From Evansella clarkii (GTDB taxonomy: Bacteria; Bacillota; Bacilli; Bacillales; Salisediminibacteriaceae), in the NCBI RefSeq assembly GCF_002019695.1, contig NZ_KV917376.1:4904072-4968071 (forward strand): 64,000 nucleotides of DNA, read 5' to 3'. The position numbers and the translations under genes were made by a program. Below the pieces are notes generated by a model that made no database searches, was not told where the DNA came from, and saw nothing but the letters and a program-made list of their open reading frames with translations. The first letter of the stretch is position 1. Every line of letters begins with the position of its first letter. Of this stretch, positions 1 to 64,000 are shown piece by piece.

Positions 1-907
1 CTTCCCCAACCTGTTCCCGGAAACGCGCCAGATTATCTTCTGATTCAGGCAGGTCCATCTTATTGGCAACAATTATTTGCGGTCTTTCTGTTAAACGGAG
101 ATTATACTCTCTGAGCTCTTCATTGATCGTCAGATAATCTTCGTATGGGTCACGCCCTTCCAGACCGCTCATATCTATGACATGGACAATAACTCGTGTC
201 CGTTCAATATGTCGGAGGAACTGATGCCCCAGCCCTGTACCTGAATGAGCACCTTCAATAAGCCCAGGAAGATCGGCAAGTACAAAACTCCTGTTATCAT
301 CCGTTTCCACTACGCCGAGATTTGGAGTAAGTGTTGTAAAATGATATTCGGCAATCTTTGGTTTTGCTGCAGAAACAACGGAAAGTAATGTTGACTTACC
401 TACACTTGGAAATCCTACAAGACCGGCATCAGCCAGTACCTTTAATTCGAGAACAATTTCCCGTTCCTGCCCTGGTTGTCCGTTTTCGGCAATTTCAGGT
501 GCCGGATTTGCAGGAGTGGCAAAACGGGAATTTCCCCGTCCTCCCCTTCCACCGTGAGCAATGACAGCTTTTTGCCCCGCTTCTGTAAGGTCTGCTATAA
601 TTTTTCCGGTTGCCTCATCGATTACAGATGTCCCGGGAGGAACCCGTACTGTCATATCCTCCCTGCTTTTTCCGTGCTGGTTTTTCGGACGTCCGTTTTC
701 TCCACGTTCGGCTTTAAAATGCCTCTGGTATCGAAAATCCATTAATGTCCTTAATCCTTCATCAACTACAAAAACTACATCGGCGCCTTTTCCGCCGTCT
801 CCTCCGGCAGGTCCGCCGTTAGGAACATATTTTTCGCGCCGGTAAGCAACCATTCCATTGCCTCCATCTCCGGCCTTTACATACACTTTTACTTTATCCA
901 CAAACAT
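1..907 (-). CDS. obg: GTPase Obg/CgtA, N-terminal part (cut by window edge)
   Basis: Obg is an essential ribosome-associated GTPase that links large-subunit assembly to stringent response and, in Bacillus, to sporulation. About 302 codons are present; the end of the G domain and any C-terminal domain lie outside the window. The first ~158 residues are the glycine-rich Obg fold ([14 protein letters not shown]). The G domain follows, with P-loop GFPSVGKS near residue 165, DLPGLIEGA as switch II, and NKMD as the base-specificity motif. The ATG at 907 follows a GAGGTGAG ribosome binding site. It lies 33 bp downstream of spo0B on the same strand, the arrangement known from Bacillus subtilis. Confidence 0.97.
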
Positions 908-940
908 AATTTCTCACCTCATATTTCACTGAACCAGCTT

Positions 941-1477
941 TTAAACGTCTGCGTCCAGCACTATAAAACAGCTCTTATTATCCCATTCCATTTTCTCAAT
1001 AAAATATTCGTTTTTTTTCCTGAAATCCAGGAACTTTCTCTGTGCGGAAGAATCCAGAAGCAGTTCTCCCTGAAAATCCAGTTCTAATTTGAAGCCTTCA
1101 ATATCTTTAAAGATAATTAGCAGATGATTATCATCACCATAGTTTGCGTAACTGTCAAACAGACTGAACAGTCCCGAAAGTATTTCATTAATATTATGCT
1201 CAAATTCAGACCAGTCTTTCTCTCCTGTTACAGTTTCCACCGCAAGAAAATAAGGATGACTTTCCCAGTTGAATGTTACCAGCTTTGATGCGAGTTTAGG
1301 GATGTTCATATTTGTCAGATGACTTTCATTTCTGGACTGCTGGATTACTTCGTCAATTATAGTCGCCGCTCTGTCTATTCTTCCCATATCAATATTCCCT
1401 TTAATCAGCTGTAATCTGTTCAGCCAATCATGGCGGTAGTTTTTTAATATCTCGAGTATTTCCCGTTCCCTTGCCAT
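941..1477 (-). CDS. spo0B: Sporulation phosphotransferase Spo0B
   Basis: Spo0B relays phosphoryl groups from Spo0F~P to Spo0A in the sporulation phosphorelay. The 178-residue protein has the expected helix with the phosphorylatable histidine in YRHDWLNRLQLIKG (His16). This is followed by a second helix and a degenerate kinase-like C-terminal fold that includes LVTFNWESHP. It is a little shorter than the 192-residue B. subtilis protein, mainly at the N-terminus. The start follows AGGAGTG at 1483-1489. It sits between a sporulation-type kinase gene upstream and obg downstream. In B. subtilis the upstream neighbour is rpmA instead, so the kinase adjacency is unusual. Confidence 0.93.
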   Translation of the reverse strand: MAREREILEILKNYRHDWLNRLQLIKGNIDMGRIDRAATIIDEVIQQSRNESHLTNMNIPKLASKLVTFNWESHPYFLAVETVTGEKDWSEFEHNINEILSGLFSLFDSYANYGDDNHLLIIFKDIEGFKLELDFQGELLLDSSAQRKFLDFRKKNEYFIEKMEWDNKSCFIVLDADV

Positions 1478-1495
1478 ATTAACACTCCTAAATCG

Positions 1496-1546
1496 TCATC
1501 TGCGGTGCAGTTTCCATCTTAACACAGGATCAGTAAATTTTTTCAT
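1496..1546 (-). CDS. Possible 16-residue cationic mini-ORF between kinase and spo0B
   Basis: An ATG overlaps the kinase stop codon as ATGA and opens a 16-codon frame (MKKFTDPVLRWKLHRR) that ends just upstream of the spo0B ribosome binding site. The overlap geometry is typical of translational coupling, and the peptide is basic. There is no independent ribosome binding site and no known homologue that I recognise, so it may be chance. Confidence 0.2.
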   Translation of the reverse strand: MKKFTDPVLRWKLHRR

Positions 1547-2697
1547 ATTTTATTCTGATTAATGGATGAAAGGCTGCTGTTAAAAGTTATTTTAAAGCTT
1601 GTCCAGTTGTCAATTGAATAAACAGAGATATAACCATTATGTTTACTGACAATTTGCTTTGTTATCGCAAGCCCCAGCCCTTTCCCCAGTTCTTTCGTTC
1701 CTACAAAGGGGTCAAAGAGACTGCCTTTCAGCATCTGGGGGATGGGCGGTCCATTATTGGCTATTAAGAGGATGACTTCGTCGTCTTCCATCACATCAAG
1801 TGAAATTTTAATTTTCCTGTCCTCAGGTTTATTTATCAGCGCATCCACCGCATTCTGGACAAGTTTATAAAGAGCCAGTTTTAACTGGTCTTCTATTCCC
1901 GGGAGGTTCACATCCTTTTCATAAAAAGCTTCCATTTCAATCATATGTTCCTGAAAAACCGGATGAAAGGCATGGATAGTAATTTCAATTAATTTTTTTA
2001 AAGAGACAGCAGTAATATTCGTATCCTGATGGTTTTTATTATTTGACAGGAGTAAAATCTGGTTAACCTGTTCTTCCAGTTCGTTGATTTCCTGATTTAT
2101 ATAGTGAAAATACATATGTTCTTCTGAAGGTGCGGTAAGACGGCTTTCAAGCAGCTGAACAAATCCTTTTATCGATGTCAGAGGATTACGAATTTCGTGC
2201 GCAAAAGTGTTGGAAAGTTTTGTGAGTGTTTTCATTCGCTCCGATTCAAGCTGTTGTAATTGCTCATTCTTTTTTCTTAGTTCATCATTTTTAACCTGGT
2301 CTGCGTACAGGGAAACCGATTTATGAAGGTAGAAATAAAATTTATTCAGATTAGCTATGCCATTGGCTTTTTCTACATCAGGGAGCTTCTGTTCTGTTAT
2401 CCAGGATTCAACTATTGCTCTGGAGTCTTCCAGAAAAAGAGCCAGATCCTTCCAGTCAATCCCCTTTGAAATTCGGTATTTTTCTATTCCTTTACCAGCC
2501 TGGGAAATTCTGTCCTCATTTGGTTCTGTTATAAAATCAAGGAAGTATCCAAATATAGTCCGGATATTATATTCCAGGTCGGCTTTAAAGTGTACATGGG
2601 TACCGAACCTTGTATTAAAGCTTTCAACTAATTCACTGACGATTGAATATTCTTTCTTACCCAGTTGTTCCCTTAAACTGCTCGTAATTGGATTCAA
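1543..2697 (-). CDS. Sporulation-type sensor histidine kinase (soluble)
   Basis: A likely phosphorelay kinase. The ~140-residue N-terminal part has no membrane segment and resembles helical sensor domains such as RsbRD_N (tentative). A short coiled coil (KNDELRKKNEQLQQLESERMK) follows. The HisKA domain has the KinA/KinB-style H box FAHEIRNPLTSIKGF (His about residue 167), and the HATPase domain has an N box (KLVQNAVDALIN), ANNGPP and GKGLGLAI. A TTG start at 2697 is chosen because GAGGTG at 2706-2711 precedes it by 8 nt; an ATG at 2718 and a TTG at 2727 lack a well-spaced site. No response regulator is adjacent; spo0B begins 65 bp downstream. Confidence 0.85.
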   Translation of the reverse strand: MNPITSSLREQLGKKEYSIVSELVESFNTRFGTHVHFKADLEYNIRTIFGYFLDFITEPNEDRISQAGKGIEKYRISKGIDWKDLALFLEDSRAIVESWITEQKLPDVEKANGIANLNKFYFYLHKSVSLYADQVKNDELRKKNEQLQQLESERMKTLTKLSNTFAHEIRNPLTSIKGFVQLLESRLTAPSEEHMYFHYINQEINELEEQVNQILLLSNNKNHQDTNITAVSLKKLIEITIHAFHPVFQEHMIEMEAFYEKDVNLPGIEDQLKLALYKLVQNAVDALINKPEDRKIKISLDVMEDDEVILLIANNGPPIPQMLKGSLFDPFVGTKELGKGLGLAITKQIVSKHNGYISVYSIDNWTSFKITFNSSLSSINQNKI

Positions 2698-2924
2698 TTC
2701 TGCTTCACCTCGTTTCATATCCACCAAACTAAAGTATATGATAAAATCAGCGGCAACTTGTTAATAACTTGTCGACAAATTATTCCTTTTCAAAGTTAGA
2801 AATAGGGAGAAGTTTAACCCCTTATTGGAAAGGGTACTAGATTTAACATTAAATTTCATGATAGTTCTGTCCTATCAGCATACTTTTTTTAAAACAGTTT
2901 AACAAATAAAAGGAGGTTACATAA

Positions 2925-3884
2925 ATGACTGATAAAATAATTTATGGTAATACACCTAGTTTTCTCGGGGGAGAAAACCTTGTGAAAAATCCTGAAAAGA
3001 TGAAAGATATGGATGTTATCGTATATGGGGTGCCATGGGAAGGGGCAGTTACATGGGGCGATTACACAGGCTGTGAGCTGGGTCCTAAAGTAATCCGCCT
3101 TTGTTCAGCAAGGTACAGCGGATATCTTCCTGAACTGAATCATCTTGATATTTTCGAACATCTTAAGCTGGGTGATAAAGGAGATGTGGACGTTGTACCT
3201 GCCGAACCACCAAGGACAATGGACAGAATTAAGGAATTCTCTAAAGAGATTTGGGATTCTGGCGCCTTTCCAATCGCTCTTGGGGGAGACCATGGGATAA
3301 CCTACCCAATACTTGAAGGGCTGGCGGCAAGCCAGGATAAAAAAATCGGGATTATTCACCTCGATGCCCACTATGATAACAACGAATCATCAGAAGGGGA
3401 CCCTTATGGAAGAGGCGCACCTTTTGCCAGATTATATGAGGCTGATAATGTAAGAAATGAAAGTCTCGTGCACATGGGCATACACGGTCCGCGAAATAAG
3501 CCGGAAAACGGCAAAGCTGCAAACGAAGCTGGTGCCACAACCATTACCGTCAATGATATAAAAGATACAGATGATCTAAGAGCTTTAACGAGGAGAGCAT
3601 ATGAAATTGCCTCCAAGGATACAGATGTAGTTTATTTAAGTATTTGCAGTGATGTACTTGACCACGCTTATAACCCTGGCGGCCCCGTTGACGGAAACGG
3701 ACTTACGTCCCATGAACTTGTGACCATCGTCCACGAAGTATGCAAACAAGGTGCTGCAGGCATGGATTTCGTAGAAGTATATCCTCAGCAGGACGGCAAT
3801 GATTTCAGTTCCCATTTCGTCTCCACAGTATTGCTTTACGCAATGGCTGGAGAGATTGAAAGAAGAAAAAACAAAAAAAATTAA
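2925..3884 (+). CDS. Ureohydrolase (agmatinase/arginase family) with altered metal site
   Basis: Family members hydrolyse a guanidino group to urea using a binuclear metal centre. The 319-residue protein keeps the family fold and several ligand motifs: GGDHGIT (His123) and HLDAHYD (Asp147, His149, Asp151). The third motif, normally SxDxDxxDP, reads SICSDVLDHA, so the first (bridging) Asp is Cys241 while Asp243 is kept. N-terminal IYGNTPSFLG and GPVDGNGLT also differ from typical agmatinases. The substrate is therefore unknown; agmatinase, guanidinobutyrase, another guanidine hydrolase or a non-hydrolytic relative are all possible. AAAGGAGG precedes the ATG. It stands alone, divergent from the kinase gene, and is followed by a terminator. 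Confidence 0.85.
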   Translation: MTDKIIYGNTPSFLGGENLVKNPEKMKDMDVIVYGVPWEGAVTWGDYTGCELGPKVIRLCSARYSGYLPELNHLDIFEHLKLGDKGDVDVVPAEPPRTMDRIKEFSKEIWDSGAFPIALGGDHGITYPILEGLAASQDKKIGIIHLDAHYDNNESSEGDPYGRGAPFARLYEADNVRNESLVHMGIHGPRNKPENGKAANEAGATTITVNDIKDTDDLRALTRRAYEIASKDTDVVYLSICSDVLDHAYNPGGPVDGNGLTSHELVTIVHEVCKQGAAGMDFVEVYPQQDGNDFSSHFVSTVLLYAMAGEIERRKNKKN

Positions 3885-3990
3885 AAAAAAAATAAAAAAG
3901 GTTAAAAAAGGGGTTTAAGTTATTTGAGTACAAGGTATATAGCTAATATAACTCCCCCCACTTTCTCATATTTCCTCTCCCTGTGGAAAG

Positions 3991-4024
3991 CCGCACGTCC
4001 GGTTAGCGTGCGGTATTTTTTTTG
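3991..4024 (+). terminator. Rho-independent terminator of the ureohydrolase gene
   Basis: A seven-base GC-rich stem, CCGCACG with CGTGCGG, closes a nine-base loop and is followed by a run of Ts, about 105 bp after the stop codon. Confidence 0.75.
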
Positions 4025-4094
4025 TCCAAAAAAGGATAAAGCTATCTCATTGTTGATTTGAACGAACAAGGATAAACAGACTTAAATATGTACA

Positions 4095-4140
4095 CAAAAA
4101 AGGGTTCAATTATCTATTTACGATAATTGAAACCTTTTTT
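4095..4140. terminator. Bidirectional terminator between ureohydrolase and hemY
   Basis: GGTTCAATTATC pairs with GATAATTGAAACC. The stem has an A-run on the left and a T-run on the right, so it can end transcription from both the ureohydrolase side and the converging hem operon. Confidence 0.75.
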
Positions 4141-4168
4141 ACTTAGGAGAGGCTGTTAAGTCCCTGCC

Positions 4169-5587
4169 TCATTTAGCTTCGGATAAGATTTTTTCAGCGG
4201 CAGCTTTTCCCTGGTCGATACAGTCAGGTATTCCTATTCCGCCAAAGGATGCTCCTGTTATGAGGAGACCAGGCAATTCAGCCTCCACGGACTTGTATAC
4301 ATCCTCCAGCTTCTTAAGATGGCCCACTTCATATTGCGGCATTGATTTTTTCCAGCGTTTAATCAGGTGAAATTCAGGTTTGCCATCGATCTCCATTATG
4401 TGGCTGAGATCCTTTAGTACGGCATCTACAATTTCCTCATCCGATTTATAAACAATCTCCTCATCTCCTGCCCGTCCTACATACCCTCTAAGAAGTGCGT
4501 AACCTTCAGGAGCAGACTTTTCCCATTTTCGATGAGTCCACGTACAGGCGGTGATAGAATAATCTGATGCCCTTGAAACGACAAAGCCAGCACCATCGAT
4601 ATCCTTTTTTAAAGATGACTCAGGAAAAGCCAGAACTACTGTAGCAACAGAAGTGGATGGCATCTCATTCAGATAGCTAATGTCAGCTCTGTCCTTCAGC
4701 AAGTCATAAGTTATATTATGTGGGGTAGCCATTATCACATTATCTACCCTGTCCTCAGAACCATCCTGAAATTTCAGCAGATAGCCGCCATCGAGCTTAT
4801 TAATACTTGAGAGCACCGCATTTTTCTTAACTGAATCTGTATCAAGATGTTTTTCTACGGCGTCCACCAGGGTCTGCAGCCCGCCCTTGAAGGACAGAAA
4901 CATTCCAGGAGCTTTTTTGCCCTTTGTATTCTTTTGCGGCTGTTCCCCCTGTTTAGCGATGGAAGATTTCATTCCTAAAACAAGGCTGCGGTATTTTTCT
5001 TCCAGCTGCTGAAAATGTGGGAATGTAGCCTGCATACTCAATTTATCCAGATCTCCAGCATAGATTCCTGATAATAGTGGATCAATCAGACGGTCCACAA
5101 CTTCATTCCCTAGTCTTTTCCTGAAAAATTCCCCGAGAGCAATATCTTCACCCTCTTGCGTTACCCTTGGTCTTACGAGATCCCCGGCAGCGCGTATTTT
5201 ACCTGCAGGGCTGAAAAGCTTTGTCTGAAGAAATGGCCCCCATTTAGTAGGAATTCCCAGAATGGCTCCCCCTGGCATAGGGTAGAGTTTGTCGTTAAAC
5301 AAGATATAGGACTGGCCTGAACTGTTGCGAATCAGTTTGTCCTCGATACCAGTCTCCTTTGCCAGGACAGACGCGCTCTTTTTACGGGCGAGGAAGGAGT
5401 CCGGCCCCTGTTCTATCGTAAAGCCGTCTCTTTTCACTGTCTGGATTTTTCCTCCGAGCTGGCCGGATGCTTCATAAAGCACATACTCTGCATCAAGCTG
5501 GTTAGCTTCTATTTCTTTTTTTAAATAAAAAGCAGCACTCAGACCTGTGATTCCACCGCCAATAACAGCAATGCGTTTTTTAGCCAT
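4169..5587 (-). CDS. hemY: Coproporphyrinogen/protoporphyrinogen oxidase HemY
   Basis: An FAD-dependent oxidase of the late haem pathway. In Gram-positive bacteria this enzyme mainly oxidises coproporphyrinogen III to coproporphyrin III (CgoX activity). The 472-residue protein begins with the dinucleotide-binding motif VIGGGITGLSAA and ends with the FAD-contacting segment LLITGASFGGIGIPDC, as in B. subtilis HemY. It is the last gene of hemE-hemH-hemY, starting 6 bp after the hemH stop, and is followed by a bidirectional terminator. Confidence 0.96.
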   Translation of the reverse strand: MAKKRIAVIGGGITGLSAAFYLKKEIEANQLDAEYVLYEASGQLGGKIQTVKRDGFTIEQGPDSFLARKKSASVLAKETGIEDKLIRNSSGQSYILFNDKLYPMPGGAILGIPTKWGPFLQTKLFSPAGKIRAAGDLVRPRVTQEGEDIALGEFFRKRLGNEVVDRLIDPLLSGIYAGDLDKLSMQATFPHFQQLEEKYRSLVLGMKSSIAKQGEQPQKNTKGKKAPGMFLSFKGGLQTLVDAVEKHLDTDSVKKNAVLSSINKLDGGYLLKFQDGSEDRVDNVIMATPHNITYDLLKDRADISYLNEMPSTSVATVVLAFPESSLKKDIDGAGFVVSRASDYSITACTWTHRKWEKSAPEGYALLRGYVGRAGDEEIVYKSDEEIVDAVLKDLSHIMEIDGKPEFHLIKRWKKSMPQYEVGHLKKLEDVYKSVEAELPGLLITGASFGGIGIPDCIDQGKAAAEKILSEAK

Positions 5588-5593
5588 TCTTGA

Positions 5594-6523
5594 TCAACCC
5601 TTTAAATGTTTTTCAATTACATCTGCAAGAGTACTGATAAATTCTGGTTTGGAATTTGGCATTTCCGGACGGTAGTAGCCTGCGCCAACTTCGTCAGTAA
5701 CCACTTTGCATTCATAATCGTTATCATAAAGCACTTCCAGGTGATCAGCGACAAAACCAACCGGACAGTAAACAAATGCTTCATACTTATGTTCATGATA
5801 CAAGTCCCTTGTTAAATCCTGAACGTCAGGGCCGAGCCAGGGCTCAGGTGTATTCCCTTCACTCTGCCAGCCTATTTCGTAATTTTCGATGTCTGCTTTT
5901 TCTGCAATCAAATCTGCAGTTTTTCTCAGCTGTTCCGGATATGGGTCCCCGCTTTGGAGAATTTTTTCAGGAAGGCTGTGGGCAGAGAAGATCACTACAT
6001 GATTTTCCCGCTCTGCGTCTGTCATTTGTTCTCTCGTCTTTTGAATCTGATCCGCCCAGTACTCGATGAATCCTCGTTCCTCATACCAGCTGTCGACACT
6101 GGTGATTTCAGGGCCATCTATTTTTGCAGCTTCTTCTTTCGCTCGTCCATTATAGGATTTAACACTGAAAGTGGAATAATGAGGAGCAAGGACGATACTC
6201 ACTGCTTCTTCAATCCCGTCTTCCTTCATTTGGTGTACTGCATCCTCAATAAACGGGTCAATATGCTTAAGACCCTGATAAGATTTGAATTCTCTGCCTT
6301 CATATCGTCTGTTCAGCTCTTCTTCAAGCTTTTTCGTCTGATCTTCAGTTATCTTTGCCAGGGGTGAGATTCCCCCGATAGCTTCATAACGTTCAATAAG
6401 GTCGTTCAGCTGTTCTTCCGAAGGTTTTCTCCCGCGGCGAATATGAGTGTAATAAGGCTCGACCTCCTCGAGACTTCTTGGAGTTCCGTATGCCATTACT
6501 AGTAATCCTGTCGTTTTTTTCAT
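5594..6523 (-). CDS. hemH: Coproporphyrin ferrochelatase HemH
   Basis: Inserts ferrous iron into (copro)porphyrin. The 309-residue protein matches the soluble monomeric Bacillus type: [20 protein letters not shown] at the N-terminus, the metal-site histidine in [11 protein letters not shown] and the glutamate in [10 protein letters not shown]. The ATG at 6523 is chosen because AGAGGTG at 6530-6536 precedes it; the in-frame GTG at 6532 overlaps that site. It lies between hemE and hemY with tight spacing, so the three genes are almost certainly one transcript. Confidence 0.96.
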
Positions 6524-6537
6524 CTTCTGCACCTCTT

Positions 6538-7593
6538 TTAGTTCTGCTCCATTTTAGCCAGCTTTTCTGCTGAATACTCATGTACAAAGCTTGTGAGACG
6601 TTTTAGTGTTTCTGGTTTAATTTCCGGGAAGACTCCATGCCCCAGGTTGAAAATAAATCCTGGCTGTTCAAGCCCCTGGTCGACTATTGCTTTCGCTTTT
6701 TCTTCAATTACTTCCCATGGAGCCATCAACACTGCAGGGTCAAGATTTCCCTGCACCGTTTTCGTTATTCCGTCCCGTCTTGCTTCTGCAATCGAATAAC
6801 GCCAGTCCAGTCCTACAACGTCAACCGGCAGATCATGCCAGTCTTTCGTCAGGTGCCGGGCACCTACACCGAACGTAATTAAAGGAACCCCTTCTTCTCT
6901 CAGCTCAGAGAAGATTCTCTCCATTACCGGCTTAACAAATTTCCTGTAGTCCTGCTGATTCAGAGCGCCTACCCAGGAATCAAAAATCTGAATGGCCTGC
7001 GCTCCGGCTTTAATCTGTGATTTAACGTAAGTTATGGTTGTATCAGCAAGCCTGTCCATTAGCAAAAACCATGCTTCAGGCTGGGAGTACATGAAAGCTT
7101 TCGTTTTATTATAGTTTTTTGAAGGACCGCCTTCAATCATATAGCTTGCCAGCGTAAATGGCGCACCACTAAAACTGATTAAAGGGACTGTAAGCTGATT
7201 TCTCAGTATCTTTATTGTTTCTAAAACAAAGTCCACGTCTTTTTCAGGCTCGATTACTCCTAATTTTTCCACGTCGCGAATGTTTTCGACCGGGTTGGAA
7301 ATCACCGGGCCAACGCCTGATTTAATTTTCACATCCACCCCGATCGCCGGAAGCGGTGTCATTATGTCTTTATAAAGAATCGCAGCATCATTATTGTACT
7401 GGTCAACCGGGAGTTTAGTAACATACGCACAGAGCTCAGGCTGATGGGTAATCTCTTCAAGAGAATATTTCTTCTTAAGTTCCCGGTATTCCGGCTGGGA
7501 ACGTCCAGCCTGTCTCATATACCATACAGGAACATGGTCGATTTTTTCCTTTCGGCATGATTTCAGAAACTGATCATTAAAAGTCTGACTCAT
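6538..7593 (-). CDS. hemE: Uroporphyrinogen decarboxylase HemE
   Basis: Decarboxylates the four acetate side chains of uroporphyrinogen III to give coproporphyrinogen III. The 351-residue protein carries the signature [15 protein letters not shown] near the N-terminus and the C-terminal [10 protein letters not shown]. The ATG at 7593 is preceded by AAAGGAGT at 7601-7608; the upstream GTG at 7602 overlaps that site. It is the first gene of hemEHY, and the 210-bp gap to pbpF leaves room for its promoter. Confidence 0.97.
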
Positions 7594-7768
7594 TTTGGCC
7601 ACTCCTTTATTTATAACCCTTATTTTGTGCAGAAAAAGTTAATTTTTACGTTTCTCTGATCCTCATACAAATCTTTTTAACTATACTAAAAGCTCACATG
7701 TATTGTACACATAATCGGGAAAAATGTCATAAAATCGCTACACTTATTCTAATGTTAGAATTATTAGT

Positions 7769-7799
7769 AAAAAAAAGACTGACAGGTCACCCTGTCAGC
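7769..7799 (-). terminator. Terminator of pbpF
   Basis: On the minus strand the stem CTGACAGG / CCTGTCAG is followed by TCTTTTTTTT, 14 bp after the pbpF stop codon. Confidence 0.85.
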
Positions 7800-7812
7800 C
7801 GCAATGAATTAA

Positions 7813-9978
7813 TTATGATGCATCTTCTGATTTTGAAAATAAGCTGTAATTCGCGTGTACAGTATTTGAAGCGTCTCCTTCCCTGTCAATTTGAGGATTA
7901 TAAGGAACGACCACGTAAGAGCCTGGAGAAAAAACATTGGCACTTTGAACTGTATAGCTTGTTTCTCCAGTAACTTCAGCGATTTTATTATTCCCGGACG
8001 ATGTTACTTCGTATACATTATACTGCAGCCGTTCATCATCACTGCCGCTCCAGTTAAGCTCCACTCTTGCCCCTCTCCAGCCAAGCGAAACCTCTGCAGT
8101 CAAGTCGTTAATCTCCACAAAGCGAATCGGATCTGACAGGTCGCTTACTTCTTCAGGAGGCTCGAATGCCGTGCTCAGCGACTCATTTCCAGCCAATCCG
8201 GCTGTCAATACAGACTTAAAAACTCTGGTGGGGACACTGCTTCTCTCTGTAAGATAATTATTTTCATCGGTCCTGTCCTGCCCCATCCACAGAGCCCCGG
8301 CAACTTCCGGAGTATAGCCGGCAAACCAAACATCACGGCTCGCGCCAGATATACCTTCAAATTGAGTAGTGCCTGTTTTCCCTGCAAGAGGCCCTTCATA
8401 ACTGCCAGCTTGTCCAGTCCCTTCAGTGACGACGGCTTCAAGCATCCTCGTCATATACCATGCAGTCTGCGGGGAGAATACTTCATGCTCTGTTTCTTCA
8501 TGGCTCGCATAAATTTCACCATTTCGGTCAGCAATTTCTTTTATAAAGTAAGGTTCTTTGTAAATTCCGTTATTCGCAAACGTAGTGTAAGCAGCTGCTA
8601 TATCAAGCGGACTGACTCCTCCGTCAAGCCCTCCAAGAGCAATCCCAAGACCTTCTTCTTCAAAAACAATATTCTGCTTTTCCAGACTGTCTTTCGCCGT
8701 CTCCAGCCCAATCTCATTAAGCAGCCAGACTGCCGGCGCATTTGCAGAATCTTTCACAGCGTCATACATGGACAGCTCTCCACGATAATTCCCGTCCACA
8801 TTTCCAGGAGAATAGTCGCCATAGGAGAGCTTCTCATCTTTTAACAGAGAATATGGCTCATACTCTCCTGTTTCCAGAGCCGGAGCATAAACTGCAAGGG
8901 GTTTAAAAACTGAACCTGGCTGCCTCTTGGCGGTTACCCGGTTAAACCCTTGTCTAACATACTCCCTTCCTCCCTGAGCCGCTAATACTCCCCCTGTTTC
9001 GTTATTTATGAGCACAAAACCGCCATCAGGCTTAATTTCACCTTCAGCTGCCGGGAAATTCCCCTCTTCCTGGAATGCATTGTATGCAGCCTGCTGTATC
9101 TCAGGATCCATTTCAACGACAATCCTGTATCCGCCTTTTAAAACTTCTTCCTGAGTCAGATTATACCGTTCCTCCGCTTCCTCTAAGACGAGATCCACAT
9201 AAGACAAATAAGCAGGATTCTCTGTCATCCTTGCTCCCTCTGTCGGGATGGTCCTGCCTTGAAGCCTGACTGTTTCCTCGGCTGAGAGATATCCGTGTCT
9301 TTCCATTAACCCCAGAACAAGATCCCTTCTTTCCTTGCTTCGTTCGGGATGCTGTAACGGCGAATAATTATTGGGGCCTTTCGGAAGCGCTGCAAGCAAT
9401 GCTCCTTCATCTGCAGTCAGTTCACTTACATGCTTGTCGAAGTAAAGCTTGCTTGCTGCCTGAACCCCATGTGCTCCATGCCCGAAATAAATACGGTTCA
9501 GGTACATTTCAAGTATTTCTTCTTTATCATAACGAACTTCAAGATTAACAGCGATCAGCACTTCCTGAATTTTCCTCCACCACGTTTTTTCAGGTGAAAG
9601 AAACACGTTTTTAGCCAGCTGCTGGGTTATCGTGCTGCCCCCCTCTACTTTCGCTCCGGACGTAACAACCCTGTATGCAGCTCGTCCAACAGAGCGGAGA
9701 TCCACTCCTTTATGATCAAAAAAACGGTGGTCCTCCACAGCAAGGAATGCATGCTGAACATGCTCAGGAATGTCATCAAGGGCAACGAGCTCTCTGTTTT
9801 CCAAATATAAACTCGTTATTACATTTCCCTCTGTATCTTCAATAGATGTAGCCGCATCCATTACAAGTTCTTTATTATCTATAGCATAATTGCCAAACAG
9901 AACGATACCAAATATGACAGTAAGTGCTCCGGCTGCTAGCAGAAGAAAAAATGTAACTATAAACTTTAATTTAGCCAT
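7813..9978 (-). CDS. pbpF: Class A penicillin-binding protein (PbpF type)
   Basis: A bifunctional peptidoglycan glycosyltransferase/transpeptidase anchored by one N-terminal membrane segment (residues ~7-30). The glycosyltransferase domain has VEDHRFF (Glu82), GGSTITQQ (113-120) and KEEILEMYLN. The transpeptidase domain has SVFK (Ser356), SAN (411-413) and KTG (534-536). The C-terminal ~90 residues look like a fibronectin-type III domain. At 721 residues it is close to B. subtilis PbpF (about 714), which is also encoded next to hemE and acts late in sporulation. The start follows GGAGGTGGAGCG. Assignment to PbpF rather than PbpG rests mainly on synteny. Confidence 0.9.
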   Translation of the reverse strand: MAKLKFIVTFFLLLAAGALTVIFGIVLFGNYAIDNKELVMDAATSIEDTEGNVITSLYLENRELVALDDIPEHVQHAFLAVEDHRFFDHKGVDLRSVGRAAYRVVTSGAKVEGGSTITQQLAKNVFLSPEKTWWRKIQEVLIAVNLEVRYDKEEILEMYLNRIYFGHGAHGVQAASKLYFDKHVSELTADEGALLAALPKGPNNYSPLQHPERSKERRDLVLGLMERHGYLSAEETVRLQGRTIPTEGARMTENPAYLSYVDLVLEEAEERYNLTQEEVLKGGYRIVVEMDPEIQQAAYNAFQEEGNFPAAEGEIKPDGGFVLINNETGGVLAAQGGREYVRQGFNRVTAKRQPGSVFKPLAVYAPALETGEYEPYSLLKDEKLSYGDYSPGNVDGNYRGELSMYDAVKDSANAPAVWLLNEIGLETAKDSLEKQNIVFEEEGLGIALGGLDGGVSPLDIAAAYTTFANNGIYKEPYFIKEIADRNGEIYASHEETEHEVFSPQTAWYMTRMLEAVVTEGTGQAGSYEGPLAGKTGTTQFEGISGASRDVWFAGYTPEVAGALWMGQDRTDENNYLTERSSVPTRVFKSVLTAGLAGNESLSTAFEPPEEVSDLSDPIRFVEINDLTAEVSLGWRGARVELNWSGSDDERLQYNVYEVTSSGNNKIAEVTGETSYTVQSANVFSPGSYVVVPYNPQIDREGDASNTVHANYSLFSKSEDAS

Positions 9979-10127
9979 CGCTCCACCTCCATTACAAAAC
10001 TATAATACTTCATATTCTGATGTTTGGCGACAGCCTCCCTGCCCTCAGTACGAAAAAAAGCTGTATTTTGACTATATATACGTTATTCTGTGAAAAATGT
10101 TTCATTTCTTCAGTCTCACGGGATCCC

Positions 10128-10161
10128 AAAAAAAGCCCTGGCTCTTAATGAACCAGGGCTT
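10128..10161 (-). terminator. Terminator of the DJ-1/PfpI gene
   Basis: On the minus strand AGCCCTGG pairs with CCAGGGCT around an 11-base loop and is followed by seven Ts. Confidence 0.85.
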
Positions 10162-10170
10162 GCGAGTTAT

Positions 10171-10683
10171 TTATTTTAATAGCTTTACAGCTTCGCGGTT
10201 AAACGCAGGAAGGTCATCCGGCTGACGGCTTGTAACGAGATTTCCGCAAACTACTACTTCTGCATCAAATACATTTGCTCCGGCATTTTCCACCTCTGTT
10301 TGAACAGATTTAAAAGCTGTCATTTTGCGTCCTTTTACAACCTTCGCATTTGTTAACAGCTGCGGGCCGTGGCAAATTGCAAATACAGGTTTATCATCCA
10401 TAATAAAAGGTTTAACAAACTCTACGAATCTCTCGTCGCCTCTGAGCATATCAGGAGAGAAACCTCCCGGAATAAACAGTGCGTCAAAATCTTCGGGTTT
10501 TGCATCATCGATTCCAAGATCAGCTTTTGTTTTCTCTTCCCCCTGCTTACCTTCAAGTTCTTTTCCTTTTTCGTCACTGATAACTATTACTTCATGGCCT
10601 TCTTTTTCGAAAGCCTCCTTAGGACTTGTAAATTCGGAGTCTTCAAACATACTTGTCATAACACAGGCTATTTTTTTACTCAT
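10171..10683 (-). CDS. DJ-1/PfpI family protein
   Basis: A 170-residue member of the DJ-1/PfpI superfamily, which includes deglycases and general-stress proteins such as YfkM and YraA of B. subtilis. The nucleophile elbow AICHGPQLL contains Cys104 and His105, and PGGFSPDMLR matches the substrate-side loop of the family. The start follows AAAGGGTG. It is monocistronic, with its own terminator. A role in repairing glycated proteins or scavenging aldehydes is likely from the family, but nothing here fixes the substrate. Confidence 0.9.
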   Translation of the reverse strand: MSKKIACVMTSMFEDSEFTSPKEAFEKEGHEVIVISDEKGKELEGKQGEEKTKADLGIDDAKPEDFDALFIPGGFSPDMLRGDERFVEFVKPFIMDDKPVFAICHGPQLLTNAKVVKGRKMTAFKSVQTEVENAGANVFDAEVVVCGNLVTSRQPDDLPAFNREAVKLLK

Positions 10684-10902
10684 GAATCAACACCCTTTCT
10701 GTTGAAGTCTAATCAGCTTTTTCCCCTATGGATTTATTCTTAAACATGCCTGGTTGAATACCAAAAGTGACATAAATATGACGATCTCCGATTGCTGTGT
10801 TCTGGCTATTAAAAATCCGTTATAATATACTAGGCAGTAGTTTGTTCTCATATACTGTCTCTATAACATGTGGCAGTTTGAATTATACTGGAGGTACCTT
10901 AA

Positions 10903-11649
10903 ATGCAATTGCTTAGCATATTTCACATTAATGAACTGACTTTCCTTACTATGTGGGTAGCACTGTTCGCCGGAGTAGTGTCTTTTTTATCCCCATGTGT
11001 TTTTCCCCTTGTACCGGCCTATGTTGCCCAGCTAACTGGAAGCGGCATTTCGGATAACAAGGTTATGGCCGACCGCAGGCTCATCTTATCAAGAAGTATA
11101 GGTTTCATTATCGGTTTCACATCTATATTTCTCATTCTCGGAGCTTCGTCCTCATATATAGGACATATATTCTTCCAGAACAGGGATCTCCTTGAAAGGC
11201 TGGGAGGAATCATTATTGTTTTATTCGGCCTTCAGCTGATGGGGATTTTTAATCTGAACTTTCTTCTGAGCGAGAAAAGGCTGATGAAACCGACAAAAAC
11301 AACGAGCTTCGGACGGTCTGTTCTGTTCGGCCTCGTATTCGCTGCTGGCTGGTCTCCCTGCATTGGACTTGTATTAGGTTCAATTCTCACCCTGGCGGCT
11401 CAAAGCACCGATACATTTGGAGCAATGTTCCTGCTGCTGATGTATTCGCTCGGGCTTGGGATACCTTTCCTTATTGTGGCTATCCTTTATTCTAAATCAC
11501 TTGATAAAGTACGTAACCTAAATAAATTCCTGCCAATTATCCAGAAAACGAGCGGGGCAATAATGGTTATTCTTGGGATACTGTTATTTACGGGACTGTT
11601 TTTCAGAATGGCTTCTTACCTGTCTCAGTACATCCCGTTTAATATTTAA
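10903..11649 (+). CDS. ccdA: Cytochrome c biogenesis thiol-disulfide protein CcdA
   Basis: A polytopic membrane protein that carries reducing equivalents across the membrane for cytochrome c maturation and spore cortex synthesis in Bacillus. The 248 residues form about six hydrophobic helices. The two redox cysteines are in LSPCVFPLVPAY (Cys32) and GWSPCIGLVLGS (about residue 147). The ATG follows GGAGGT with seven bases between. It stands alone and ends in a strong terminator; no thioredoxin-like partner is adjacent. Confidence 0.92.
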   Translation: MQLLSIFHINELTFLTMWVALFAGVVSFLSPCVFPLVPAYVAQLTGSGISDNKVMADRRLILSRSIGFIIGFTSIFLILGASSSYIGHIFFQNRDLLERLGGIIIVLFGLQLMGIFNLNFLLSEKRLMKPTKTTSFGRSVLFGLVFAAGWSPCIGLVLGSILTLAAQSTDTFGAMFLLLMYSLGLGIPFLIVAILYSKSLDKVRNLNKFLPIIQKTSGAIMVILGILLFTGLFFRMASYLSQYIPFNI

Positions 11650-11705
11650 GCTTAAAACAGTGTTCACGTGCTGTTAAAGGATGCCGTTATCGGGGGCTTT
11701 ATTAT

Positions 11706-11740
11706 TAAAAAGACGTATGAATTAGCATACGTCTTTTTCT
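11706..11740. terminator. Bidirectional terminator after ccdA
   Basis: AAAAAGACGTATG pairs with CATACGTCTTTTT around a six-base loop, giving a long stem with A and T flanks. Confidence 0.85.
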
Positions 11741-12298
11741 TTATTAATCAAGTTTGGGGCGATATTTCATTAATTATGACTATAGCAATGGCGATTTTTT
11801 ACGACAGAGAGAAATCTTTATAATTCCTGAATGAGGGCGATTCTTACCTTCAGCTCAGGATTGCTTCCTCTGAATTCAATAGACGGAGAGATTCCGCCTA
11901 TTAACTCGAAAAAATAGAAAATGCACCATTTTGCATCACATAACCGGAAAACCTCTCCTTATATCACTCCGAAACAAGCTCCGATATGCATATAAACGGA
12001 AAATCTCCGGTTATTTTACTTTTGCTGATTAATCCCACGAAGGACAAGACGGCTAATTAGAAAGGTTTATCTCAAAAACAAGATTGATGCATTACGGTGA
12101 CACGCTCCTCAAGTTAGTCTGGTTTCACTTTATATTTCTTCAGACTTTTCTGCACACTTCTCCGTCTGTTTATAGTACACTTATAATATTCATGGTTATA
12201 TCATAGAAATTATTTAATCTTTTTTTTACTTAGCAGACAGGATTCCTTAAGAATTCTGGAGAATTATTCGGGGAACGAAACAAAAAGGAGTGGAGAGA
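11741..12298. other. Gene-free stretch holding a dispersed repeat and the M20 gene leader
   Basis: No open frame with a ribosome binding site was seen. The middle (11878-12018) is a copy of a hairpin-rich repeat also present at 61119-61257. The last ~200 bp should contain the promoter of the M20 gene, but no clear -35/-10 pair stood out. Confidence 0.6.
11878..12018 (-). repeat. Dispersed CCGG-hairpin repeat, copy 1
   Basis: Read on the minus strand this aligns along its length with 61119-61257 on the plus strand. Shared blocks include AAATAACCGGAG, GTGATATAAGG and AATAGGCGGAATCT. It contains short palindromes of the ATAACCGG...CCGGTTAT and AATAGGCGG...CCG(C/T)CTATT type. Confidence 0.75.
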
Positions 12299-13504
12299 AT
12301 GCTTGAACAGGCAGCACAGTTAGAACAGTTAGATGAGCTTATCGAAGGTCTTTATGAAGAAATGGTGGAAATCCGCAGATATCTGCACCAGCACCCTGAG
12401 TTATCATTTGAAGAGGTGGAGACGCCGAAATATATAGCAGAATATCATCGAAAACTAGGTCTTGAAGTTAAGGAAAATGTTGGCGGCCGAGGTGTTACTG
12501 CGAGGCTTACAGGAGGAAAACCAGGCCCTGTAGTAGCGTTAAGAGCCGATTTCGACGGCCTTCCGATACAGGATGAAAAAGATGTTCCATACAAATCTAA
12601 AGTTCCAGGTGTAATGCATGCCTGCGGCCATGACGGCCATACGGCTGAATTATTGGTTCTGGCAAAAGCTTTAAACAGAATTAAAGAAGATCTCGCAGGA
12701 ACTATTGTATTTATTCATCAGCATGCAGAGGAGTTTGCTCCAGGCGGTGCTATTGCAATGATTGAAGATGGATGCCTTGAAGGTGTGGACGTCATATTCG
12801 GAACGCATTTGTGGGCAACTGAACCCACCGGGAAGGTACAGTATACAAAAGGGGCCATGATGGCAGCAGCTGACCGGTTTGAGATCGTAGTGAAAGGGAA
12901 AGGCGGCCACGGTGCTCAGCCTCATAAAACGAAAGATTCCGTTCTGATAGGTTCTCAGATTGTACAGTCACTTCAGCATATTGTGAGCAGAAGTGTCGAC
13001 CCTATCGACTCTGCAGTGGTAAGCGTCGGTGCTTTCGAGGCAAAAAATGCTTTTAATGTGATAGCCGACAGCGCAAAACTGACAGGGACAGTCCGTACAT
13101 TTTCTCCTGAAGTACAGGAACAGGTGATCAGCGATATGAAGCGGATTGCCGACGGAGTTGCTGCAAGTTACGGAGCAACAGCAGAACTAACCTATTATAA
13201 AGGCTATCCTGCTCTCATTAATCATGAACCAGAAGCAGAGTTTGTAAGCAAGGCTGCTGAAGAAACACCTGGAATCGAAGAAGTGGAGCTTTCCAGGCCA
13301 CAGATGGGCGGAGAAGACTTCAGCTATTACTTACAGCATGTAAAAGGTGCATTCTTCTTCACTGGCGCTAAGCATCCTGACTGGTCTGATGAGGAGACAT
13401 ATCCTCACCATCATCCAAAGTTTGATATTGACGAACGGGCAATGCTCCATGCAGCGAAAATTTTAGGAAGAGTCACTTTAAAGGCTTTCAGCAAATACGC
13501 TTAA
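12299..13504 (+). CDS. M20 family amidohydrolase
   Basis: A zinc/cobalt-dependent peptidase-like enzyme of the M20D type (N-acyl-amino acid or IAA-amino acid hydrolase group; substrate unknown). The 401-residue protein has the metal motifs MHACGHDGHT (Cys109, His111), HQHAEE (Glu144/145), GTHLW and the C-terminal HHHPKFDIDE. A dimerisation domain sits in the middle, starting around GKGGHGAQPH. The ATG at 12299 follows AAAGGAG with eight bases between; the GTG at 12290 overlaps that site. The gene is monocistronic; its terminator appears to have been split by the downstream insertion element. Confidence 0.9.
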   Translation: MLEQAAQLEQLDELIEGLYEEMVEIRRYLHQHPELSFEEVETPKYIAEYHRKLGLEVKENVGGRGVTARLTGGKPGPVVALRADFDGLPIQDEKDVPYKSKVPGVMHACGHDGHTAELLVLAKALNRIKEDLAGTIVFIHQHAEEFAPGGAIAMIEDGCLEGVDVIFGTHLWATEPTGKVQYTKGAMMAAADRFEIVVKGKGGHGAQPHKTKDSVLIGSQIVQSLQHIVSRSVDPIDSAVVSVGAFEAKNAFNVIADSAKLTGTVRTFSPEVQEQVISDMKRIADGVAASYGATAELTYYKGYPALINHEPEAEFVSKAAEETPGIEEVELSRPQMGGEDFSYYLQHVKGAFFFTGAKHPDWSDEETYPHHHPKFDIDERAMLHAAKILGRVTLKAFSKYA

Positions 13505-13513
13505 TTGTATAAC

Positions 13514-13525
13514 AAAACCACCGGG
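13514..13525 (+). terminator. Left half of a terminator split by the IS element
   Basis: AAAACCACCGGG lies just after the M20 stop codon. Its exact complement, CCCGGTGGTTTT followed by TATTTT, is at 15200-15215, on the other side of the IS3-family element. Joined, the halves would make a 12-bp stem with U-tracts for both the M20 gene and the converging ecsC. Confidence 0.7.
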
Positions 13526-13573
13526 CAGTGAACAGCACCCCGTCAAGTAGACAGCTGAAATAATAAAAATGTA

Positions 13574-14452
13574 TTAAGCGGCCTTAGCTCTGTACTCACA
13601 GGGACTGAGGCCGTTTAGTTTTTCCTGGTAACGGTAATGGTTATAGAACTGTATGTAGTCATCAATGTCTTTTTGTAGTTCCTCGAAAGTATTGTATGAA
13701 CCAAGCCTGTATTTTTCACACTTCAATTTGCCCCAGAACGACTCCATCGGGCCATTGTCAATACAGCGGCCAACACGGGACATGCTTTGCTTCATATTCG
13801 CCTGTTCGATCATTCTCTTAAAAGGATGGGAGGTGTATTGAAATCCTCGGTCACTGTGTAACAGTGCCTGTGAATCAGGTGCTGCCTTCAGAGCTTTTTT
13901 CAGCGTTTTAAACACGAGCTCATTGTTGTTTGATTTACCAAGTACATAAGAGATCACGCTGCCATCATGGAGGTCCATAATGGCACTGAGGTAAGCCTTA
14001 CGGTTACCATACTTCATTTCTGTCACATCAGTTACCCACTTCTGGTTTGGGCGATCTGCCTGGAATTCGCGATTCAGTACATTTTCAGCTGTATGCTGGG
14101 GTGAAGAGTATTTATAACGGCATTTCTTACGACGAATGACAGACAAGAGGTTAGCACTTTTCATAAGACGGAGAATACGTTTATGGTTCAAAGGCTCCTT
14201 AAAGATCCGGTTCATCGAAATCGCCATTCTCCGATAGCCATAAATACCCTTCAACTTATGTTGAAGAAGAGTCATCTCTTCCATAACTCGTCGATTTAAT
14301 TTCTCTCTGGCCGAAGGTCTGCGATTCTTCCATTTGTAATATCCCTGCCTGGAAACATGGGCAATGTCACAAAGTAACTGGACAGACATATTTTCTTCCG
14401 TGCTGAGTTCGTATATAGCAGTGTACCGGCTATGGTACCGGGTCTCACTCAA
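13574..14452 (-). CDS. IS3-family transposase OrfB (DDE catalytic part)
   Basis: The catalytic half of the transposase. An N-terminal HTH_21-like region (IYGYRRM) is followed by an rve/DDE integrase fold with Asp142 (WVTDVTEM), Asp201 (LHSDRGFQYTS) and Glu237 (GPMESFWGKLK). It is normally produced as an OrfAB fusion by -1 frameshifting. It could also be started alone from the TTG at 14452, which has AAAGGAGG five bases upstream. The frame is intact. Confidence 0.93.
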   Translation of the reverse strand: MSETRYHSRYTAIYELSTEENMSVQLLCDIAHVSRQGYYKWKNRRPSAREKLNRRVMEEMTLLQHKLKGIYGYRRMAISMNRIFKEPLNHKRILRLMKSANLLSVIRRKKCRYKYSSPQHTAENVLNREFQADRPNQKWVTDVTEMKYGNRKAYLSAIMDLHDGSVISYVLGKSNNNELVFKTLKKALKAAPDSQALLHSDRGFQYTSHPFKRMIEQANMKQSMSRVGRCIDNGPMESFWGKLKCEKYRLGSYNTFEELQKDIDDYIQFYNHYRYQEKLNGLSPCEYRAKAA

Positions 14453-15120
14453 TACCGCCTCCTTTCGATCTCCTCCAACTTTTTTAAGAACGCATTTTCC
14501 GCACGAAGACGCTCGTTCTCTATTTTCAGCTTCTTCATTTCTTTTTCTTCTTTTGTCATTTCTTTTTCCGTTCTTTGCTTTCCACGATTATCCTGAAGAG
14601 CTTCTTCCCCACCTTGAAGGTACTTTCTTACCCAGCTGTAAATCTGTGCATAAGAAACCTTGTGAATCTCCACTGATCGGGCATAATCTTTCCCATGAGC
14701 CAAACAGTCTTTAACGATTTCAACCTTTTCCTCGAAACAAACCTTCTTTCCCTTGGTCATAGAGCGACTCAATCCTTTCCTGTCATCCTTAAGTGCTTTA
14801 TGACCATTATAAAGCTCGACCCATCCCATGAGAACCGATCTAGTTGAGATCCCATATTTCCTTATAACTTCATTTTGTGAAAATCTGCCGGAGAGATAGT
14901 CACGAACGGCTGCCTGCTTTAGTTCGGCTGAATAAGATGTATGACTCCTTATTGGTTCCAGGCTCTCAGCGCCGGACTCTTCATACAGAGCCCTCCAATT
15001 CCTAATGGTTCTTGCATTAAGACTATATTTTCTGGCTACCTCTTCACCAGGGAGGTCCCCTTCGTTATATTCAGCGATAATCCTAAGTTTTTCTGATGCC
15101 GTAAAGTCTTTTCTAGACAC
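14449..15120 (-). CDS. IS3-family OrfA, double helix-turn-helix DNA-binding protein
   Basis: At 223 residues this is the long type of OrfA, with two successive HTH domains (about residues 8-50 and 65-115), a third HTH-like segment near 130-170 and a C-terminal leucine-zipper-like coiled coil (MKKLKIENERLRAENAFLKK). It recognises the element ends. The GTG start follows GGGGGAG, and that site lies inside the terminal hairpin of the element. A frameshift at AAAAAAG (14479-14485) near the 3' end fuses it to OrfB. Confidence 0.9.
   Translation of the reverse strand: MSRKDFTASEKLRIIAEYNEGDLPGEEVARKYSLNARTIRNWRALYEESGAESLEPIRSHTSYSAELKQAAVRDYLSGRFSQNEVIRKYGISTRSVLMGWVELYNGHKALKDDRKGLSRSMTKGKKVCFEEKVEIVKDCLAHGKDYARSVEIHKVSYAQIYSWVRKYLQGGEEALQDNRGKQRTEKEMTKEEKEMKKLKIENERLRAENAFLKKLEEIERRRY
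14479..14485 (-). promoter_or_regulatory. A6G programmed -1 frameshift site in the IS element
   Basis: On the minus strand the orfA codons TTA AAA AAG contain the heptamer A AAA AAG in the zero frame, the classic slippery sequence of IS3-family elements. A -1 shift here leads in frame into orfB through KKVGGDRKEAVLSETR. Confidence 0.85.
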
Positions 15121-15125
15121 AAAAA

Positions 15126-15180
15126 CTCCCCCAAAGGTAAACAGATTTTGTTTATTTCATCTGTCTACCTTTGGGGGAGC
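15126..15180 (-). repeat. Subterminal hairpin of the IS right end covering the orfA ribosome binding site
   Basis: On the minus strand CTCCCCCAAAGGTAGACAGAT pairs with ATCTGTTTACCTTTGGGGGAG, a near-perfect stem of about 20 bp. The right arm contains the GGGGGAG that serves orfA. Transcripts entering from outside would therefore hide that site. Confidence 0.8.
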
Positions 15181-15199
15181 ATATCACAGCTTGCATGCA

Positions 15200-15215
15200 C
15201 CCGGTGGTTTTTATT
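15200..15215 (+). terminator. Right half of the terminator split by the IS element
   Basis: CCCGGTGGTTTT followed by TATTTT complements AAAACCACCGGG at 13514-13525. On the minus strand this half would have been the 5' arm for ecsC. Confidence 0.7.
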
Positions 15216-15232
15216 TTGTCTGTCACTCGTTT

Positions 15233-15973
15233 TTAATCATTCAGCTGCTTCAGAAGTCTGTGCCTGTAGCTGTTTTTAGCATACTCAGCAAGGACATCAA
15301 GATAATGATAGTTTGCTGCAGCACCTACGATCGCCCCGAAACCAGGAATGAGCTGAAGTGTTTTCGGGAGATCGATGAAATCACGGTATTCCAGCTGAAA
15401 TGTCTTCCAGTCCACAGAATTCAGAAATTCTGCTTCATCCGGTAAATCTGCCTTCTTTTCTTCCCAGTTCGTTATCTTCGAAAATGCCTCCCGCTTTTTT
15501 TTCTCTTTTGAAAAACAAAGCTGAAATACATTGAGAAGAAACAGCCTTTCACGATAATCTGCAGGATCAAAACCATAAATTTTACAGGCATCGAACAGAA
15601 ACTTCATTTTTATAGTCAGGAGAAGAGGAAAATCCACTGCACCCAGTACAAGGCCTCCAGCGCCTGTCCCTGCTCCTTCAACCGCCGCTGTTCTTTTATA
15701 CATAGAAATACGGTCTGCCAGCACTTTCTCCCGCTCCTCGAGCGACCCCTCTTCCAGCCTTTTCTGGTCTGACAGGTAATCACTCCCTGCCAAAGCAGCA
15801 CGCACCATCTGTTTCACACTTTCCGAAACAGTACGATGAATTCTTTCCGGGATTTTTTCATTGATTTTCCTCTGCCAGTTTTTTGCTATTTTACTGGCAG
15901 CTGACGGAGACCTGAGTGTTTTTCTCTCCCACCGCTCCAGTTCACTAAACGCTTTTTCGCTGTACCCTGGCAT
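15233..15973 (-). CDS. ecsC: EcsC family protein
   Basis: The third gene of the ecs operon. The 246-residue protein belongs to the EcsC family, whose biochemical role is unknown. It shows the family's alanine/glycine-rich amphipathic segments (GAGTGAGGLVLGAVDFPLLL and LIPGFGAIVGAAANYHYLDV) and no signal peptide. AGGTGG precedes the ATG. It begins 32 bp after ecsB. Downstream lies the IS element, which seems to have removed the operon's natural terminator. Confidence 0.88.
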   Translation of the reverse strand: MPGYSEKAFSELERWERKTLRSPSAASKIAKNWQRKINEKIPERIHRTVSESVKQMVRAALAGSDYLSDQKRLEEGSLEEREKVLADRISMYKRTAAVEGAGTGAGGLVLGAVDFPLLLTIKMKFLFDACKIYGFDPADYRERLFLLNVFQLCFSKEKKKREAFSKITNWEEKKADLPDEAEFLNSVDWKTFQLEYRDFIDLPKTLQLIPGFGAIVGAAANYHYLDVLAEYAKNSYRHRLLKQLND

Positions 15974-16005
15974 TTTTCCACCTCTGCAATCTGAACTAAA
16001 TCACT

Positions 16006-17238
16006 TTATTCAGCAGCTCCTGACGCATTCCCGTACACTTTTCCAAGGCGGACAGAGCTGTGGTAAAAATAAACGGCAGCAGCAAGAAGTAATACAACCA
16101 GACCATTTACCGGGCCGTATAAAACCGTAGTGAAAACACCAAAAATTACCGTCTGAAAACTCCCAAGCACCTGCACCCAGAATTTATGGCTTTCAAACTT
16201 CCCCTGCTCCTGGCCCGGATACAATTCCACCATACTGCTCATGTTGAAATGATGCCTTAACGTTTCAAGCTGAAGGGCAGTCATGTAGGCAAACGCTGCA
16301 GCTATCAGCCAGCGGCCCCAGTCCAGCTGCACGACAAACAGAAACAGAAGACCAAGTAATGTCAGTCTTATATAAATTCCAAAATAGTCATTTGACCTGG
16401 CAAAAGCCCTGCTGAATAAATATCTGTACACATTGCCCTGTTTGTAGGCCACAAACCTGAAAAGAAAGGATAGCCAGTTTCTTGGCCTGACTTTTGACTT
16501 AAGAGCCGGGACATCCGTAAATGAATTAGCTATCCGGTAAAAGGTCATTACCGTCTGGTCTTCAATATCAACTAAACGGTCCCATTTAAGACTATGTGTT
16601 TTAGACAGCTTATAGAAGTATGCAAAATAAAAAATTAACAGGAATGCAGCCAGCCCGCCGATCAGCCATATCGGCTGTACGGAAAACAAAGCATACACTG
16701 TAACAATGTTAAGACCCGCCCGAATAACTGTATGAAGCCTGTAACGGGATTGTTCCTGTATCCGCTGTTCTTCAAAACCGCTGGCCAGGTTCCACCATTT
16801 AAGCCCGCTAAGAAGGAGAAAAATACTCAGGAGCAGACTTCCTGAGGGATGAATCCGGTCAAAAAACAACGGAGCAAGAATCAGCAGCAGGAAAGCCATA
16901 TAAAAGGTTTCCATCAGCCAGCTGTATATAATGGAAGACCTGAAATACGGAGCCATTTTCCCCTCTCGCGGAGTGAGAAAAAATAAGTCTCCTGTTTTGG
17001 CAAATGTTCTTACGCGTCCCCTTGTAATAAACCATGAAAAAAGGGCTGTAAAAAATAAAACAGCAGGAAAAGTTTCCGGAAGCCATTCCAGAAACTGCCC
17101 GTAATAATAGCTTCCAAAAACAAAGAGGAGGTAAATGGTGAACAAAAATCCGCTGTTTGCAATGAGCCTCAAGTATTTAACGGCCATCGCCCAGTAATCA
17201 GATCGTCGTTTATCCCATAGCTTCTTTTCATTCCACAT
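16006..17238 (-). CDS. ecsB: ABC transporter permease EcsB
   Basis: Membrane partner of the EcsA ATPase. In B. subtilis the Ecs transporter affects protein secretion, intramembrane proteolysis by RasP, competence and sporulation; the transported substrate is not settled. The 410 residues contain about ten hydrophobic segments, starting near residues 22-55 (LIANSGFLFTIYLLFVFGSY), and long basic cytoplasmic loops. The ATG overlaps the end of ecsA by 11 bp, indicating coupled translation. Confidence 0.93.
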   Translation of the reverse strand: MWNEKKLWDKRRSDYWAMAVKYLRLIANSGFLFTIYLLFVFGSYYYGQFLEWLPETFPAVLFFTALFSWFITRGRVRTFAKTGDLFFLTPREGKMAPYFRSSIIYSWLMETFYMAFLLLILAPLFFDRIHPSGSLLLSIFLLLSGLKWWNLASGFEEQRIQEQSRYRLHTVIRAGLNIVTVYALFSVQPIWLIGGLAAFLLIFYFAYFYKLSKTHSLKWDRLVDIEDQTVMTFYRIANSFTDVPALKSKVRPRNWLSFLFRFVAYKQGNVYRYLFSRAFARSNDYFGIYIRLTLLGLLFLFVVQLDWGRWLIAAAFAYMTALQLETLRHHFNMSSMVELYPGQEQGKFESHKFWVQVLGSFQTVIFGVFTTVLYGPVNGLVVLLLAAAVYFYHSSVRLGKVYGNASGAAE

Positions 17239-17977
17239 GGTTATCTTCCTTAGTCATTTCAGTGTATATATCATCAAGATCTGATCCTGGCATACCAGCC
17301 TGTTCCTGAAGTTCGCCCAGGGTTCCCTGAAGTATAATCCTTCCATTATGAAGAAGGATGAACCGGTCACAATATTTTTCCGCTGTAGCAAGAATATGTG
17401 TGGACATCAGTATACCGCAGCCCCGTTCTTTCATTTCCAGCATCCGGTCCAGAAATGATTTAATCCCTAATGGGTCGAGACCGACAAACGGCTCATCCGC
17501 TACATAAAGAGCAGGACTGACGAGAAATGCGCACATGATCATCACTTTTTGCCGCATCCCTTTCGAGAAGTGGCTCGGGAACCAGTTACCCATTTTCTCC
17601 ATTCTGAATTCTTTTAAAAGAGCTTCCGCCCGTTCTTTAAAAGTCTTTTCATCCAGGCCGTATGCCATGGCTGTGAGCTCCAGATGCTCCCATAATGTCA
17701 TTTCCTCGTAGAGCAGGGGCATTTCAGGAATGTAAGCCATGCTCTGCCTGTATTCATCCCGATTTTTTGCCCAGGTCTTTCCCGATAGTCTCACTTCCCC
17801 GGAGTGCGGTTCCATAAGCCCAAGAATATGTTTAATCGTTGTGCTTTTACCGGCACCATTCAGGCCGATGAGACCGACAATTTCATGCTTTTTTACTGCA
17901 AAACTAACTTCATGAAGCACAGGCCTGCTTCTTTGATAGCCGCCTGATAATTTATCTACTTTAAGAATAGGTTCCAT
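17228..17977 (-). CDS. ecsA: ABC transporter ATP-binding protein EcsA
   Basis: ATPase of the Ecs exporter. The 249-residue protein contains Walker A GLNGAGKSTT, the Q loop at YIPEMP, an ABC signature reading FSKGMRQK, and Walker B LYVADEPFVGLDP. The second ATG, at 17977, is chosen because AAAGGAG at 17985-17991 lies seven bases upstream; the first ATG, at 17983, is too close to it. It leads ecsA-ecsB-ecsC, and hit lies divergently beyond an inserted MFS gene, close to the B. subtilis arrangement. Confidence 0.95.
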   Translation of the reverse strand: MEPILKVDKLSGGYQRSRPVLHEVSFAVKKHEIVGLIGLNGAGKSTTIKHILGLMEPHSGEVRLSGKTWAKNRDEYRQSMAYIPEMPLLYEEMTLWEHLELTAMAYGLDEKTFKERAEALLKEFRMEKMGNWFPSHFSKGMRQKVMIMCAFLVSPALYVADEPFVGLDPLGIKSFLDRMLEMKERGCGILMSTHILATAEKYCDRFILLHNGRIILQGTLGELQEQAGMPGSDLDDIYTEMTKEDNHVE

Positions 17978-18041
17978 ACACATTCTCCTTTAAAAGGTTC
18001 GTCCATTTCCTACTATAAATGATTCCGGCAGGCTTGAAAAG

Positions 18042-19199
18042 TTAAGTGCGGGAGACAGGAGCAGGATGGGCCTGTTTCAGCATGTAAGCCCCTTGCACTG
18101 CGACTACAGCCATCAGGACAAACCACGCAGTAAAATATGGGGAAATAAAGTCTCTTACTGCAGCAGCAATAAACGGCCCTGTAATTGTTCCTGTGGAAAA
18201 TACAGCAGACAGGAATGCAAAAGCCATTCCTCTGCTTCCATCTCCAGTCTTTTCTGCCACAAGAGTCATCATAGCGGGAAAAATAATGCCTGATGCAGCT
18301 CCGAATAAAAGAATGCTGTAATACGGCAGCATTTTATCTGAGAACATCATTATTCCAAGAGCTGCAGCCATTAAAATTAATCCGGATAAGGCTCTGATGT
18401 CGCTCCGGATCCGGTGGAGGAAAATGAAGGCGAGCACGAGCATCGTACCTATGCCCAGCAGGCTTGTGAGTTTTCCGGCTTCTCCTTTCGAAATTCCTTG
18501 TTCTACTATTAAAAACGGAAGCTCATACATTAAAATACTCTGAGCGAACATAATGGCAAATGCAGTCAGAAAAACGGGATAAAAGAGAGAATTAAAAGCA
18601 TTGCCTTTGATTACTTGCTTCGATACATTACGTTTTACGAGCACCGGCGGCTGTTCCAGAAATAAAACTGCTAAACAGAAAGCTGTTCCTGTCAGGACAG
18701 CAATGATTAAATAAGCACCATCGGCCCCGTATTTTTCCCCTGCCCAGCCGCCAAGCGCAGGAGCAGCCGCCATTGCCAGGGTAACCATAAATGTATTGAG
18801 TGCCATATTTCTGCTCTGTGATTCACTGTTTCTTGCAAACGAAGACAGAAAGGCCATACATGCAGGAGTTAAGAAAGCCAGTATAAAGCCGTTTAGTACT
18901 CTCAAAATAAACAAATGGCTTGTCTCCTGAACGAAAATATGGGCAAGAAAAGATATTGCCAGCATTAATAATGGTATAACGATAAAAAGCTTAGGGCCTG
19001 TCCTGTCGATTGACAGACCCGCAAGAAGGTTGCCTCCAAGATTTGCAAAGGAAGCCGTGCTCAGCATTAATCCTATGACCATACTGCCTGCCCCAAGGGA
19101 AACAGCAAGAGGAGTAAACACCGGGTACTGCATATGAACACTTATAAATATCAGCAGAAGTATAAGATGCAAAACTATCTTCTCTCTTCTGTATCTCAT
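18042..19199 (-). CDS. Major facilitator superfamily transporter
   Basis: A 385-residue secondary transporter with twelve predicted membrane helices, with a basic N-terminus (MRYRREK) followed directly by helix one. The loop after helix two, AGLSIDRTGPKLF, matches the MFS motif A position. GAGGTGG lies seven bases upstream of the ATG. It resembles drug/sugar efflux-type MFS proteins, but the substrate cannot be told. It sits between ecsA and hit, where B. subtilis has no such gene. Confidence 0.88.
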   Translation of the reverse strand: MRYRREKIVLHLILLLIFISVHMQYPVFTPLAVSLGAGSMVIGLMLSTASFANLGGNLLAGLSIDRTGPKLFIVIPLLMLAISFLAHIFVQETSHLFILRVLNGFILAFLTPACMAFLSSFARNSESQSRNMALNTFMVTLAMAAAPALGGWAGEKYGADGAYLIIAVLTGTAFCLAVLFLEQPPVLVKRNVSKQVIKGNAFNSLFYPVFLTAFAIMFAQSILMYELPFLIVEQGISKGEAGKLTSLLGIGTMLVLAFIFLHRIRSDIRALSGLILMAAALGIMMFSDKMLPYYSILLFGAASGIIFPAMMTLVAEKTGDGSRGMAFAFLSAVFSTGTITGPFIAAAVRDFISPYFTAWFVLMAVVAVQGAYMLKQAHPAPVSRT

Positions 19200-19370
19200 T
19201 CACAGACCACCTCGCTCCCCTATTCCTATGAGCCTCCCGTTAGAAATATGCTCATAGTCTGGTCAAGCGGCCCTTTCATATGACCGTATTTCAGCTATCA
19301 GACATGCTTTTTTGTTTACAAGGAGAATTATGATAATATAGAGGAAAATTAATGTACAGAGGTGGTAACT

Positions 19371-19805
19371 ATGGCATTTTCTAATGATTGTATTTTCTGC
19401 AAAATTATTAAAGGTGATATTCCATCAGCAAAAGTTTATGAAGACGAAGACGTCCTGGCATTTCTTGATATCAGCCAGGTAACGAAAGGACATACATTAA
19501 TTATCCCGAAAAACCACGAAGAAAACGTTTATGAGCTTTCTGAGCATACAACTAAAACACTTTTCTCAGCAGTGCCAAAAGTAGCTAAAGCAATTAAGGC
19601 AGCATATGATCCTGTTGGATTAAATGTTTTGAACAACAATGGCAAGGAAGCAGGGCAAACTGTCTTCCATTATCACCTGCACCTGCTGCCCCGCTATGGT
19701 AAAGGAGATGGGTACGGTGCTGTCTGGCATGACCACAGCAGCCAGTATTCGAGCGAAGACTTGCAAAAAATGGCGGGAGAGATTTCCGTTAAAGTTGTGA
19801 GGTAA
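19371..19805 (+). CDS. hit: HIT family hydrolase
   Basis: A histidine-triad nucleotide hydrolase (Hint/Fhit-like). The 144-residue protein has the N-terminal CIFCKIIKGDIPS and the catalytic triad HYHLHLLPR (His100, 102, 104). Members hydrolyse purine nucleoside phosphoramidates. The ATG at 19371 follows AGAGGTGG; an in-frame GTG at 19362 overlaps that site. It is divergent from the ecs side and precedes serC, as in B. subtilis. Confidence 0.95.
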   Translation: MAFSNDCIFCKIIKGDIPSAKVYEDEDVLAFLDISQVTKGHTLIIPKNHEENVYELSEHTTKTLFSAVPKVAKAIKAAYDPVGLNVLNNNGKEAGQTVFHYHLHLLPRYGKGDGYGAVWHDHSSQYSSEDLQKMAGEISVKVVR

Positions 19806-19862
19806 ATCTTTTATCTGAAGAGCACGATATCTATAAAGGAAATAAGCACCATATACAGGTTA

Positions 19863-19902
19863 AACAGAAATCCTTTATTATTTGAGGATTTCTGTTTTTT
19901 CT
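19863..19902 (+). terminator. Terminator of hit
   Basis: AACAGAAATCCT pairs with AGGATTTCTGTT around a ten-base loop, followed by TTTTCTTT. Confidence 0.85.
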
Positions 19903-20022
19903 TTACAAAATCCTCTTAATTTTAAGCTAAAAATACTTTAATTTTGTAATCCGTTAAACTGCCGGCAGGAATTTCAGAATTATTTAAGAATGTATTTAGA
20001 TAGAGAAATGGAGGGACACACA

Positions 20023-21111
20023 GTGAACGTAAAATATAATTTTAATCCAGGCCCAAGCGCTCTGCCCCGGGAAGTACTCAAGATAGCAGAGAAAAATATG
20101 TTTAACTATAATAATTCAGGAATGTCGGTCATGGAAATGAGCCACAGAAGCAGTCTGTATGAAGAAATTCACTACAATGCCCTGAACTTAATCCGTAAAC
20201 TCCTTAAAATTCCTGATGACTTCACTATTCTGTTCATGCAGGGAGGCGCCAGTTTGCAGTTCGCTATGCTGCCGCTTAATTTTCGCCAAACGGGCAGACA
20301 GGCTGCTTACGTTCTTACCGGTTCCTGGTCGGAAAAAGCGTTCCAGGAAGCTTCCCGGACAGGCAGTGCCTATGCCCTGGCATCTTCCGGAGAATCCGGA
20401 TACAGGACTCTTCCATCTGTTGATTATACCCATTGCCTGCCGGAAACTGACTATATCCATTTCACTTCCAATAATACGATCTTTGGGACTCAGTGGGGAG
20501 AAATTCCTCAGCGTGAAAGCATCCCGTTGTTTATCGATGCTTCGAGCGATATATTCAGCAGACAGGTAAACTGGAAAAATACAGACCTGTTGTACGCAGG
20601 AGCACAAAAAAATGCCGGCCCTGCCGGAGTGACGATTGTCGTGCTTCGTAATGAATTAGTAAAAGATACTATCGAAGGAGTCCCTCATTATCTGAACTAC
20701 AACACACATATGAAAGCTGATTCTCTGTACAATACTCCACCTGCACTTTCCATATACGTGCTCGGTCTGATGCTGGACTGGATAAGTGAACATGGCGGAA
20801 CGGAAGAAATGGAAAAAAGAGCAGAGCAAAAAGCAGGCGTTATTTATAATTTAATTGATTCAAGCAACGGTTTTTATAAGGGGTATGTTATGCCGGATGC
20901 CAGGTCTAAAATGAACATTACATTTAACCTGAGAAGTAAAGAACTTGAAGAAAAGTTCCTGCAAAAAGCGAATGATGCTGGTTTTACCGGACTTGCAGGC
21001 CATCGTTCCGTCGGAGGGTGCAGAGCTTCTCTCTATAACGGAGTTCCGGAAGAACACGCTGAACAACTGGCTTATTTTATGGAAAAATTTCAAAGACAAT
21101 CTTTGCATTAA
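20023..21111 (+). CDS. serC: Phosphoserine aminotransferase SerC
   Basis: PLP enzyme that converts 3-phosphohydroxypyruvate to 3-phosphoserine in serine synthesis. The 362-residue protein begins YNFNPGPSALP, has QGGASLQF and SNNTIFGTQW, and carries the PLP lysine in YAGAQKNAGPAG (Lys196). The GTG at 20023 is chosen because GGAGGG lies seven bases upstream and the SerC fold starts right there; an upstream ATG would add 11 unmatched residues. No serA is adjacent. Confidence 0.95.
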   Translation: MNVKYNFNPGPSALPREVLKIAEKNMFNYNNSGMSVMEMSHRSSLYEEIHYNALNLIRKLLKIPDDFTILFMQGGASLQFAMLPLNFRQTGRQAAYVLTGSWSEKAFQEASRTGSAYALASSGESGYRTLPSVDYTHCLPETDYIHFTSNNTIFGTQWGEIPQRESIPLFIDASSDIFSRQVNWKNTDLLYAGAQKNAGPAGVTIVVLRNELVKDTIEGVPHYLNYNTHMKADSLYNTPPALSIYVLGLMLDWISEHGGTEEMEKRAEQKAGVIYNLIDSSNGFYKGYVMPDARSKMNITFNLRSKELEEKFLQKANDAGFTGLAGHRSVGGCRASLYNGVPEEHAEQLAYFMEKFQRQSLH

Positions 21112-21222
21112 CAAAATGAAGTATTAAAGTAATTTATAATTGTAATATTCTTTCTCTGTAATAAAAAAACTATATATTAATATTTCTCTCAAGAATAATT
21201 AACTAAAATAAAGGGTGAGTTT

Positions 21223-21585
21223 ATGATAAATAAAACATATATAGCAGGAATTATAACGGGAACCGTTTTAGCTGGCGGTGCCCTACTGCTTTCAACTACC
21301 GGCACCGGGCGCAGTGCCTATGATAAGTATGATCAGGCAAAGGATACGCTGCTTACATCCTGGAACGAGCTGAAGATAGAAATCGAAGAGTTCTTAATTA
21401 CTGTAAACGAGTTAAAAGACAAGGCAGTTTCCCTGATAAAAGAGTATGTTCCCTCTTTAAAAAAGCGTCTGGAACAGCTGAAAGAGGAGTTTAAGCCACT
21501 GGCAGAGGAAGTAAAGGAACTAGTATCAGAAATTGAAGAAATTCTTCTTGCGCTTACTAACGAACTTAAAAAGGTTAAGGAATAA
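21223..21585 (+). CDS. yhaH: YtxH-like small membrane-anchored coiled-coil protein (YhaH-like)
   Basis: A 120-residue protein with one N-terminal membrane segment (residues ~5-25, glycine-rich) and then an almost wholly charged helix rich in Glu, Lys and Leu. This is the layout of YtxH/YhaH general-stress proteins. The length and its place between serC and hpr match B. subtilis YhaH (about 118 residues). AAAGGGTGAG precedes the ATG. Molecular function is unknown. Confidence 0.75.
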   Translation: MINKTYIAGIITGTVLAGGALLLSTTGTGRSAYDKYDQAKDTLLTSWNELKIEIEEFLITVNELKDKAVSLIKEYVPSLKKRLEQLKEEFKPLAEEVKELVSEIEEILLALTNELKKVKE

Positions 21586-21743
21586 CGCTGGCTGATCAGC
21601 GTTTTCCAAAACTAATTTTCAGAAAATACTGAAATGAACTTGTGAAAATTTATTATATTATGTTATGATGTTAATATCATTTTCCTAGTAAAATAATGAA
21701 TTTTTAGAAAATATTTATTGAGGATCTCGAATGGAGGGAGTTT

Positions 21744-22328
21744 ATGGAACAACAAACTGTACAATCCATAAAGCAATCAATAATGTTCAACCATAAGGTT
21801 GCTCAACTTAGTAAAGCTTTGTGGAAATCTATTGAAAAAGACTGGCAAAGCTGGATTAAACCTTTTGACCTGAACATTAATGAACACCATATCCTCTGGA
21901 TTGCTTATCATTTGGAGGCGGCCTCCATTTCAGACATTGCAAAATTTGGGGTAATGCACGTTTCTACTGCATTCAACTTTTCAAAAAAGCTGGAAGAGAG
22001 AGGTTTGCTTACATTTTCCAAACGCCAGACAGACAAAAGAAATACTTACGTATACCTTACCAAAGAAGGGGAAGAGTTATTCATCAAAACGATGGAAGGA
22101 TATAACCCAAGTACTTACGGTGTTTACAGTGGCTCTCTTCCAATTAAAGAGCTTTACGGGAAATTCCCTGAATTTTCAGAACTGATGAGTATTATTAAAC
22201 ATATTTACGGGCCAGACTTCATGGATATATTTGAGAAGTCATTAACGAAAATCGAATCAGATTTTATCGAAGAGGACGGCAGGCTTACGGGCGTATCTAA
22301 ACAGCAAACAGAAGTTCAGACTCCTTAA
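21744..22328 (+). CDS. hpr: MarR-family transition-state regulator ScoC/Hpr
   Basis: A DNA-binding repressor of exoprotease, peptide-transport and sporulation genes in Bacillus. The 194-residue protein has the winged helix of MarR proteins at about residues 40-115 ([20 protein letters not shown] as recognition region, [15 protein letters not shown] as wing) plus the ScoC-specific C-terminal extension. GGAGGGAG precedes the ATG. Its place downstream of yhaH and serC matches B. subtilis. Confidence 0.93.
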
Positions 22329-22774
22329 AACATACTTAAACCACCAGGATATTCGTGCCCTGGATACTTAAATTATAATTTACTCAGAAACCGGCTATAA
22401 CCGGTTTTTTTTTTGGCAGCCGGCTTTTTTCACAGCTTTAAGAAATATCAGATATAGATAAGCCGTCCAGTCTCTTTTCTTTTCCAGTATTGCTCCCCTG
22501 TTTTCTGCTCCACTCATTTCGTGACCCTAACACCTCCTCATTTTTTAAGTAATTCTCTCGTCTCCTTTATAGTCATAATTATCCCTGTACGGAACCCTGG
22601 AATAAATTTCAGGATATATATAGATAATCTTTTAAGAAAATATAAAAAAAGGCTTGATTTATTCTTCGCCAGGGCTTAAATTACTATAAGTGCAATAATA
22701 ATAAAACTTACTGAAAATAAGCATTCGGGAACATATCTGCGTTATTACTGGCTAATCTAAGGAGGTGTGAGCAG
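22329..22774. other. Gene-free stretch after hpr
   Basis: It holds a terminator-like hairpin near 22389-22414 and the leader of the next gene. Short antisense frames near 22397-22525 have no well-spaced ribosome binding site. Nothing else recognisable was seen. Confidence 0.5.
22389..22414 (+). terminator. Probable terminator of hpr
   Basis: A short ACCGG / CCGGT stem is followed by ten Ts, about 60 bp after the hpr stop. The stem is weak but the T-run is long. Confidence 0.55.
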
Positions 22775-23329
22775 ATGAACTGCTGGAAATCAATTTCAGT
22801 GGAGAAAGACATTGGTATGGTAAGATTGTTATTTTTATCTGCCCTCACCATGATGGTGTACTTTATGGTTTATTTTGTATTCTTCACTACATTTATTACT
22901 TCAGAGCCGTTAGTTGATTATGGAGTATTATTTTTAACGATATTAATGGTAATGGTTTTTCCCCTTCATGTTCTGCTGCACTGCCTGCCAATCTGGCTGT
23001 CTGGCAGCAAAGCAAGGATTCGGGTTAGAAAACAGCACTGGCCTTATATTTATTACTCAGCAATGGGTACCATTTCGAAACAGACTGCTATTTTATCAGC
23101 GATTTTTCCAGGGGTGGTTATCACCACAGGATCAGTTCTTGTAACGGTCACAATGCCTCACATTATGCATTACATGGCAATGATGTCTGCCCTTAACATT
23201 GGTATTTGTGTGTATGATTTTTTGCATATGAAGCAGTTGTCAAGAGCCCCTAAAAAATGCCTTGTCGAGGAACATCGGAACGGTTACCATATCCTGTATG
23301 ATAACCAGTTTACTAAAATAAGAAATTAA
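22775..23329 (+). CDS. DUF3267-like membrane protein
   Basis: A 184-residue protein with about four hydrophobic segments (near 20-42, 48-68, 100-125 and 128-148). HVLLHCLPIWLSG recalls the HExxH-like metal-site region of DUF3267 proteins, with the Glu replaced by Val. No enzymatic role is established for the family. AAGGAGGTG precedes the ATG. It is monocistronic and ends in a hairpin. Family assignment is tentative. Confidence 0.6.
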   Translation: MNCWKSISVEKDIGMVRLLFLSALTMMVYFMVYFVFFTTFITSEPLVDYGVLFLTILMVMVFPLHVLLHCLPIWLSGSKARIRVRKQHWPYIYYSAMGTISKQTAILSAIFPGVVITTGSVLVTVTMPHIMHYMAMMSALNIGICVYDFLHMKQLSRAPKKCLVEEHRNGYHILYDNQFTKIRN

Positions 23330-23335
23330 TAATTT

Positions 23336-23371
23336 AGGCGGATCCAGTTTTTTATCCGGATCCGCCTTTTA
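23336..23371. terminator. Terminator between the DUF3267-like gene and the YpmS-like gene
   Basis: AGGCGGATCC pairs with GGATCCGCCT across a 12-base loop and is followed by a short T-run. It lies between two converging genes. Confidence 0.7.
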
Positions 23372-23950
23372 CTATGGGATAACAATCTGTATTTCTATAT
23401 CATCCTCTGGAAGATTGAGACTCTGTACTTCAATCTCCACTTCCTCTGAGATGCCATGACGGAGATCAAGGTAAAACTTGCTTTCCTCAGGAAGCACATG
23501 GATCCAGTCAGGAAGGTCATCACCATCCTGAATCAGGTTGAATACAGTGCTTGAAGGGAGCCCAAGACCAGCAATACTGAAAGATCTTGAAACAAGTTCC
23601 ACATTGCCTCCATCAGTAACTAGAGGCTCCAGTTCCATCTCAACAGGCACGGTAAATCCCAGTGCTTCTACCTCCGTGTGAAAATATACGAGATCCTCAA
23701 GATAGAGCTGGTAGTCCTCTCCTTCTCCACTTTCCGCTAACTCTTTCTCCAGCCAGTAATTTATGTCATCTCTCGAAGCAGATACGGTAAACCTGGCACC
23801 TTCCGTCTGTTCAGTCTGCGGCCTTTGGAAATCGTCATTTACTGCACCTGAGGAAATAGAAAAAAGATATACAGCCAGGGAAGCAATAATGATAAAAATA
23901 ATACCGGCCAGAATAATGAAGGCTATTCTCCAAGGGTTTTGTGTTTTCAT
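23372..23950 (-). CDS. YpmS-like (DUF2140) membrane-anchored protein
   Basis: A 192-residue protein with one N-terminal membrane segment (residues ~9-31) and an extracytoplasmic domain of alternating beta strands, as in YpmS/DUF2140 proteins. RDDINYWLEKEL and IHVLPEESKFYLDLR are the most family-like parts. Function is unknown. AGGAGG at 23957-23962 sets the ATG at 23950; the TTG six bases upstream overlaps it. Confidence 0.7.
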   Translation of the reverse strand: MKTQNPWRIAFIILAGIIFIIIASLAVYLFSISSGAVNDDFQRPQTEQTEGARFTVSASRDDINYWLEKELAESGEGEDYQLYLEDLVYFHTEVEALGFTVPVEMELEPLVTDGGNVELVSRSFSIAGLGLPSSTVFNLIQDGDDLPDWIHVLPEESKFYLDLRHGISEEVEIEVQSLNLPEDDIEIQIVIP

Positions 23951-24064
23951 AAACAACCTCCTGTTAATATTTGAGTTTATTGATTTACAGCGTATGACTA
24001 TTCAATTTCCCGATATTTTGTTACAGTATATACAGGAGTCTACCTAATAAGTGGGGGTTACTAC

Positions 24065-24241
24065 ATGCTACCTTTCTTTTTATTTGCAATCTTTTATTTG
24101 TTTGTGATTAACTCTATGACAAATACATTGGTTATCCAGAAGGAAATACCTGAAGAACGGCAGGCCAAGGTGTTCCGGACAATAAATATTCTGATCACCA
24201 TCCTGCTCACATCATCATATTTCAGAGTTTTTGTGGCCTGA
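24065..24241 (+). CDS. Small membrane protein, 58 residues
   Basis: A short gene with two hydrophobic segments (MLPFFLFAIFYLFVI and INILITILLTSSYFRVF) separated by a charged loop (QKEIPEERQAK). A GGGGG stretch precedes the ATG and a strong terminator begins 16 bp after the stop, which supports its reality. I do not recognise a named family. Confidence 0.6.
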   Translation: MLPFFLFAIFYLFVINSMTNTLVIQKEIPEERQAKVFRTINILITILLTSSYFRVFVA

Positions 24242-24256
24242 CGTGATTAGGGGTTT

Positions 24257-24284
24257 GGCAGAGAATTTATTCTCTGCCTTTTTT
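24257..24284 (+). terminator. Terminator of the 58-residue protein gene
   Basis: GGCAGAGAA pairs with TTCTCTGCC around a four-base loop, followed by six Ts. Confidence 0.88.
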
Positions 24285-24558
24285 CATGCTGCTACCAGAA
24301 TATAATTAATATGTTCCATTATTTTATTCCATTAAAACTTCCATTTCAATGCTGCTGGATCCTCAAGCGCATGTCCAATTGGGGGAGCCGATCCTCCTCC
24401 AGTTCAAGTACGATACAATTATCCAAAGATTATTTATTCATAGATAAGGAAAAACCAACAGACCAAATCATCAGATTTGGTCTGTAATTTAGTACACCTT
24501 TTTATATATTCCCATGAAACAGAACAATTTATTAATTGCTACCAGTCCTTTATTGATG
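24285..24558. other. Gene-free stretch
   Basis: No gene was seen. A hairpin at 24459-24485 probably ends the minus-strand gene to the right. Confidence 0.5.
24459..24485 (-). terminator. Probable terminator of the small membrane protein gene at 24559-24804
   Basis: On the minus strand CAGACCAAAT pairs with ATTTGGTCTG and is followed after two bases by GGTTTTTCC. Confidence 0.55.
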
Positions 24559-24804
24559 CTATTGCTGCCTTTTCTCTTTATACTTTCTTAGAAATTCCTC
24601 TCCTTCTTCTTCGATTAGTTTCTGTTCTGCCTTTTCATCTGCCAGCCTTGTCTGGATAAACATAACCGCGCAAAAAACAATCGCAAGATATATTCCATAA
24701 ATCCACCAGTGAGCAGGTCCCCCTGCTGCCGCAGCAAACTGCCATAGAACTACTCCAATAATTACTAATCCAATTACCGGAAAAATAACTACAGATGGCC
24801 TCAT
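24559..24804 (-). CDS. Small two-helix membrane protein
   Basis: An 81-residue protein with two hydrophobic segments (about residues 5-25 and 32-52) and a highly charged tail (DEKAEQKLIEEEGEEFLRK). A GGAGGAGGAAGAGGT purine-rich site precedes the ATG. No named family is recognised. It is monocistronic. Confidence 0.65.
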   Translation of the reverse strand: MRPSVVIFPVIGLVIIGVVLWQFAAAAGGPAHWWIYGIYLAIVFCAVMFIQTRLADEKAEQKLIEEEGEEFLRKYKEKRQQ

Positions 24805-24944
24805 ACCTCTTCCTCCTCCGCCATTCTATCTTTCTATTAAACTCTATGAAGAAGAAGCATAAATATGATAGGAAGTTATAGGAAGTTTGATTATTATTTT
24901 TACGGGGAATAAAGCACATAACACGATATACGGAGGGAATAACA

Positions 24945-25265
24945 ATGAAAAACAAACCACTGGCACAATGGACATACGGTGAATTTCAGGAACATCTTGT
25001 ACAACACGTCATGAATCATCTGGAAAAGAACGAAATTACATCCCCTCTTATTTATTTTCCCCTTGTAAACGAAAAAGTGGAAACATTCTTGTTCGCCCAC
25101 TGGCAGGAAGCCTGGGATCAGTGTTCTCAATTAACATGGGAAGAGTGGAGAAATGATAATTGTTATAAAATATTTGAAGATGAGGTTATTAACGATACAT
25201 TAAAAGAAGCACAGCTTATGGATATGAGAGGACCTGAACCGGTTGAGGAAAGAGAATTAATATAA
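24945..25265 (+). CDS. Hypothetical protein, 106 residues
   Basis: A soluble acidic protein rich in Trp, Glu and His (QWTYGEFQEHLVQHVMNHL, WEEWRNDNCYKIFEDEV). No signal peptide or known motif is visible. CGGAGGGA precedes the ATG and a strong hairpin follows the stop, so it is a real monocistronic gene. Function unknown. Confidence 0.65.
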   Translation: MKNKPLAQWTYGEFQEHLVQHVMNHLEKNEITSPLIYFPLVNEKVETFLFAHWQEAWDQCSQLTWEEWRNDNCYKIFEDEVINDTLKEAQLMDMRGPEPVEERELI

Positions 25266-25280
25266 TGAGTTTTCAATATA

Positions 25281-25324
25281 AAAAGGAGGTGTTCTGAAAG
25301 CTTTACCAGAACACCTCCTTTTCA
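25281..25324. terminator. Bidirectional terminator
   Basis: AAAAGGAGGTGTTCTG pairs with CAGAACACCTCCTTTT around a ten-base loop. The left arm looks like a ribosome binding site, but no start follows it. Confidence 0.8.
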
Positions 25325-25395
25325 GTTTTTCAGGGAAGTCCCCCGGCACCTTGAATGGCCAGTACTTTCTTACCACTTTTGCGCAGAAAAAGAGT

Positions 25396-25417
25396 AAGGC
25401 CGCCTTAAAGGCGGCCT
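25396..25417 (-). terminator. Terminator of yhaM
   Basis: On the minus strand GGCCGCC pairs with GGCGGCC around a five-base loop, followed by TTACTCTTTTTC. Confidence 0.7.
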
Positions 25418-25425
25418 CCGCATTC

Positions 25426-26385
25426 TTACATATCAAATGGGACTTTATGAAACTTCGGCTTATAAAAAGAGCGGTTATCCATTGCATAAACTCTTTCGCT
25501 GAATTCCCCTGGCATTACTCTGTCAAGTGCTCTGTCCATCATAAACATTTTTGCATCGAAATTATCGATCATGTGGAGGATTTCTGCTTCCCTGATAAGA
25601 GGAGGTTTAGGGCTGCCCCATTCACCTTTACCATGATGGCTGAGAACCAGATGCTGCAGTACTGTTACCTCATCACCGTCTATTTCCAGCTCTTTTGCTG
25701 TCTCATCAATTTCGTTAACGATAATGGATATGTGACCAATAAGCTTCCCTTCCAGCGTATACTGGGAATCCAGAGGCCCTGAAAGTTCTCTGACTTTTCC
25801 AAGGTCATGGAGTATTACTCCGGCATAGAGTAAATCTTTATCAAGTGTCGGATAAAGCTGCGCAATACTATTTGCCAGATCAAGCATCGTTACAACATGG
25901 TATGCCAGCCCGGAAACGTACTCATGATGGTTTTTAGTCGCAGCAGGAGCTTCAGCAAAAGCCTTCTGGTGCTTTTTAAACAAATGCCTCGTAATCCTTT
26001 GTATTTTCGGGTTCTTCATCTCGAATATATACTGGGTGACTTTCTCGATCATCTCCTGGGGATCAAGCGGAGCTGAAGGAAGGAAGTCGGATGTTTTCAC
26101 ATGGTCCATGCCGGTTGTAGGTCTGATCGCCTTTATCTTTAACTGCCTGGCTCCACGGAATTCCTGAATTTCCCCATGAACATGGACGATTACAGAACTG
26201 ACAAATACCTCCTGGTCTTCAGGTGATACTCCCCATAGCTTTGCTTCAATTTCTCCAGTCTGGTCTGACATCTGCAGTGTCAGAAAAGGCTTTCCGTTGC
26301 TGGCTATTCCTTTTTTCGCGCTTTTTATCAGTAAATATTGTTCAATGTTTTCCCCGATTTGATAGTAATTGATACCTTTCTTCAT
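25426..26385 (-). CDS. yhaM: 3'-5' exoribonuclease YhaM
   Basis: A nuclease that degrades RNA (and single-stranded DNA) from the 3' end. The 319-residue protein has an N-terminal OB-fold (about residues 15-95) and an HD domain with His163, the HD pair in ILHDLGKV (193-194) and [12 protein letters not shown]. The length fits B. subtilis YhaM (about 314). GGGGGGAG precedes the ATG. In B. subtilis it follows yhaO-yhaN directly; here a two-component system lies between. Confidence 0.95.
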
Positions 26386-26457
26386 TCTTCTCCCCCCTGC
26401 CGGAAATTATTAAGTCTGTTATTTCAAATCTTTAACTTCTGGGCCTTATGGGATTCC

Positions 26458-27831
26458 TCAGCTTTTCCCGCTTCCTTTTCTAGGACGTTCGCCCTTCGGA
26501 AAAACCATAGAAAAACATACACCGTCCTGCTCATTTGCTACAGTCGGATATCCTCCATGAAGTTCACAAATACGTTTTACAATCGCCAGTCCTAAACCAA
26601 ACTGGCCTTTATTCCCTTTCCTGAATGGGGTGAAAATATGTTCAATCTCTTTTTCAGGAATGTTTTCTCCATTGTTTCTGACCCGTATAATAACTTTGTC
26701 CTTCTTTTCCTCTGCTGAAAGCTCTATGGAATCCCTTGCATATCTCATAGCGTTCTCCACTAGGTTTTCCAGGAGAACACTCAGGAGCTCTTTATCACCA
26801 TTAAGTGATACAGAATCTCCATGAACGGATATGTGTACATCTTCCCTGTGCAGGAAAAACCTCTCTTCAATCGCATATGCAATAGAGCCGAAGGGGAACG
26901 CCTCTTTTTCCATAGGACTTTCTTTTAACGCGTCCAGTTTTGTGTAATAAAGCATATCTTTAACTCTTTTTTCCATCCTGTTCGACTCTTCAATAATAAC
27001 ATCCATGGTCTTTTCTATATTTTCCTTAGGAAGAATACCGTCTTTTACGGAAGTGGCATAACTTTTCACTACCATAATTGGTGTTTTCAGTTCGTGAGAA
27101 GCGTGCTGAATAAATGTCTTTTGCGCCCGGTCATAGCGTATAAGATTCTGGCGCATTTTTTCAAACTGTCCGGATAATTTCTCGAAATCCTTATCGCCTT
27201 CCCAGTAAAAAGGCTCCTTCCAGTTACGTTCCGCAATCTGTTCAAAATGGTTTCCTAAGCTGGTAAGCGGCATCTTCAGATAGTGCTTGAGCCAGAAAGC
27301 TGGTATAAGGCTTAACAACCCTGCAATCAGAATAATATAAGCAAGAGTGCCCCAAAGTCTGTTTACCATCTGATTGAGATAGGTATCCCACATATAGGAA
27401 ATATGGTAGGCTTCGCCGCCGGTTGTATAGACTTTGTAAATAACATAGAACAAAGTGGCTTCATTGTATGTCAGCTGATACCGGCCTCTCCGTTCCATCT
27501 GATTATGAGCTTTTTCCCCCATCTCCCTCAGTACCTCGGTAGGCACAGGCCCGCCTTCTATGGTTCCAAATTGATTAATCAGAGTAATATGCCCTACGGA
27601 TCTTTCTGCGTTCCTCCGCTCTATAAAATCAATTTCCGAGGTAGGAGGAACGAGGTGTTCCCCGTGAGGGTTGGAAAACCTGGCTTGTTCCTGTTCGATA
27701 ATTCGGTATGTTTCTTCAGTAAGAGTGTTCTGCAGCGAAAAATGATAGATCGTTCCTACAAGCAGGCCGACCATAACAATAATGGCTATAAAAGAAAACC
27801 AAATCCGCTGCGTTAAGTTAAGCTTTATCAT
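26458..27831 (-). CDS. cssS: Sensor histidine kinase, CssS-like
   Basis: A membrane kinase of 457 residues: membrane segments at about 9-30 and 160-180, an extracytoplasmic sensor of ~125 residues, a HAMP-like linker (WLKHYLKMPLTSL), a HisKA domain with His246 in QHASHELKTPIMVV, and HATPase boxes ending FGLGLAIVKR. IKDGI/VKDGILPKENIEKT-type and DMLYYTKLD-type stretches resemble B. subtilis CssS, which senses secretion stress and induces htrA/htrB. The start overlaps the end of the regulator gene by 4 bp. No htrA is adjacent, so target genes are elsewhere. Confidence 0.8.
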   Translation of the reverse strand: MIKLNLTQRIWFSFIAIIVMVGLLVGTIYHFSLQNTLTEETYRIIEQEQARFSNPHGEHLVPPTSEIDFIERRNAERSVGHITLINQFGTIEGGPVPTEVLREMGEKAHNQMERRGRYQLTYNEATLFYVIYKVYTTGGEAYHISYMWDTYLNQMVNRLWGTLAYIILIAGLLSLIPAFWLKHYLKMPLTSLGNHFEQIAERNWKEPFYWEGDKDFEKLSGQFEKMRQNLIRYDRAQKTFIQHASHELKTPIMVVKSYATSVKDGILPKENIEKTMDVIIEESNRMEKRVKDMLYYTKLDALKESPMEKEAFPFGSIAYAIEERFFLHREDVHISVHGDSVSLNGDKELLSVLLENLVENAMRYARDSIELSAEEKKDKVIIRVRNNGENIPEKEIEHIFTPFRKGNKGQFGLGLAIVKRICELHGGYPTVANEQDGVCFSMVFPKGERPRKGSGKS

Positions 27832-28499
27832 GAAGACAGAACCCTGTATCCGTATCCGTAAAGCGTTTCTACATGTATTCTTGGAAGCTTTTTGCGTACC
27901 CGGCGGACTACATCATCCACCGCACGTTCAGATCCGTAATAGTCTGATCCCCAGACATACTCGATTATATCCTCTCTTGAGAGAGCCTTCCCTGTGTTGG
28001 TTGTAAGCAGAATAACAAGATCCATTTCTTTCGTCGTCAGTTCGATCGTTCTGTCGTCATCTGTAACTGTCCTGCCCTGAGGATCGATCACATAGCCGTT
28101 TAATTCTACTTTTTCAGCTTCCTGTCCGTCTTCGGGATAAGCTCTTTTCAATAGTTTTTTTGCCCTGATAACCAGCTCTTCCGGAAGAAATGGTTTAGCC
28201 AGATAATCATCGCTTCCAAGCTCCAGGCCGAGTACTTTGTCCAGGTCTTTGTCACGTGCAGATATAAATATCACCGGAGTGTCTTCGTAATTTTTGATAG
28301 CCTTTAACAGCTGATAACCATCCATACCAGGAAGCATTATATCAAGCACCCATAAATGAGGAGGGCTTTCAATGTGCGAAGAGGCCTCTTTACCGTCAGT
28401 AAAATGTGTCACTGCCCAGCCTTCTTTTTCCATATATGCTTTTATTACTTCTCCCAGATTTTCTTCATCTTCTACAAGGTAAATTTGATATTGGCTCAT
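27828..28499 (-). CDS. cssR: Response regulator, CssR-like (OmpR family)
   Basis: A 223-residue regulator with a receiver domain (phospho-acceptor Asp53 in LWVLDIMLPGMDGY; conserved Lys in YLAKPFLPEEL) and a C-terminal winged helix ending VETLYGYGYRVLSS. The close match of PHLW.LDIMLP, VIFISARD and VLGLELGS to CssR as I remember it supports the assignment. It is transcribed before the kinase gene, 121 bp after yhaN. Confidence 0.82.
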   Translation of the reverse strand: MSQYQIYLVEDEENLGEVIKAYMEKEGWAVTHFTDGKEASSHIESPPHLWVLDIMLPGMDGYQLLKAIKNYEDTPVIFISARDKDLDKVLGLELGSDDYLAKPFLPEELVIRAKKLLKRAYPEDGQEAEKVELNGYVIDPQGRTVTDDDRTIELTTKEMDLVILLTTNTGKALSREDIIEYVWGSDYYGSERAVDDVVRRVRKKLPRIHVETLYGYGYRVLSS

Positions 28500-28620
28500 T
28501 TTAAAACAACCACCCTCCGCATTTCTGATTGAAAAGAGCAGTTAAGTTTTGAATACAGGCTGCCCTTTTAAATTTTTCTCCTGTGAATATTTTAATATAA
28601 ATATACCGGAAAAGAAATTA

Positions 28621-31600
28621 TCAGCCGGCCGCTGCTTCTGATTCTTCTCCCAGCTGATGAATTATACCGGACTGTACCTCTTCGGAGAGATGTTCATGGC
28701 AGGTAAAGAATAAAACCTGCCTTGACTCCGAGATCTTTTTGAGCAGCTCATTTACCCTGCTTCTCCGCAATTTGTCCATATTTACAAAAGTCTCATCCAT
28801 AAACAAGGGAATACTGCTTTCGCTTCTGTATTTTGAGGCGAGAGCAAACCTGATTGCCAGATAAAGCAGCTCACAGGTTCCCCGGCTTACTTCAGACGGG
28901 TCGAATCTCGCCCCGTCGTTTCTTTCAAGAATAAACCTTTTCTCTCCAAGAGGGGCATAAACTCTCGTATACCTTCCATTAGTGAGAAAAGCAAAGAGAC
29001 TCTCTGTCTCTCTGATCACTTCCGGCTGCCGCTCTTTTTCATAAACGGCCTTTACTTGTTTAAGAAGATCATTTCCTGTTGCCAGAACAGCCCATTTTTT
29101 AACAAGATACTGAAGCTCTTCTTTCATCTGTGAGAATTCCATCTGAAGTTCTTCATATTTCCCATCTTTTTCAAGATGTGAAATTTCTTTTTTTATCTGT
29201 ACAAGCCTCTCAACTACTTTGTCATTCTCTGTTTCTATGGAAGCATACTCATCTTTTTTCTCCTGCTGTTCAGCAGAAGGGTCCGCGTTTTCGTCAAGGA
29301 GTGCTGCATAAGCTCTTTTAAGCTCCGTTTCATCAGGCTGTATTGTCTTCATCTGAATTCGCAGATCCCTCTCCCTGTCTTTCATTTTCTGTTGTCTTTC
29401 AAATTGCGCCGCTCGCTTACGGAATTCTTCCTCACCGTCTGAACGTGCTGCTGAAAAAAGAGCTGCTTTCTTTTCTTCCAGAGCCTCTTTTTCAAATTTC
29501 AGGCGGGAAATGTTTTCTTTTATACTGCTCAGCTTTTCCTGTTTTCTGTTCAGATCTTTTTCCCTTGTTTCCTCACTGCGCACAAAATTAAGCAAACTGG
29601 AGACAGCCTCCTGAAGATCAGGGATTTCATTGTTACTGAAAAATCCCGATTTCTCTGAAAGAGAAGCCACTTCTTCTTTAAACTGGTTCTGCTCTTCCTG
29701 CAGCAAACTTATTTTCCTGTTTGTTTTTTCAAGCTCAGATTCTGTCTGTTTCCATTCCTCCACAGCCTGAAGAAGACCTTCGCAGAAAGTCACTTCTAAC
29801 TCCGGCGGCAGTTTGTATTCTATTGCCCAGCTGCGCAGCTCCCCATTAAGGGCTGCAATACGCCCAAGCCTTCTTTCCGTTTCAGTTTCCACTTCCGTTA
29901 AACGTTTTTCAGAAAGCTTGTACCTGTGCAGTGCCTCTTTATACCGCAGACGGTTTTCCTCATCTTCTCTGAGCTTCCGTTCAGCCTCACGACTGGATAT
30001 AGCACCATCCGCTGAAAGTTCATGACTGAGAAAATCCAGCCTCTCATTGATTTCGTTCAGCTGTGTCTCATAATTATTCTTCGTACGAACAGCTTCTGAC
30101 CGTTTCCAGAGCCCTCCGGCTAAAGCCCCCGCAGAAAGCCCTGCCAGTATGAATACAACTGATGGCCCGGTAAAATTAAATAATGCCAGACTCATTATCA
30201 GCAGCAATGCCGAAAGTAGATAAAATCCATTCTGCTGCCGGCGGTCCCTTTCAGCCTGTCTCGTTTTTTCTTCTGTAATAAACCCGAAACGTTCTTTCAG
30301 AGATTTGATTTCCCATTCAGTTTCAGGTGTCTTATTCGCTGAAGCTGATGTTTTTTTTAACTCCTGTCTTGTTTCCTCATCCAGAATCTGACTTTCTGCC
30401 CTTTCAACTTCCTTACCAGCAGATTCCGCTTCTTCCTGCAGTCTGTTTTTCTCATTTTCCGCCCTGGCTAAGTCACTTCTTTCATTTACGATTTCTTCTT
30501 TAATTCTCGTAAATTCATGCTTCATATAAGAGTGGAAAATAATATCCGAAAAAATAATTCCCCCTTTTGTCTGCCAGTTCTTTTCCAGGCGATCCATTTG
30601 ATTCACTGCCGAGTTTCTGTATAATTCCTGTTCCCTTAGTTCGTTTTTGCTTTTTTTGTAGCTTTCAAACTGGTGAGATTTCGCGTAGACCTCATTTTTT
30701 ATTTCCTGCAAGGATGGATGCACTGCCATAGCTTCCATTTCTTCTTCCAGCGAACTGGCTCTCAAGGTTTCTTCCTTAAGAAGAGCGCTAGTATTTATAA
30801 GTTCCTGTTGTACAGAGTCCAGTCTTTCATGGGCATTTTGAGGAAAGGTATCAATCATGTCCTCTTCGGCAAACCATAGTTCTAGCCCACGATACTCAGT
30901 GACTAATGGAAGAAGTGCAATATGTTTTTCCAGCTCATTTATAGCGGTATTGAGCTTTTTCAGCATTTCTTTGTTTCTGGCATAATTCTCTTCATTGATA
31001 TTTAAATCTGACTTCAGATTTTCATACTGGCCGAGTCTCTCCTCCAGATTTTTTATTTCCTGTTCTTTCTTCTGCATCCTGTTAATCAGAAGGTTGAGCT
31101 CGGTTTTCTTTCCTCTTGGCTTGAACAGCTGCTCCATTTCCTTCTGTAGTTCTTTTTCCAGGTGAGTAACAGAACTCCCTCCTGAAAAGCCTGCGTCGTA
31201 AAGAAACTCATTTAAATCTTCCGGGTTTAAACTTCCTAAACCATTCAAACCATCCAAATCGAAATGAAAAATACCTCTGAATGTATTCAGATCAAGATTT
31301 TCAAGTATTCTCTCCAGCAGTTCTTCTCCACCATTTCTTCCATCATCCAGATGGACAGATACTTCCCCTTTCGCTCTTCTGCCCTTTACTCTTTTTACAG
31401 TTACAGTTTCCCCGATTGTTTCGAAAGTCAGTTCTCCCCCATACGCGTTTGAATTGCGGGGAATATACTGATTGTCTCCTTTCTTAGGAAACCCGAACAG
31501 CACCGCCTGAATAAAAGACATGAAGGTTGACTTCCCCGACTCGTTGCTTCCGAGAAAAATCTGAATACCGCTGTCGTCAAGCTCCCATGTCATATCTTCC

Positions 31601-31641
31601 CATTTACCGAAACCGTATATATGCACTTTTTTCAGTTTCAT
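28621..31641 (-). CDS. yhaN: YhaN, SMC/SbcC-like ATPase with central membrane segments
   Basis: A 1006-residue DNA-repair-type ATPase. Walker A GSNESGKS (31-38) is at the N-terminus and the partner ABC half, with Walker B-like IPLFMDETFVNMD, at the C-terminus. Long coiled coils lie between. Unlike SbcC, the middle (~470-510) holds two hydrophobic segments (FYLLSALLLIMSLALFNF and VFILAGLSAGALAGGL) at the apex of the coils, which would tether the complex to the membrane. The start overlaps the yhaO end by 4 bp. It probably forms a complex with YhaO, by analogy with SbcCD. Confidence 0.9.
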   Translation of the reverse strand: MKLKKVHIYGFGKWEDMTWELDDSGIQIFLGSNESGKSTFMSFIQAVLFGFPKKGDNQYIPRNSNAYGGELTFETIGETVTVKRVKGRRAKGEVSVHLDDGRNGGEELLERILENLDLNTFRGIFHFDLDGLNGLGSLNPEDLNEFLYDAGFSGGSSVTHLEKELQKEMEQLFKPRGKKTELNLLINRMQKKEQEIKNLEERLGQYENLKSDLNINEENYARNKEMLKKLNTAINELEKHIALLPLVTEYRGLELWFAEEDMIDTFPQNAHERLDSVQQELINTSALLKEETLRASSLEEEMEAMAVHPSLQEIKNEVYAKSHQFESYKKSKNELREQELYRNSAVNQMDRLEKNWQTKGGIIFSDIIFHSYMKHEFTRIKEEIVNERSDLARAENEKNRLQEEAESAGKEVERAESQILDEETRQELKKTSASANKTPETEWEIKSLKERFGFITEEKTRQAERDRRQQNGFYLLSALLLIMSLALFNFTGPSVVFILAGLSAGALAGGLWKRSEAVRTKNNYETQLNEINERLDFLSHELSADGAISSREAERKLREDEENRLRYKEALHRYKLSEKRLTEVETETERRLGRIAALNGELRSWAIEYKLPPELEVTFCEGLLQAVEEWKQTESELEKTNRKISLLQEEQNQFKEEVASLSEKSGFFSNNEIPDLQEAVSSLLNFVRSEETREKDLNRKQEKLSSIKENISRLKFEKEALEEKKAALFSAARSDGEEEFRKRAAQFERQQKMKDRERDLRIQMKTIQPDETELKRAYAALLDENADPSAEQQEKKDEYASIETENDKVVERLVQIKKEISHLEKDGKYEELQMEFSQMKEELQYLVKKWAVLATGNDLLKQVKAVYEKERQPEVIRETESLFAFLTNGRYTRVYAPLGEKRFILERNDGARFDPSEVSRGTCELLYLAIRFALASKYRSESSIPLFMDETFVNMDKLRRSRVNELLKKISESRQVLFFTCHEHLSEEVQSGIIHQLGEESEAAAG

Positions 31642-32876
31642 TGGTCCACTTCCTTCATGAGGCTGGAGATTAATCTGGATTCCGCTTGCGTAATAATCTC
31701 TTCCCGGTCTTCCGGAGTCAGCCTGTCTATGTATCGTTTCATTACAGGATGTGAAAACACCGGCTTTAGTGTTTTATCCAATTCTTTATCTGATGACTTG
31801 AGTATTTCTGATGTGTATATAATATCCCCTAGCAAATCATTTTGTTTTTTCAGCTTTTCTCTGTCGATATACGGGGCTGTCTGAAAACTGATACGGTCGA
31901 CCCATACAGAATAAGAAACAAGTTCCTCACGAAGTAATTCCAGAAGTTCCTGCTGACTGGCACTGTCAGTTAATTCTTCATGAAGGGGCCCGTTGCCGGT
32001 TAATTTCAGGTCGGTAAAATACACCTTCTCTTTTAAAATAATAGCAGGGATTTTATCAATAATCGCAGCAATGAGTTCATCCATAGTTTCATGATCATTG
32101 ATGAAGACCTCTATTTTTTCCCATTGTAAAAGGGAGGTATCCAGAAAATGAAGATTGGTGTGATGTTTTTCAAGTTCTACAAAATATGCTCCCTTTTCTC
32201 CTGTTTCTTTTCTCGTGCCTCCCTGGACATTCCCCGGGTAAACGACAGCCGGATGCATATTCAATGTCTGCCTTTTATGGATATGGCCGAGTGCCCAGTA
32301 ATCGAGGTCCAGCTGTAAAAGGTCCTTTAACGCAAAAGGCGCATACGGTTCATGGCCATCCGATTGCTGGGTTTCCTGGCCATGAAGCATTCCTATGTGA
32401 TAGGCTTCCATGTCGTTTTCCTTTTTAAATAGCGGGACAGGATTTTCATAAAATGCTTTTTGTGGATAACTGAAACCATATATATATGCCTTTTCTCCAT
32501 TATTTTTCTCAAGGAAATAAGGTTCAGGTTCTGACGGAAAAATATGTACGTTATCCGGCATGGATACCATTTTGTTCTTATTATTAAGGGGATCGTGATT
32601 TCCATGAATAATGAACAGGGGAATTCCTGCCTCCCGAAGACGTTCTGCCTGTTTCTTTATAAACCACTGCCCTCTAAGGGATCTTTCCTCCTGGTCATAT
32701 ACATCCCCGCTTATTAAAACAAAATCTGCCTGACGGCTGAGTGCCTCATCAATAATTTTCTGAAAGGACACATAAGCCGCTTCCCTCGCTGTTTCTGCAA
32801 ATTTTTCAGGCATATCCAAACGGGACTTTACCGGTCTTCCCAGATGTACATCAGCTGTATGTATAAATCGAAGCAT
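31638..32876 (-). CDS. yhaO: YhaO, SbcD/Mre11-like metallophosphoesterase
   Basis: A putative DNA exonuclease of 412 residues. Calcineurin-like metal motifs are in order: TADVHLG, SGDVYDQ, IHGNHDP, MLHGQET and YWALGHIHKRQ. A C-terminal capping domain follows. GGAGGG precedes the ATG. It is the first gene of the yhaO-yhaN group; yhaO and yhaN overlap as ATGA, which supports a stable complex. Confidence 0.93.
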   Translation of the reverse strand: MLRFIHTADVHLGRPVKSRLDMPEKFAETAREAAYVSFQKIIDEALSRQADFVLISGDVYDQEERSLRGQWFIKKQAERLREAGIPLFIIHGNHDPLNNKNKMVSMPDNVHIFPSEPEPYFLEKNNGEKAYIYGFSYPQKAFYENPVPLFKKENDMEAYHIGMLHGQETQQSDGHEPYAPFALKDLLQLDLDYWALGHIHKRQTLNMHPAVVYPGNVQGGTRKETGEKGAYFVELEKHHTNLHFLDTSLLQWEKIEVFINDHETMDELIAAIIDKIPAIILKEKVYFTDLKLTGNGPLHEELTDSASQQELLELLREELVSYSVWVDRISFQTAPYIDREKLKKQNDLLGDIIYTSEILKSSDKELDKTLKPVFSHPVMKRYIDRLTPEDREEIITQAESRLISSLMKEVDQ

Positions 32877-32946
32877 ACAAACCCTCCAACTCTGTTATTA
32901 TGGTCAATTATAACATAAACAGAATAAACGTTCCCCTTCCGGAATG

Positions 32947-32981
32947 TAAAAAACCAGGCACTGTATTGTGCCTGGTTTTTA
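32947..32981. terminator. Terminator after the LSm-like gene
   Basis: AAAAACCAGGCAC pairs with GTGCCTGGTTTTT around a six-base loop. On the minus strand it ends the LSm-like gene just upstream of yhaO. Confidence 0.9.
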
Positions 32982-33383
32982 TCAGAAATAAAACGGGAGA
33001 AGAATCAGGACGGTTAACCCGGCCAGCGGAAGAATTAAACGCCCGAAAGGACTTCTTCTGTACGGGTATCCGTACGGCCCGTAACCCCCGTACGCCGGGA
33101 ATCCTCCATAAGGCCCGTATCCTCCGTAAAATGGAGCTGCCCCAAACCCGGGTGCAATAATACGCTGGTCCTCTCCATTATCTTCCTCACTATCATTTCC
33201 GTAACCAAATCCGGACGGTGCCCCCTGCATTGGGTAGCCGGCATATTGGTTCATCACTACCGCTAAATAAAGATTCTCATCATCCACATGCTCAACAATT
33301 CCGTCAAATTGCTGATTATCCTTTGTAGTAACAAGAACATACCGGTGCAAATGGTCCTCACACATTTTTTTCATATGCTGCAT
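32982..33383 (-). CDS. LSm-like protein with Gly/Tyr/Pro-rich tail
   Basis: A 133-residue protein. The first ~45 residues (HLHRYVLVTTKDNQQFDGIV) resemble a small LSm/Sm-like beta domain. A low-complexity segment with repeated GGYGPYG(G/Y) motifs follows, and a C-terminal hydrophobic anchor (LILPLAGLTVLILLPFYF) ends the protein. Such tails are common in spore-coat or exosporium-associated proteins of Bacillaceae, so a spore-surface role is a guess. AAGGAGGGG precedes the ATG at 33383. Confidence 0.7.
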   Translation of the reverse strand: MQHMKKMCEDHLHRYVLVTTKDNQQFDGIVEHVDDENLYLAVVMNQYAGYPMQGAPSGFGYGNDSEEDNGEDQRIIAPGFGAAPFYGGYGPYGGFPAYGGYGPYGYPYRRSPFGRLILPLAGLTVLILLPFYF

Positions 33384-33464
33384 TCTGTGTAACCCCTCCT
33401 TCCACTGCCCAATATATTCAATTGCTGGGCGGATGGTTACAAAAGTGAGCAGTAGAAAACTCAC

Positions 33465-33979
33465 TCCTTCTACTGGGCTATGTCAGAACTTCAGGCTTGA
33501 AGAAAGTCCTTAGAAAATTTAAAATAAAATTAAAGAAAAGCGCAAGCGCCTTGGTCACGAGCGACACTCTTTACCTGCGACGAGTAACCGCAGGAGCACT
33601 CTTTACCTGGACCGAGTAATCGCAGGTCCAAGCACTGGAAGGACTATGATAGAAGCCGCTCTTTGGCTTCTGAAAAGCCTGAAGTGACCTCGAGTAGCTG
33701 TCTCTTCCTCTTCTAGTAGCGCTTTGGGGCGTATCCGTCGAGACAACTCGAAGCATACTCGTGATGTAAACGCTCGTCGCTGGAGCTAGACAACTATCGT
33801 GGGATGTTATACTTTCTTATCCGTTAAAGAAAACTCGCCGATTGGCGAGCCTTTGGCGAAGACAGAGGCGTAGTTGTACTTATACTTTAGCCTTAAAAAT
33901 TTTCATTACGTCGAATCGACTTCACCGCAAAAATTTTATACTTTCCGAAAAGTGTAAATTAAGCCAGGAGGGAAAATTA
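33465..33979. repeat. Gene-free stretch made of dispersed intergenic repeats
   Basis: The left part starts with GCGCAAGCGCCTTGGTCACGAG (a shorter relative is at 61059-61085). It then has a duplicated unit beginning CTCTTTACCTG at 33568 and 33600, each forming a hairpin (CCTGCG/CGCAGG; GGACC/GGTCC). The right part (33825-33958) is a copy of the CTCGCCGATTGGCGAG repeat. Open frames here are accidental. Confidence 0.7.
33825..33958 (+). repeat. CTCGCCGATTGGCGAG dispersed repeat, copy 1
   Basis: Matches 47669-47801 over its whole length in the same orientation. Identical blocks include AAAGAAAACTCGCCGATTGG and GGCGAAGACAGAGGCGTAGT. It contains the hairpin CTCGCC/GGCGAG and two spaced ATTTTATACTTT / ACTTATACTTTAG stretches. 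It ends 12 bp upstream of the ribosome binding site of the next gene. Confidence 0.85.
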
Positions 33980-34165
33980 ATGAAAAAGTACTTTTTAACA
34001 GCTTATGACAAATCAGGAAAACATTTAATTAACGAGGCTTTCGATGCAGCAGATGATACAAAAGCAAAGGAGCAGGGGCTTAGACGCCTGGAGGAGGAAA
34101 ACCTGACTGAAAATCCAAGCAGGGTTGTCCGCTCTTCGGGAGGGCTTGTTCATTTCCATCAATAA
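33980..34165 (+). CDS. YhzD-like small protein
   Basis: A 61-residue soluble protein (MKKYFLTAYDKSGKHLINEA at the start, GGLVHFHQ at the end). This agrees with my recollection of the YhzD family of Bacillus, which has no known function. AGGAGGG precedes the ATG and a terminator follows closely. Family assignment is from memory of its length and start. Confidence 0.6.
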   Translation: MKKYFLTAYDKSGKHLINEAFDAADDTKAKEQGLRRLEEENLTENPSRVVRSSGGLVHFHQ

Positions 34166-34168
34166 TTC

Positions 34169-34206
34169 AAAAAGCACAGGCTGGCAAGGCTAGTCTGTGC
34201 TTTTCC
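34169..34206 (+). terminator. Terminator of the YhzD-like gene
   Basis: AAAAGCACAG pairs with CTGTGCTTTT across a 15-base loop. Confidence 0.75.
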
Positions 34207-34220
34207 TGTTTATAGGTATG

Positions 34221-34652
34221 TCATTCAGCGATCGTATAAAAGGTGGCGGTTACATTGGCAAGGAGCCTGCCATTATCATCTTCCAGCCTGCATTCTGAAA
34301 AATGTATATTCGCACCTTTTTTCAAAAAGGAGGCATGGGCATGAATTTTTCCTTCTTTTGCAGAACGCAAAAACTGTGTTTTAAGTTCAAGTGATACAGC
34401 TGGTTTATCTGAAAAAGCTGCCACTAAATGTCCCATTGCTGTATCCGCTATATAAGTGATAATTCCTCCATGGAGAATCCCCATCTGGTTAAACATAATC
34501 TCTGTAACCGGGGCACTCAGGTGTACTGTTTCTCTCTCCTCGTCATAATCGAATTCAAAATCCATTAATGAGTATAAAAATAGTGCTCCTGAATCATCAT
34601 TATGTGTTTCCAGAGCTTTTTCAAATAAGTCCCGAAGTTTCTGTTCTTCCAC
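34221..34652 (-). CDS. PaaI/hotdog-fold thioesterase
   Basis: A 143-residue acyl-CoA thioesterase-like protein with the hotdog helix GILHGGIITYIADTAMGHLV, including the HGG motif and conserved Asp. The substrate is unknown. The start is a GTG preceded by AGGGA. It is monocistronic, between the YhzD-like gene and the yhaX-like gene. Confidence 0.85.
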   Translation of the reverse strand: MEEQKLRDLFEKALETHNDDSGALFLYSLMDFEFDYDEERETVHLSAPVTEIMFNQMGILHGGIITYIADTAMGHLVAAFSDKPAVSLELKTQFLRSAKEGKIHAHASFLKKGANIHFSECRLEDDNGRLLANVTATFYTIAE

Positions 34653-34749
34653 TTTCTTCCCTACTCTCTCTTTTTAATTATGTTCCCCTGATGAATTATA
34701 ATCGCAGGAACATTCTATTTATTCCCTGATAATCGCCGGCAAAAACTAA

Positions 34750-34790
34750 AAACAAAAAACACGGCAGCTCTGTTCAGCCACCATGTTCTT
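34750..34790 (-). terminator. Probable terminator of the yhaX-like gene
   Basis: On the minus strand AACATGGTGGC pairs (with one mismatch or wobble) with GCTGCCGTGTT, followed by TTTTTGTTTTT. Confidence 0.65.
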
Positions 34791-34798
34791 TGTATTGA

Positions 34799-35650
34799 TT
34801 ATTTATATGTTTCTGTTCTGAGCTGTTTTCGGAAAACTTCTTTTACCATATACCCTACTCCATTTTGATTGTTTGAGCGGGTTACCCAGTCTGCCAGTGA
34901 TTTCAGTTTGTCATTTGATTGCCCCATGGCTACACCCAGGCCTGCCTGTGCAACCATTTCTTCATCATTTTCATAGGAGCCGATAGCAACCATCTCACTG
35001 AGTTTTATTCCTAGTTTTTGCCCAAGCACCTGCAGCCCTCTCGCTTTTGTGGCTGAAGCATCTGTAATATCAAGGCTTCCTTCATAGGAAGAAGTCACCC
35101 TTACCTCACTTACTGCTTCTTTTATTTCTTCAATTGCATCCTGTCTCTCACTTTCATTCCAGAACTTCGCACATATTTTTGGTACTGTAAGCGGCTGGTC
35201 AATCAGGTAATTACTCGGTGAGTCTACAAAGTTTATCGGATAAAACAATGGGTCCCCCATTTTTGTATTCATCTTCGCGATCAGCTGGTTTTTCTGGTTC
35301 AGCTTATTTCCCAGTGCGTATTTTTCATGCAAAAGCCTCACATGGCAATGATAGTTTTCGAGAATATCTGTAATCTGATAAACACGGTCTGAGTCGAGAC
35401 GCCGCTCAAAAATAGGAGCATCTGCATCGGCAGCTACAAACGCACCATCATGAGTTATTAAGTATACGTCATTTAGTTTCAGCGCTTTAGCAACTTTTCT
35501 GGCGGAAGGAAAAGCCCTTCCTGTCGCTAAAGTCACATAAACTCCTTTGTTTTTTACAAATTCAATTGCATCCTTAGTCTCTTTTGCCAGCCTGTGATTT
35601 GATTTTAACAGGGTACCATCGATGTCTAACGCTAATAAGCGATACGCCAC
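34799..35650 (-). CDS. yhaX: Cof-type HAD hydrolase (YhaX-like)
   Basis: A HAD-superfamily phosphatase of 283 residues. Motif I is LALDIDGTLLKS, motif II ATGRAFPS, and the C-terminal motif IV reads GSYENDEEM. A C2B cap lies between. In B. subtilis the related YhaX is in this neighbourhood. The GTG at 35650 is chosen because AAGGGGG lies nine bases upstream; an ATG at 35659 directly abuts that site. The physiological substrate is unknown. Confidence 0.85.
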   Translation of the reverse strand: MAYRLLALDIDGTLLKSNHRLAKETKDAIEFVKNKGVYVTLATGRAFPSARKVAKALKLNDVYLITHDGAFVAADADAPIFERRLDSDRVYQITDILENYHCHVRLLHEKYALGNKLNQKNQLIAKMNTKMGDPLFYPINFVDSPSNYLIDQPLTVPKICAKFWNESERQDAIEEIKEAVSEVRVTSSYEGSLDITDASATKARGLQVLGQKLGIKLSEMVAIGSYENDEEMVAQAGLGVAMGQSNDKLKSLADWVTRSNNQNGVGYMVKEVFRKQLRTETYK

Positions 35651-35659
35651 TGCTGCCAT

Positions 35660-35897
35660 CCCCCTTCATTGGTCCTTCCTTCATTGGTAAACATATATGT
35701 CCTTCCAAAAGCGAATAGAACAAAAAATGGGGTTGTGGACTGAATACAGGACCCTCTGTTACTGGAACTTTCTCCTTAGTGTCGGATGCATTGATGTAGT
35801 AGATGGAAGCATATGTTAGCCTTGGTGCAGTGTCCTCCGCATGCAGAAATGAAGGGCGTCTGCCATTTACACCTTGAGGTTGGAATTTACTATTAAA
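35660..35897. other. Gene-free stretch upstream of the yhaX-like gene
   Basis: It must hold the promoter of the yhaX-like gene. No open frame with a ribosome binding site and no clear promoter pair was seen. Confidence 0.4.
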
Positions 35898-35929
35898 ACA
35901 AGGGATGAATGGGATGATTCATCCCTTGT
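35898..35929 (-). terminator. Perfect hairpin next to the 52-bp array
   Basis: ACAAGGGATGAAT pairs perfectly with ATTCATCCCTTGT around a six-base loop. On the minus strand it is followed by TTTAATAG, so it can act as a terminator for transcription coming out of the array. Confidence 0.6.
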
Positions 35930-35946
35930 ATAGGAAGGTTCCTGCC

Positions 35947-36517
35947 TCTCAAGTGGTGCAAGGACCTCTTGCATCCCTTCAGCGTGATGTTTTCCTCTTC
36001 TCAAGTGGTGCAAGGACCTCTTGCATCCCTTCAGCGTGATGTTTTCCCCTTCTCAAGTAACGCAAGGACCTCTTGCATCCCTTGAGTGTGATGTTTTCCC
36101 CTTCTCAAGTGGTGCAAGGACCTCTTGCATCCCTTCAGCGTGATGTTTTCCCCTTCTCAAGTGGTGCAAGGACCTCTTGCATCCCTTCAGCGTGATGTTT
36201 TTCCCTTCTCAAGTAACGCAAGGACCTCTTGCATCCCTTCAGCGTGATGTTTTCCTCTTCTCAAGTGGCGCAAGGACCTCTTGCATCCCTTGAGTATAGC
36301 GGCCTCCCCTTCTCAAGTAACGCAAGGACCTCTTGCATCCCTTCTGCGTGAGGTTTTCCTCTTCTCAAGTAACGCAAGGACCTCTTGCATCCCTTCTGCG
36401 TGATGTCCTCCCCTTCTCAAGTAAAGCAAGAACCTCTTGCCCTCCTGAGTGTATCATCCTCCCCTTCTCAAGTAGTGCGTCCGTCACTCTGAAGGCTGAA
36501 CCTGCTCAGCCAGGATA
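35947..36517. repeat. Minisatellite: ten 52-bp tandem units plus a decayed eleventh
   Basis: Unit starts (TCTCAAGT) fall at 35947, 35999, 36051, 36103, 36155, 36207, 36259, 36311, 36363 and 36415, exactly 52 bp apart; a degenerate start follows at 36466. Nine units share CAAGGACCTCTTGCA, a hairpin core with stem GCAAG/CTTGC. The bases before it vary as GGTG, AACG, GGCG or AAAG. The 52-bp period is not a multiple of three and no long frame spans it, so it is not protein-coding. Confidence 0.97.
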
Positions 36518-36544
36518 AACAGACCTCGAAACATATTTAACAAA

Positions 36545-36575
36545 CAAAAAACGGATGCTCATCGCATCCGTTCCT
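36545..36575 (-). terminator. Terminator of yheA
   Basis: On the minus strand ACGGATGC pairs with GCATCCGT around a short loop, followed by six Ts. Confidence 0.85.
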
Positions 36576-36585
36576 TAAACTCTTA

Positions 36586-36942
36586 TTATCCTTGCTGTGG
36601 TTCTGCACCATACAGATCCTCAAGAGGACGAGTCATTTCTTTATTCAAATCACCGATCAGCTGGCTCATACGCTGCTCAGCTTCCATAAGCTTAGAGATT
36701 GTTTCATGCTGCTGCACTAATTCAAACTGCTTTTGTGCCTGCTGGATTTCGTCTTCAGTAATTTGAGCTCCCTGCATTTGCTTCTGCTGAAGCTCCATTT
36801 GCACGTTACGGAAGTTATCAAGCATACGCTTTGCAACCTCGTCGCTGTTAACTTCGTCATGCAAGCCCTTTAAAGTAGTAAATTCTTCTGTTTCTCTTAA
36901 GGCACTTGCAAGTTCGTGTGCCTTATCATAAGGATTAGCCAT
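36586..36942 (-). CDS. yheA: YheA, YlbF/YmcA family protein
   Basis: A 118-residue helical, glutamine-rich protein of the YlbF/YmcA (DUF964) family, close in length to B. subtilis YheA (117). Family members YlbF and YmcA form a complex with YaaT that modulates RNase Y; the role of YheA itself is not known. The ATG at 36942 follows AAGGAGG; upstream in-frame codons lack a site. It precedes yheB's 3' end in the same order as in B. subtilis. Confidence 0.88.
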   Translation of the reverse strand: MANPYDKAHELASALRETEEFTTLKGLHDEVNSDEVAKRMLDNFRNVQMELQQKQMQGAQITEDEIQQAQKQFELVQQHETISKLMEAEQRMSQLIGDLNKEMTRPLEDLYGAEPQQG

Positions 36943-37102
36943 AAAATAATTTTCCTCCTTAGTTTTTTGTACGCACATCCGAAACTGGCAGTGCAGCAAA
37001 ACATACGCACTATATCTATTCCCTTAAGACTATAACATGAATCCTATGCGAATTCATCCCGGGAGCAACATTCAGAATATTCCCACCTCAACCTGATGAT
37101 AT

Positions 37103-38245
37103 TTACGAGATAAACAAAATAAACAAAGCCTGAACAAGTCCTGCAACTGCGCCGATTAAAGCACCCAGCACAGCGATCATCTTCAGCTCCCGCTTAGCAA
37201 TCTTCAAAACCATTTCTTCAAGATTTTCTAAAGGGAAGTTATTAACCTGGTCACTTACAATACCCTTAATTCCGATTCGTTTCATCACCGACTTTAACTG
37301 CCTTTCAGCCACCTGGGTGAAGCCATCAACGAAGGCTGGCAGCATAGTATAAGTAATTACCTTTTCGTACTGGTGAGCCCACTCTTTTAATGGCCTGTCC
37401 CATTCTCCGATAATCGGGGTTTCATCAACGATAGTCTGTACAAGATAATGTACGTTTTCTTCCAGTTTATCAGCCTTTATATAATCTTCCGGCGTCTTTT
37501 CCAGCATCTCATGCCATTCTCTCCTGATCCAGTAGGTGACATATTCATGCGCTCTTTCATCCCGGAACAGCTTAGTAAGCTCTTTCGATACAAGGGACGA
37601 AAAGGATACTCTCTGGGTAAATCTCCCGATCATTCCTCCAAAGCTCCCTTTTGTTTCAAAAAATCTGGAGACCATTTGGTCAACCTGGTCACGGCCTTCC
37701 GGAGACTGAAAGTATTCTTCACCTTTTTCAAGAACTTTAGCAGAGATTTCAGGAATGTAATCTTCTATTTTATCTTTCCATTCCTCCTGAAGCATGTCGT
37801 TGATTTTTTTATTTTTATAATCGTTAAAAAATACGAGCATTTTTCCTTTAATCGCTCGTTCGTATGCTTCTCTCGCTGCTTTGGTTGACCATGTATCACC
37901 TATATGTTCCTTAAGCCAGTCTTCCACAGTCAGTTCCTGCTGCAAAAAGGTTTCAAGAATAACTTTAATACGCCCTTCCGCTTCCTCAAGGAACTCTCCC
38001 TCAAAAATCTTCCGGGCAACTCCTTCAGGTGTAATCAGGTATTCTTCCACCATCGTACCGAGCTGATCAGCAATTTCCTCTCGTCGTTTAGGAATGAGCC
38101 CCGGAGTGAATGGCACCTGGAAGGAACCTATATATTTGGCATTATGTGGCCGGAGCAGCATTTGAATTGCAAGTATATTCGTTCCTCCTCCGACAGCCGC
38201 CCCGATCAGGATGAGGCCCGCAAACCAGTAAAATTGAAATTCCAT
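37103..38245 (-). CDS. yheB: YheB, DUF445 membrane protein
   Basis: A 380-residue DUF445 protein (B. subtilis YheB is 377). A membrane segment at each end (residues ~5-22 and the last ~22, LGALIGAVAGLVQALFILF) encloses a long helical domain. NILAIQMLLRPHNAKYIGSF near the N-terminus is the family signature. The ATG at 38245 follows AAAGGTG; reading further upstream only translates a repeat element. Function is unknown; the gene travels with spore-coat-associated yheC/yheD. Confidence 0.9.
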   Translation of the reverse strand: MEFQFYWFAGLILIGAAVGGGTNILAIQMLLRPHNAKYIGSFQVPFTPGLIPKRREEIADQLGTMVEEYLITPEGVARKIFEGEFLEEAEGRIKVILETFLQQELTVEDWLKEHIGDTWSTKAAREAYERAIKGKMLVFFNDYKNKKINDMLQEEWKDKIEDYIPEISAKVLEKGEEYFQSPEGRDQVDQMVSRFFETKGSFGGMIGRFTQRVSFSSLVSKELTKLFRDERAHEYVTYWIRREWHEMLEKTPEDYIKADKLEENVHYLVQTIVDETPIIGEWDRPLKEWAHQYEKVITYTMLPAFVDGFTQVAERQLKSVMKRIGIKGIVSDQVNNFPLENLEEMVLKIAKRELKMIAVLGALIGAVAGLVQALFILFIS

Positions 38246-38259
38246 TATTATCACCTTTT

Positions 38260-38418
38260 CTTTATCCCGATGCAACCGTCCGTAAAACTCCCGCCTCAAA
38301 ACATGAGATGAAACGAGGATGTTCAGGCAGGAGATAACGGACGCTAACATCCCGATTGGTTCAACTAGCAATCAGCGGGGGATGAACAAAACTCCCACTG
38401 ATTGAAGGTTCACTTTAT
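38260..38418 (-). promoter_or_regulatory. Structured 159-bp leader element upstream of yheB (copy 1)
   Basis: On the minus strand this element ends two bases before the AAAAGGTG of yheB. It matches 42667-42824 with about 16 differences. It folds as one hairpin (CAATCAGT...GCTGATTG with a GGGAG/CCCCC extension). A second stem, CGTCCGT/ACGGACG, encloses a third, CTCCTGCCT/AGGCGGGAG. Most differences between the copies keep pairing. Confidence 0.75.
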
Positions 38419-38738
38419 TTGCACCATACAGTTTCTTACTTCATAAGATACCATATCCACTGATACCCATACTTTTAAAGTGACTCTGTTTAACTTTGTT
38501 GATGATTTTCGCTTCTGGACGCTTGCTTTCACCACAGGCATAAGCGCAACATCTGCTTAATCTACACTTCGTTCGATTTCGCAGTGTTTTCTTTACCTAT
38601 GGTAATGCTTCAGCTGCAATCAACCGGAGTTTGTTCACAGTTTGATGACAGAGCCTGACTATTAATTAAAAGCTGGTCCAGTTTCCTGCCCTGTGTGCGC
38701 AGGGTGTTTATACGTATGCCGCGGGAATGAGGGATTGT
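38419..38738. other. Gene-free stretch upstream of the first ATP-grasp gene
   Basis: It presumably carries divergent promoters for yheB and the ATP-grasp genes. The part 38500-38600 (GCTTCTGGACGCTTGCTTTC and GCATAAGCGC) resembles intergenic repeat sequence of Bacillaceae as I remember it. No gene was seen. Confidence 0.4.
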
Positions 38739-40100
38739 ATGTTTTCCTTTACTTACAATATAGACAGTATAAAGCTTAATGATAAACTTCCATTTAACCA
38801 AATTGTATTCCCCGAGGAGACAGCACGTTTGTGGAAAATAAATTCTTCTATACCCGGGAAAGCCACATATCATTTTTTATCAAAGGAAATCGAAGTCTCC
38901 ACGAGTGCTGAATTAAGTCCAGGGACTGTTCAACTGCACTCCAGGCTAGCCTCCGAGCTTTCTTTGTCTCCAGGAGAAAAAATCCGCTGCTTATACAGAA
39001 AAAAGGAGAACGTTTTCCAGTTCGGCCCTTCCCTCGGGGTAGTGCTTGGCGACTGTTCGGAAATTAATGAAATGCCATTTGGCGACCTCACGCATTATTT
39101 AACCGAAATGGCAAAAACCTGTGAGAGACTTTACTGCCCTTTTACAGTATTTTCTTATAAAGAGACATCCGGCTCTTATACGGAAGGGTTTAAATACATT
39201 GAAGGAAAATGGGAAAAGTCCCTCACTCCCCTCCCACAGGTAATTTATAATCGCATTGGGCGTAGAGACCAGGAAAAATCCGTTCAATGCAAACACTTTT
39301 TCCAGCGCCTTACAGAATTAAATATACCTTATTTTAATGAAAGGTTCCTTCATAAGTGGGAAGTATATAACTATTTGCTTAATGAACCTGTATTATCACC
39401 TTATCTTCCTGAAACAAAACATTTAAAGTCTTTAGCAGATTTAGAGCAAATGGCAGAAAAACATAGCGGGCTGTATATAAAACCTTTCACAGGAAGAGAA
39501 GGTTCAGGAATTATAAAGGTTTCTGCTGATAACGGAATCTACTTTATTACCTACCCCGCAGATGAAGGGTGGCAAACAAAAAAAGTATCTTCTTTAAAAC
39601 AGCTTTATTCTATGCTTAAAGGAAGAATTATGAGAAGACCCTATATTATTCAGCCAATGATTAGTGTAAATGAGAAATATAAAGCCCCGGTGGACTTCCG
39701 GGTACTTTGTATCAAAGATTCATATAGTATATGGAAGGCATGTTCCGCTGTGGCTCGTGTAGGCCAGAAAAATACAATTGTTTCAAACCTTGCAAAAGGC
39801 GGAAGCCAGAAGCAAGCCCTGTCAATTCTGGAAGAAATCATTCCGTCCGCAGATGTACCGCATACAGAAAGGCTTATGCATGAACTCTCTCTGTTATGCG
39901 CATATGTGTTAGACAGAGAAACAGAAGGTATTTACGGGGAACTTGGCATAGATTTAATGATAGATAACGAAGGGCGCCCATGGATTCTGGAAGTAAATAT
40001 TAAACCTTCCAAAAGCGAACTGCCTGAAGCTGCCGTCAGTCTCCCTTCTGTCAATTTGATTATTTTGTATGCTGTTTCCCTGGCTGGATTTGCAGATTAA
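38739..40100 (+). CDS. ATP-grasp protein, YheD type (long form), copy 1
   Basis: A YheC/YheD-family (PF14398-type) protein; B. subtilis YheD is associated with the spore coat and the ligase substrate is unknown. The 453-residue protein has a ~120-residue N-terminal domain, then a linker with VIYNRIGRRDQE, then the ATP-grasp fold: nucleotide-binding IKPFTGREGSGIIKV, DFRVLCIKDS, and metal-binding GELGIDLMID...WILEVNIKPSK. The ATG at 38739 follows TGAGGGA; an in-frame ATG at 38727 has no spacing to a site. First of a run of four such genes. Confidence 0.87.
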   Translation: MFSFTYNIDSIKLNDKLPFNQIVFPEETARLWKINSSIPGKATYHFLSKEIEVSTSAELSPGTVQLHSRLASELSLSPGEKIRCLYRKKENVFQFGPSLGVVLGDCSEINEMPFGDLTHYLTEMAKTCERLYCPFTVFSYKETSGSYTEGFKYIEGKWEKSLTPLPQVIYNRIGRRDQEKSVQCKHFFQRLTELNIPYFNERFLHKWEVYNYLLNEPVLSPYLPETKHLKSLADLEQMAEKHSGLYIKPFTGREGSGIIKVSADNGIYFITYPADEGWQTKKVSSLKQLYSMLKGRIMRRPYIIQPMISVNEKYKAPVDFRVLCIKDSYSIWKACSAVARVGQKNTIVSNLAKGGSQKQALSILEEIIPSADVPHTERLMHELSLLCAYVLDRETEGIYGELGIDLMIDNEGRPWILEVNIKPSKSELPEAAVSLPSVNLIILYAVSLAGFAD

Positions 40101-40142
40101 TAAGTACTGGATAGTTTACTGTGCTTGGAAAGGATGACTGGC

Positions 40143-41183
40143 ATGGGAAGTCTCGGAATCCTTCAGTGGAATACAGAAAGAACCGATTATTATACAGATC
40201 AGGTAGCCGAACACTGCGCTTCTTCAGGAATACAGGTAGTCAGATTATCTCCCCTGAGCTGTAACTTCAGCACTTTAACTGCGACAGGCTGCCGTTACGA
40301 CCTGTCTGCAGGACAATGGACAAAAGATGTTTTTCCTGTCCCTGACTTCATTTACGATCGCTGTTTTTATCCTCCTGGCAGTAAAGAAAAAAAGCGGGTA
40401 ACTGAAGCTTCTGAGCAATTAAAAAAGCTCAGTGTTTTTCTTGGATCTGGCCTCCCAAATAAATGGGCTGTATACCGATGGCTCAGGAAAGATTCCCGTA
40501 TCGCCAGTTTTCTTCCCCCTACACAGCTTCTTGAAGAAGATGTGTTGAATGCCTACGTGAATGCTTTTGGGACGGTAGTTATAAAACCAGTCTTCGGTTC
40601 CGGCGGCGACGGATTTCATGTAATCCGTCGCCGGGACAATACAATCAGTCTTTATAATAAAAGCAAAGAACTCCTGCTGGCTGAAGACAGCGGGGCAACT
40701 TTATATAAATTTTTAAAAAGCAGCTTACCAGCTTCAAGGTACATTATTCAGCCTTTTCTCAAGCTGCAGTTGAACGGCCGGCCGTTTGATTTAAGGGTGG
40801 TAATGCAGAAAGAATCTCCTGAACACTGGTATGAGGCGGGCAAAGGATACCGGGTTGGCCGGAAAAATTCCTATGTGTCTAATTTGAGAGCAGGGGGCAG
40901 AATCTCCTCTTCCCTGAACCACCACAGTGGAGAATATAAACAAGCTGAACAAATTGCCGAAAAAATCTCTCCCTTAATACCATTCGTTCTGGAAAAGTAT
41001 CATCAGCCTCTTTTTGAGCTGGGAATTGACTACGGACTTGATTCCCAAGGAAAACTCTGGATCATTGAGGTTAATTCCAAGCCAGGTTACGAAACTGTCA
41101 TGAAAACAACAGATAATACCAGAAAGAAACTGATTTTTTCCAGGCCTGCCCGCCTCATCAGACAACTGGAAAACTCAGAATAA
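40143..41183 (+). CDS. ATP-grasp protein, YheC type (short form), copy 1
   Basis: A 346-residue short-form member that starts directly with the LGILQWN strand, as YheC does (B. subtilis YheC about 363). It has FIYDRCFYPPGS, the nucleotide-binding IKPVFGSGGDGFHVI, PFDLRVVMQK and the metal site ELGIDYGLD...WIIEVNSKPGYE. AAAGGA lies eight bases before the ATG at 40143; earlier in-frame TTG (40125) and ATG (40134) are less well placed. It follows the first long form by 42 bp, so they are likely co-transcribed. Confidence 0.87.
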   Translation: MGSLGILQWNTERTDYYTDQVAEHCASSGIQVVRLSPLSCNFSTLTATGCRYDLSAGQWTKDVFPVPDFIYDRCFYPPGSKEKKRVTEASEQLKKLSVFLGSGLPNKWAVYRWLRKDSRIASFLPPTQLLEEDVLNAYVNAFGTVVIKPVFGSGGDGFHVIRRRDNTISLYNKSKELLLAEDSGATLYKFLKSSLPASRYIIQPFLKLQLNGRPFDLRVVMQKESPEHWYEAGKGYRVGRKNSYVSNLRAGGRISSSLNHHSGEYKQAEQIAEKISPLIPFVLEKYHQPLFELGIDYGLDSQGKLWIIEVNSKPGYETVMKTTDNTRKKLIFSRPARLIRQLENSE

Positions 41184-41244
41184 AGGGTCAACAATAAAAG
41201 CACAGCCTTAAGATTAGTGATGCTGCAACTAAGGAGTGAGTATA

Positions 41245-42636
41245 TTGTCTTTTATAACTGAAGTCTCCCTTAATGAACTTGAGGAGGAGAGCAGCAGTCT
41301 GCTCCTCTCCAGACAGATGCTTGATAAATTATCACTCAAGGCAGGTTCAGAGCAGTATGTTTTTTTTGGCACAAAGAAAACCGCATGTACAATAAGCATC
41401 GCAGTTGATGAGAAAAATGACCGTTGCTTTCTGTCTAAAAAAGCATGGGACAGTCTCAGTATTCCGTTTCCTGTAAAGTTAAATATTCTTTCAAGTGACA
41501 CAGGGGACATTTATTTAGGTCCTGTAGTCGGGATTTACACAGCAGGTTTTACAGGAAACCTGCTTCGTCCGGCCGGAGAAAGATCTTTCTTGTTTGCCAA
41601 ATATATCAGCGCAGCTAAAGCGGCCGGTGTTCTGGCTTTTATCTTCGGTTCCCACCATCTTATGTGGGAAGAGGGAACGGTGGAAGGTTACACATACGGC
41701 AGGAAAGGATGGAAAAAAATTAAAGTCCCTCTGCCCAATGTAGTTTATGACAGGCTGCCTAACAGAAAGACAGAAGAACACCCACTCTATGCAGAAACAA
41801 GAGACCGGCTGCAAAATGAATACAGCATACCGTGGTTTAATCCAGGCTTCTTTGATAAATGGACCGTGTATAATCAGCTTTCCGGTTACCCAATGGTGAG
41901 CAGTCTGATGCCCCGGACCATATCAGCCCCTTCCGCTGTTGAAGTGAAAGAGTTTATTGAAAAATACAAGCATATTTATATAAAGCCTAAAAATGGAAGC
42001 CTGGGACTCGGTATACACCAGATCATTTTTGATCCTGATGAGCAGCTTTATTACTGCCGTTTCAGAGACCATTCCAGAAACAGGTTAAGGCGTTACGGAA
42101 GTCTGAACGGTCTCTTAAAGACACAGTTTCCTCATGGTTATGAGAACATGGTCATCCAGCAAGGAATAGATTTATTAAAATATCAGAATAACCCGATAGA
42201 TTTTCGCATCCACACAAATAAAGATGAAACAGGAAAATGGCGTATTACTGCAATAGCCGCGAAAGTGGCTGGCGCTGGCAGTGTTACTACCCACGTAAAA
42301 AGCGGCGGGCAGGTTAAATCGGTTAATGAAATATGGGAAGAGCTGCAGCTGGGAAGGGATCTTCTTGATGATTTAAAAAATATCTCGCTGAAACTAAGCA
42401 CAGCGATAGATGAAACGACAGATGGTTGTATCGGAGAAATCGGCTTCGATATAGGCATTGATGAAAAGGAAAATATCTGGATGTTCGAAGCGAATTCCAA
42501 GCCTGGCAGAACAATTTTCTTCCATCCGAAGCTTAAACGGGAAGACCTTCTAACACGAAAGTTGCCGATGGATTATGCAGTATGTTTATTCAGGAAATCC
42601 ATTGAAGCCGCTGCTGCGGAAGGAGTCACCATGTAA
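41245..42636 (+). CDS. ATP-grasp protein, YheD type (long form), copy 2
   Basis: A 463-residue long-form paralogue with the same layout as copy 1: an N-terminal domain of ~115 residues, VVYDRLPNRKTEEHP, IKPKNGSLGLGIHQI, DFRIHTNKDE and the metal site EIGFDIGID...WMFEANSKPGR. The TTG at 41245 is chosen because AAGGAG at 41231-41236 lies eight bases upstream; a GTG at 41236 overlaps that site. It follows the short form by 61 bp. Confidence 0.86.
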   Translation: MSFITEVSLNELEEESSSLLLSRQMLDKLSLKAGSEQYVFFGTKKTACTISIAVDEKNDRCFLSKKAWDSLSIPFPVKLNILSSDTGDIYLGPVVGIYTAGFTGNLLRPAGERSFLFAKYISAAKAAGVLAFIFGSHHLMWEEGTVEGYTYGRKGWKKIKVPLPNVVYDRLPNRKTEEHPLYAETRDRLQNEYSIPWFNPGFFDKWTVYNQLSGYPMVSSLMPRTISAPSAVEVKEFIEKYKHIYIKPKNGSLGLGIHQIIFDPDEQLYYCRFRDHSRNRLRRYGSLNGLLKTQFPHGYENMVIQQGIDLLKYQNNPIDFRIHTNKDETGKWRITAIAAKVAGAGSVTTHVKSGGQVKSVNEIWEELQLGRDLLDDLKNISLKLSTAIDETTDGCIGEIGFDIGIDEKENIWMFEANSKPGRTIFFHPKLKREDLLTRKLPMDYAVCLFRKSIEAAAAEGVTM

Positions 42637-42666
42637 AGAGTAAGTCTTGTAAAACGCATCCTGCGT

Positions 42667-42824
42667 ATAAAGTGAACCTTCAATCAGTGGGGTTTTCGTT
42701 CATCCCCAACTGGTTGTTAGTTGAACCAATCGGGATGTTAGCGTCCGTTATTCCCCCCTAAACATCTTTGCTTCCACTTATGTTTTGAGGCGGGAGTTTT
42801 ACGGACGGTTGCATCGGGATAAAG
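42667..42824 (+). promoter_or_regulatory. Structured 158-bp leader element upstream of the fourth ATP-grasp gene (copy 2)
   Basis: Inverted relative to copy 1 at 38260-38418. Stem 1 pairs 42681-42692 with 42704-42716; stem 2 pairs CGTCCGT (42742-42748) with ACGGACG (42801-42807); stem 3 pairs 42751-42765 with 42780-42796 (one mismatch). It ends at ATAAAG, immediately overlapping the AAAGGGTG ribosome binding site of the next gene. Confidence 0.75.
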
Positions 42825-42833
42825 GGTGAGACA

Positions 42834-43871
42834 ATGGCAGCTAACCATAATAATCCAGAAGAAAGAAATATTATTATTTTGACCGGGCAAGGGAAAGACA
42901 GAAAGTTTACAGGTGAGACACGTTTCTATGAGCAGCTCGCTGAAACGGCCCGAAAGAGACGGGGAAAGGTTTACATTCTTCCTTTTAGAGGAGGCGAGGC
43001 GGCAGACGGAAAGGCATTTAGCTGGGATATGGAAAGGAAAGAATGGGTGGAGACTTCCTGTCCGGAGCCCGATGTGGTATACAATCGTTTTTCTGACAGG
43101 TTTACAGAATGGGCAGATCCAGTCCAGCAATATTTTAACGAGCTGGAAAAAGAGAAAATCCCTTACTTTAATCGTTGTTTCTTTAACAAACTTCATACCT
43201 CCTCCCTTTTGCAAAATCATCGGGTGCTGAAAAAATATTATCCTGAAACAAAGAGGATGGCAACGAGGGATGATTTGGCCGCTTTTCTAAATAAGCACAA
43301 TGCCGTTTTTATTAAAGATATCCACGGCTCACAAGGACAAGGGATATGGAAAGTAGAAAACAATGGCACCTCCTATACCCTTCAAACTCAGAAGCAGCAA
43401 TATAAAGGACTGTCATTTCAGAACCTTGCCGAACTTTTAAAGCCTGTGTATAAAAAGAAAACATTGCTTATCCAGGAAGGAATCCCCCTTACGTTATTGA
43501 ATGACAGAACTTATGATTTCAGAGTCCTTGTTCATTTTTTCGCTGGAAAATGGCACGTAACGGGGATCGGCGTCCGCCAGGCCCGCAATGGTGGATACAC
43601 CACCCACGTTCCACAGGGCGGCCGTATCCTGTCTTTTGACTCAGTCCCTGTAAAGCCGGACCCGGAAACTGTGAAGCAGTTGTCAGCACATATAGGAAAA
43701 ATGCTGGATTTAAAATTTCAGAATGTAAGGGAGTTTTCTTTCGATTTAGGTACAGACGATGAAGGCGGGCTGTGGATTCTGGACGTTAACAGTAAGCCAA
43801 TGATGTTTGATGAACGAGAGATAAATAAAAAGAGGATCAATACTCTGGCAAGGATATTTGCCGAGGCTTAG
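42834..43871 (+). CDS. ATP-grasp protein, YheC type (short form), copy 2
   Basis: A 345-residue short-form member: IIILTGQGKDRKF at the start, VVYNRFSDRFTEWADP, nucleotide-binding IKDIHGSQGQGIWKV, DFRVLVHFFAGK and the metal site FSFDLGTDDEGG...WILDVNSKPMMF. AAAGGGTG precedes the ATG. It is more divergent than the other three. It is the only one of the four with the structured leader directly upstream, 197 bp after the previous gene, and may form a separate transcription unit. Confidence 0.86.
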   Translation: MAANHNNPEERNIIILTGQGKDRKFTGETRFYEQLAETARKRRGKVYILPFRGGEAADGKAFSWDMERKEWVETSCPEPDVVYNRFSDRFTEWADPVQQYFNELEKEKIPYFNRCFFNKLHTSSLLQNHRVLKKYYPETKRMATRDDLAAFLNKHNAVFIKDIHGSQGQGIWKVENNGTSYTLQTQKQQYKGLSFQNLAELLKPVYKKKTLLIQEGIPLTLLNDRTYDFRVLVHFFAGKWHVTGIGVRQARNGGYTTHVPQGGRILSFDSVPVKPDPETVKQLSAHIGKMLDLKFQNVREFSFDLGTDDEGGLWILDVNSKPMMFDEREINKKRINTLARIFAEA

Positions 43872-44103
43872 CCTGCCGGTTTACCCTTCCTCCCTTTATA
43901 GAATGAGCTGATAAACTTCTGAATCCTTCCTTGTCTGTTGCCGCTGACTTTTTATGATATGATAGTTTTAGCCAGGGATTATGAAAATGGATATCCATTT
44001 CTTCACGTGAAGATTTAGTCCTGAGAAGACGCTGGACTAACTTCACCTTACATAAAGGTCCCTAAGAGCTCAGATAAAGAGTCAGCTACTGGAGGAATGT
44101 ATT
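43872..44103. other. Intergenic region before the yheE-like gene
   Basis: It contains two short palindromes, ATGGATATCCAT near 43988 and CTTCACGTGAAG near 44001. No gene or clear promoter was seen. Confidence 0.35.
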
Positions 44104-44322
44104 TTGATATCTCACTTTAATTATAAAGAAATCAAAAATAACTTAATTAATCAGGAGTGGAGCTTTTCGTTTTTTTATCAGCAAAAACGATATACAGGGA
44201 AATATTATAAAGATGGCAGCATCAAGTGGACAAGCCCGGAAGATATCAACGAAGAGGACAGGAAGTTCCTTGAAACTGCCATACATGATTTAATGCTTTA
44301 TCATGTATACGAAGACCATTAG
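44104..44322 (+). CDS. yheE: YheE-like (DUF5342) small protein
   Basis: A 72-residue soluble protein (SFSFFYQQKRYTGKYYKDGS, then WTSPEDINEEDRKFLE) with the size and motif pattern I associate with YheE/DUF5342 of Bacillus. The start is a TTG with GGAGG eight bases upstream. Its position next to the ATP-grasp genes matches yheE-yheD-yheC in B. subtilis. Function unknown. Confidence 0.72.
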   Translation: MISHFNYKEIKNNLINQEWSFSFFYQQKRYTGKYYKDGSIKWTSPEDINEEDRKFLETAIHDLMLYHVYEDH

Positions 44323-44351
44323 AATCTTTTTAATGAAGGGGTAAGCAATTC

Positions 44352-45275
44352 ATGCTTGATAAGCTGAAAAATTATTATGCGGGACTACTGGCAGAAAACG
44401 CTCAGACTATCCCGGAGGAATACCGCCTGACTTTATATGAGGAAAATGAAGAAGAAATTATACTTGATAAACGCAAGTTATCGAGCGAAGAAGTTTCATT
44501 GCTGGAAACACTGTTTAATAATTCTCCCGCTCTTCCATCAAGGCCGGTTTCGGTTTCCGAAGGTATGATATATAACTGGCTTTTTAAAGATGAAGAACCT
44601 GATTTTTCCCTGTTAAATAATATCATTAACCCGCCTGTGCGGCTGGTCCACTTTTATATAAAAAGCAGAATAAGTGACTACGAATCTTTTGAAGAAGCTC
44701 TTAAAAGCTTGTTTGTATCTACCCAGTCCCTTATATGGGCTTCTGCCACAGAAGGATTTCTTGTACAGGAGATCACAGCTGACAGCGAGGATATGGAAAC
44801 TGATGAGTCTATACCGGATATTATTGCTTCAGACTTTTTCGTTCAAGCGCTTTTCTATACAGGATCCATCATTTCCGAGGTGGCAGATTTAAAGAACAGG
44901 CATGCATGGGAAGCCGAAGCTTTCAGAACAGCACGTCTGGTGATGCCTGCCAAAAGCATTTATATTGAGCAGGAGATTGTCCCTGCTCTTATGATTAACG
45001 AACTTAACAATGAATCAAGACAAAAACTTCTTGAGCTCCTGGATCCTGTGTTAAGTGAACATGATCTGCTGGAATCTGTGAAAGTATATCTCGAGTGCAA
45101 TATGAATACGAGCATGGCGGCAAAAAAACTGTACATGCATCGTAACACTGTACAATACAGAGTAGATAAATTTATTGAAAAAACGTCAATTGACATTAAA
45201 AGGTTTCCAAATGCCGTGGCAGTTTATATTTTATTTCTCCTTTCCCAGGCAGTATCACAAGGCAGCGATAATTAA
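44352..45275 (+). CDS. PucR/CdaR-type transcriptional regulator (YxkF-like)
   Basis: A 307-residue regulator. The C-terminal ~60 residues form the PucR-family helix-turn-helix (YLECNMNTSMAAKKLYMHRN, then TVQYRVDKFIE); the rest is a divergent sensory region without a recognisable motif. B. subtilis YxkF is a similar regulator next to msmX, and an MsmX-type ATPase gene lies downstream here, so control of sugar uptake is plausible. AAGGGG precedes the ATG. The gene starts 29 bp after yheE. Confidence 0.78.
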   Translation: MLDKLKNYYAGLLAENAQTIPEEYRLTLYEENEEEIILDKRKLSSEEVSLLETLFNNSPALPSRPVSVSEGMIYNWLFKDEEPDFSLLNNIINPPVRLVHFYIKSRISDYESFEEALKSLFVSTQSLIWASATEGFLVQEITADSEDMETDESIPDIIASDFFVQALFYTGSIISEVADLKNRHAWEAEAFRTARLVMPAKSIYIEQEIVPALMINELNNESRQKLLELLDPVLSEHDLLESVKVYLECNMNTSMAAKKLYMHRNTVQYRVDKFIEKTSIDIKRFPNAVAVYILFLLSQAVSQGSDN

Positions 45276-45312
45276 AAAATGATCCTCTTGAACTCAGGGA
45301 AGAGGGGGTCCA

Positions 45313-45549
45313 AAAAGAGACTGGGACATAACTAAAGTGTTTAAATGAAAATACGAGCAAAATATCACTATAGCGGAGGAAATATACGTAGACTCCTTCG
45401 GGAGCAAAGGCAACGGTGAGACCCCACAGGGCGATGCCCGAGGAGGCTCACCAGCCGCCCGAGGAAAGCGAAGTGTATTTCCGTAGCGTTTTTTTTATCC
45501 TTGTTCGGATTTTCAATCCATCAAAAACTTCTGCCCCTGCCTCTTTAAA
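45313..45549. repeat. Dispersed Bacillaceae intergenic palindrome
   Basis: The ends AAAGAGACTGGGAC and CTGCCCCTGCCTCTTT are imperfectly complementary. The middle (GACTCC...GGTGAGACCCCACAGGGC...GAGGAGGCTCACCAGCCGCC) and GGAAAGCGAAGTGTATTTCC are typical of a repeat I know to occur many times in Bacillus-group genomes. This is one copy. Confidence 0.75.
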
Positions 45550-45612
45550 TTTTATTTAAACACTCGAAAGAACGTATTATATTTACTTCAATCAATCATT
45601 ATCGTTATAAAG

Positions 45613-45660
45613 AGAGAGGGTTTCATCAAAAGCCAGGCTTTTGGGATACCCTCTTTTTTA
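45613..45660 (+). terminator. Terminator downstream of the YxkF-like gene
   Basis: AGAGGGT pairs with ACCCTCT, with an inner AAAGCC/GGCTTT hairpin, followed by six Ts. Confidence 0.7.
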
Positions 45661-45687
45661 CTTAACACTGCTGTAATCCTCTCTGAA

Positions 45688-45732
45688 CACAAAAAAATGC
45701 ACCTTGCACAAAAGATTGCATTTTTTTTGTGC
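45688..45732. terminator. Hairpin upstream of the MsmX-type gene
   Basis: CACAAAAAAATGCA pairs with TGCATTTTTTTTGTG across a loop of about 15 bases. It probably insulates the MsmX-type gene. Confidence 0.55.
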
Positions 45733-45747
45733 AGGCTGCCAGTAGTT

Positions 45748-45776
45748 TTGAAAACCCTTACATTATAAACTGTAAA
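45748..45776 (+). promoter_or_regulatory. Putative sigma-A promoter overlapped by a cre-like site
   Basis: TTGAAA (45748-45753) and TGTAAA (45771-45776) are separated by 17 bp. TGAAAACCCTTACA at 45749-45762 fits the CcpA cre consensus (TGWAANCGNTNWCA) at all but the central G. It overlaps the -35 element, which would fit glucose repression. Confidence 0.4.
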
Positions 45777-45801
45777 CAGATATAAAAGAGGAGTGACAAC
45801 T

Positions 45802-46893
45802 ATGGCAGATATTACTTTTAAAAGTCTTTATAAAATTTATGACGGCGATGTACAGGCAGTTAAAGATTTTAATCTTGATATTGAAGATAAGGAATTTATC
45901 GTATTTGTAGGCCCTTCCGGCTGTGGTAAATCAACAACTTTACGTATGGTTGCCGGCCTTGAAGACATTTCTAAAGGAGAACTTTATATCGGTGATACAC
46001 TCGTAAACGATGTAGCCCCAAAAGACCGTGACATCGCGATGGTGTTCCAGAACTATGCCCTTTACCCGCATATGAATGTATATGAAAACATGGCTTTCGG
46101 CCTTAAATTAAGAAAGTTCAAAAAAGATGAAATTGATAAACGTGTTAAAGATGCTGCACGAATTCTTGGTCTTACTGAAATGCTCGAACGTAAACCGAAA
46201 GCAATGTCCGGTGGGCAGCGCCAGCGAGTTGCCTTAGGACGTGCGATTGTGCGTGACCCTAAAGTATTCCTTATGGACGAGCCTTTATCAAACCTGGATG
46301 CAAAACTCCGTGTACAAATGCGTGCTGAGATTACAAAGCTTCATCAGCGCCTCCAGACAACTACTATTTATGTAACACACGACCAGACAGAAGCGATGAC
46401 GATGGCAACACGCATCGTTGTAATGAAGGATGGAATTATCCAGCAAGTTGGACGTCCAAAGGATATTTACGATAACCCTGAGAACGTCTTCGTAGGCGGT
46501 TTTATCGGATCTCCTTCCATGAACTTCCTGACAGGAACTTTAAAAGACGGCTACTTCCACGTTGAAGACCTTAAAATCAAAGTTCCGCAGGGAAAAATGA
46601 AGCCAATCGAAAAATACAATAATAAAGAACTGATTCTTGGTATCCGTCCGGAAGATGTACACGATGAGCCTGTCTTTATCGAAGCTTCTGAAAACTCTCA
46701 GCTTGAAGCAAAAGTAGACGTAGCAGAGCTTATGGGTGCTGAGACTTTCCTTTATTCAAAAATTGGCGAGCAAAACTTCATCGCACGTGTAGATTCACGT
46801 ACTGATATTGGAAGTGGCGATGACATTAAACTTGCTTTTGATATGAATAAAGCACATTTCTTCGACCCTGAAACAGAAAGCCGTCTCCGTTAA
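45802..46893 (+). CDS. msmX: MsmX/UgpC-type sugar ABC transporter ATPase
   Basis: A 363-residue ATPase that energises carbohydrate importers; in Bacillus MsmX serves several importers whose own operons lack an ATPase. Walker [11 protein letters not shown], signature [13 protein letters not shown], Walker [17 protein letters not shown], and a C-terminal TOBE/MalK-type domain from about residue 235 (LGIRPEDVH). The ATG at 45802 follows GAGGAG; a GTG at 45793 overlaps that site. No permease is adjacent, which fits a shared ATPase. Confidence 0.9.
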
Positions 46894-46901
46894 AAAAATG
46901 A

Positions 46902-46935
46902 AAGACCTCCCGGATATTTCGGGGGGTCTTATTCT
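46902..46935. terminator. Terminator shared by the MsmX-type gene and the zinc-ribbon gene
   Basis: AAGACCTCCC pairs with GGGGGGTCTT across a nine-base loop; it slightly overlaps the stop of the converging gene. Confidence 0.75.
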
Positions 46936-47177
46936 TCTTCCTGCACAAGAAAGATTTTATCTTCTCCACAGTCCTCACACGTTAATAAATGTGGACATTT
47001 AAAATCTTTTTTATCATTTTTTATCCCGTCAATCTCTTTCATTTGCTCAATCGGCATATAAGGGCTGTAATCATCAAAATAATCCATATACCGTCCTTTA
47101 TCACTCATCACTCCTGAGCAGGAAGGACATTTTTCTGTTAAAATTTTCATTCCGTTGCATACTGGACAATCTTTCAT
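46929..47177 (-). CDS. Small zinc-ribbon-like protein
   Basis: An 82-residue protein with CxxC pairs at CPVC and CPSC near the N-terminus and CPHLLTCEDCGED near the C-terminus, suggesting bound zinc. The middle is acidic and aromatic (YMDYFDDYSPYMP). The ATG at 47177 follows AAGGAGG. No function is known to me. Confidence 0.7.
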   Translation of the reverse strand: MKDCPVCNGMKILTEKCPSCSGVMSDKGRYMDYFDDYSPYMPIEQMKEIDGIKNDKKDFKCPHLLTCEDCGEDKIFLVQEEE

Positions 47178-47309
47178 AATTCCTCCTTCATTTAACACTT
47201 GTTTTTTATAAAAGGAAGATTGGGTATCCTTATGTTTATATGTAATGATTTTACCTTTTTCAGCTGCTGATAAACTTAGGTATTCTGGTAAGGCTGATTT
47301 TTTATAAGA

Positions 47310-47338
47310 AAGGGGATGGCCTAAACCATCCCCTTTAC
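47310..47338 (-). terminator. Terminator of the SASP gene
   Basis: AAAGGGGATGG pairs with CCATCCCCTTT around a six-base loop; a T-rich tract follows on the minus strand. Confidence 0.8.
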
Positions 47339-47356
47339 AGCCATGTTATTCATTTG

Positions 47357-47566
47357 TTATTGTTGTCCACCGCTGAATTGAGACTCAGCCATAGATACAA
47401 GACGCTTAGTAATTTCTCCTCCAACAGATCCGTTAGCACGAGAAGTTGCATCAGCACCTAACTGTACTCCAAATTCCTGAGCAATTTCATACTTCATTTG
47501 ATCTAATGCTTGTTGTACTCCAGGTACAAGAAGCTGGTTGCTGTTATTGCTTCTGTTGCTTGCCAT
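47357..47566 (-). CDS. Alpha/beta-type small acid-soluble spore protein
   Basis: A 69-residue DNA-binding spore protein that coats and protects spore DNA. The germination-protease site is in [10 protein letters not shown], and the second conserved block is [12 protein letters not shown]. Gln/Asn-rich ends match the SspA-SspD group. The ATG at 47566 follows AGGAGGTG. Expression should be forespore-specific (sigma G), but no clear sigma G promoter was identified by eye. Confidence 0.95.
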
Positions 47567-47668
47567 GTTTCTCACCTCCTGTCGTAACCATAGTTTGTAT
47601 CAAAGTTAGTCAGGTATGTAAAAAAAACATTAACAATTTTTACAAGAAATTTGAGAAGGCTGTTCAGA

Positions 47669-47801
47669 TAAAGAAAACTCGCCGATTGGCGAGCCTTAAG
47701 GCGAAGACAGAGGCGTAGTTGCACTTATACTTTAGCCCTGAAAATTTTCTCTGCGCCGAATCAACTTCTCTGCTAAAATTTTATACTTTCTTAAAGTGCA
47801 A
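47669..47801 (+). repeat. CTCGCCGATTGGCGAG dispersed repeat, copy 2
   Basis: Same orientation and nearly full-length match to 33825-33958. It lies between the SASP gene and the CoA-transferase genes. Confidence 0.85.
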
Positions 47802-47802
47802 A

Positions 47803-47852
47803 AAAGCCGCCCTTCAGTCCGCTTATAAACGCACTTCAGGACAGCTTTTTTC
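47803..47852 (-). terminator. Probable terminator of the leucine-degradation operon
   Basis: On the minus strand AAAAAAGCTGTCCT pairs imperfectly with AGGGCGGCTTTTTT, giving a stem with a T-run 11 bp after scoB. Confidence 0.65.
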
Positions 47853-47862
47853 ATTAAAACAA

Positions 47863-48507
47863 TTATTCCCTGATAAGCTTTGGTTCTGTTACTGACTGAA
47901 TATCTTCAAAGGTATAGTCTCCAAGTATTTCTTTGAGTACGAGCCCATCCTCTGTAACATCAATCACCGCTCTGTCCGTAATAATCCGGTTAACAACACC
48001 TTTACCAGTCAGCGGCAGACTGCATTCTTTCAATATTTTCGGGTCTCCGTTCCTGTTCACGTGCTCCATTATAATGACTACTTTTTGAGCTCCGTGTACA
48101 AGGTCCATCGCTCCGCCCATTCCTTTAATCATTTTTCCAGGAATCATCCAGTTAGCAAGGTCTCCATTCTCAGCTACTTCCATTGCGCCGAGAATCGCCA
48201 CGTCAATGTGGCCGCCTCGAATCATCGCAAAGGATTCCGCACTGCTGAAATAGGACGCTCCTTTTATTGCTGTTACCGTTTCCTTCCCTGCATTGATCAG
48301 ATCAGGATCAAGCTCATCCTCTGTTGGATAAGGGCCGATACCTAATAATCCATTTTCTGATTGCAGCACAACTTGTTTATTATCAGAAATATAATTGGCA
48401 ACCATCGTCGGCATCCCAATGCCAAGGTTCACATAATCACCATCATGAATTTCCTTTTCCGCCCGTCTTGCAATTAACTCACGCATCGCTTTTCGATCAG
48501 TACTCAT
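47863..48507 (-). CDS. scoB: 3-oxoacid CoA-transferase subunit B
   Basis: Beta subunit of succinyl-CoA:3-oxoacid (acetoacetate) CoA-transferase, which activates acetoacetate to acetoacetyl-CoA. The 214-residue protein has the catalytic glutamate in [13 protein letters not shown] and [13 protein letters not shown]. It is the last gene of the operon, 16 bp after scoA. Acetoacetate is the product of HMG-CoA lyase encoded upstream, so the two steps fit. Confidence 0.93.
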
Positions 48508-48523
48508 TCATTTCACCCCCTGA

Positions 48524-49216
48524 TTACGATTGTGCTACAGTTCTTCGTTCAATACGTTTTTCCTGTTCTCCTACAATCAGCTTATTTACGTAAATACTCG
48601 GCGTATGAATATGCTCTGGATTTAAATCCCCGGCTTCCACGAGATTTTCAACTTCAGCGATCGTCACTTTACCGGCGGCAGCGATCATAGGGTTAAAATT
48701 CTGCGCAGTCTTCCGGTAATTCAGGTTACCATGCTTATCACCAAGATAAGCCCTTACAAGACTAAAGTCGGCTTTCATAGCTTTTTCGAGTAAATACTCT
48801 TTCCCGTCAAAAATACGCGTTTCTTTGCCTTCAGCAATTTTCGTTCCGACTCCCGCTGGCGTATAAAAAGCAGGAATCCCTGCTCCGCCCGCGCGAATTC
48901 TTTCCGAGAGAGTTCCTTGTGGCACTAGTTCAACTTCCAGCTCACCTGCCAGAACCTGACGCTCAAATTCCTTGTTTTCTCCCACATAAGAAGCATAAAT
49001 CTTATTTATTTGTTTGTTTTCCAGCAGCAGCCCAAGACCCCAGTCGTCGACACCACAGTTGTTTGAAATAATAGTAAGGTCCTTTACGCCTGTTTCCCGC
49101 AGTCCTTTAATCAGATTTTCAGGTATACCACAAAGACCGAATCCTCCGACCATAATTGTAGATCCGTCCTTAATATCCGCAACCGCGTCGGTAAACGAAC
49201 TATATACTTCTTTCAT
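48524..49216 (-). CDS. scoA: 3-oxoacid CoA-transferase subunit A
   Basis: Alpha subunit of the CoA-transferase. The 230-residue protein has the glycine-rich CoA loop [14 protein letters not shown] and [11 protein letters not shown]. The ATG at 49216 follows GGAGGT; an in-frame GTG at 49231 has no site of its own. It starts 21 bp after the carboxyltransferase gene, so it is part of the operon. Confidence 0.93.
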
Positions 49217-49237
49217 CAGCCGCACCTCCACTTTCTT

Positions 49238-50767
49238 TTAAACTGGATACACAGAATGCTTTCGGTCAGTGAACACTTGATACTTGGAAGAGTACAGGTC
49301 ATAACGCCCAACAAGTTCTTCCCTCAGATGATTCGCCGGAACAATTTCATCAATAATCAGTTCAGAAGCAAGACGGTAAACATCGATATTTTCCTGATAT
49401 TCCTTTCTTTTTTCAGCAATAAATGCCGGCCTTTCTTCTTCCGGAAGTGACGCAATCTTATTAGCGTATACAGCGTTAACAGCTGCTTCAGGCCCCATAA
49501 CGGCTATTTGGGCAGATGGAAGTGCAATACAGCAATCAGGTTCAAATGCAGGACCTGCCATTGCGTATAGCCCGGCTCCGTATGCTTTTCGCACAATAAC
49601 AGAAATCTTAGGCACTGTCGCTTCCGACATAGCAGAAATCATCTTAGCTCCGTGGCGGATAATACCAGCTCTTTCTACCTTTGTTCCAATCATAAATCCT
49701 GGCACATCAGCTAAGAATAAGAGTGGAATATGATAGGCATCACAAAGGGTTATAAATCTGGCTGCCTTGTCGGCAGAGTCATGGAACAGAACTCCTCCTT
49801 TCTGTTTAGGCTGATTTGCTATAATACCTACTGGCCGGCCATCTATTCTTGCAAAGCCTGTAATAAGCTCTTTTGCAAACAATGCCTTCATTTCGAAAAA
49901 GCTGTCTTCGTCAATAATTCCATCAATAAATTTATACATGTCAAAAGGTGCGTTCTGATTTTTCGGCACCAGTTCTTCCAATGACTTATCAAGCTTTTTC
50001 GGGGAAACTGGTTCAGCTGCTTCCGGGCGGTTTAAGTAGCTTGAAGGGAAATAGCTTAAGTATTGTTTTGCTTTTACGATCGCTTCTTCTTCACTTTCAA
50101 CAAGAATATCGCCGCAGCCGGAAACAGAACAATGCATTCTTGCACCACCCATCTCTTCGAGGGTGACCTTTTCACCAATCACCATTTCTGCCATTCGGGG
50201 GGAACCGAGATACATGGATGCATTTCCATCCACCATCATTACTACATCACAGAAGGCCGGAATATATGCTCCGCCAGCTGCTGAAGGACCGAAAAGAAGA
50301 CAGATTTGAGGTATTTTACCTGAAAGCTTCACCTGGTTGTAAAAAATTCTTCCAGCTCCTCTTCTGCCTGGAAACATTTCAATCTGGTCTGTTATTCTTG
50401 CTCCTGCAGAATCCACAAGGTATAAAAGGGGAACTTCCATTTTTTCCGCGGTTTCCTGAATACGGATGATTTTTTCAACTGTTCTTGAGCCCCAGGAACC
50501 TGCTTTTACAGTGGAATCATTAGCCATAACACACACTGTTCTGCCGTTTACTTTACCGATTGCGGTAATAACACCATCGGCCGGGAGCCCTTCGCTCTGG
50601 CAGTTGGCGAACTTACCGTCTTCTTTATATTTACCTTCATCAAACAGTCTTGCCAGGCGTTCCCTTACAAACATCTTACCTTTTTGCTCGTTTGCTTCAT
50701 GATATTTTTGCGCTCCGCCGCTTTCTATTTCGCTTGTTATTTCTTCCCATCTGTTTTCTCGACTCAT
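49238..50767 (-). CDS. yngE: Acyl-CoA carboxylase carboxyltransferase (methylcrotonyl-CoA carboxylase beta type)
   Basis: Transfers carboxyl from biotin to an acyl-CoA; with its neighbours the likely substrate is 3-methylcrotonyl-CoA. The 509-residue protein has crotonase-fold halves with SAGARITDQ, FGPSAAGGAYIPAF, and ADVPGFMIGTKVE plus AYGAGLYAMAGPAFEPD. Propionyl-CoA is a possible alternative substrate. AAAGAGGTGG precedes the ATG. A repeat of ~145 bp separates it from the hydratase gene upstream. Confidence 0.9.
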   Translation of the reverse strand: MSRENRWEEITSEIESGGAQKYHEANEQKGKMFVRERLARLFDEGKYKEDGKFANCQSEGLPADGVITAIGKVNGRTVCVMANDSTVKAGSWGSRTVEKIIRIQETAEKMEVPLLYLVDSAGARITDQIEMFPGRRGAGRIFYNQVKLSGKIPQICLLFGPSAAGGAYIPAFCDVVMMVDGNASMYLGSPRMAEMVIGEKVTLEEMGGARMHCSVSGCGDILVESEEEAIVKAKQYLSYFPSSYLNRPEAAEPVSPKKLDKSLEELVPKNQNAPFDMYKFIDGIIDEDSFFEMKALFAKELITGFARIDGRPVGIIANQPKQKGGVLFHDSADKAARFITLCDAYHIPLLFLADVPGFMIGTKVERAGIIRHGAKMISAMSEATVPKISVIVRKAYGAGLYAMAGPAFEPDCCIALPSAQIAVMGPEAAVNAVYANKIASLPEEERPAFIAEKRKEYQENIDVYRLASELIIDEIVPANHLREELVGRYDLYSSKYQVFTDRKHSVYPV

Positions 50768-50867
50768 GCTACCACCTCTTTTTCGGCATCTGTTTATTTA
50801 TTACTTGTATCAATTTCATAATTCAAAACTTTCAACTTCAATTCGAACATTATCTCAAAAAGTTACT

Positions 50868-51012
50868 TTGTGGTTCGATTTACGCTTCAGACGGACGCGT
50901 TCTGCGGGCACGACTTCAACTAATTTTTGCCGGCTGAACGCCGTCAAAAATGGATTTTCAGCCCGCGCTATTCCCGCAAGAGTCGTCGTCTTACGCTGCA
51001 ATCGAAAAGTAA
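50868..51012. repeat. Dispersed Bacillaceae hairpin repeat inside the operon
   Basis: TTTGTGGTTCGATTTACGCT near one end and AGCGTAAGACGACGACTCTT (opposite strand) near the other are imperfectly complementary. CAGCCCGCG and TGCGGGCACGACTTC are typical of a repeat known from many Bacillus-group genomes. It lies between the hydratase stop and the carboxyltransferase start. Confidence 0.65.
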
Positions 51013-51049
51013 TGTTCGTCTTTTTTCAAAGTATATATATGAAATCAAT

Positions 51050-51826
51050 TCACTTACCTGTATAATTTGGCTTCCGTTTTTCTTTAAAAGCGTTAAGTCC
51101 TTCCAGACGGTCTTCTGTTGGAATTGTTACTTCATATGCTTTTTCTTCGATGACAAGCCCTGTTTCAAGATCTGTCACGCTGCCGTAATTTATTGCAAAC
51201 TTTGCCTGCTTTACGGCAACAGGACCATTTTTTGCAATTTCCAGAGCGAGATCCCTTGCTTCTGAGAGCAGGAGGTTAGGAGGTACTACTTTAAGCAGCA
51301 ATCCCCATGAATAAGCTGTGTCAGCTGGGATCCTACGGGCCGTGTAAATCATTTCCTTCGCCCGCTGTACACCGATGGCCCTTGGAAGACGCTGTGTTCC
51401 CCCTGCTCCAGGGATAATGCCAAGACTTGTTTCAGTAAGCCCAAATTGTGCATTTTCAGCAGCTATCCTTAAATCACAGGCAAGGGCCAGTTCCAGTCCT
51501 CCCCCAAAAGCGCTTCCATTTACAGCGGCAATAACAGGGACAGGCATTTCTTCCAGGTATTTTATTGTGGTTTTTATTTTGTTTACCGCATGGCGAACCT
51601 GCATTTCAGACATGCCCCGACGTTCTTTCAAATCGGCTCCGGCACAGAATGCTTTATCGCCTTCTCCGGTAACTATTATGGCCCGGACTTCCCGGTCAAA
51701 TTTCCACTCATTGAGCTGGTCTGTTATTTCTTCCAGCATTGCCTGAGAAAGAGCATTCGCCGCTTCTTTTCTTTTTAAAGTTAAATATCCGATATGATCT
51801 TCTACCGTTGCTTCAATCCATTCCAT
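51050..51826 (-). CDS. yngF: Enoyl-CoA hydratase (methylglutaconyl-CoA hydratase type)
   Basis: Hydrates an enoyl-CoA; in this operon most likely 3-methylglutaconyl-CoA to HMG-CoA. The 258-residue crotonase has CAGADLKER and GSAFGGGLELALACD, whose backbone amides form the oxyanion hole, and the catalytic region LGIIPGAGGTQRLPR. AGGAGC precedes the ATG. It follows the HMG-CoA lyase gene by 25 bp. Confidence 0.9.
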   Translation of the reverse strand: MEWIEATVEDHIGYLTLKRKEAANALSQAMLEEITDQLNEWKFDREVRAIIVTGEGDKAFCAGADLKERRGMSEMQVRHAVNKIKTTIKYLEEMPVPVIAAVNGSAFGGGLELALACDLRIAAENAQFGLTETSLGIIPGAGGTQRLPRAIGVQRAKEMIYTARRIPADTAYSWGLLLKVVPPNLLLSEARDLALEIAKNGPVAVKQAKFAINYGSVTDLETGLVIEEKAYEVTIPTEDRLEGLNAFKEKRKPNYTGK

Positions 51827-51851
51827 AATGACTCAGCTCCTTTCGCCTGTC

Positions 51852-52745
51852 TCAGCTGCTTATTTGTAACTGTCGGCTCGGCAGACTTTTATCCAGCTGT
51901 TTTTCAATATATTTTGCAGCTTCCATAAAGCGGTCAAAATCAATGCCTGTATCAATGCCCATTTCTTCAAGCATATGAATCAGGTCTTCGCTCGCTGTAT
52001 TTCCGGAAGCACCTTTTGCATACGGACAACCACCAAGACCGCCGGCAGCACTGTCGAACACTTTAATTCCATGAGTGAGCCCCACAAGAGTATTTGCCAG
52101 TGCCATCCCTCTTGTATCATGAAGATGGAGAGCAAGCTGATCCGGGCTGAAACTTTGAGTAATGTCTTTCAGCACCTGATCCATCTGCCATGGGTTTGCC
52201 ACACCTATCGTATCGCCAAGGGAGATTTCGTACGCTCCCATGTTTAAAAGGCGGTCAGTCACCTTTTTAACCTGGTCAACCGGCACTGCTCCATCATATG
52301 GACAACCAAAAACTGTAGAAACATACCCTCTTACCTTTTTACCAGCAGAGACCGCGTCTTTAACAACCTCCTCAAGCACAGGAAAAGTCTCGTCTACAGA
52401 TTTATTAATATTTTTCCGGTTATGTGCTTCACTCGCTGACATGAATACAGATACTTCATCTAAATCAGCCTCCAGCGCCCGTTCAAGGCCTTTCCTGTTA
52501 GGGACGAGTGCCGCATATGTAATACCGGGAACCCGTGTAATTTTTCCGGCTACCTCTGAGGCATCAGCAAGGGCTGGAATCCACTTAGGGGGGACAAAGG
52601 ACGTGATTTCAATGTATTTAAGTCCGGAACTGCTTAATCTGTTGATCCATTCCACTTTTACATCTGTCGTGACAAATTCTTTTTCATTCTGCAGGCCGTC
52701 CCGGGGACCGACCTCTTTTATCTGAACTTTATCTGGAAAGTCCAC
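51852..52745 (-). CDS. yngG: Hydroxymethylglutaryl-CoA lyase
   Basis: Cleaves HMG-CoA to acetyl-CoA and acetoacetate. The 297-residue TIM-barrel protein has EVGPRDGLQNE (metal and catalytic Arg), HLHDTRGMAL, and the mobile cysteine loop GLGGCPYAKGASGN. The GTG start follows AAGGAGG with seven bases between. It lies directly after the biotin carrier gene. Confidence 0.95.
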   Translation of the reverse strand: MDFPDKVQIKEVGPRDGLQNEKEFVTTDVKVEWINRLSSSGLKYIEITSFVPPKWIPALADASEVAGKITRVPGITYAALVPNRKGLERALEADLDEVSVFMSASEAHNRKNINKSVDETFPVLEEVVKDAVSAGKKVRGYVSTVFGCPYDGAVPVDQVKKVTDRLLNMGAYEISLGDTIGVANPWQMDQVLKDITQSFSPDQLALHLHDTRGMALANTLVGLTHGIKVFDSAAGGLGGCPYAKGASGNTASEDLIHMLEEMGIDTGIDFDRFMEAAKYIEKQLDKSLPSRQLQISS

Positions 52746-52757
52746 AGTGAGACCTCC

Positions 52758-52976
52758 TTATTTGTCCTTTAATATAATAAGTACTTCTTCTTCGTTTACA
52801 AAGCTTCCTTCCTCAACTTTAATTTCTTCAACGATACCGCTGGTTTCCGCTTCAACCGGTATTTCCATTTTCATAGATTCCAGAATCACGACCTCTTGTC
52901 CTGCACTCACTTCATCCCCTGTGGAGACCTGGATTTTCCATACATTACCTGCCATTGATGTTTTGATTTCTTTCAT
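52758..52976 (-). CDS. yngHB: Biotin/lipoyl carrier protein
   Basis: A 72-residue stand-alone biotin carboxyl carrier. The biotinylated lysine is in VILESMKMEIPVEA, flanked by the paired hairpins of the biotinyl fold (GDEVSAGQE and EGSFVNEEE). The ATG at 52976 follows AAGGAGG. It is encoded between the biotin carboxylase and HMG-CoA lyase genes, as in the yng operon of B. subtilis. Confidence 0.95.
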   Translation of the reverse strand: MKEIKTSMAGNVWKIQVSTGDEVSAGQEVVILESMKMEIPVEAETSGIVEEIKVEEGSFVNEEEVLIILKDK

Positions 52977-52998
52977 GATTAGTTCCTCCTTGAGAATG

Positions 52999-54348
52999 TC
53001 AGTTTGCTGTTTGTACCAGATGTTTCGCAACGAAGTCGGTCGTTGCTTTTCCTTCTTTAAAGATACCATTTTTCAGTGTATTTAAAAGCATCGGAATATT
53101 TGTTTTAATCCCTTTTACATTGGATGATTCCAGACATTCGGCCAGCCTTTCAATTGCCTCATCTCTCGTGGCCCCTGTGGAAATAACCTTTCCGATCATC
53201 GGGTCATAATAAGGCGTGACTGTAGTACCTTTTCTGACTCCAAAATCATAACGGATATTTTCCATTTCAGGAAAATCCCATTCTTCCAGTTTTCCTGGGG
53301 AAGGGAAGAACTTCACAGGATCTTCTGCATAAATTCGTACTTCTATCGCATGTTCTGTATGTTCCTTAGGGTCAGGCATAGTGTTTAGAGACTTTCCTTC
53401 TGCCAGCAGAAGCTGCCATTCTACCAGATCATGGCCAGTTGTCTCTTCAGTGACAGGATGTTCCACTTGAAGACGGGTGTTCATTTCCAGGAAATATATT
53501 TCTTCGTGCTCGTCGACCAGAAATTCCACTGTGCCCAGATTTGTATATCCTATTGTTTTACCAGCCCTGACAGCGGCTTCATGAAGCTTTTCTCTTCCTT
53601 CCGGGGAGAGAAAAACGGATGGCGCCTCCTCAACAATCTTCTGGTGCCTCCGCTGAATGGAACAGTCCCGTTCACCTAAACAAATAATATTTCCGTCTTT
53701 GTCCCCTGCAATTTGAGCTTCAATATGGCGAGGGTTTTCGATAAATTTTTCTAAAAATATTTCTCCGGAGCCGAAGAAGGTTTCTGATTTTTTCACGACG
53801 GAAGAAATCACTTTCATCATTTCTTTTTCATGCTCCACCTTCTGCATCCCAATTCCGCCTCCGCCGACTGCAGCTTTAACCATAATTGGGTATCCAATGT
53901 TCCTTGCAGCCAGGAGAACTGAACTCTCCTCAAGCTCTGTCAGTGTAATCCCGGGAATAACAGGAACATCTGCATTGCCCATCGTCTCTCTCGCCTCTAC
54001 CTTATTGCCCATACTTTGAATAACATCCGCTTCAGGCCCAATAAAAGTAATCCCTTCTTCCTTGACTCTCTCTGCAAACCGGCTGTTTTCTGATAAAAAT
54101 CCATAACCTGGATGAATGGCATCAGCCCCTGCTTCCTTTGCAGCTTCGATGATTTTATCCATATTTAAGTAGCTTTCGTTCACCCGGGCACCACCGATGA
54201 AATAAGCCTCATCGGCCAGTTCAGCATGAATGCTCTCTTTGTCTGCCTCTGAATACACTGCTGCTGTTTTAATACCGAGCCTCTGGCACGTTTTGATAAC
54301 TCTTACAGCAATTTCACCCCGGTTTGCTATTAAAACTTTCGAAAACAT
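52999..54348 (-). CDS. yngH: Biotin carboxylase subunit of acyl-CoA carboxylase
   Basis: Carboxylates biotin using ATP and bicarbonate. The 449-residue protein has the N-terminal KVLIANRGEIAVRVI, the ATP-grasp loop KAAVGGGGIGMQKV, the signature ERDCSIQRRHQK, and the catalytic FLEMNTRLQVEHPVTEE. The ATG at 54348 follows TAAGGAGGAT. It works with the carrier and the carboxyltransferase of this operon; the accBC set for fatty-acid synthesis would be elsewhere. Confidence 0.94.
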   Translation of the reverse strand: MFSKVLIANRGEIAVRVIKTCQRLGIKTAAVYSEADKESIHAELADEAYFIGGARVNESYLNMDKIIEAAKEAGADAIHPGYGFLSENSRFAERVKEEGITFIGPEADVIQSMGNKVEARETMGNADVPVIPGITLTELEESSVLLAARNIGYPIMVKAAVGGGGIGMQKVEHEKEMMKVISSVVKKSETFFGSGEIFLEKFIENPRHIEAQIAGDKDGNIICLGERDCSIQRRHQKIVEEAPSVFLSPEGREKLHEAAVRAGKTIGYTNLGTVEFLVDEHEEIYFLEMNTRLQVEHPVTEETTGHDLVEWQLLLAEGKSLNTMPDPKEHTEHAIEVRIYAEDPVKFFPSPGKLEEWDFPEMENIRYDFGVRKGTTVTPYYDPMIGKVISTGATRDEAIERLAECLESSNVKGIKTNIPMLLNTLKNGIFKEGKATTDFVAKHLVQTAN

Positions 54349-54361
54349 ATTTATATCCTCC

Positions 54362-55510
54362 TTATCTTGGACAGCCGATTTCTCTCGCAATAACAAGGCG
54401 CTGAATTTCCGATGTTCCTTCTCCGATTTCCATAAGCTTAGCGTCCCTTAAATACCTTTCCACATGGTATTCCTGCATGTAGCCATACCCACCGTGTATC
54501 TGAATCGCCTGGTTGCATGCCCGTGAAGCCGCTTCAGAAGCAAAAAGCTTAGCCATCGCAGCTTCTTTTTTAAACGGCTTTCCTTTGTCTTTCAGCCAGG
54601 CGGCTTTATATACAAGATTCGATGCAAGCTCCAGCTCTGTCGCCATATCTGCAAGCTTGAACTGGATTGCCTGGAAGCTGCCAATCGCTTTGCCAAACTG
54701 CTTCCTCTCCTTGCTGTAGGATAACGCAGCTTCATACGCGGCTTTTCCGATTCCAAGAGCAAGAGCCGCAATAGAAATACGTCCTCCATCAAGTGTATAA
54801 AGGAATTGATTAAAGCCTTTATCCGGATCGCCGAGGATATTTTCTTTTGGCACTCTTACATCCTCAAGCACAATTTCTGTAGTATTTGAAGCGCGGACAC
54901 CCATTTTGTCGTACTCACTCCGAACCGTCAGGCCAGGCGTATCAGTTGGCACAATGAAAGCTGAAATTTTCTTTTTGCCCCGCTCATCAGTACCATTTAT
55001 AGCTGTTACAATTACTGTCCTAGAATAACTCGTATTAGTAATCCAGCACTTTTCTCCGTTAATAACATATTCGTCTCCATCAAGCACTGCTTTCGTTCGC
55101 GTTCCTCCTGCATCTGATCCAGCATTTGGCTCTGTAAGGCCGAATGCCCCAAGGCTTTCTCCTTTCGCAAGCGGCACAAGATGCTCTTGTTTTTGTTCTT
55201 CTGTTCCGAAATAGTAAAGCGGAGATGCACCGAGGGAGACCGCTGCCGCATAGCTCAGGCCAGTACCTCCGCAGGCCTTTCCTATTTCTTCTACTGCCAG
55301 GATATATGAAATCGTATCTCCGCCGGACCCGCCGTATTCTTCAGGAAACGGTATACCGAGAAGACCCAGTTCACCCATTTTTTTAAAGTTTTCAATTGGA
55401 AACCTTTCCGTTTTGTCGAGCTCCGGGGCAAGAGGCGCGATTTCCTTTTCTGCGAAGTCACGCACCATATCCCTGATCATTACCTGTTCTTTTGTAAACG
55501 AAAAATCCAT
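54362..55510 (-). CDS. yngJ: Acyl-CoA dehydrogenase (isovaleryl/short-chain type)
   Basis: First enzyme of the operon, oxidising an acyl-CoA (isovaleryl-CoA by context). The 382-residue protein has the family signatures GAFGLTEPNAGSDAGG and QIHGGYGYMQEYHVERYLRD. In the C-terminal block it reads EIGEGTSEIQRLV, so the base Glu is at the usual short-chain position, unlike animal isovaleryl-CoA dehydrogenase. The ATG at 55510 follows GGAGGAG with eight bases between. It is preceded by a strong promoter and two palindromes. Confidence 0.9.
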   Translation of the reverse strand: MDFSFTKEQVMIRDMVRDFAEKEIAPLAPELDKTERFPIENFKKMGELGLLGIPFPEEYGGSGGDTISYILAVEEIGKACGGTGLSYAAAVSLGASPLYYFGTEEQKQEHLVPLAKGESLGAFGLTEPNAGSDAGGTRTKAVLDGDEYVINGEKCWITNTSYSRTVIVTAINGTDERGKKKISAFIVPTDTPGLTVRSEYDKMGVRASNTTEIVLEDVRVPKENILGDPDKGFNQFLYTLDGGRISIAALALGIGKAAYEAALSYSKERKQFGKAIGSFQAIQFKLADMATELELASNLVYKAAWLKDKGKPFKKEAAMAKLFASEAASRACNQAIQIHGGYGYMQEYHVERYLRDAKLMEIGEGTSEIQRLVIAREIGCPR

Positions 55511-55532
55511 TTCTCCTTCTCCTCCATTCGGA

Positions 55533-55548
55533 ATGTAAGTGCTTACAT
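55533..55548. promoter_or_regulatory. Operator-like palindrome in the leader of the leucine-degradation operon
   Basis: ATGTAAG and CTTACAT form a perfect 7-bp dyad around TG, 23 bp upstream of the first start codon and downstream of the predicted transcription start. Confidence 0.5.
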
Positions 55549-55577
55549 ATGTGGGTAAAATAAAATTCGGCAACTGA

Positions 55578-55593
55578 CTGAGCATTCGCTCAG
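55578..55593. promoter_or_regulatory. TetR/FadR-like operator palindrome
   Basis: CTGAGC-ATTC-GCTCAG is a perfect 6-bp dyad within TGACTGAGCATTCGCTCAG. The TGAnTGAnn...TCA pattern is like operators of TetR-family regulators of fatty-acid genes in Bacillus. It lies just downstream of the promoter, where a bound repressor would block transcription. Confidence 0.5.
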
Positions 55594-55614
55594 AATTATC
55601 CGATAACTAATTCC

Positions 55615-55643
55615 ATTATAATGAATGGTTTTTGAATTGACAA
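55615..55643 (-). promoter_or_regulatory. Sigma-A promoter of the leucine-degradation operon
   Basis: On the minus strand TTGTCA (55643-55638) and TATAAT (55620-55615) are 17 bp apart, near-consensus. The transcription start would be near 55608, about 98 bp before the first start codon. Confidence 0.75.
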
Positions 55644-55682
55644 TTAATTTGTAATATTTAAAACCTTGTGAATTGATGAGCT

Positions 55683-55712
55683 AACCCCCGGTACACTGTA
55701 GTACCGGGGGTT
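55683..55712 (-). terminator. Hairpin after nadA
   Basis: ACCCCCGGTAC pairs with GTACCGGGGGT, a very stable 11-bp stem 20 bp after the nadA stop. No long T-run follows on either strand, so termination may be partial. Confidence 0.6.
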
Positions 55713-55732
55713 CACAGAGAAAATATATAATA

Positions 55733-56842
55733 TTAAACGAATGCAAACATTCTTTCAATAGCTGTTTTAGCGTCAGAGGCTGTTTGCTTATTTACTTTTA
55801 TTACATTCACTGGCTCTCCCTTAATGATTCTTTCCAGCGACCAGACAAGGTGGGGCAGATCTATCCGGTTCATTGTAAGACAGGGGCACATTTCTGGGTT
55901 CAGCGAAATAATATCTTTATCTGGATGCTGAGATGCGAGCCGCTGGACGAGATTCATTTCTGTTCCCACGGCCCACTTGCTGCCTGGTTCGGCGGCTTTA
56001 ATAACATCTATGATATATTTAGTAGAGCCGTTTAAATCAGAAGCCTGAACTACTTCATAACTGCATTCCGGATGGACAAGAATTTTCCGGTTCTGCTCTG
56101 TATCCCTTAACTGTTCTATATGTTCCAGGCGAAAATTTTCATGCACAGAGCAATGGCCCTTCCATAATATCATTTTAATATCATCTGCTTTTCCGTCAGG
56201 GTACTCCATTTCTTCTTTGAGAGGATTCCATAATCCCATCTCGGATAACTCTACCCCTAAGTCAAAAGCAGTATTTCTCCCAAGATGCTGATCTGGAAGG
56301 AATAATATCCGCTTTTTTTGCTGAAACGCCCATTCCAGCATTTTTCTTGCATTTGATGAAGTAACTGTAGCTCCCCCGTTTCTTCCCACGAAAGCTTTAA
56401 TTGCTGCTGTAGAATTTACATAGGTCAGCGGAATCATTGTATCTCCGAATTCTTCCTGCAGTGCTATCCAAGCACGCTCTGTCTGTTCAATATCAGCCAT
56501 ATCCGCCATGGAGCAGCCTGCACGCATATCCGGAAGCACAACAGTTTGATTGTCGCCTGTCAATATATCTGCTGTTTCAGCCATAAAATGAACACCACAG
56601 AATACAATATAGTCTGCTTCCCTGTTCTCCGCTGAAATTTGTGCAAGCTGAAGAGAGTCACCCGCTGCATCTGCAAACTGAATAACTTCATTTTTTTGAT
56701 AATGATGGCCCGGGATAAACAGCCGGTTTCCAAGCTGGGCTTTTATCTCCCTAACTCTTGCTGCAAGTTCTTCCACAGGACGATACTTATATTTTTCAGG
56801 AATAGTCCCCTCTACCTTTTCAAACAAATTGATTCTTGCCAT
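55733..56842 (-). CDS. nadA: Quinolinate synthase NadA
   Basis: A [4Fe-4S] enzyme that condenses iminoaspartate with dihydroxyacetone phosphate to quinolinate. The 369-residue protein is of the long Bacillus type. The three cluster cysteines are in [22 protein letters not shown] and [12 protein letters not shown]. The ATG at 56842 follows GGGGG with eight bases between and lies inside the end of nadC (23-bp overlap), so nadB-nadC-nadA is one operon. Confidence 0.96.
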
Positions 56843-57686
56843 TTTTCGTGCCCCCATTTACTTCAATATTGAAACTAATATCAAGTGCTGGCGCCGAATG
56901 TGTCAACGCCCCTGCTGATATAAAATCCACCCCGGTATTTGCATATTCATGAAGATTATCAAGCGCTATTCCTCCTGAAAGTTCCGTATAGACAGAGTCA
57001 GGTGTTTCCCTCCGCCAGACTGCTGCTTCTTCAGGAGTACAATTATCAAACATAATCACATTTGCCCCTGCTTCGACTGCTTCCCTGACTTCTTCCATGG
57101 TTTCAGCCTCTACTTCTATTTTTATCATATGGCCTGTCTTTTCCCTTACAAGGCGGACAGCTTTACTGATCGAACCGCTGCGGGCTATATGATTATCTTT
57201 AATAAGGATCGCATCATCGAGGCGGAACCTGTGATTAAACCCTCCGCCGCAGCGAACAGCATGCTTTTCCAGCATACGAAGGCCAGGAGTAGTCTTCCGT
57301 GTATCACATATTCTTGTCTTTGTACCTTCCAGCTGCTTAACAGCCTCAGCTGTTAAGGTCGCAATTCCGCTCATTCTCTGAATCAGGTTTAGGAGTACTC
57401 GTTCTGTTGCCAGCAAATCAACTGTTTTACCCTTAACTCTCCCTATGATTTCCCCTGCCCGTACATAGTCACCGTCCTTCTTGTTCATTTCAAGAATAAT
57501 ATCACTGCCAAGCAGCTTATACCCTTGTTTTAAAATATCTTCCCCTGCAAAAATACCGTCCTGTTTAGCCAGGAAGTGTGCTTCACATTTTTCATCAGCG
57601 AATATTGCCTCCGAGGTACGGTCCCCAAAGCCTATATCCTCATTAAAAAAATGTATTAATTGCTCATTCAGTAACAATTTATTCAT
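56820..57686 (-). CDS. nadC: Nicotinate-nucleotide pyrophosphorylase NadC
   Basis: Converts quinolinate and PRPP to nicotinate mononucleotide. The 288-residue protein has [15 protein letters not shown], the basic active-site residues in RKTTPGLR and [13 protein letters not shown], and [17 protein letters not shown] lies 11 bases upstream of the ATG. It is 19 bp downstream of nadB and overlaps nadA. Confidence 0.96.
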
Positions 57687-57705
57687 TTTATCCCATGCTC
57701 CTCTG

Positions 57706-59280
57706 CTAATTTTTCACCGGTAATCTTTCAGGCTGAAGCTGCCTGATAATTTGCTTTCCCTGCCATGCATATTGGTCCGGCTTTGGAAAATCAGTACGGT
57801 AGTGTGCTCCGCGGCTTTCTGTTCTCTCAAGGGCAGACCGGGCCATCAGCCATGCAGTCAGCAGCATATTCGAACGTTCAATTTTTTCCCTGTTCCACCC
57901 TGTTCTGTCTGCATAGGCATGATATTCTGCACCTTGTTCCTGTAGCCAGGCTTCCAGACTCTTAAGCTTCTCTTCGTTTCTTTCAACACCGAGAGATACA
58001 GTGATTTTGCTTTGGATTTCTTTTCTGGATGGTAAAGCAGGCACCTTACAGCTGGTGTTTTGTTTTTCGAAATGCTGATTATGCCGGATTTGAGCTGGAG
58101 TAATTTTTTCAGCTTCTATTAAAATACTTTCAGCCGCTCTTTCGCTAAATACAAGTGCTTCAAGCAAGGAATTGCTCGCCAGTCTGTTTGCTCCATGAAC
58201 CCCGGTTCTTGCTGTTTCACCTATAGCATACAGCCCTGGAAGCGTTGTCCTGCCGAAAGTGTCAGTAAGAACGCCTCCCATCAGGAAATGAGCTCCGGGT
58301 GAAACAGGAATCCGGTTACTATCCAGAGAAATACCAGCGTCCTGGCATATTTTATAGATTGCAGGAAACCTCTCTCTGAAATTATTAATAGGTGTTATAT
58401 CTAAATAAACTTGTTTTTTCTGCCGAACATACCCCTCGATAACTCGGGCAACAATATCCCGTGGAGCCAGATCCTTCAGCGGATGGACTCCCTTCATAAT
58501 AGGACAGCCTTTCTCATCCGTCAGAATGGCGCCCTCCCCGCGGATTGCTTCAGAAGCAAGACCGGCTGTTTTCCCGTTTTGAACTATAAGAGTTGGATGA
58601 AACTGAAGGAATTCAAGATCTGATAAAGCTGCTCCTGCACGGTAAGCCATTGCAATACCATCACCGATAATGGAAGTGTCATTACTCGTCTGCTGAAATA
58701 ATACGCCGCATCCCCCGGTTGCTAAAATTGTGAAATGTGCACGGTGGCCGCATATTCTTCCACCCGTTCCTTTTGTTATTATTCCGGAGCATTTTCCGCC
58801 TTCTGAAAGCAACTCTACTGCCTGTTCATTTTCATAGATTTGTATATCAGAAGATAATGCAGCCTTGTCATAGAGATACTGCATCATCCGTACACCTGTC
58901 TGGTCTCCCCCTGCGTGGAGGATTCGCCTCTTTCCGTGAGCTCCTTCCATTCCAAGAAGATAGCTTCCGGAAGAATCTGTATCAAATGACATACCCGCGG
59001 CGATCCATCTGTTTAATCGTGTTACTCCTTCTTTAACGAGGAGCGATACTGCGCCATGATCGTTATGTAAGCAGCCTGCCTTTAGTGTGTCGGAATAATG
59101 ATGAAAGGGTGAATCATTATTATGGACGGCTGCGGCAATTCCCCCTTGAGCTCTCCAGGAATTACAGTTGTTTTTCAGCTTCTTTGTAAATATTTTCACA
59201 TTCATCTTCCCGGCTAATTTATTGGCAGCTACAAGGGCGGACATTCCCCCTCCTATGATAATGACATCATGCTTTTTCAT
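57706..59280 (-). CDS. nadB: L-aspartate oxidase NadB
   Basis: FAD enzyme that oxidises aspartate to iminoaspartate, the NadA substrate. The 524-residue protein has the FAD motif VIIGGGMSALVAA, WRAQGGIAAAV, LEFLQFHPT, and GVHGANRLASNSLLEAL. AAAAGGTG precedes the ATG. It is the first gene of nadB-nadC-nadA and is divergent from nifS. Confidence 0.96.
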   Translation of the reverse strand: MKKHDVIIIGGGMSALVAANKLAGKMNVKIFTKKLKNNCNSWRAQGGIAAAVHNNDSPFHHYSDTLKAGCLHNDHGAVSLLVKEGVTRLNRWIAAGMSFDTDSSGSYLLGMEGAHGKRRILHAGGDQTGVRMMQYLYDKAALSSDIQIYENEQAVELLSEGGKCSGIITKGTGGRICGHRAHFTILATGGCGVLFQQTSNDTSIIGDGIAMAYRAGAALSDLEFLQFHPTLIVQNGKTAGLASEAIRGEGAILTDEKGCPIMKGVHPLKDLAPRDIVARVIEGYVRQKKQVYLDITPINNFRERFPAIYKICQDAGISLDSNRIPVSPGAHFLMGGVLTDTFGRTTLPGLYAIGETARTGVHGANRLASNSLLEALVFSERAAESILIEAEKITPAQIRHNQHFEKQNTSCKVPALPSRKEIQSKITVSLGVERNEEKLKSLEAWLQEQGAEYHAYADRTGWNREKIERSNMLLTAWLMARSALERTESRGAHYRTDFPKPDQYAWQGKQIIRQLQPERLPVKN

Positions 59281-59307
59281 TGTTCACCTGCACCTTTTCT
59301 TTACATC

Positions 59308-59317
59308 TGTCTTGACA
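59308..59317. promoter_or_regulatory. Candidate NiaR operator overlapping the nifS promoter
   Basis: TGTC-TT-GACA is a perfect dyad. Its right half is the TTGACA -35 of a plus-strand promoter (59312-59317) with TTAAAC or TAAACT about 17-18 bp downstream. The site lies between the divergent nad and nifS-niaR units, where NiaR is known to act in B. subtilis. Confidence 0.5.
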
Positions 59318-59375
59318 CCTATATTTACACAAAATTAAACTAAAGACAAGAAGATTTTAAAAATGAGGGATATTA

Positions 59376-60524
59376 ATGATATATTTAGACCATGCGGCTG
59401 CTACCCCGATGTCTCCTACAGCTTTAGGAGCATATGTAAAAGCTGCCGAAGAATATTTTGCAAATACAAGCAGCCTCCATGAACAAGGAGAAAAATCAAA
59501 ACAGCTGCTGGAAAAATGCCGTGCCGAAACAGCCCAAATTATTCAAGCCTCCCCAAACGAAATATTTTTTACAAGTGGAGGAACTGAGTCTAATATACTT
59601 GCTTTAGAAGCTATATTTTCGGCAAACGGACAAGCTGACAGCCACGTAATTACTTCAGCAGCAGAACATCCATCAGTTCAAACTTTTTTTAAAAAGCTTG
59701 AATCAAAGGGTATAGAAGTGAGCTATCTCGGAGTGGATTCTTCCGGGCAAATCAGCGTGGAGGAACTAAAGCAGACTATTAAGCGAAATACAGTACTTGC
59801 TTCTATACAGCATGTAAACTCTGAAACAGGAACGATCCAGCCTCTTCATGAGATAGGAACTGTGTTGAGGGAATCGGGTGTTATTTTTCACAGCGACTGT
59901 GTCCAGTCTTTTACTAAACTTCCGATACAAGTGGACAAATTGCCGGCAGACGCCCTTTCTTTTTCCGGCCATAAAATTTACGGTCCAAAGGGAACGGGTG
60001 CTGTTTATCTTTCATCACGTATAAAATGGGATTCCGTTAATCCCCTTACAACACATGAATCCGGTTTCCGCCCCGGGACAATAAACCTTCCTGGGATTGC
60101 GTCTTTCACCGCAGCAGCAATTGAATCCGTTGAAAATCAAACCTCGGGGCTTGAGTATATCCGTGGATTAAGAGAGTTATTTTTTGAAGAATTAAAACCT
60201 TTCACGCAAAAGTTTTTAGTTGAAGGTTCATCAGACGAGGCGCAGCTGCCGCACATAATCGGTATGGGAATTGAAGGCTATGAAGGCCAGTATATCCTCT
60301 TGACACTGGACAGGTACGGAATTTGTATATCAACCGGCAGTGCATGCCAGTCCGGCAAACAGGACCCTTCTGTAATGATGCAGGCCTTAAACCGGACACC
60401 CCAGGAAGCAAGGCGTTTTTTCAGGATTTCCTTAGGTGTTAACAATACGAAAGAAGAAATTATCAGAACTGCTGAAGTGATTAAAGAGTGTATTTATGAA
60501 AGAGAGGGAAACGCATATGGCTGA
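59376..60524 (+). CDS. nifS: Cysteine desulfurase NifS (nad-linked)
   Basis: PLP enzyme that releases sulfur from cysteine; the nad-linked copy supplies NadA cluster assembly. The 382-residue protein has FTSGGTESN, the PLP lysine in SFSGHKIYGPKGTG, and the catalytic cysteine in STGSACQSGKQ. GAGGGAT precedes the ATG. It overlaps niaR by 8 bp and is divergent from nadB, as in B. subtilis. Confidence 0.94.
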   Translation: MIYLDHAAATPMSPTALGAYVKAAEEYFANTSSLHEQGEKSKQLLEKCRAETAQIIQASPNEIFFTSGGTESNILALEAIFSANGQADSHVITSAAEHPSVQTFFKKLESKGIEVSYLGVDSSGQISVEELKQTIKRNTVLASIQHVNSETGTIQPLHEIGTVLRESGVIFHSDCVQSFTKLPIQVDKLPADALSFSGHKIYGPKGTGAVYLSSRIKWDSVNPLTTHESGFRPGTINLPGIASFTAAAIESVENQTSGLEYIRGLRELFFEELKPFTQKFLVEGSSDEAQLPHIIGMGIEGYEGQYILLTLDRYGICISTGSACQSGKQDPSVMMQALNRTPQEARRFFRISLGVNNTKEEIIRTAEVIKECIYEREGNAYG

Positions 60525-61053
60525 AAAGAAAAAATGGCTAGGCGAGGAAAGGAGGAAGAGAATATTAACACTGCTGCAGGAACGGCAGGATCCTCAAACA
60601 GGAGGAATGCTTGCTGAAGAGGTAAATGTCAGCCGCCAGGTCATCGTACAGGATGTATCATTGCTGAAAGCACAGAACATTCCCATAGTAGCAACAAGCC
60701 AGGGGTATATACTTACTTCGGCAGATGAGGGTACGCTGCCTTTCTCCCGGGTAATTGCCTGTAAACACTCGCCTGAAAAAACCGAAGAGGAACTTTTCAT
60801 TCTCGTAGATCATGGGGTGCTTGTTAAGGATGTGAAAGTCGAACACCCGGTTTACGGAGATATTACAGCATCAGTAATGGTAAACAACCGGAAAGAAGTA
60901 AAAGAATTTATAAAGAAAATTACATCAACAAAAGCCGCCTACTTGTCTGAACTAACTGACGGAGTACATCTTCATACGCTTGAAGCAAAGTCAGGCGAAG
61001 ACCTTGATGATGCAATCGCAGAGCTGCGGCAAGCAGGTTTTCTGCTGGATTAA
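60517..61053 (+). CDS. niaR: NAD biosynthesis repressor NiaR
   Basis: A nicotinic-acid-responsive repressor of nad genes (YrxA of B. subtilis). The 178-residue protein has an N-terminal HTH_11 domain (GGMLAEEVNVSRQVIVQDVS) and a C-terminal 3H domain with conserved histidines in LVDHGVLVKDV, VEHPVYGDI and DGVHLHTLE. The ATG at 60517 lies inside the end of nifS with AGAGGGA upstream. Confidence 0.95.
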   Translation: MAEKKKWLGEERRKRILTLLQERQDPQTGGMLAEEVNVSRQVIVQDVSLLKAQNIPIVATSQGYILTSADEGTLPFSRVIACKHSPEKTEEELFILVDHGVLVKDVKVEHPVYGDITASVMVNNRKEVKEFIKKITSTKAAYLSELTDGVHLHTLEAKSGEDLDDAIAELRQAGFLLD

Positions 61054-61390
61054 AAATAGCGCAAGAGCATTAATCACGAGTGGCAGGTGAACACTAAGTT
61101 GAGTATTCAGCTAAAGTGAAATAACCGGAGCTTTTCCGGTTATTTGCAGTCTGGAGGTTGTTTTTCGGTGATATAAGGGGAGATATTCCGGTTATGCAAA
61201 ACTAAAACTACTATTTTCTAATTTTTCCAGTCAATAGGCGGAATCTTTCCGCCTATTTAAGCTTTTTTTAATAATAATTATGAATTAACCGGAATTTTTC
61301 CGGCTATTTATTAAATCGGCTGCATGACTGCTTAACCTGCCTCCCAGCCAATAAGTTCAACACGCTTGATTCTCTCCCTCTGCCAGTCTC
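61054..61390. repeat. Gene-free stretch made of dispersed repeats
   Basis: 61059-61085 (AGCGCAAGAGCATTAATCACG) is a relative of the sequence at 33538. 61119-61257 is the second copy of the CCGG-hairpin repeat. A further AACCGGAATTTTTCCGG hairpin follows near 61286. No gene was seen. Confidence 0.7.
61119..61257 (+). repeat. Dispersed CCGG-hairpin repeat, copy 2
   Basis: Aligned with the minus strand of 11878-12018. Palindromes ATAACCGGAGCTTTTCCGGTTAT-like and AATAGGCGG...CCGCCTATT are complete here, so this copy may be the less decayed one. Confidence 0.75.
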
Positions 61391-62128
61391 TTACCAAAAA
61401 GTTAAAATATCCAGCACCCCTAACACAATCATAAAACTCCCTGCAGTACGCTGGACAATTAAGCCTATTCTTTTACCTTTCTTTATCACTTTTCCGCTCA
61501 GGCCTAAATACCAGATGATGAAGATAACGGCGAGAAACGGCAACGACGTTCCTATTGCAAACAGGCTGGGCAGTACGGCCCCATAGGCAGTTGATAGAGT
61601 CATAGGCATTAACAGTATAAAGAACAGCAAAAACATTGTAGGACAGAAGCCAAGAGAAAAGCTGAAGCCGAGCATAAACGCTCCCCATTTTCCTCTTCTC
61701 TTTTCTCCTTTTTCATAAGCTGATTGTTTCCACAGATTGAGCGTCCAGTTCCATCTGAATAGCCCCAGCATATATATACCAATCAGGATAAGCACTGGTC
61801 CAAGCACTTTTCTCATTGGCTCGAAAAACAATGGAAGCTGCTGCTGAAATTCCTGTCCTAATAAGTAAACAATCAGGCCCAGGCCTGAAAATGCAACGAT
61901 CTTTCCAATCATGTAATAAACTGTATCAGACCAGGAAATACCCCGGTTTAATGAATTAGTGCCATATAGAGTTATTGCACTGACGTTTCCTGAAAACTGG
62001 CATGGCGCCAGAGCACCTACAACACCGAGCATTAATGCAAAAACGATTGGAATAGATTCCATACTGTTGGCAGCGTGCATAAACGGTTCCCTAAGCATTG
62101 AACTAATTTGGTCTACATATTGAAACAT
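61391..62128 (-). CDS. CcdA/DsbD-like membrane protein
   Basis: A 245-residue membrane protein with about six helices. The helix-one motif reads ALAPCQFSGNVSAIT and the matching half LGFCPTMFLLFF, each with one conserved cysteine. It is more divergent than the CcdA at 10.9 kb. Members of this branch are annotated as cytochrome c biogenesis, sulfite export or metal-linked proteins; the role here is open. The ATG at 62128 follows AGGAGA. No partner gene is adjacent. Confidence 0.75.
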   Translation of the reverse strand: MFQYVDQISSMLREPFMHAANSMESIPIVFALMLGVVGALAPCQFSGNVSAITLYGTNSLNRGISWSDTVYYMIGKIVAFSGLGLIVYLLGQEFQQQLPLFFEPMRKVLGPVLILIGIYMLGLFRWNWTLNLWKQSAYEKGEKRRGKWGAFMLGFSFSLGFCPTMFLLFFILLMPMTLSTAYGAVLPSLFAIGTSLPFLAVIFIIWYLGLSGKVIKKGKRIGLIVQRTAGSFMIVLGVLDILTFW

Positions 62129-62326
62129 AATTTTAAGTCTCCTGTTTTTTAATAGCTTACATAAACAGTTTACCAAAGTCATAGTCAAAATTTGTGAAGA
62201 ATGAATGAATTCTTAATGGTATACTTAAATACATAATAGCCCCTGGGGTGAAAACAATTAACTGAATGTAATACAGGAAGTTTACTATTGTAATATTGAA
62301 TACTACTACTTGGAGGCAGGCTGAAA

Positions 62327-63163
62327 ATGGATAAGCTGAAAAGCTGTGCTGATTACTTTAAAGAAAACTCGGAATATCTGGCTGAAGAAATTGTTGAAGG
62401 AGTAATAAGCAGAATGGAGCTTAAAATCTCCGAGCATGAAAAGAGCCAGGCTTTAAATATGTATATAAATTTACTGGATTTCCTGGGTCAGTCTATTAAA
62501 GATGAGAAAGATGGAGTACCAGTTTCTTTAATTGAATGGAGTAAAGAAAATGCAGCCTCCATTGTCTCAGACAAAAACGGGATTTCGGACATTATTACCC
62601 GTTATCCGCCAACGAGGGATATTTTCATTGAAATTATAACCGGGATTAGTATAGAGTGCGGGCTGTCACTTAAGGAACTTGCTTTTGTAATTAAACGGAT
62701 TAACGGCATACTGGATGCCAGCCTTAACGAAACGGTCTTTGCTTTTGAACGTCTGTCAGCAGAGTATAAAAGCGAGGCACAAAGAGAAATTGCCAGATTG
62801 TCGGCTCCTGTCGTTCCAGTGAAGGAGGGAATAGCCATTCTCCCTTTGATTGGCAACATCGATTCTTTTAGAGCTGGATATATAATGGAATCTGTAATAC
62901 CAGAGATCGAAAGCAAAGGGATTGATATTCTGATAGCCGACTTTTCCGGAATCTTTACGATAGATTCGTATGTCGCAAGCAATCTGCATCAAATCGGGCA
63001 AATGCTCCGGCTTATGGGAGTTAGAGTAATTACTACCGGGCTCCGTCCCGATATAGTTCAGAGTGTGACAAAAAGCGGTATTAACATGTCCTCGTCTGAA
63101 ATATATTCTACCGTCAAACAGGCATTGTCCAGTCTTGAACAAAGTACTAATACTCCTGATTAA
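62327..63163 (+). CDS. RsbR-type STAS-domain protein
   Basis: A 278-residue RsbT co-antagonist-like protein. The N-terminal ~160 residues are a helical sensor domain; the linker ARLSAPVVPVKEGIAILPLI and the STAS domain follow. In the phosphorylation-site region it reads IADFSGIFTIDS, with Ser where RsbR has Thr171. RsbR paralogues build the stressosome that controls sigma B. No rsbS, rsbT or sigB gene is nearby, so it would act in trans. GGAGG precedes the ATG. Confidence 0.85.
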   Translation: MDKLKSCADYFKENSEYLAEEIVEGVISRMELKISEHEKSQALNMYINLLDFLGQSIKDEKDGVPVSLIEWSKENAASIVSDKNGISDIITRYPPTRDIFIEIITGISIECGLSLKELAFVIKRINGILDASLNETVFAFERLSAEYKSEAQREIARLSAPVVPVKEGIAILPLIGNIDSFRAGYIMESVIPEIESKGIDILIADFSGIFTIDSYVASNLHQIGQMLRLMGVRVITTGLRPDIVQSVTKSGINMSSSEIYSTVKQALSSLEQSTNTPD

Positions 63164-63170
63164 CAGTAAA

Positions 63171-63208
63171 GCGGATGGGCCATGTGCAGCCCGTCCGTTT
63201 CTCTTTTA
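63171..63208 (+). terminator. Terminator of the RsbR-type gene
   Basis: GCGGATGGGC pairs with GCCCGTCCGT (two G-U pairs) around an eight-base loop, followed by TTCTCTTTT. Confidence 0.75.
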
Positions 63209-63298
63209 CATTTCCCCGCCCTATTTAATACATAACTACCCTTTTCATATCCTTTACCGGCCGCTAACCTGCCGTCCATTAAACATATTCTTCAGTTA

Positions 63299-63325
63299 TG
63301 AAACTTTTCCTGCGAATGTACTGTC
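63299..63325 (+). promoter_or_regulatory. Candidate autoregulatory ECF promoter
   Basis: TGAAAC (63299-63304) and CTGTC (63321-63325) are 16 bp apart, resembling ECF promoters (AAC -35, CGT-like -10). It sits 27 bp upstream of the sigma factor start codon. Confidence 0.4.
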
Positions 63326-63351
63326 AAATAAATGAGAGGAGGCCGGAAAGC

Positions 63352-63912
63352 ATGTCCGAGTTTGATGATTATTCCTGTATACAGAGTGCACTTCAGGGTG
63401 ATGATATGGCGTTCCACCAGTTAATCGACCATTATTATTTGACTGTAGAAAGGTTTGCAAGACAGATAGGTGTCCGGGAGGAGGATCTCCAGGATGTCAC
63501 CCAGGAAGTTTTTATAAAAGTCTTTCGATTTCTCCATAAGTATTCCAGGGGAAAATTCAGTACTTGGCTGTACAGCGTGACCCTGAATGTGTCAAAAGAC
63601 TATTTCCGGAAACAAAAACGGGAAAAGGCGAAAATTGATAAAACAATAAACAGTTCCCCTGAAACATTTTACACAGAAAATACCGATCTTACTGATGATG
63701 CACGGATATTACATAAATCCATACAGATTCTGGATGAAAAATACCGTGTGCCTATCGCCTTATTTTATTTTCAGGAAGCTTCTATAAAAGATATATCAGC
63801 CATTATGAACCTAAGCGAAAGCACAGTAAAAACGAGGCTGAAAAGAGGAAAAGAAAAGCTGAAGGCATCACTGGAAAAAGGAGGCCGTATGTATGAGCGA
63901 GAAGCGTTTTGA
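63352..63912 (+). CDS. ECF RNA polymerase sigma factor
   Basis: A 186-residue extracytoplasmic-function sigma factor. Region 2 spans about residues 25-90 (DLQDVTQEVFIKVFRFLHKY, then FSTWLYSVTLNVSKDYFRK) and region 4 about 125-180 (IALFYFQEASIKDISAIMNL, then SESTVKTRLKRGKEKL). The ATG at 63352 follows GAGGAGG with nine bases between. The next frame overlaps its end and starts like an anti-sigma factor. Which ECF group it belongs to (SigW, SigV, SigY or YlaC type) cannot be told. Confidence 0.9.
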   Translation: MSEFDDYSCIQSALQGDDMAFHQLIDHYYLTVERFARQIGVREEDLQDVTQEVFIKVFRFLHKYSRGKFSTWLYSVTLNVSKDYFRKQKREKAKIDKTINSSPETFYTENTDLTDDARILHKSIQILDEKYRVPIALFYFQEASIKDISAIMNLSESTVKTRLKRGKEKLKASLEKGGRMYEREAF

Positions 63913-64000
63913 CGAAGGGATCATGGAACTTAAAAATAAATACAATCAATCGAGACCAGTAAGTTCACCTTCAGACATATTCCAGGCTGTCCAGGCATCC
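63893..64000 (+). CDS. Probable anti-sigma factor, N-terminal part (cut by window edge)
   Basis: The first 36 codons of a gene that overlaps the sigma factor end by 20 bp. The start ATG has GGAGG eight bases upstream. The visible sequence is charged and cytoplasmic-looking (MSEKRFDEGIMELKNKYN). Identity is inferred only from the overlap with an ECF sigma gene. Confidence 0.6.
   Translation, partial: MSEKRFDEGIMELKNKYNQSRPVSSPSDIFQAVQAS

Follow-up and report, generated by a model that had tools for sequence, protein, structure and literature searches.

The two copies of a structured repeat of about 158 bp found in the window (the whole stretch of 64,000 nucleotides of Evansella clarkii DNA analysed here) almost certainly belong to a dispersed mobile repeat, present in at least 82 copies in this genome, and are not a dedicated leader of the yheB and ATP-grasp genes that they precede. 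Very probably, both are insertions of a non-coding, non-autonomous element that resembles bcr1; that it moves as folded single-stranded DNA and inserts as a single strand into the lagging-strand template is favoured less firmly. The initial annotation had offered two readings, a cis-regulatory RNA for spore-coat-type genes or a mobile repeat lying at two gene starts by chance, of which the second was right and the first was not borne out.

The repeat itself is real, and its reported coordinates were correct to one base. Copies A and B, of 158 and 157 bp, lie in opposite orientation; they share 143 identical positions and differ by 13 mismatches and 3 gap positions. In the sense in which they had been described (minus for copy A, plus for copy B), they lie directly upstream of a DUF445/yheB-like gene and of a YheC/D-like ATP-grasp gene, ending 15 nt and 10 nt ahead of the respective start codons (ATG 38245 and ATG 42834), and each is predicted to form a hairpin and, after it, a longer two-tier stem, as the annotation had proposed. 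The ATG of the DUF445 gene was our choice; in the mechanical ORF list this frame begins at a TTG within the element. A search of named genomes returned no relative of the ATP-grasp gene. Both genes are bystanders of the insertions.

Table 1. Features of the two element copies and of the genes next to them (window coordinates).
Feature	Position	Strand	Basis
Copy A, active strand TTTATCCCG...GGTTCACTTTAT	38261..38418	+	model match 1.9e-38; copy A itself in the model alignment
Left terminal TTTAT of copy A (target-site sequence)	38261..38265	+	sequence and end conservation over copies
CAAC directly 5' of hairpin A of copy A; candidate guide-like tetranucleotide	38273..38276	+	AAC invariant in 16 aligned copies; IS608 rule
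Hairpin A of copy A, two-tier stem	38277..38343	+	fold prediction and cross-genus pairing
Hairpin B of copy A	38369..38404	+	fold prediction and cross-genus pairing
Right terminal TTTAT of copy A	38414..38418	+	sequence and end conservation over copies
Copy B (active strand = minus)	42667..42823	-	model match 1.4e-35; copy B itself in the model alignment
Right terminal TTTAT of copy B (ATAAA on +)	42667..42671	-	sequence and end conservation
Hairpin B of copy B	42681..42716	-	fold prediction, cross-genus alignment
Hairpin A of copy B	42742..42807	-	fold prediction, cross-genus alignment
Left terminal TTTAT of copy B (ATAAA on +)	42819..42823	-	sequence and end conservation
DUF445 (YheB-like) gene, next to copy A	37103..38245	-	Pfam PF04286 5e-56
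YheC/D-like ATP-grasp gene, next to copy B	42834..43871	+	PF14398 1.3e-56

When the 5.48-Mb genome was searched with the core 18-mer (up to 2 mismatches), 82 matches were found, 40 forward and 42 reverse, and none with a reversed-pattern control, which places the repeat well above chance level; end patterns were found at 99 left sites (control 2) and 98 right sites (control 0). The element is intergenic, with none of 87 copies lying within a called ORF. Copies spread over unrelated loci in both orientations are largely what the annotation itself had said would tell against an RNA.

Read on its active strand, the element runs TTTAT, hairpin A, hairpin B, TTTAT. Each base of the terminal TTTAT is 90-96% conserved over 87 matches, and the flanks are near random. 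Among 80 copies examined for these motifs, 53 have both intact, 15 are variant at the right only (3 of these being partial copies with an extrapolated right end), 10 at the left only and 2 at both; the changes in end-variant copies are one-sided. Head-to-tail copies with one common TTTAT occur at L197, L207, L208, L209 and L217, and those at L196 share a variant TTATAT. TTTAT at both ends, taken alone, fits a target duplication as well as an IS605-type insertion.

Ten site comparisons, chosen by eye among the matches listed, gave four empty sites and three cases in which a shared copy had lost an internal segment in place. At all four the element-free site holds a single TTTAT-like sequence: one is clean (a copy in G027 against a single TTTTAT in G031), and three have changed or decayed junctions (G000/L084 vs G003/L295, G003/L303 vs G000/L094 and G000/L031 vs G003/L302). 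The comparison of L094 with L303 was rejected as an empty site, as it showed a residual element end instead, and two others (L074, and L288 vs L272) were unreadable. Some insertions are common to G000 and G003 and others to G017 and G031, so that these genomes are not fully independent.

The orientation of the copies follows replication. With dnaA at 1.138 Mb as the reference, 65 of 87 copies in the E. clarkii genome have their active strand running in the leading sense, that is, on the lagging-strand template (one-sided binomial 2e-6). In three relatives, with replichore borders set from 12-15 sampled stretches each, the same holds for 72 of 101 copies pooled: 26/31 in G031 (1e-4), 25/39 in G027 (p 0.054) and 21/31 in G003 (p 0.035). 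The bias is weaker in G027 and G003 than in G031. It is found where flanking genes are divergent or convergent (26:9), on the lagging strand (12:1) or on the leading strand (27:10), and there is no bias relative to the genes (28:22). Element orientation thus tracks replication, not transcription. Under the single-strand mechanism that we propose, which is the one by which IS200/IS605 elements move, the mobile form would be the TTTATCCC... strand as folded single-stranded DNA. Its excision from, and its insertion 3' of, a TTTAT would take place on the lagging-strand template, and a single-strand recombinase acting in trans would recognise the two hairpins. Once inserted, copies decay and some of them lose internal segments in place.

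The short AT-rich target, the subterminal hairpins on one strand with the target at their 5' side and the preference for the lagging-strand template are shared with the IS200/IS605 family (IS608, ISDra2) and its non-autonomous derivatives, as passages of PMC6006769 and PMC5934647 describe their insertion. A classical Y1 transposase of IS200/IS605 or RAYT type, acting in trans and lost from some hosts, is accordingly a possible mobiliser, if a rather doubtful one. Besides these traits, hairpin A is immediately preceded on its 5' side by N-A-A-C and hairpin B is preceded by CTA(A), AAC and CTA being invariant in 16 aligned copies. The AA could pair with T-3/T-4 as in IS608, whose guide-sequence rule is set out in a passage of PMC5934647, although complementarity to the cleavage site spans three bases only. 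The E. clarkii genome holds four Y1 genes, one of which (L109, a RAYT) has an element-derived segment directly upstream and six 101-bp repeats downstream.

The element is distributed patchily: among the 100 Bacillales genomes sampled, 16 carry it, and it is present in 12 of 63 genera and in one of eight other species of the same genus. Unlike IS200/IS605 elements, it has no transposase gene, carries TTTAT at both ends and co-occurs inconsistently with Y1: in the 100 genomes, Y1_Tnp (PF01797, E 1e-3) was undetected in 4 of the 16 element-positive ones, including G017 and G031, and the RAYT profile was absent from 7 of the 16; G017, G031 and G088 have the element with neither detected. RAYTs are found in 59 of 84 element-negative genomes, as often as in element-positive ones or more, and 6 of 7 element-free congeners give strong IS200-type Y1 matches. 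RAYT flanks scanned in seven genomes (G003, G073, G097, G037, G075, G090 and G045) held no element at E 0.01; with this and the missing co-occurrence, L109 was rejected as the mobiliser. The TnpB loci L110 and L111 share no ends with the element (13-base matches only at L110, none among the best 30 at L111). No autonomous copy was seen among the end sites inspected in the E. clarkii genome, and the one pair of left and right ends that lie 2 kb from each other (C1:2310510-2312545) proved to be two separate degenerate copies flanking ordinary genes. Co-occurrence speaks against the Y1 and RAYT genes found, although hosts may have lost Y1 after the element spread.

REP/REPIN sequences with their RAYTs are likewise dispersed intergenic hairpins, and many sampled hosts have RAYTs. 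However, REP/REPINs measure 20-40 bp according to a passage of PMC3733652, against 158 bp here, and the element has neither RAYT co-occurrence nor a GTAG/CGTC foot across genera: the hairpin foot differs between genera, with CGTC at hairpin A in the E. clarkii genome and not in several others. A standalone B half of the element is seen in several relatives; the stem-loop repeats Bhal-1 of B. halodurans (74 bp) and Bant-1 (72 bp), as given in a table of PMC2267715, would fit it in size, the comparison covering size and host order only. Named hosts of the element include Bacillus sp. SD088 and a Pseudalkalibacillus hwajinpoensis plasmid. The plasmid search returned 2 or 3 records with partial or full matches, and the further matches obtained at E up to 1 seemed fortuitous; the phages searched gave no match, and two right ends were found in viral contigs.

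A broader proposal, which we advance tentatively and rate slightly below the Y1 route, is that a Bacillales-wide, gene-less family inserts as folded single-stranded DNA at TTTAT on the lagging-strand template without an HUH/Y1 enzyme, by means of a single-strand recombinase that has escaped recognition and is perhaps encoded by the host, or else by way of RNA. The best case for such Y1-free insertion is G031, where 26 of 31 copies are oriented by replication and neither Y1 nor RAYT was detected. Retro-insertion of active-strand RNA into the lagging-strand template, aided by a resident reverse transcriptase, should produce the identical strand bias and agrees with the lack of a co-occurring Y1 transposase and with the finding that, across genera, G.T outnumbers A.C on the active strand (15:5, p 0.02). 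We nevertheless consider it improbable, as no RNA family was recognised and DNA recombination explains the direct TTTAT repeats and head-to-tail insertions equally well. It is very unlikely that the element is a classical MITE, a short transposon bounded by inverted repeats that a DDE transposase mobilises, duplicating 5 bp of target (TTTAT): its 5-bp direct repeats, small size and high copy number would fit, and bcr1 is called a MITE in a passage of PMC3733652, but its ends (GTGAACCTT vs CCCGATG) are not mutual inverted repeats, which argues against this reading, and its orientation depends on replication.

Conservation of the fold, which the annotation had put forward, holds across genera, where double changes are seen at 13 of 30 pairs (52 cells vs 14.1 when shuffled, 0/500 as high; slid controls at most 4). 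Within the genome, G.T and A.C mismatches in the stems occur symmetrically (80 and 79); since selection on an RNA would be expected to favour G.U, the inserted copies show no RNA-level selection. Double changes in stems number 28 there, against 7.4 expected by column independence, which may leave room for some selection or subfamilies. We set this covariation aside as support, because a single G-C to A-T pair accounts for 9 of the 28 and the number of broken pairs (231 vs 263 expected) is near independence. Selection for pairing thus appears to have acted at the level of the family, its simplest target being a transposition intermediate of folded DNA (or RNA), and is not detectable on inserted copies.

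An RNA leader selected at the yheB and ATP-grasp genes is the least likely reading, with hardly any probability left: the leader position and good predicted fold of both copies, the cross-genus pairing and the location of B. cereus intergenic bcr repeats inside an mRNA (84/165 and 62/155 in two strains, in a passage of PMC3446304) would suit it, but besides the copy number and the decay pattern within the genome, an Rfam search of the element matched no family, and leader-like orientation is at chance level (44 of the 85 copies having two called neighbours) over many unrelated loci, instead of the recurrent same-orientation placement 5' of one gene class that a cis-regulatory RNA predicts. As a general function of the element, cis-regulatory RNA is refuted.

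In bcr1, one of the group A repeats (bcr1-bcr3) of the B. cereus group, TTTAT repeats lie at the element borders, as they do here, and both elements are high-copy, intergenic, structured and of similar size (about 150-170 bp), a likeness in description. Reportedly, from the title of a 2004 paper, bcr1 is specific to the B. cereus group, whereas our element reaches many genera, a difference only if the two are homologous. In blastn searches for B. cereus-group plasmids, three element variants at E 1e-5 and a fourth at E 1 returned none. A table in PMC2267715 lists bcr1 at 147 or 167 bp, and a passage of PMC6542083 notes its TTTAT motif repetitions and proposes a mobility resembling site-specific recombination.

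As far as these passages say, movement of bcr1-type repeats has only been proposed so far. Replication-linked orientation together with empty sites turns the proposal into a testable claim, namely that folded single-stranded DNA at the fork inserts at a TTTAT target, and the order-wide patchiness without Y1 co-occurrence defines how the missing enzyme can be sought. To annotators, the element is a warning that leaders which fold well and show a few seemingly compensatory substitutions can be mobile repeats in decay, which the symmetry of G.T and A.C mismatches helps to tell from selected RNA leaders.

Both copies of the repeat that the initial annotation had described as a leader upstream of yheB and of an ATP-grasp gene were found as described, each just before a start codon (15 and 10 nt beyond the two copies, in the reading sense of that annotation). 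Aligned with each other, they are identical at 143 positions and mismatched at 13, with 3 gap positions. The gene beside one copy encodes a DUF445 (YheB-like) protein, and the gene beside the other a YheC/D-like ATP-grasp protein, one of four adjacent. These four consecutive genes lie on the same strand beside the repeats (38727-43871), and PF14398 (Pfam) was found in all of them. A search of the window with Rfam gave no match at gathering thresholds and, at relaxed thresholds, none on the element.

Copies of the element within the window
Feature	Position	Length
Element copy	38261-38418	158 bp
Element copy	42667-42823	157 bp

The alternative that had been raised, a dispersed repeat, was confirmed in the genome of the window (G000; 5,476,388 bases in 7 contigs searched), where a search for the core 18-mer that tolerated at most two mismatches gave 82 matches, 40 forward and 42 reverse, against none for the reversed-pattern control. 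There were 99 sites for the left-end pattern and 98 for the right-end pattern, against 2 and 0 for their controls, and the 40 scored matches of 116 candidates in a full-length search were 88-93% identical, the query itself aside. The 82 places, two of them inside the window, were fetched, and blastn over these loci and the window gave 87 element matches, a few of them partial. On the active strand, defined as TTTATCCCGATG ... GGTTCACTTTAT, there is TTTAT at each end and, between the ends, a two-tier hairpin A followed by hairpin B. The consensus from 77 copies has 158 bases. The copies match it with a median identity of 92%, so that for the most part they are not recent. Among the 87 matches, conservation is 90-96% at each terminal base, and the bases outside the element are close to random. 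Both ends are intact in 53 of 80 copies, only the right end is variant in 15 (three of them partial, with the right end extrapolated), only the left in 10, and both in two, in which the letters of the two ends differ. Nothing suggests a duplicated variable target.

Ten site comparisons were made, four of which were read as empty sites. In the cleanest, a copy in the relative G027 corresponds to a single TTTTAT with the same flank in G031; single TTTAT-like sites were less clean in the other three, between the genome of the window and its congener G003 (loci G000 L084 versus G003 L295, G003 L303 versus G000 L094, and G000 L031 versus G003 L302). Head-to-tail copies have one TTTAT in common at their junction in loci L197, L207, L208, L209 and L217, as expected if a resident end is used as target, and unequal recombination can also generate such arrays. 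Locus L196 (G017:C1:1670800-1673200) holds a tandem run of six element units at about 152-bp spacing, with the variant TTATAT at the junctions.

The element also appears in reduced versions. Five internal-deletion forms of about 52, 54, 95, 98 and 125 bp keep both ends, and comparison of orthologous sites shows deletions that occurred in place: a full copy in G000 L093 versus a 54-bp form in G003 L303, a full copy in G003 L300 versus one lacking hairpin B in G000 L167, and a third pair, G031 L272 versus G027 L288. Lone A-half or B-half copies are present in the genome of the window, and many of the matches listed for relatives span one half only. In loci L178-L217, the inner ATCCCGAT and GGTTCAAC motifs of the A-B composite echo its two ends, which would fit a fusion of two smaller hairpin units, each bounded by TTTAT. 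A variant at L308:9085-9310 carries roughly 75 extra hairpin-like bases between the two hairpins, and the start of a similar extra sequence was seen in L154 near 6600.

We aligned 16 copies from the genome of the window, nine relatives and Bacillus sp. SD088, and derived a structure of 30 pairs with RNAalifold. Pairing was kept in 96.2% of cells versus 84.7 in shuffles, and double changes occurred at 13 of the 30 pairs, in 52 cells versus 14.1 in shuffles (none of 500 reached that number) and versus 2-4 in slid controls, over which a structure derived from the same alignment is favoured. Both hairpins are thus conserved across genera. Within the genome of the window, 231 cells were broken versus 263 expected under column independence, double changes numbered 28 versus 7.4 expected, nine of them at a single pair, and stem mismatches were divided between G.T (80) and A.C (79), so that no selection on the in-place copies as RNA of either sense was detectable. 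On the active strand, G.T outnumbered A.C across genera (15:5, P = 0.02, with a single pair contributing five of the 15), a hint that this is the folding strand.

The orientation of the copies followed replication. In the genome of the window, the borders were taken from dnaA, located at C1:1.138 Mb, and from the sign change near 3.4 Mb in the GC skew measured at the copies; with these, the active strand was leading-sense, i.e. on the lagging-strand template, in 65/87 matches (one-sided binomial, about 2e-6), and in 64/87 with the terminus placed opposite dnaA or 66/87 with a skew-based origin at about 1.31 Mb. The bias was 26:9 between divergent or convergent genes, 12:1 among lagging-strand genes and 27:10 among leading-strand genes (two copies had no called neighbour), and there was no preference relative to co-directional genes (28:22), with genes called by a simple longest-ORF rule that may misassign individual cases. 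This pattern, first noticed here, was then tested in three relatives whose genomes are complete or almost so. The copies came from two exact patterns and the best matches at E 1e-8 (G017, with no pattern match, was unused), and the replichores from GC skew in 20-kb stretches (12, 13 and 15 of them). The same orientation was found in 26/31 (G031), 25/39 (G027; not significant by itself, P = 0.054) and 21/31 copies (G003, with four further copies near borders set aside), or 72/101 when pooled (one-sided P = 1e-5). As some insertions are common to G000 and G003 and to G017 and G031, the genomes are not fully independent.

At E 1e-8, the element was matched in 16 of 100 genomes (the window's own and 99 relatives) from 12 of 63 genera, four of them (G037, G045, G075 and G077) on the basis of one or two, mostly partial, matches; of eight other species in the genus, only G003 has it. 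Bacillus sp. SD088 is a further named host, and plasmids of Pseudalkalibacillus hwajinpoensis and, partially, Peribacillus asahii carry it; no match was found in the phage records searched. A deletion form of the element, a partial match, lies on plasmid pNY3A (CP079755.1; L176), recorded as Klebsiella grimontii, which may be a Bacillales plasmid filed under the wrong host. Elsewhere, pNY3A encodes a TnpB 74% identical to that of the window's genome. The element resembles bcr1 of the Bacillus cereus group, a likeness by description rather than by sequence, and we do not claim membership. In the literature searched, with many subscription papers outside it, we found neither a description of such an element across Bacillales nor any mention of bcr1 being oriented by replication.

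In the search for a mobiliser, four Y1_Tnp genes, each of which we read as RAYT-like, and two TnpB genes were found in the genome of the window. Y1_Tnp was undetected in four of the 16 element-positive genomes (G017, G031, G077 and G088) in the 100-genome search. Because PF01797 covers RAYTs only partly, according to PMC6006769, we added a second profile built from the four Y1 genes, which was absent from 7/16 element-positive and present in 59/84 element-negative genomes. A Y1 enzyme may have been lost after the spread of the element. Among the RAYT flanks scanned, a subset from each of eight positive relatives (e.g. four of the six matches of G065 and one of the two of G075), element matches were found in G065 only, plus L109 of the window's genome. 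At L109:493-1297 and 1958-2342 (about 2.42 Mb on G000:C1), a RAYT-like Y1 gene is preceded by a complex segment that derives from the element and includes its inner part as four repeats of 42 bp, and six tandem palindromic repeats at 101-bp spacing lie downstream of the gene.

IS608, as described in PMC5934647, recognises its target through base pairing (A+16:T-3, A+17:T-4) with a guide on the 5' side of the hairpin foot. All 16 aligned copies have AAC ahead of hairpin A and CTA ahead of hairpin B; in the genome of the window, TAAC precedes hairpin A in 47/80 copies and AA is retained in most of the remainder. A guide-like pairing with TTTAT, of three bases only, is possible from these motifs. 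Our results show TTTAT-like insertion sites, two conserved hairpins and a replication-linked orientation. The element would insert on the lagging-strand template as single-stranded DNA in folded form, the mode of insertion that PMC6006769 describes for IS200/IS605 transposases.
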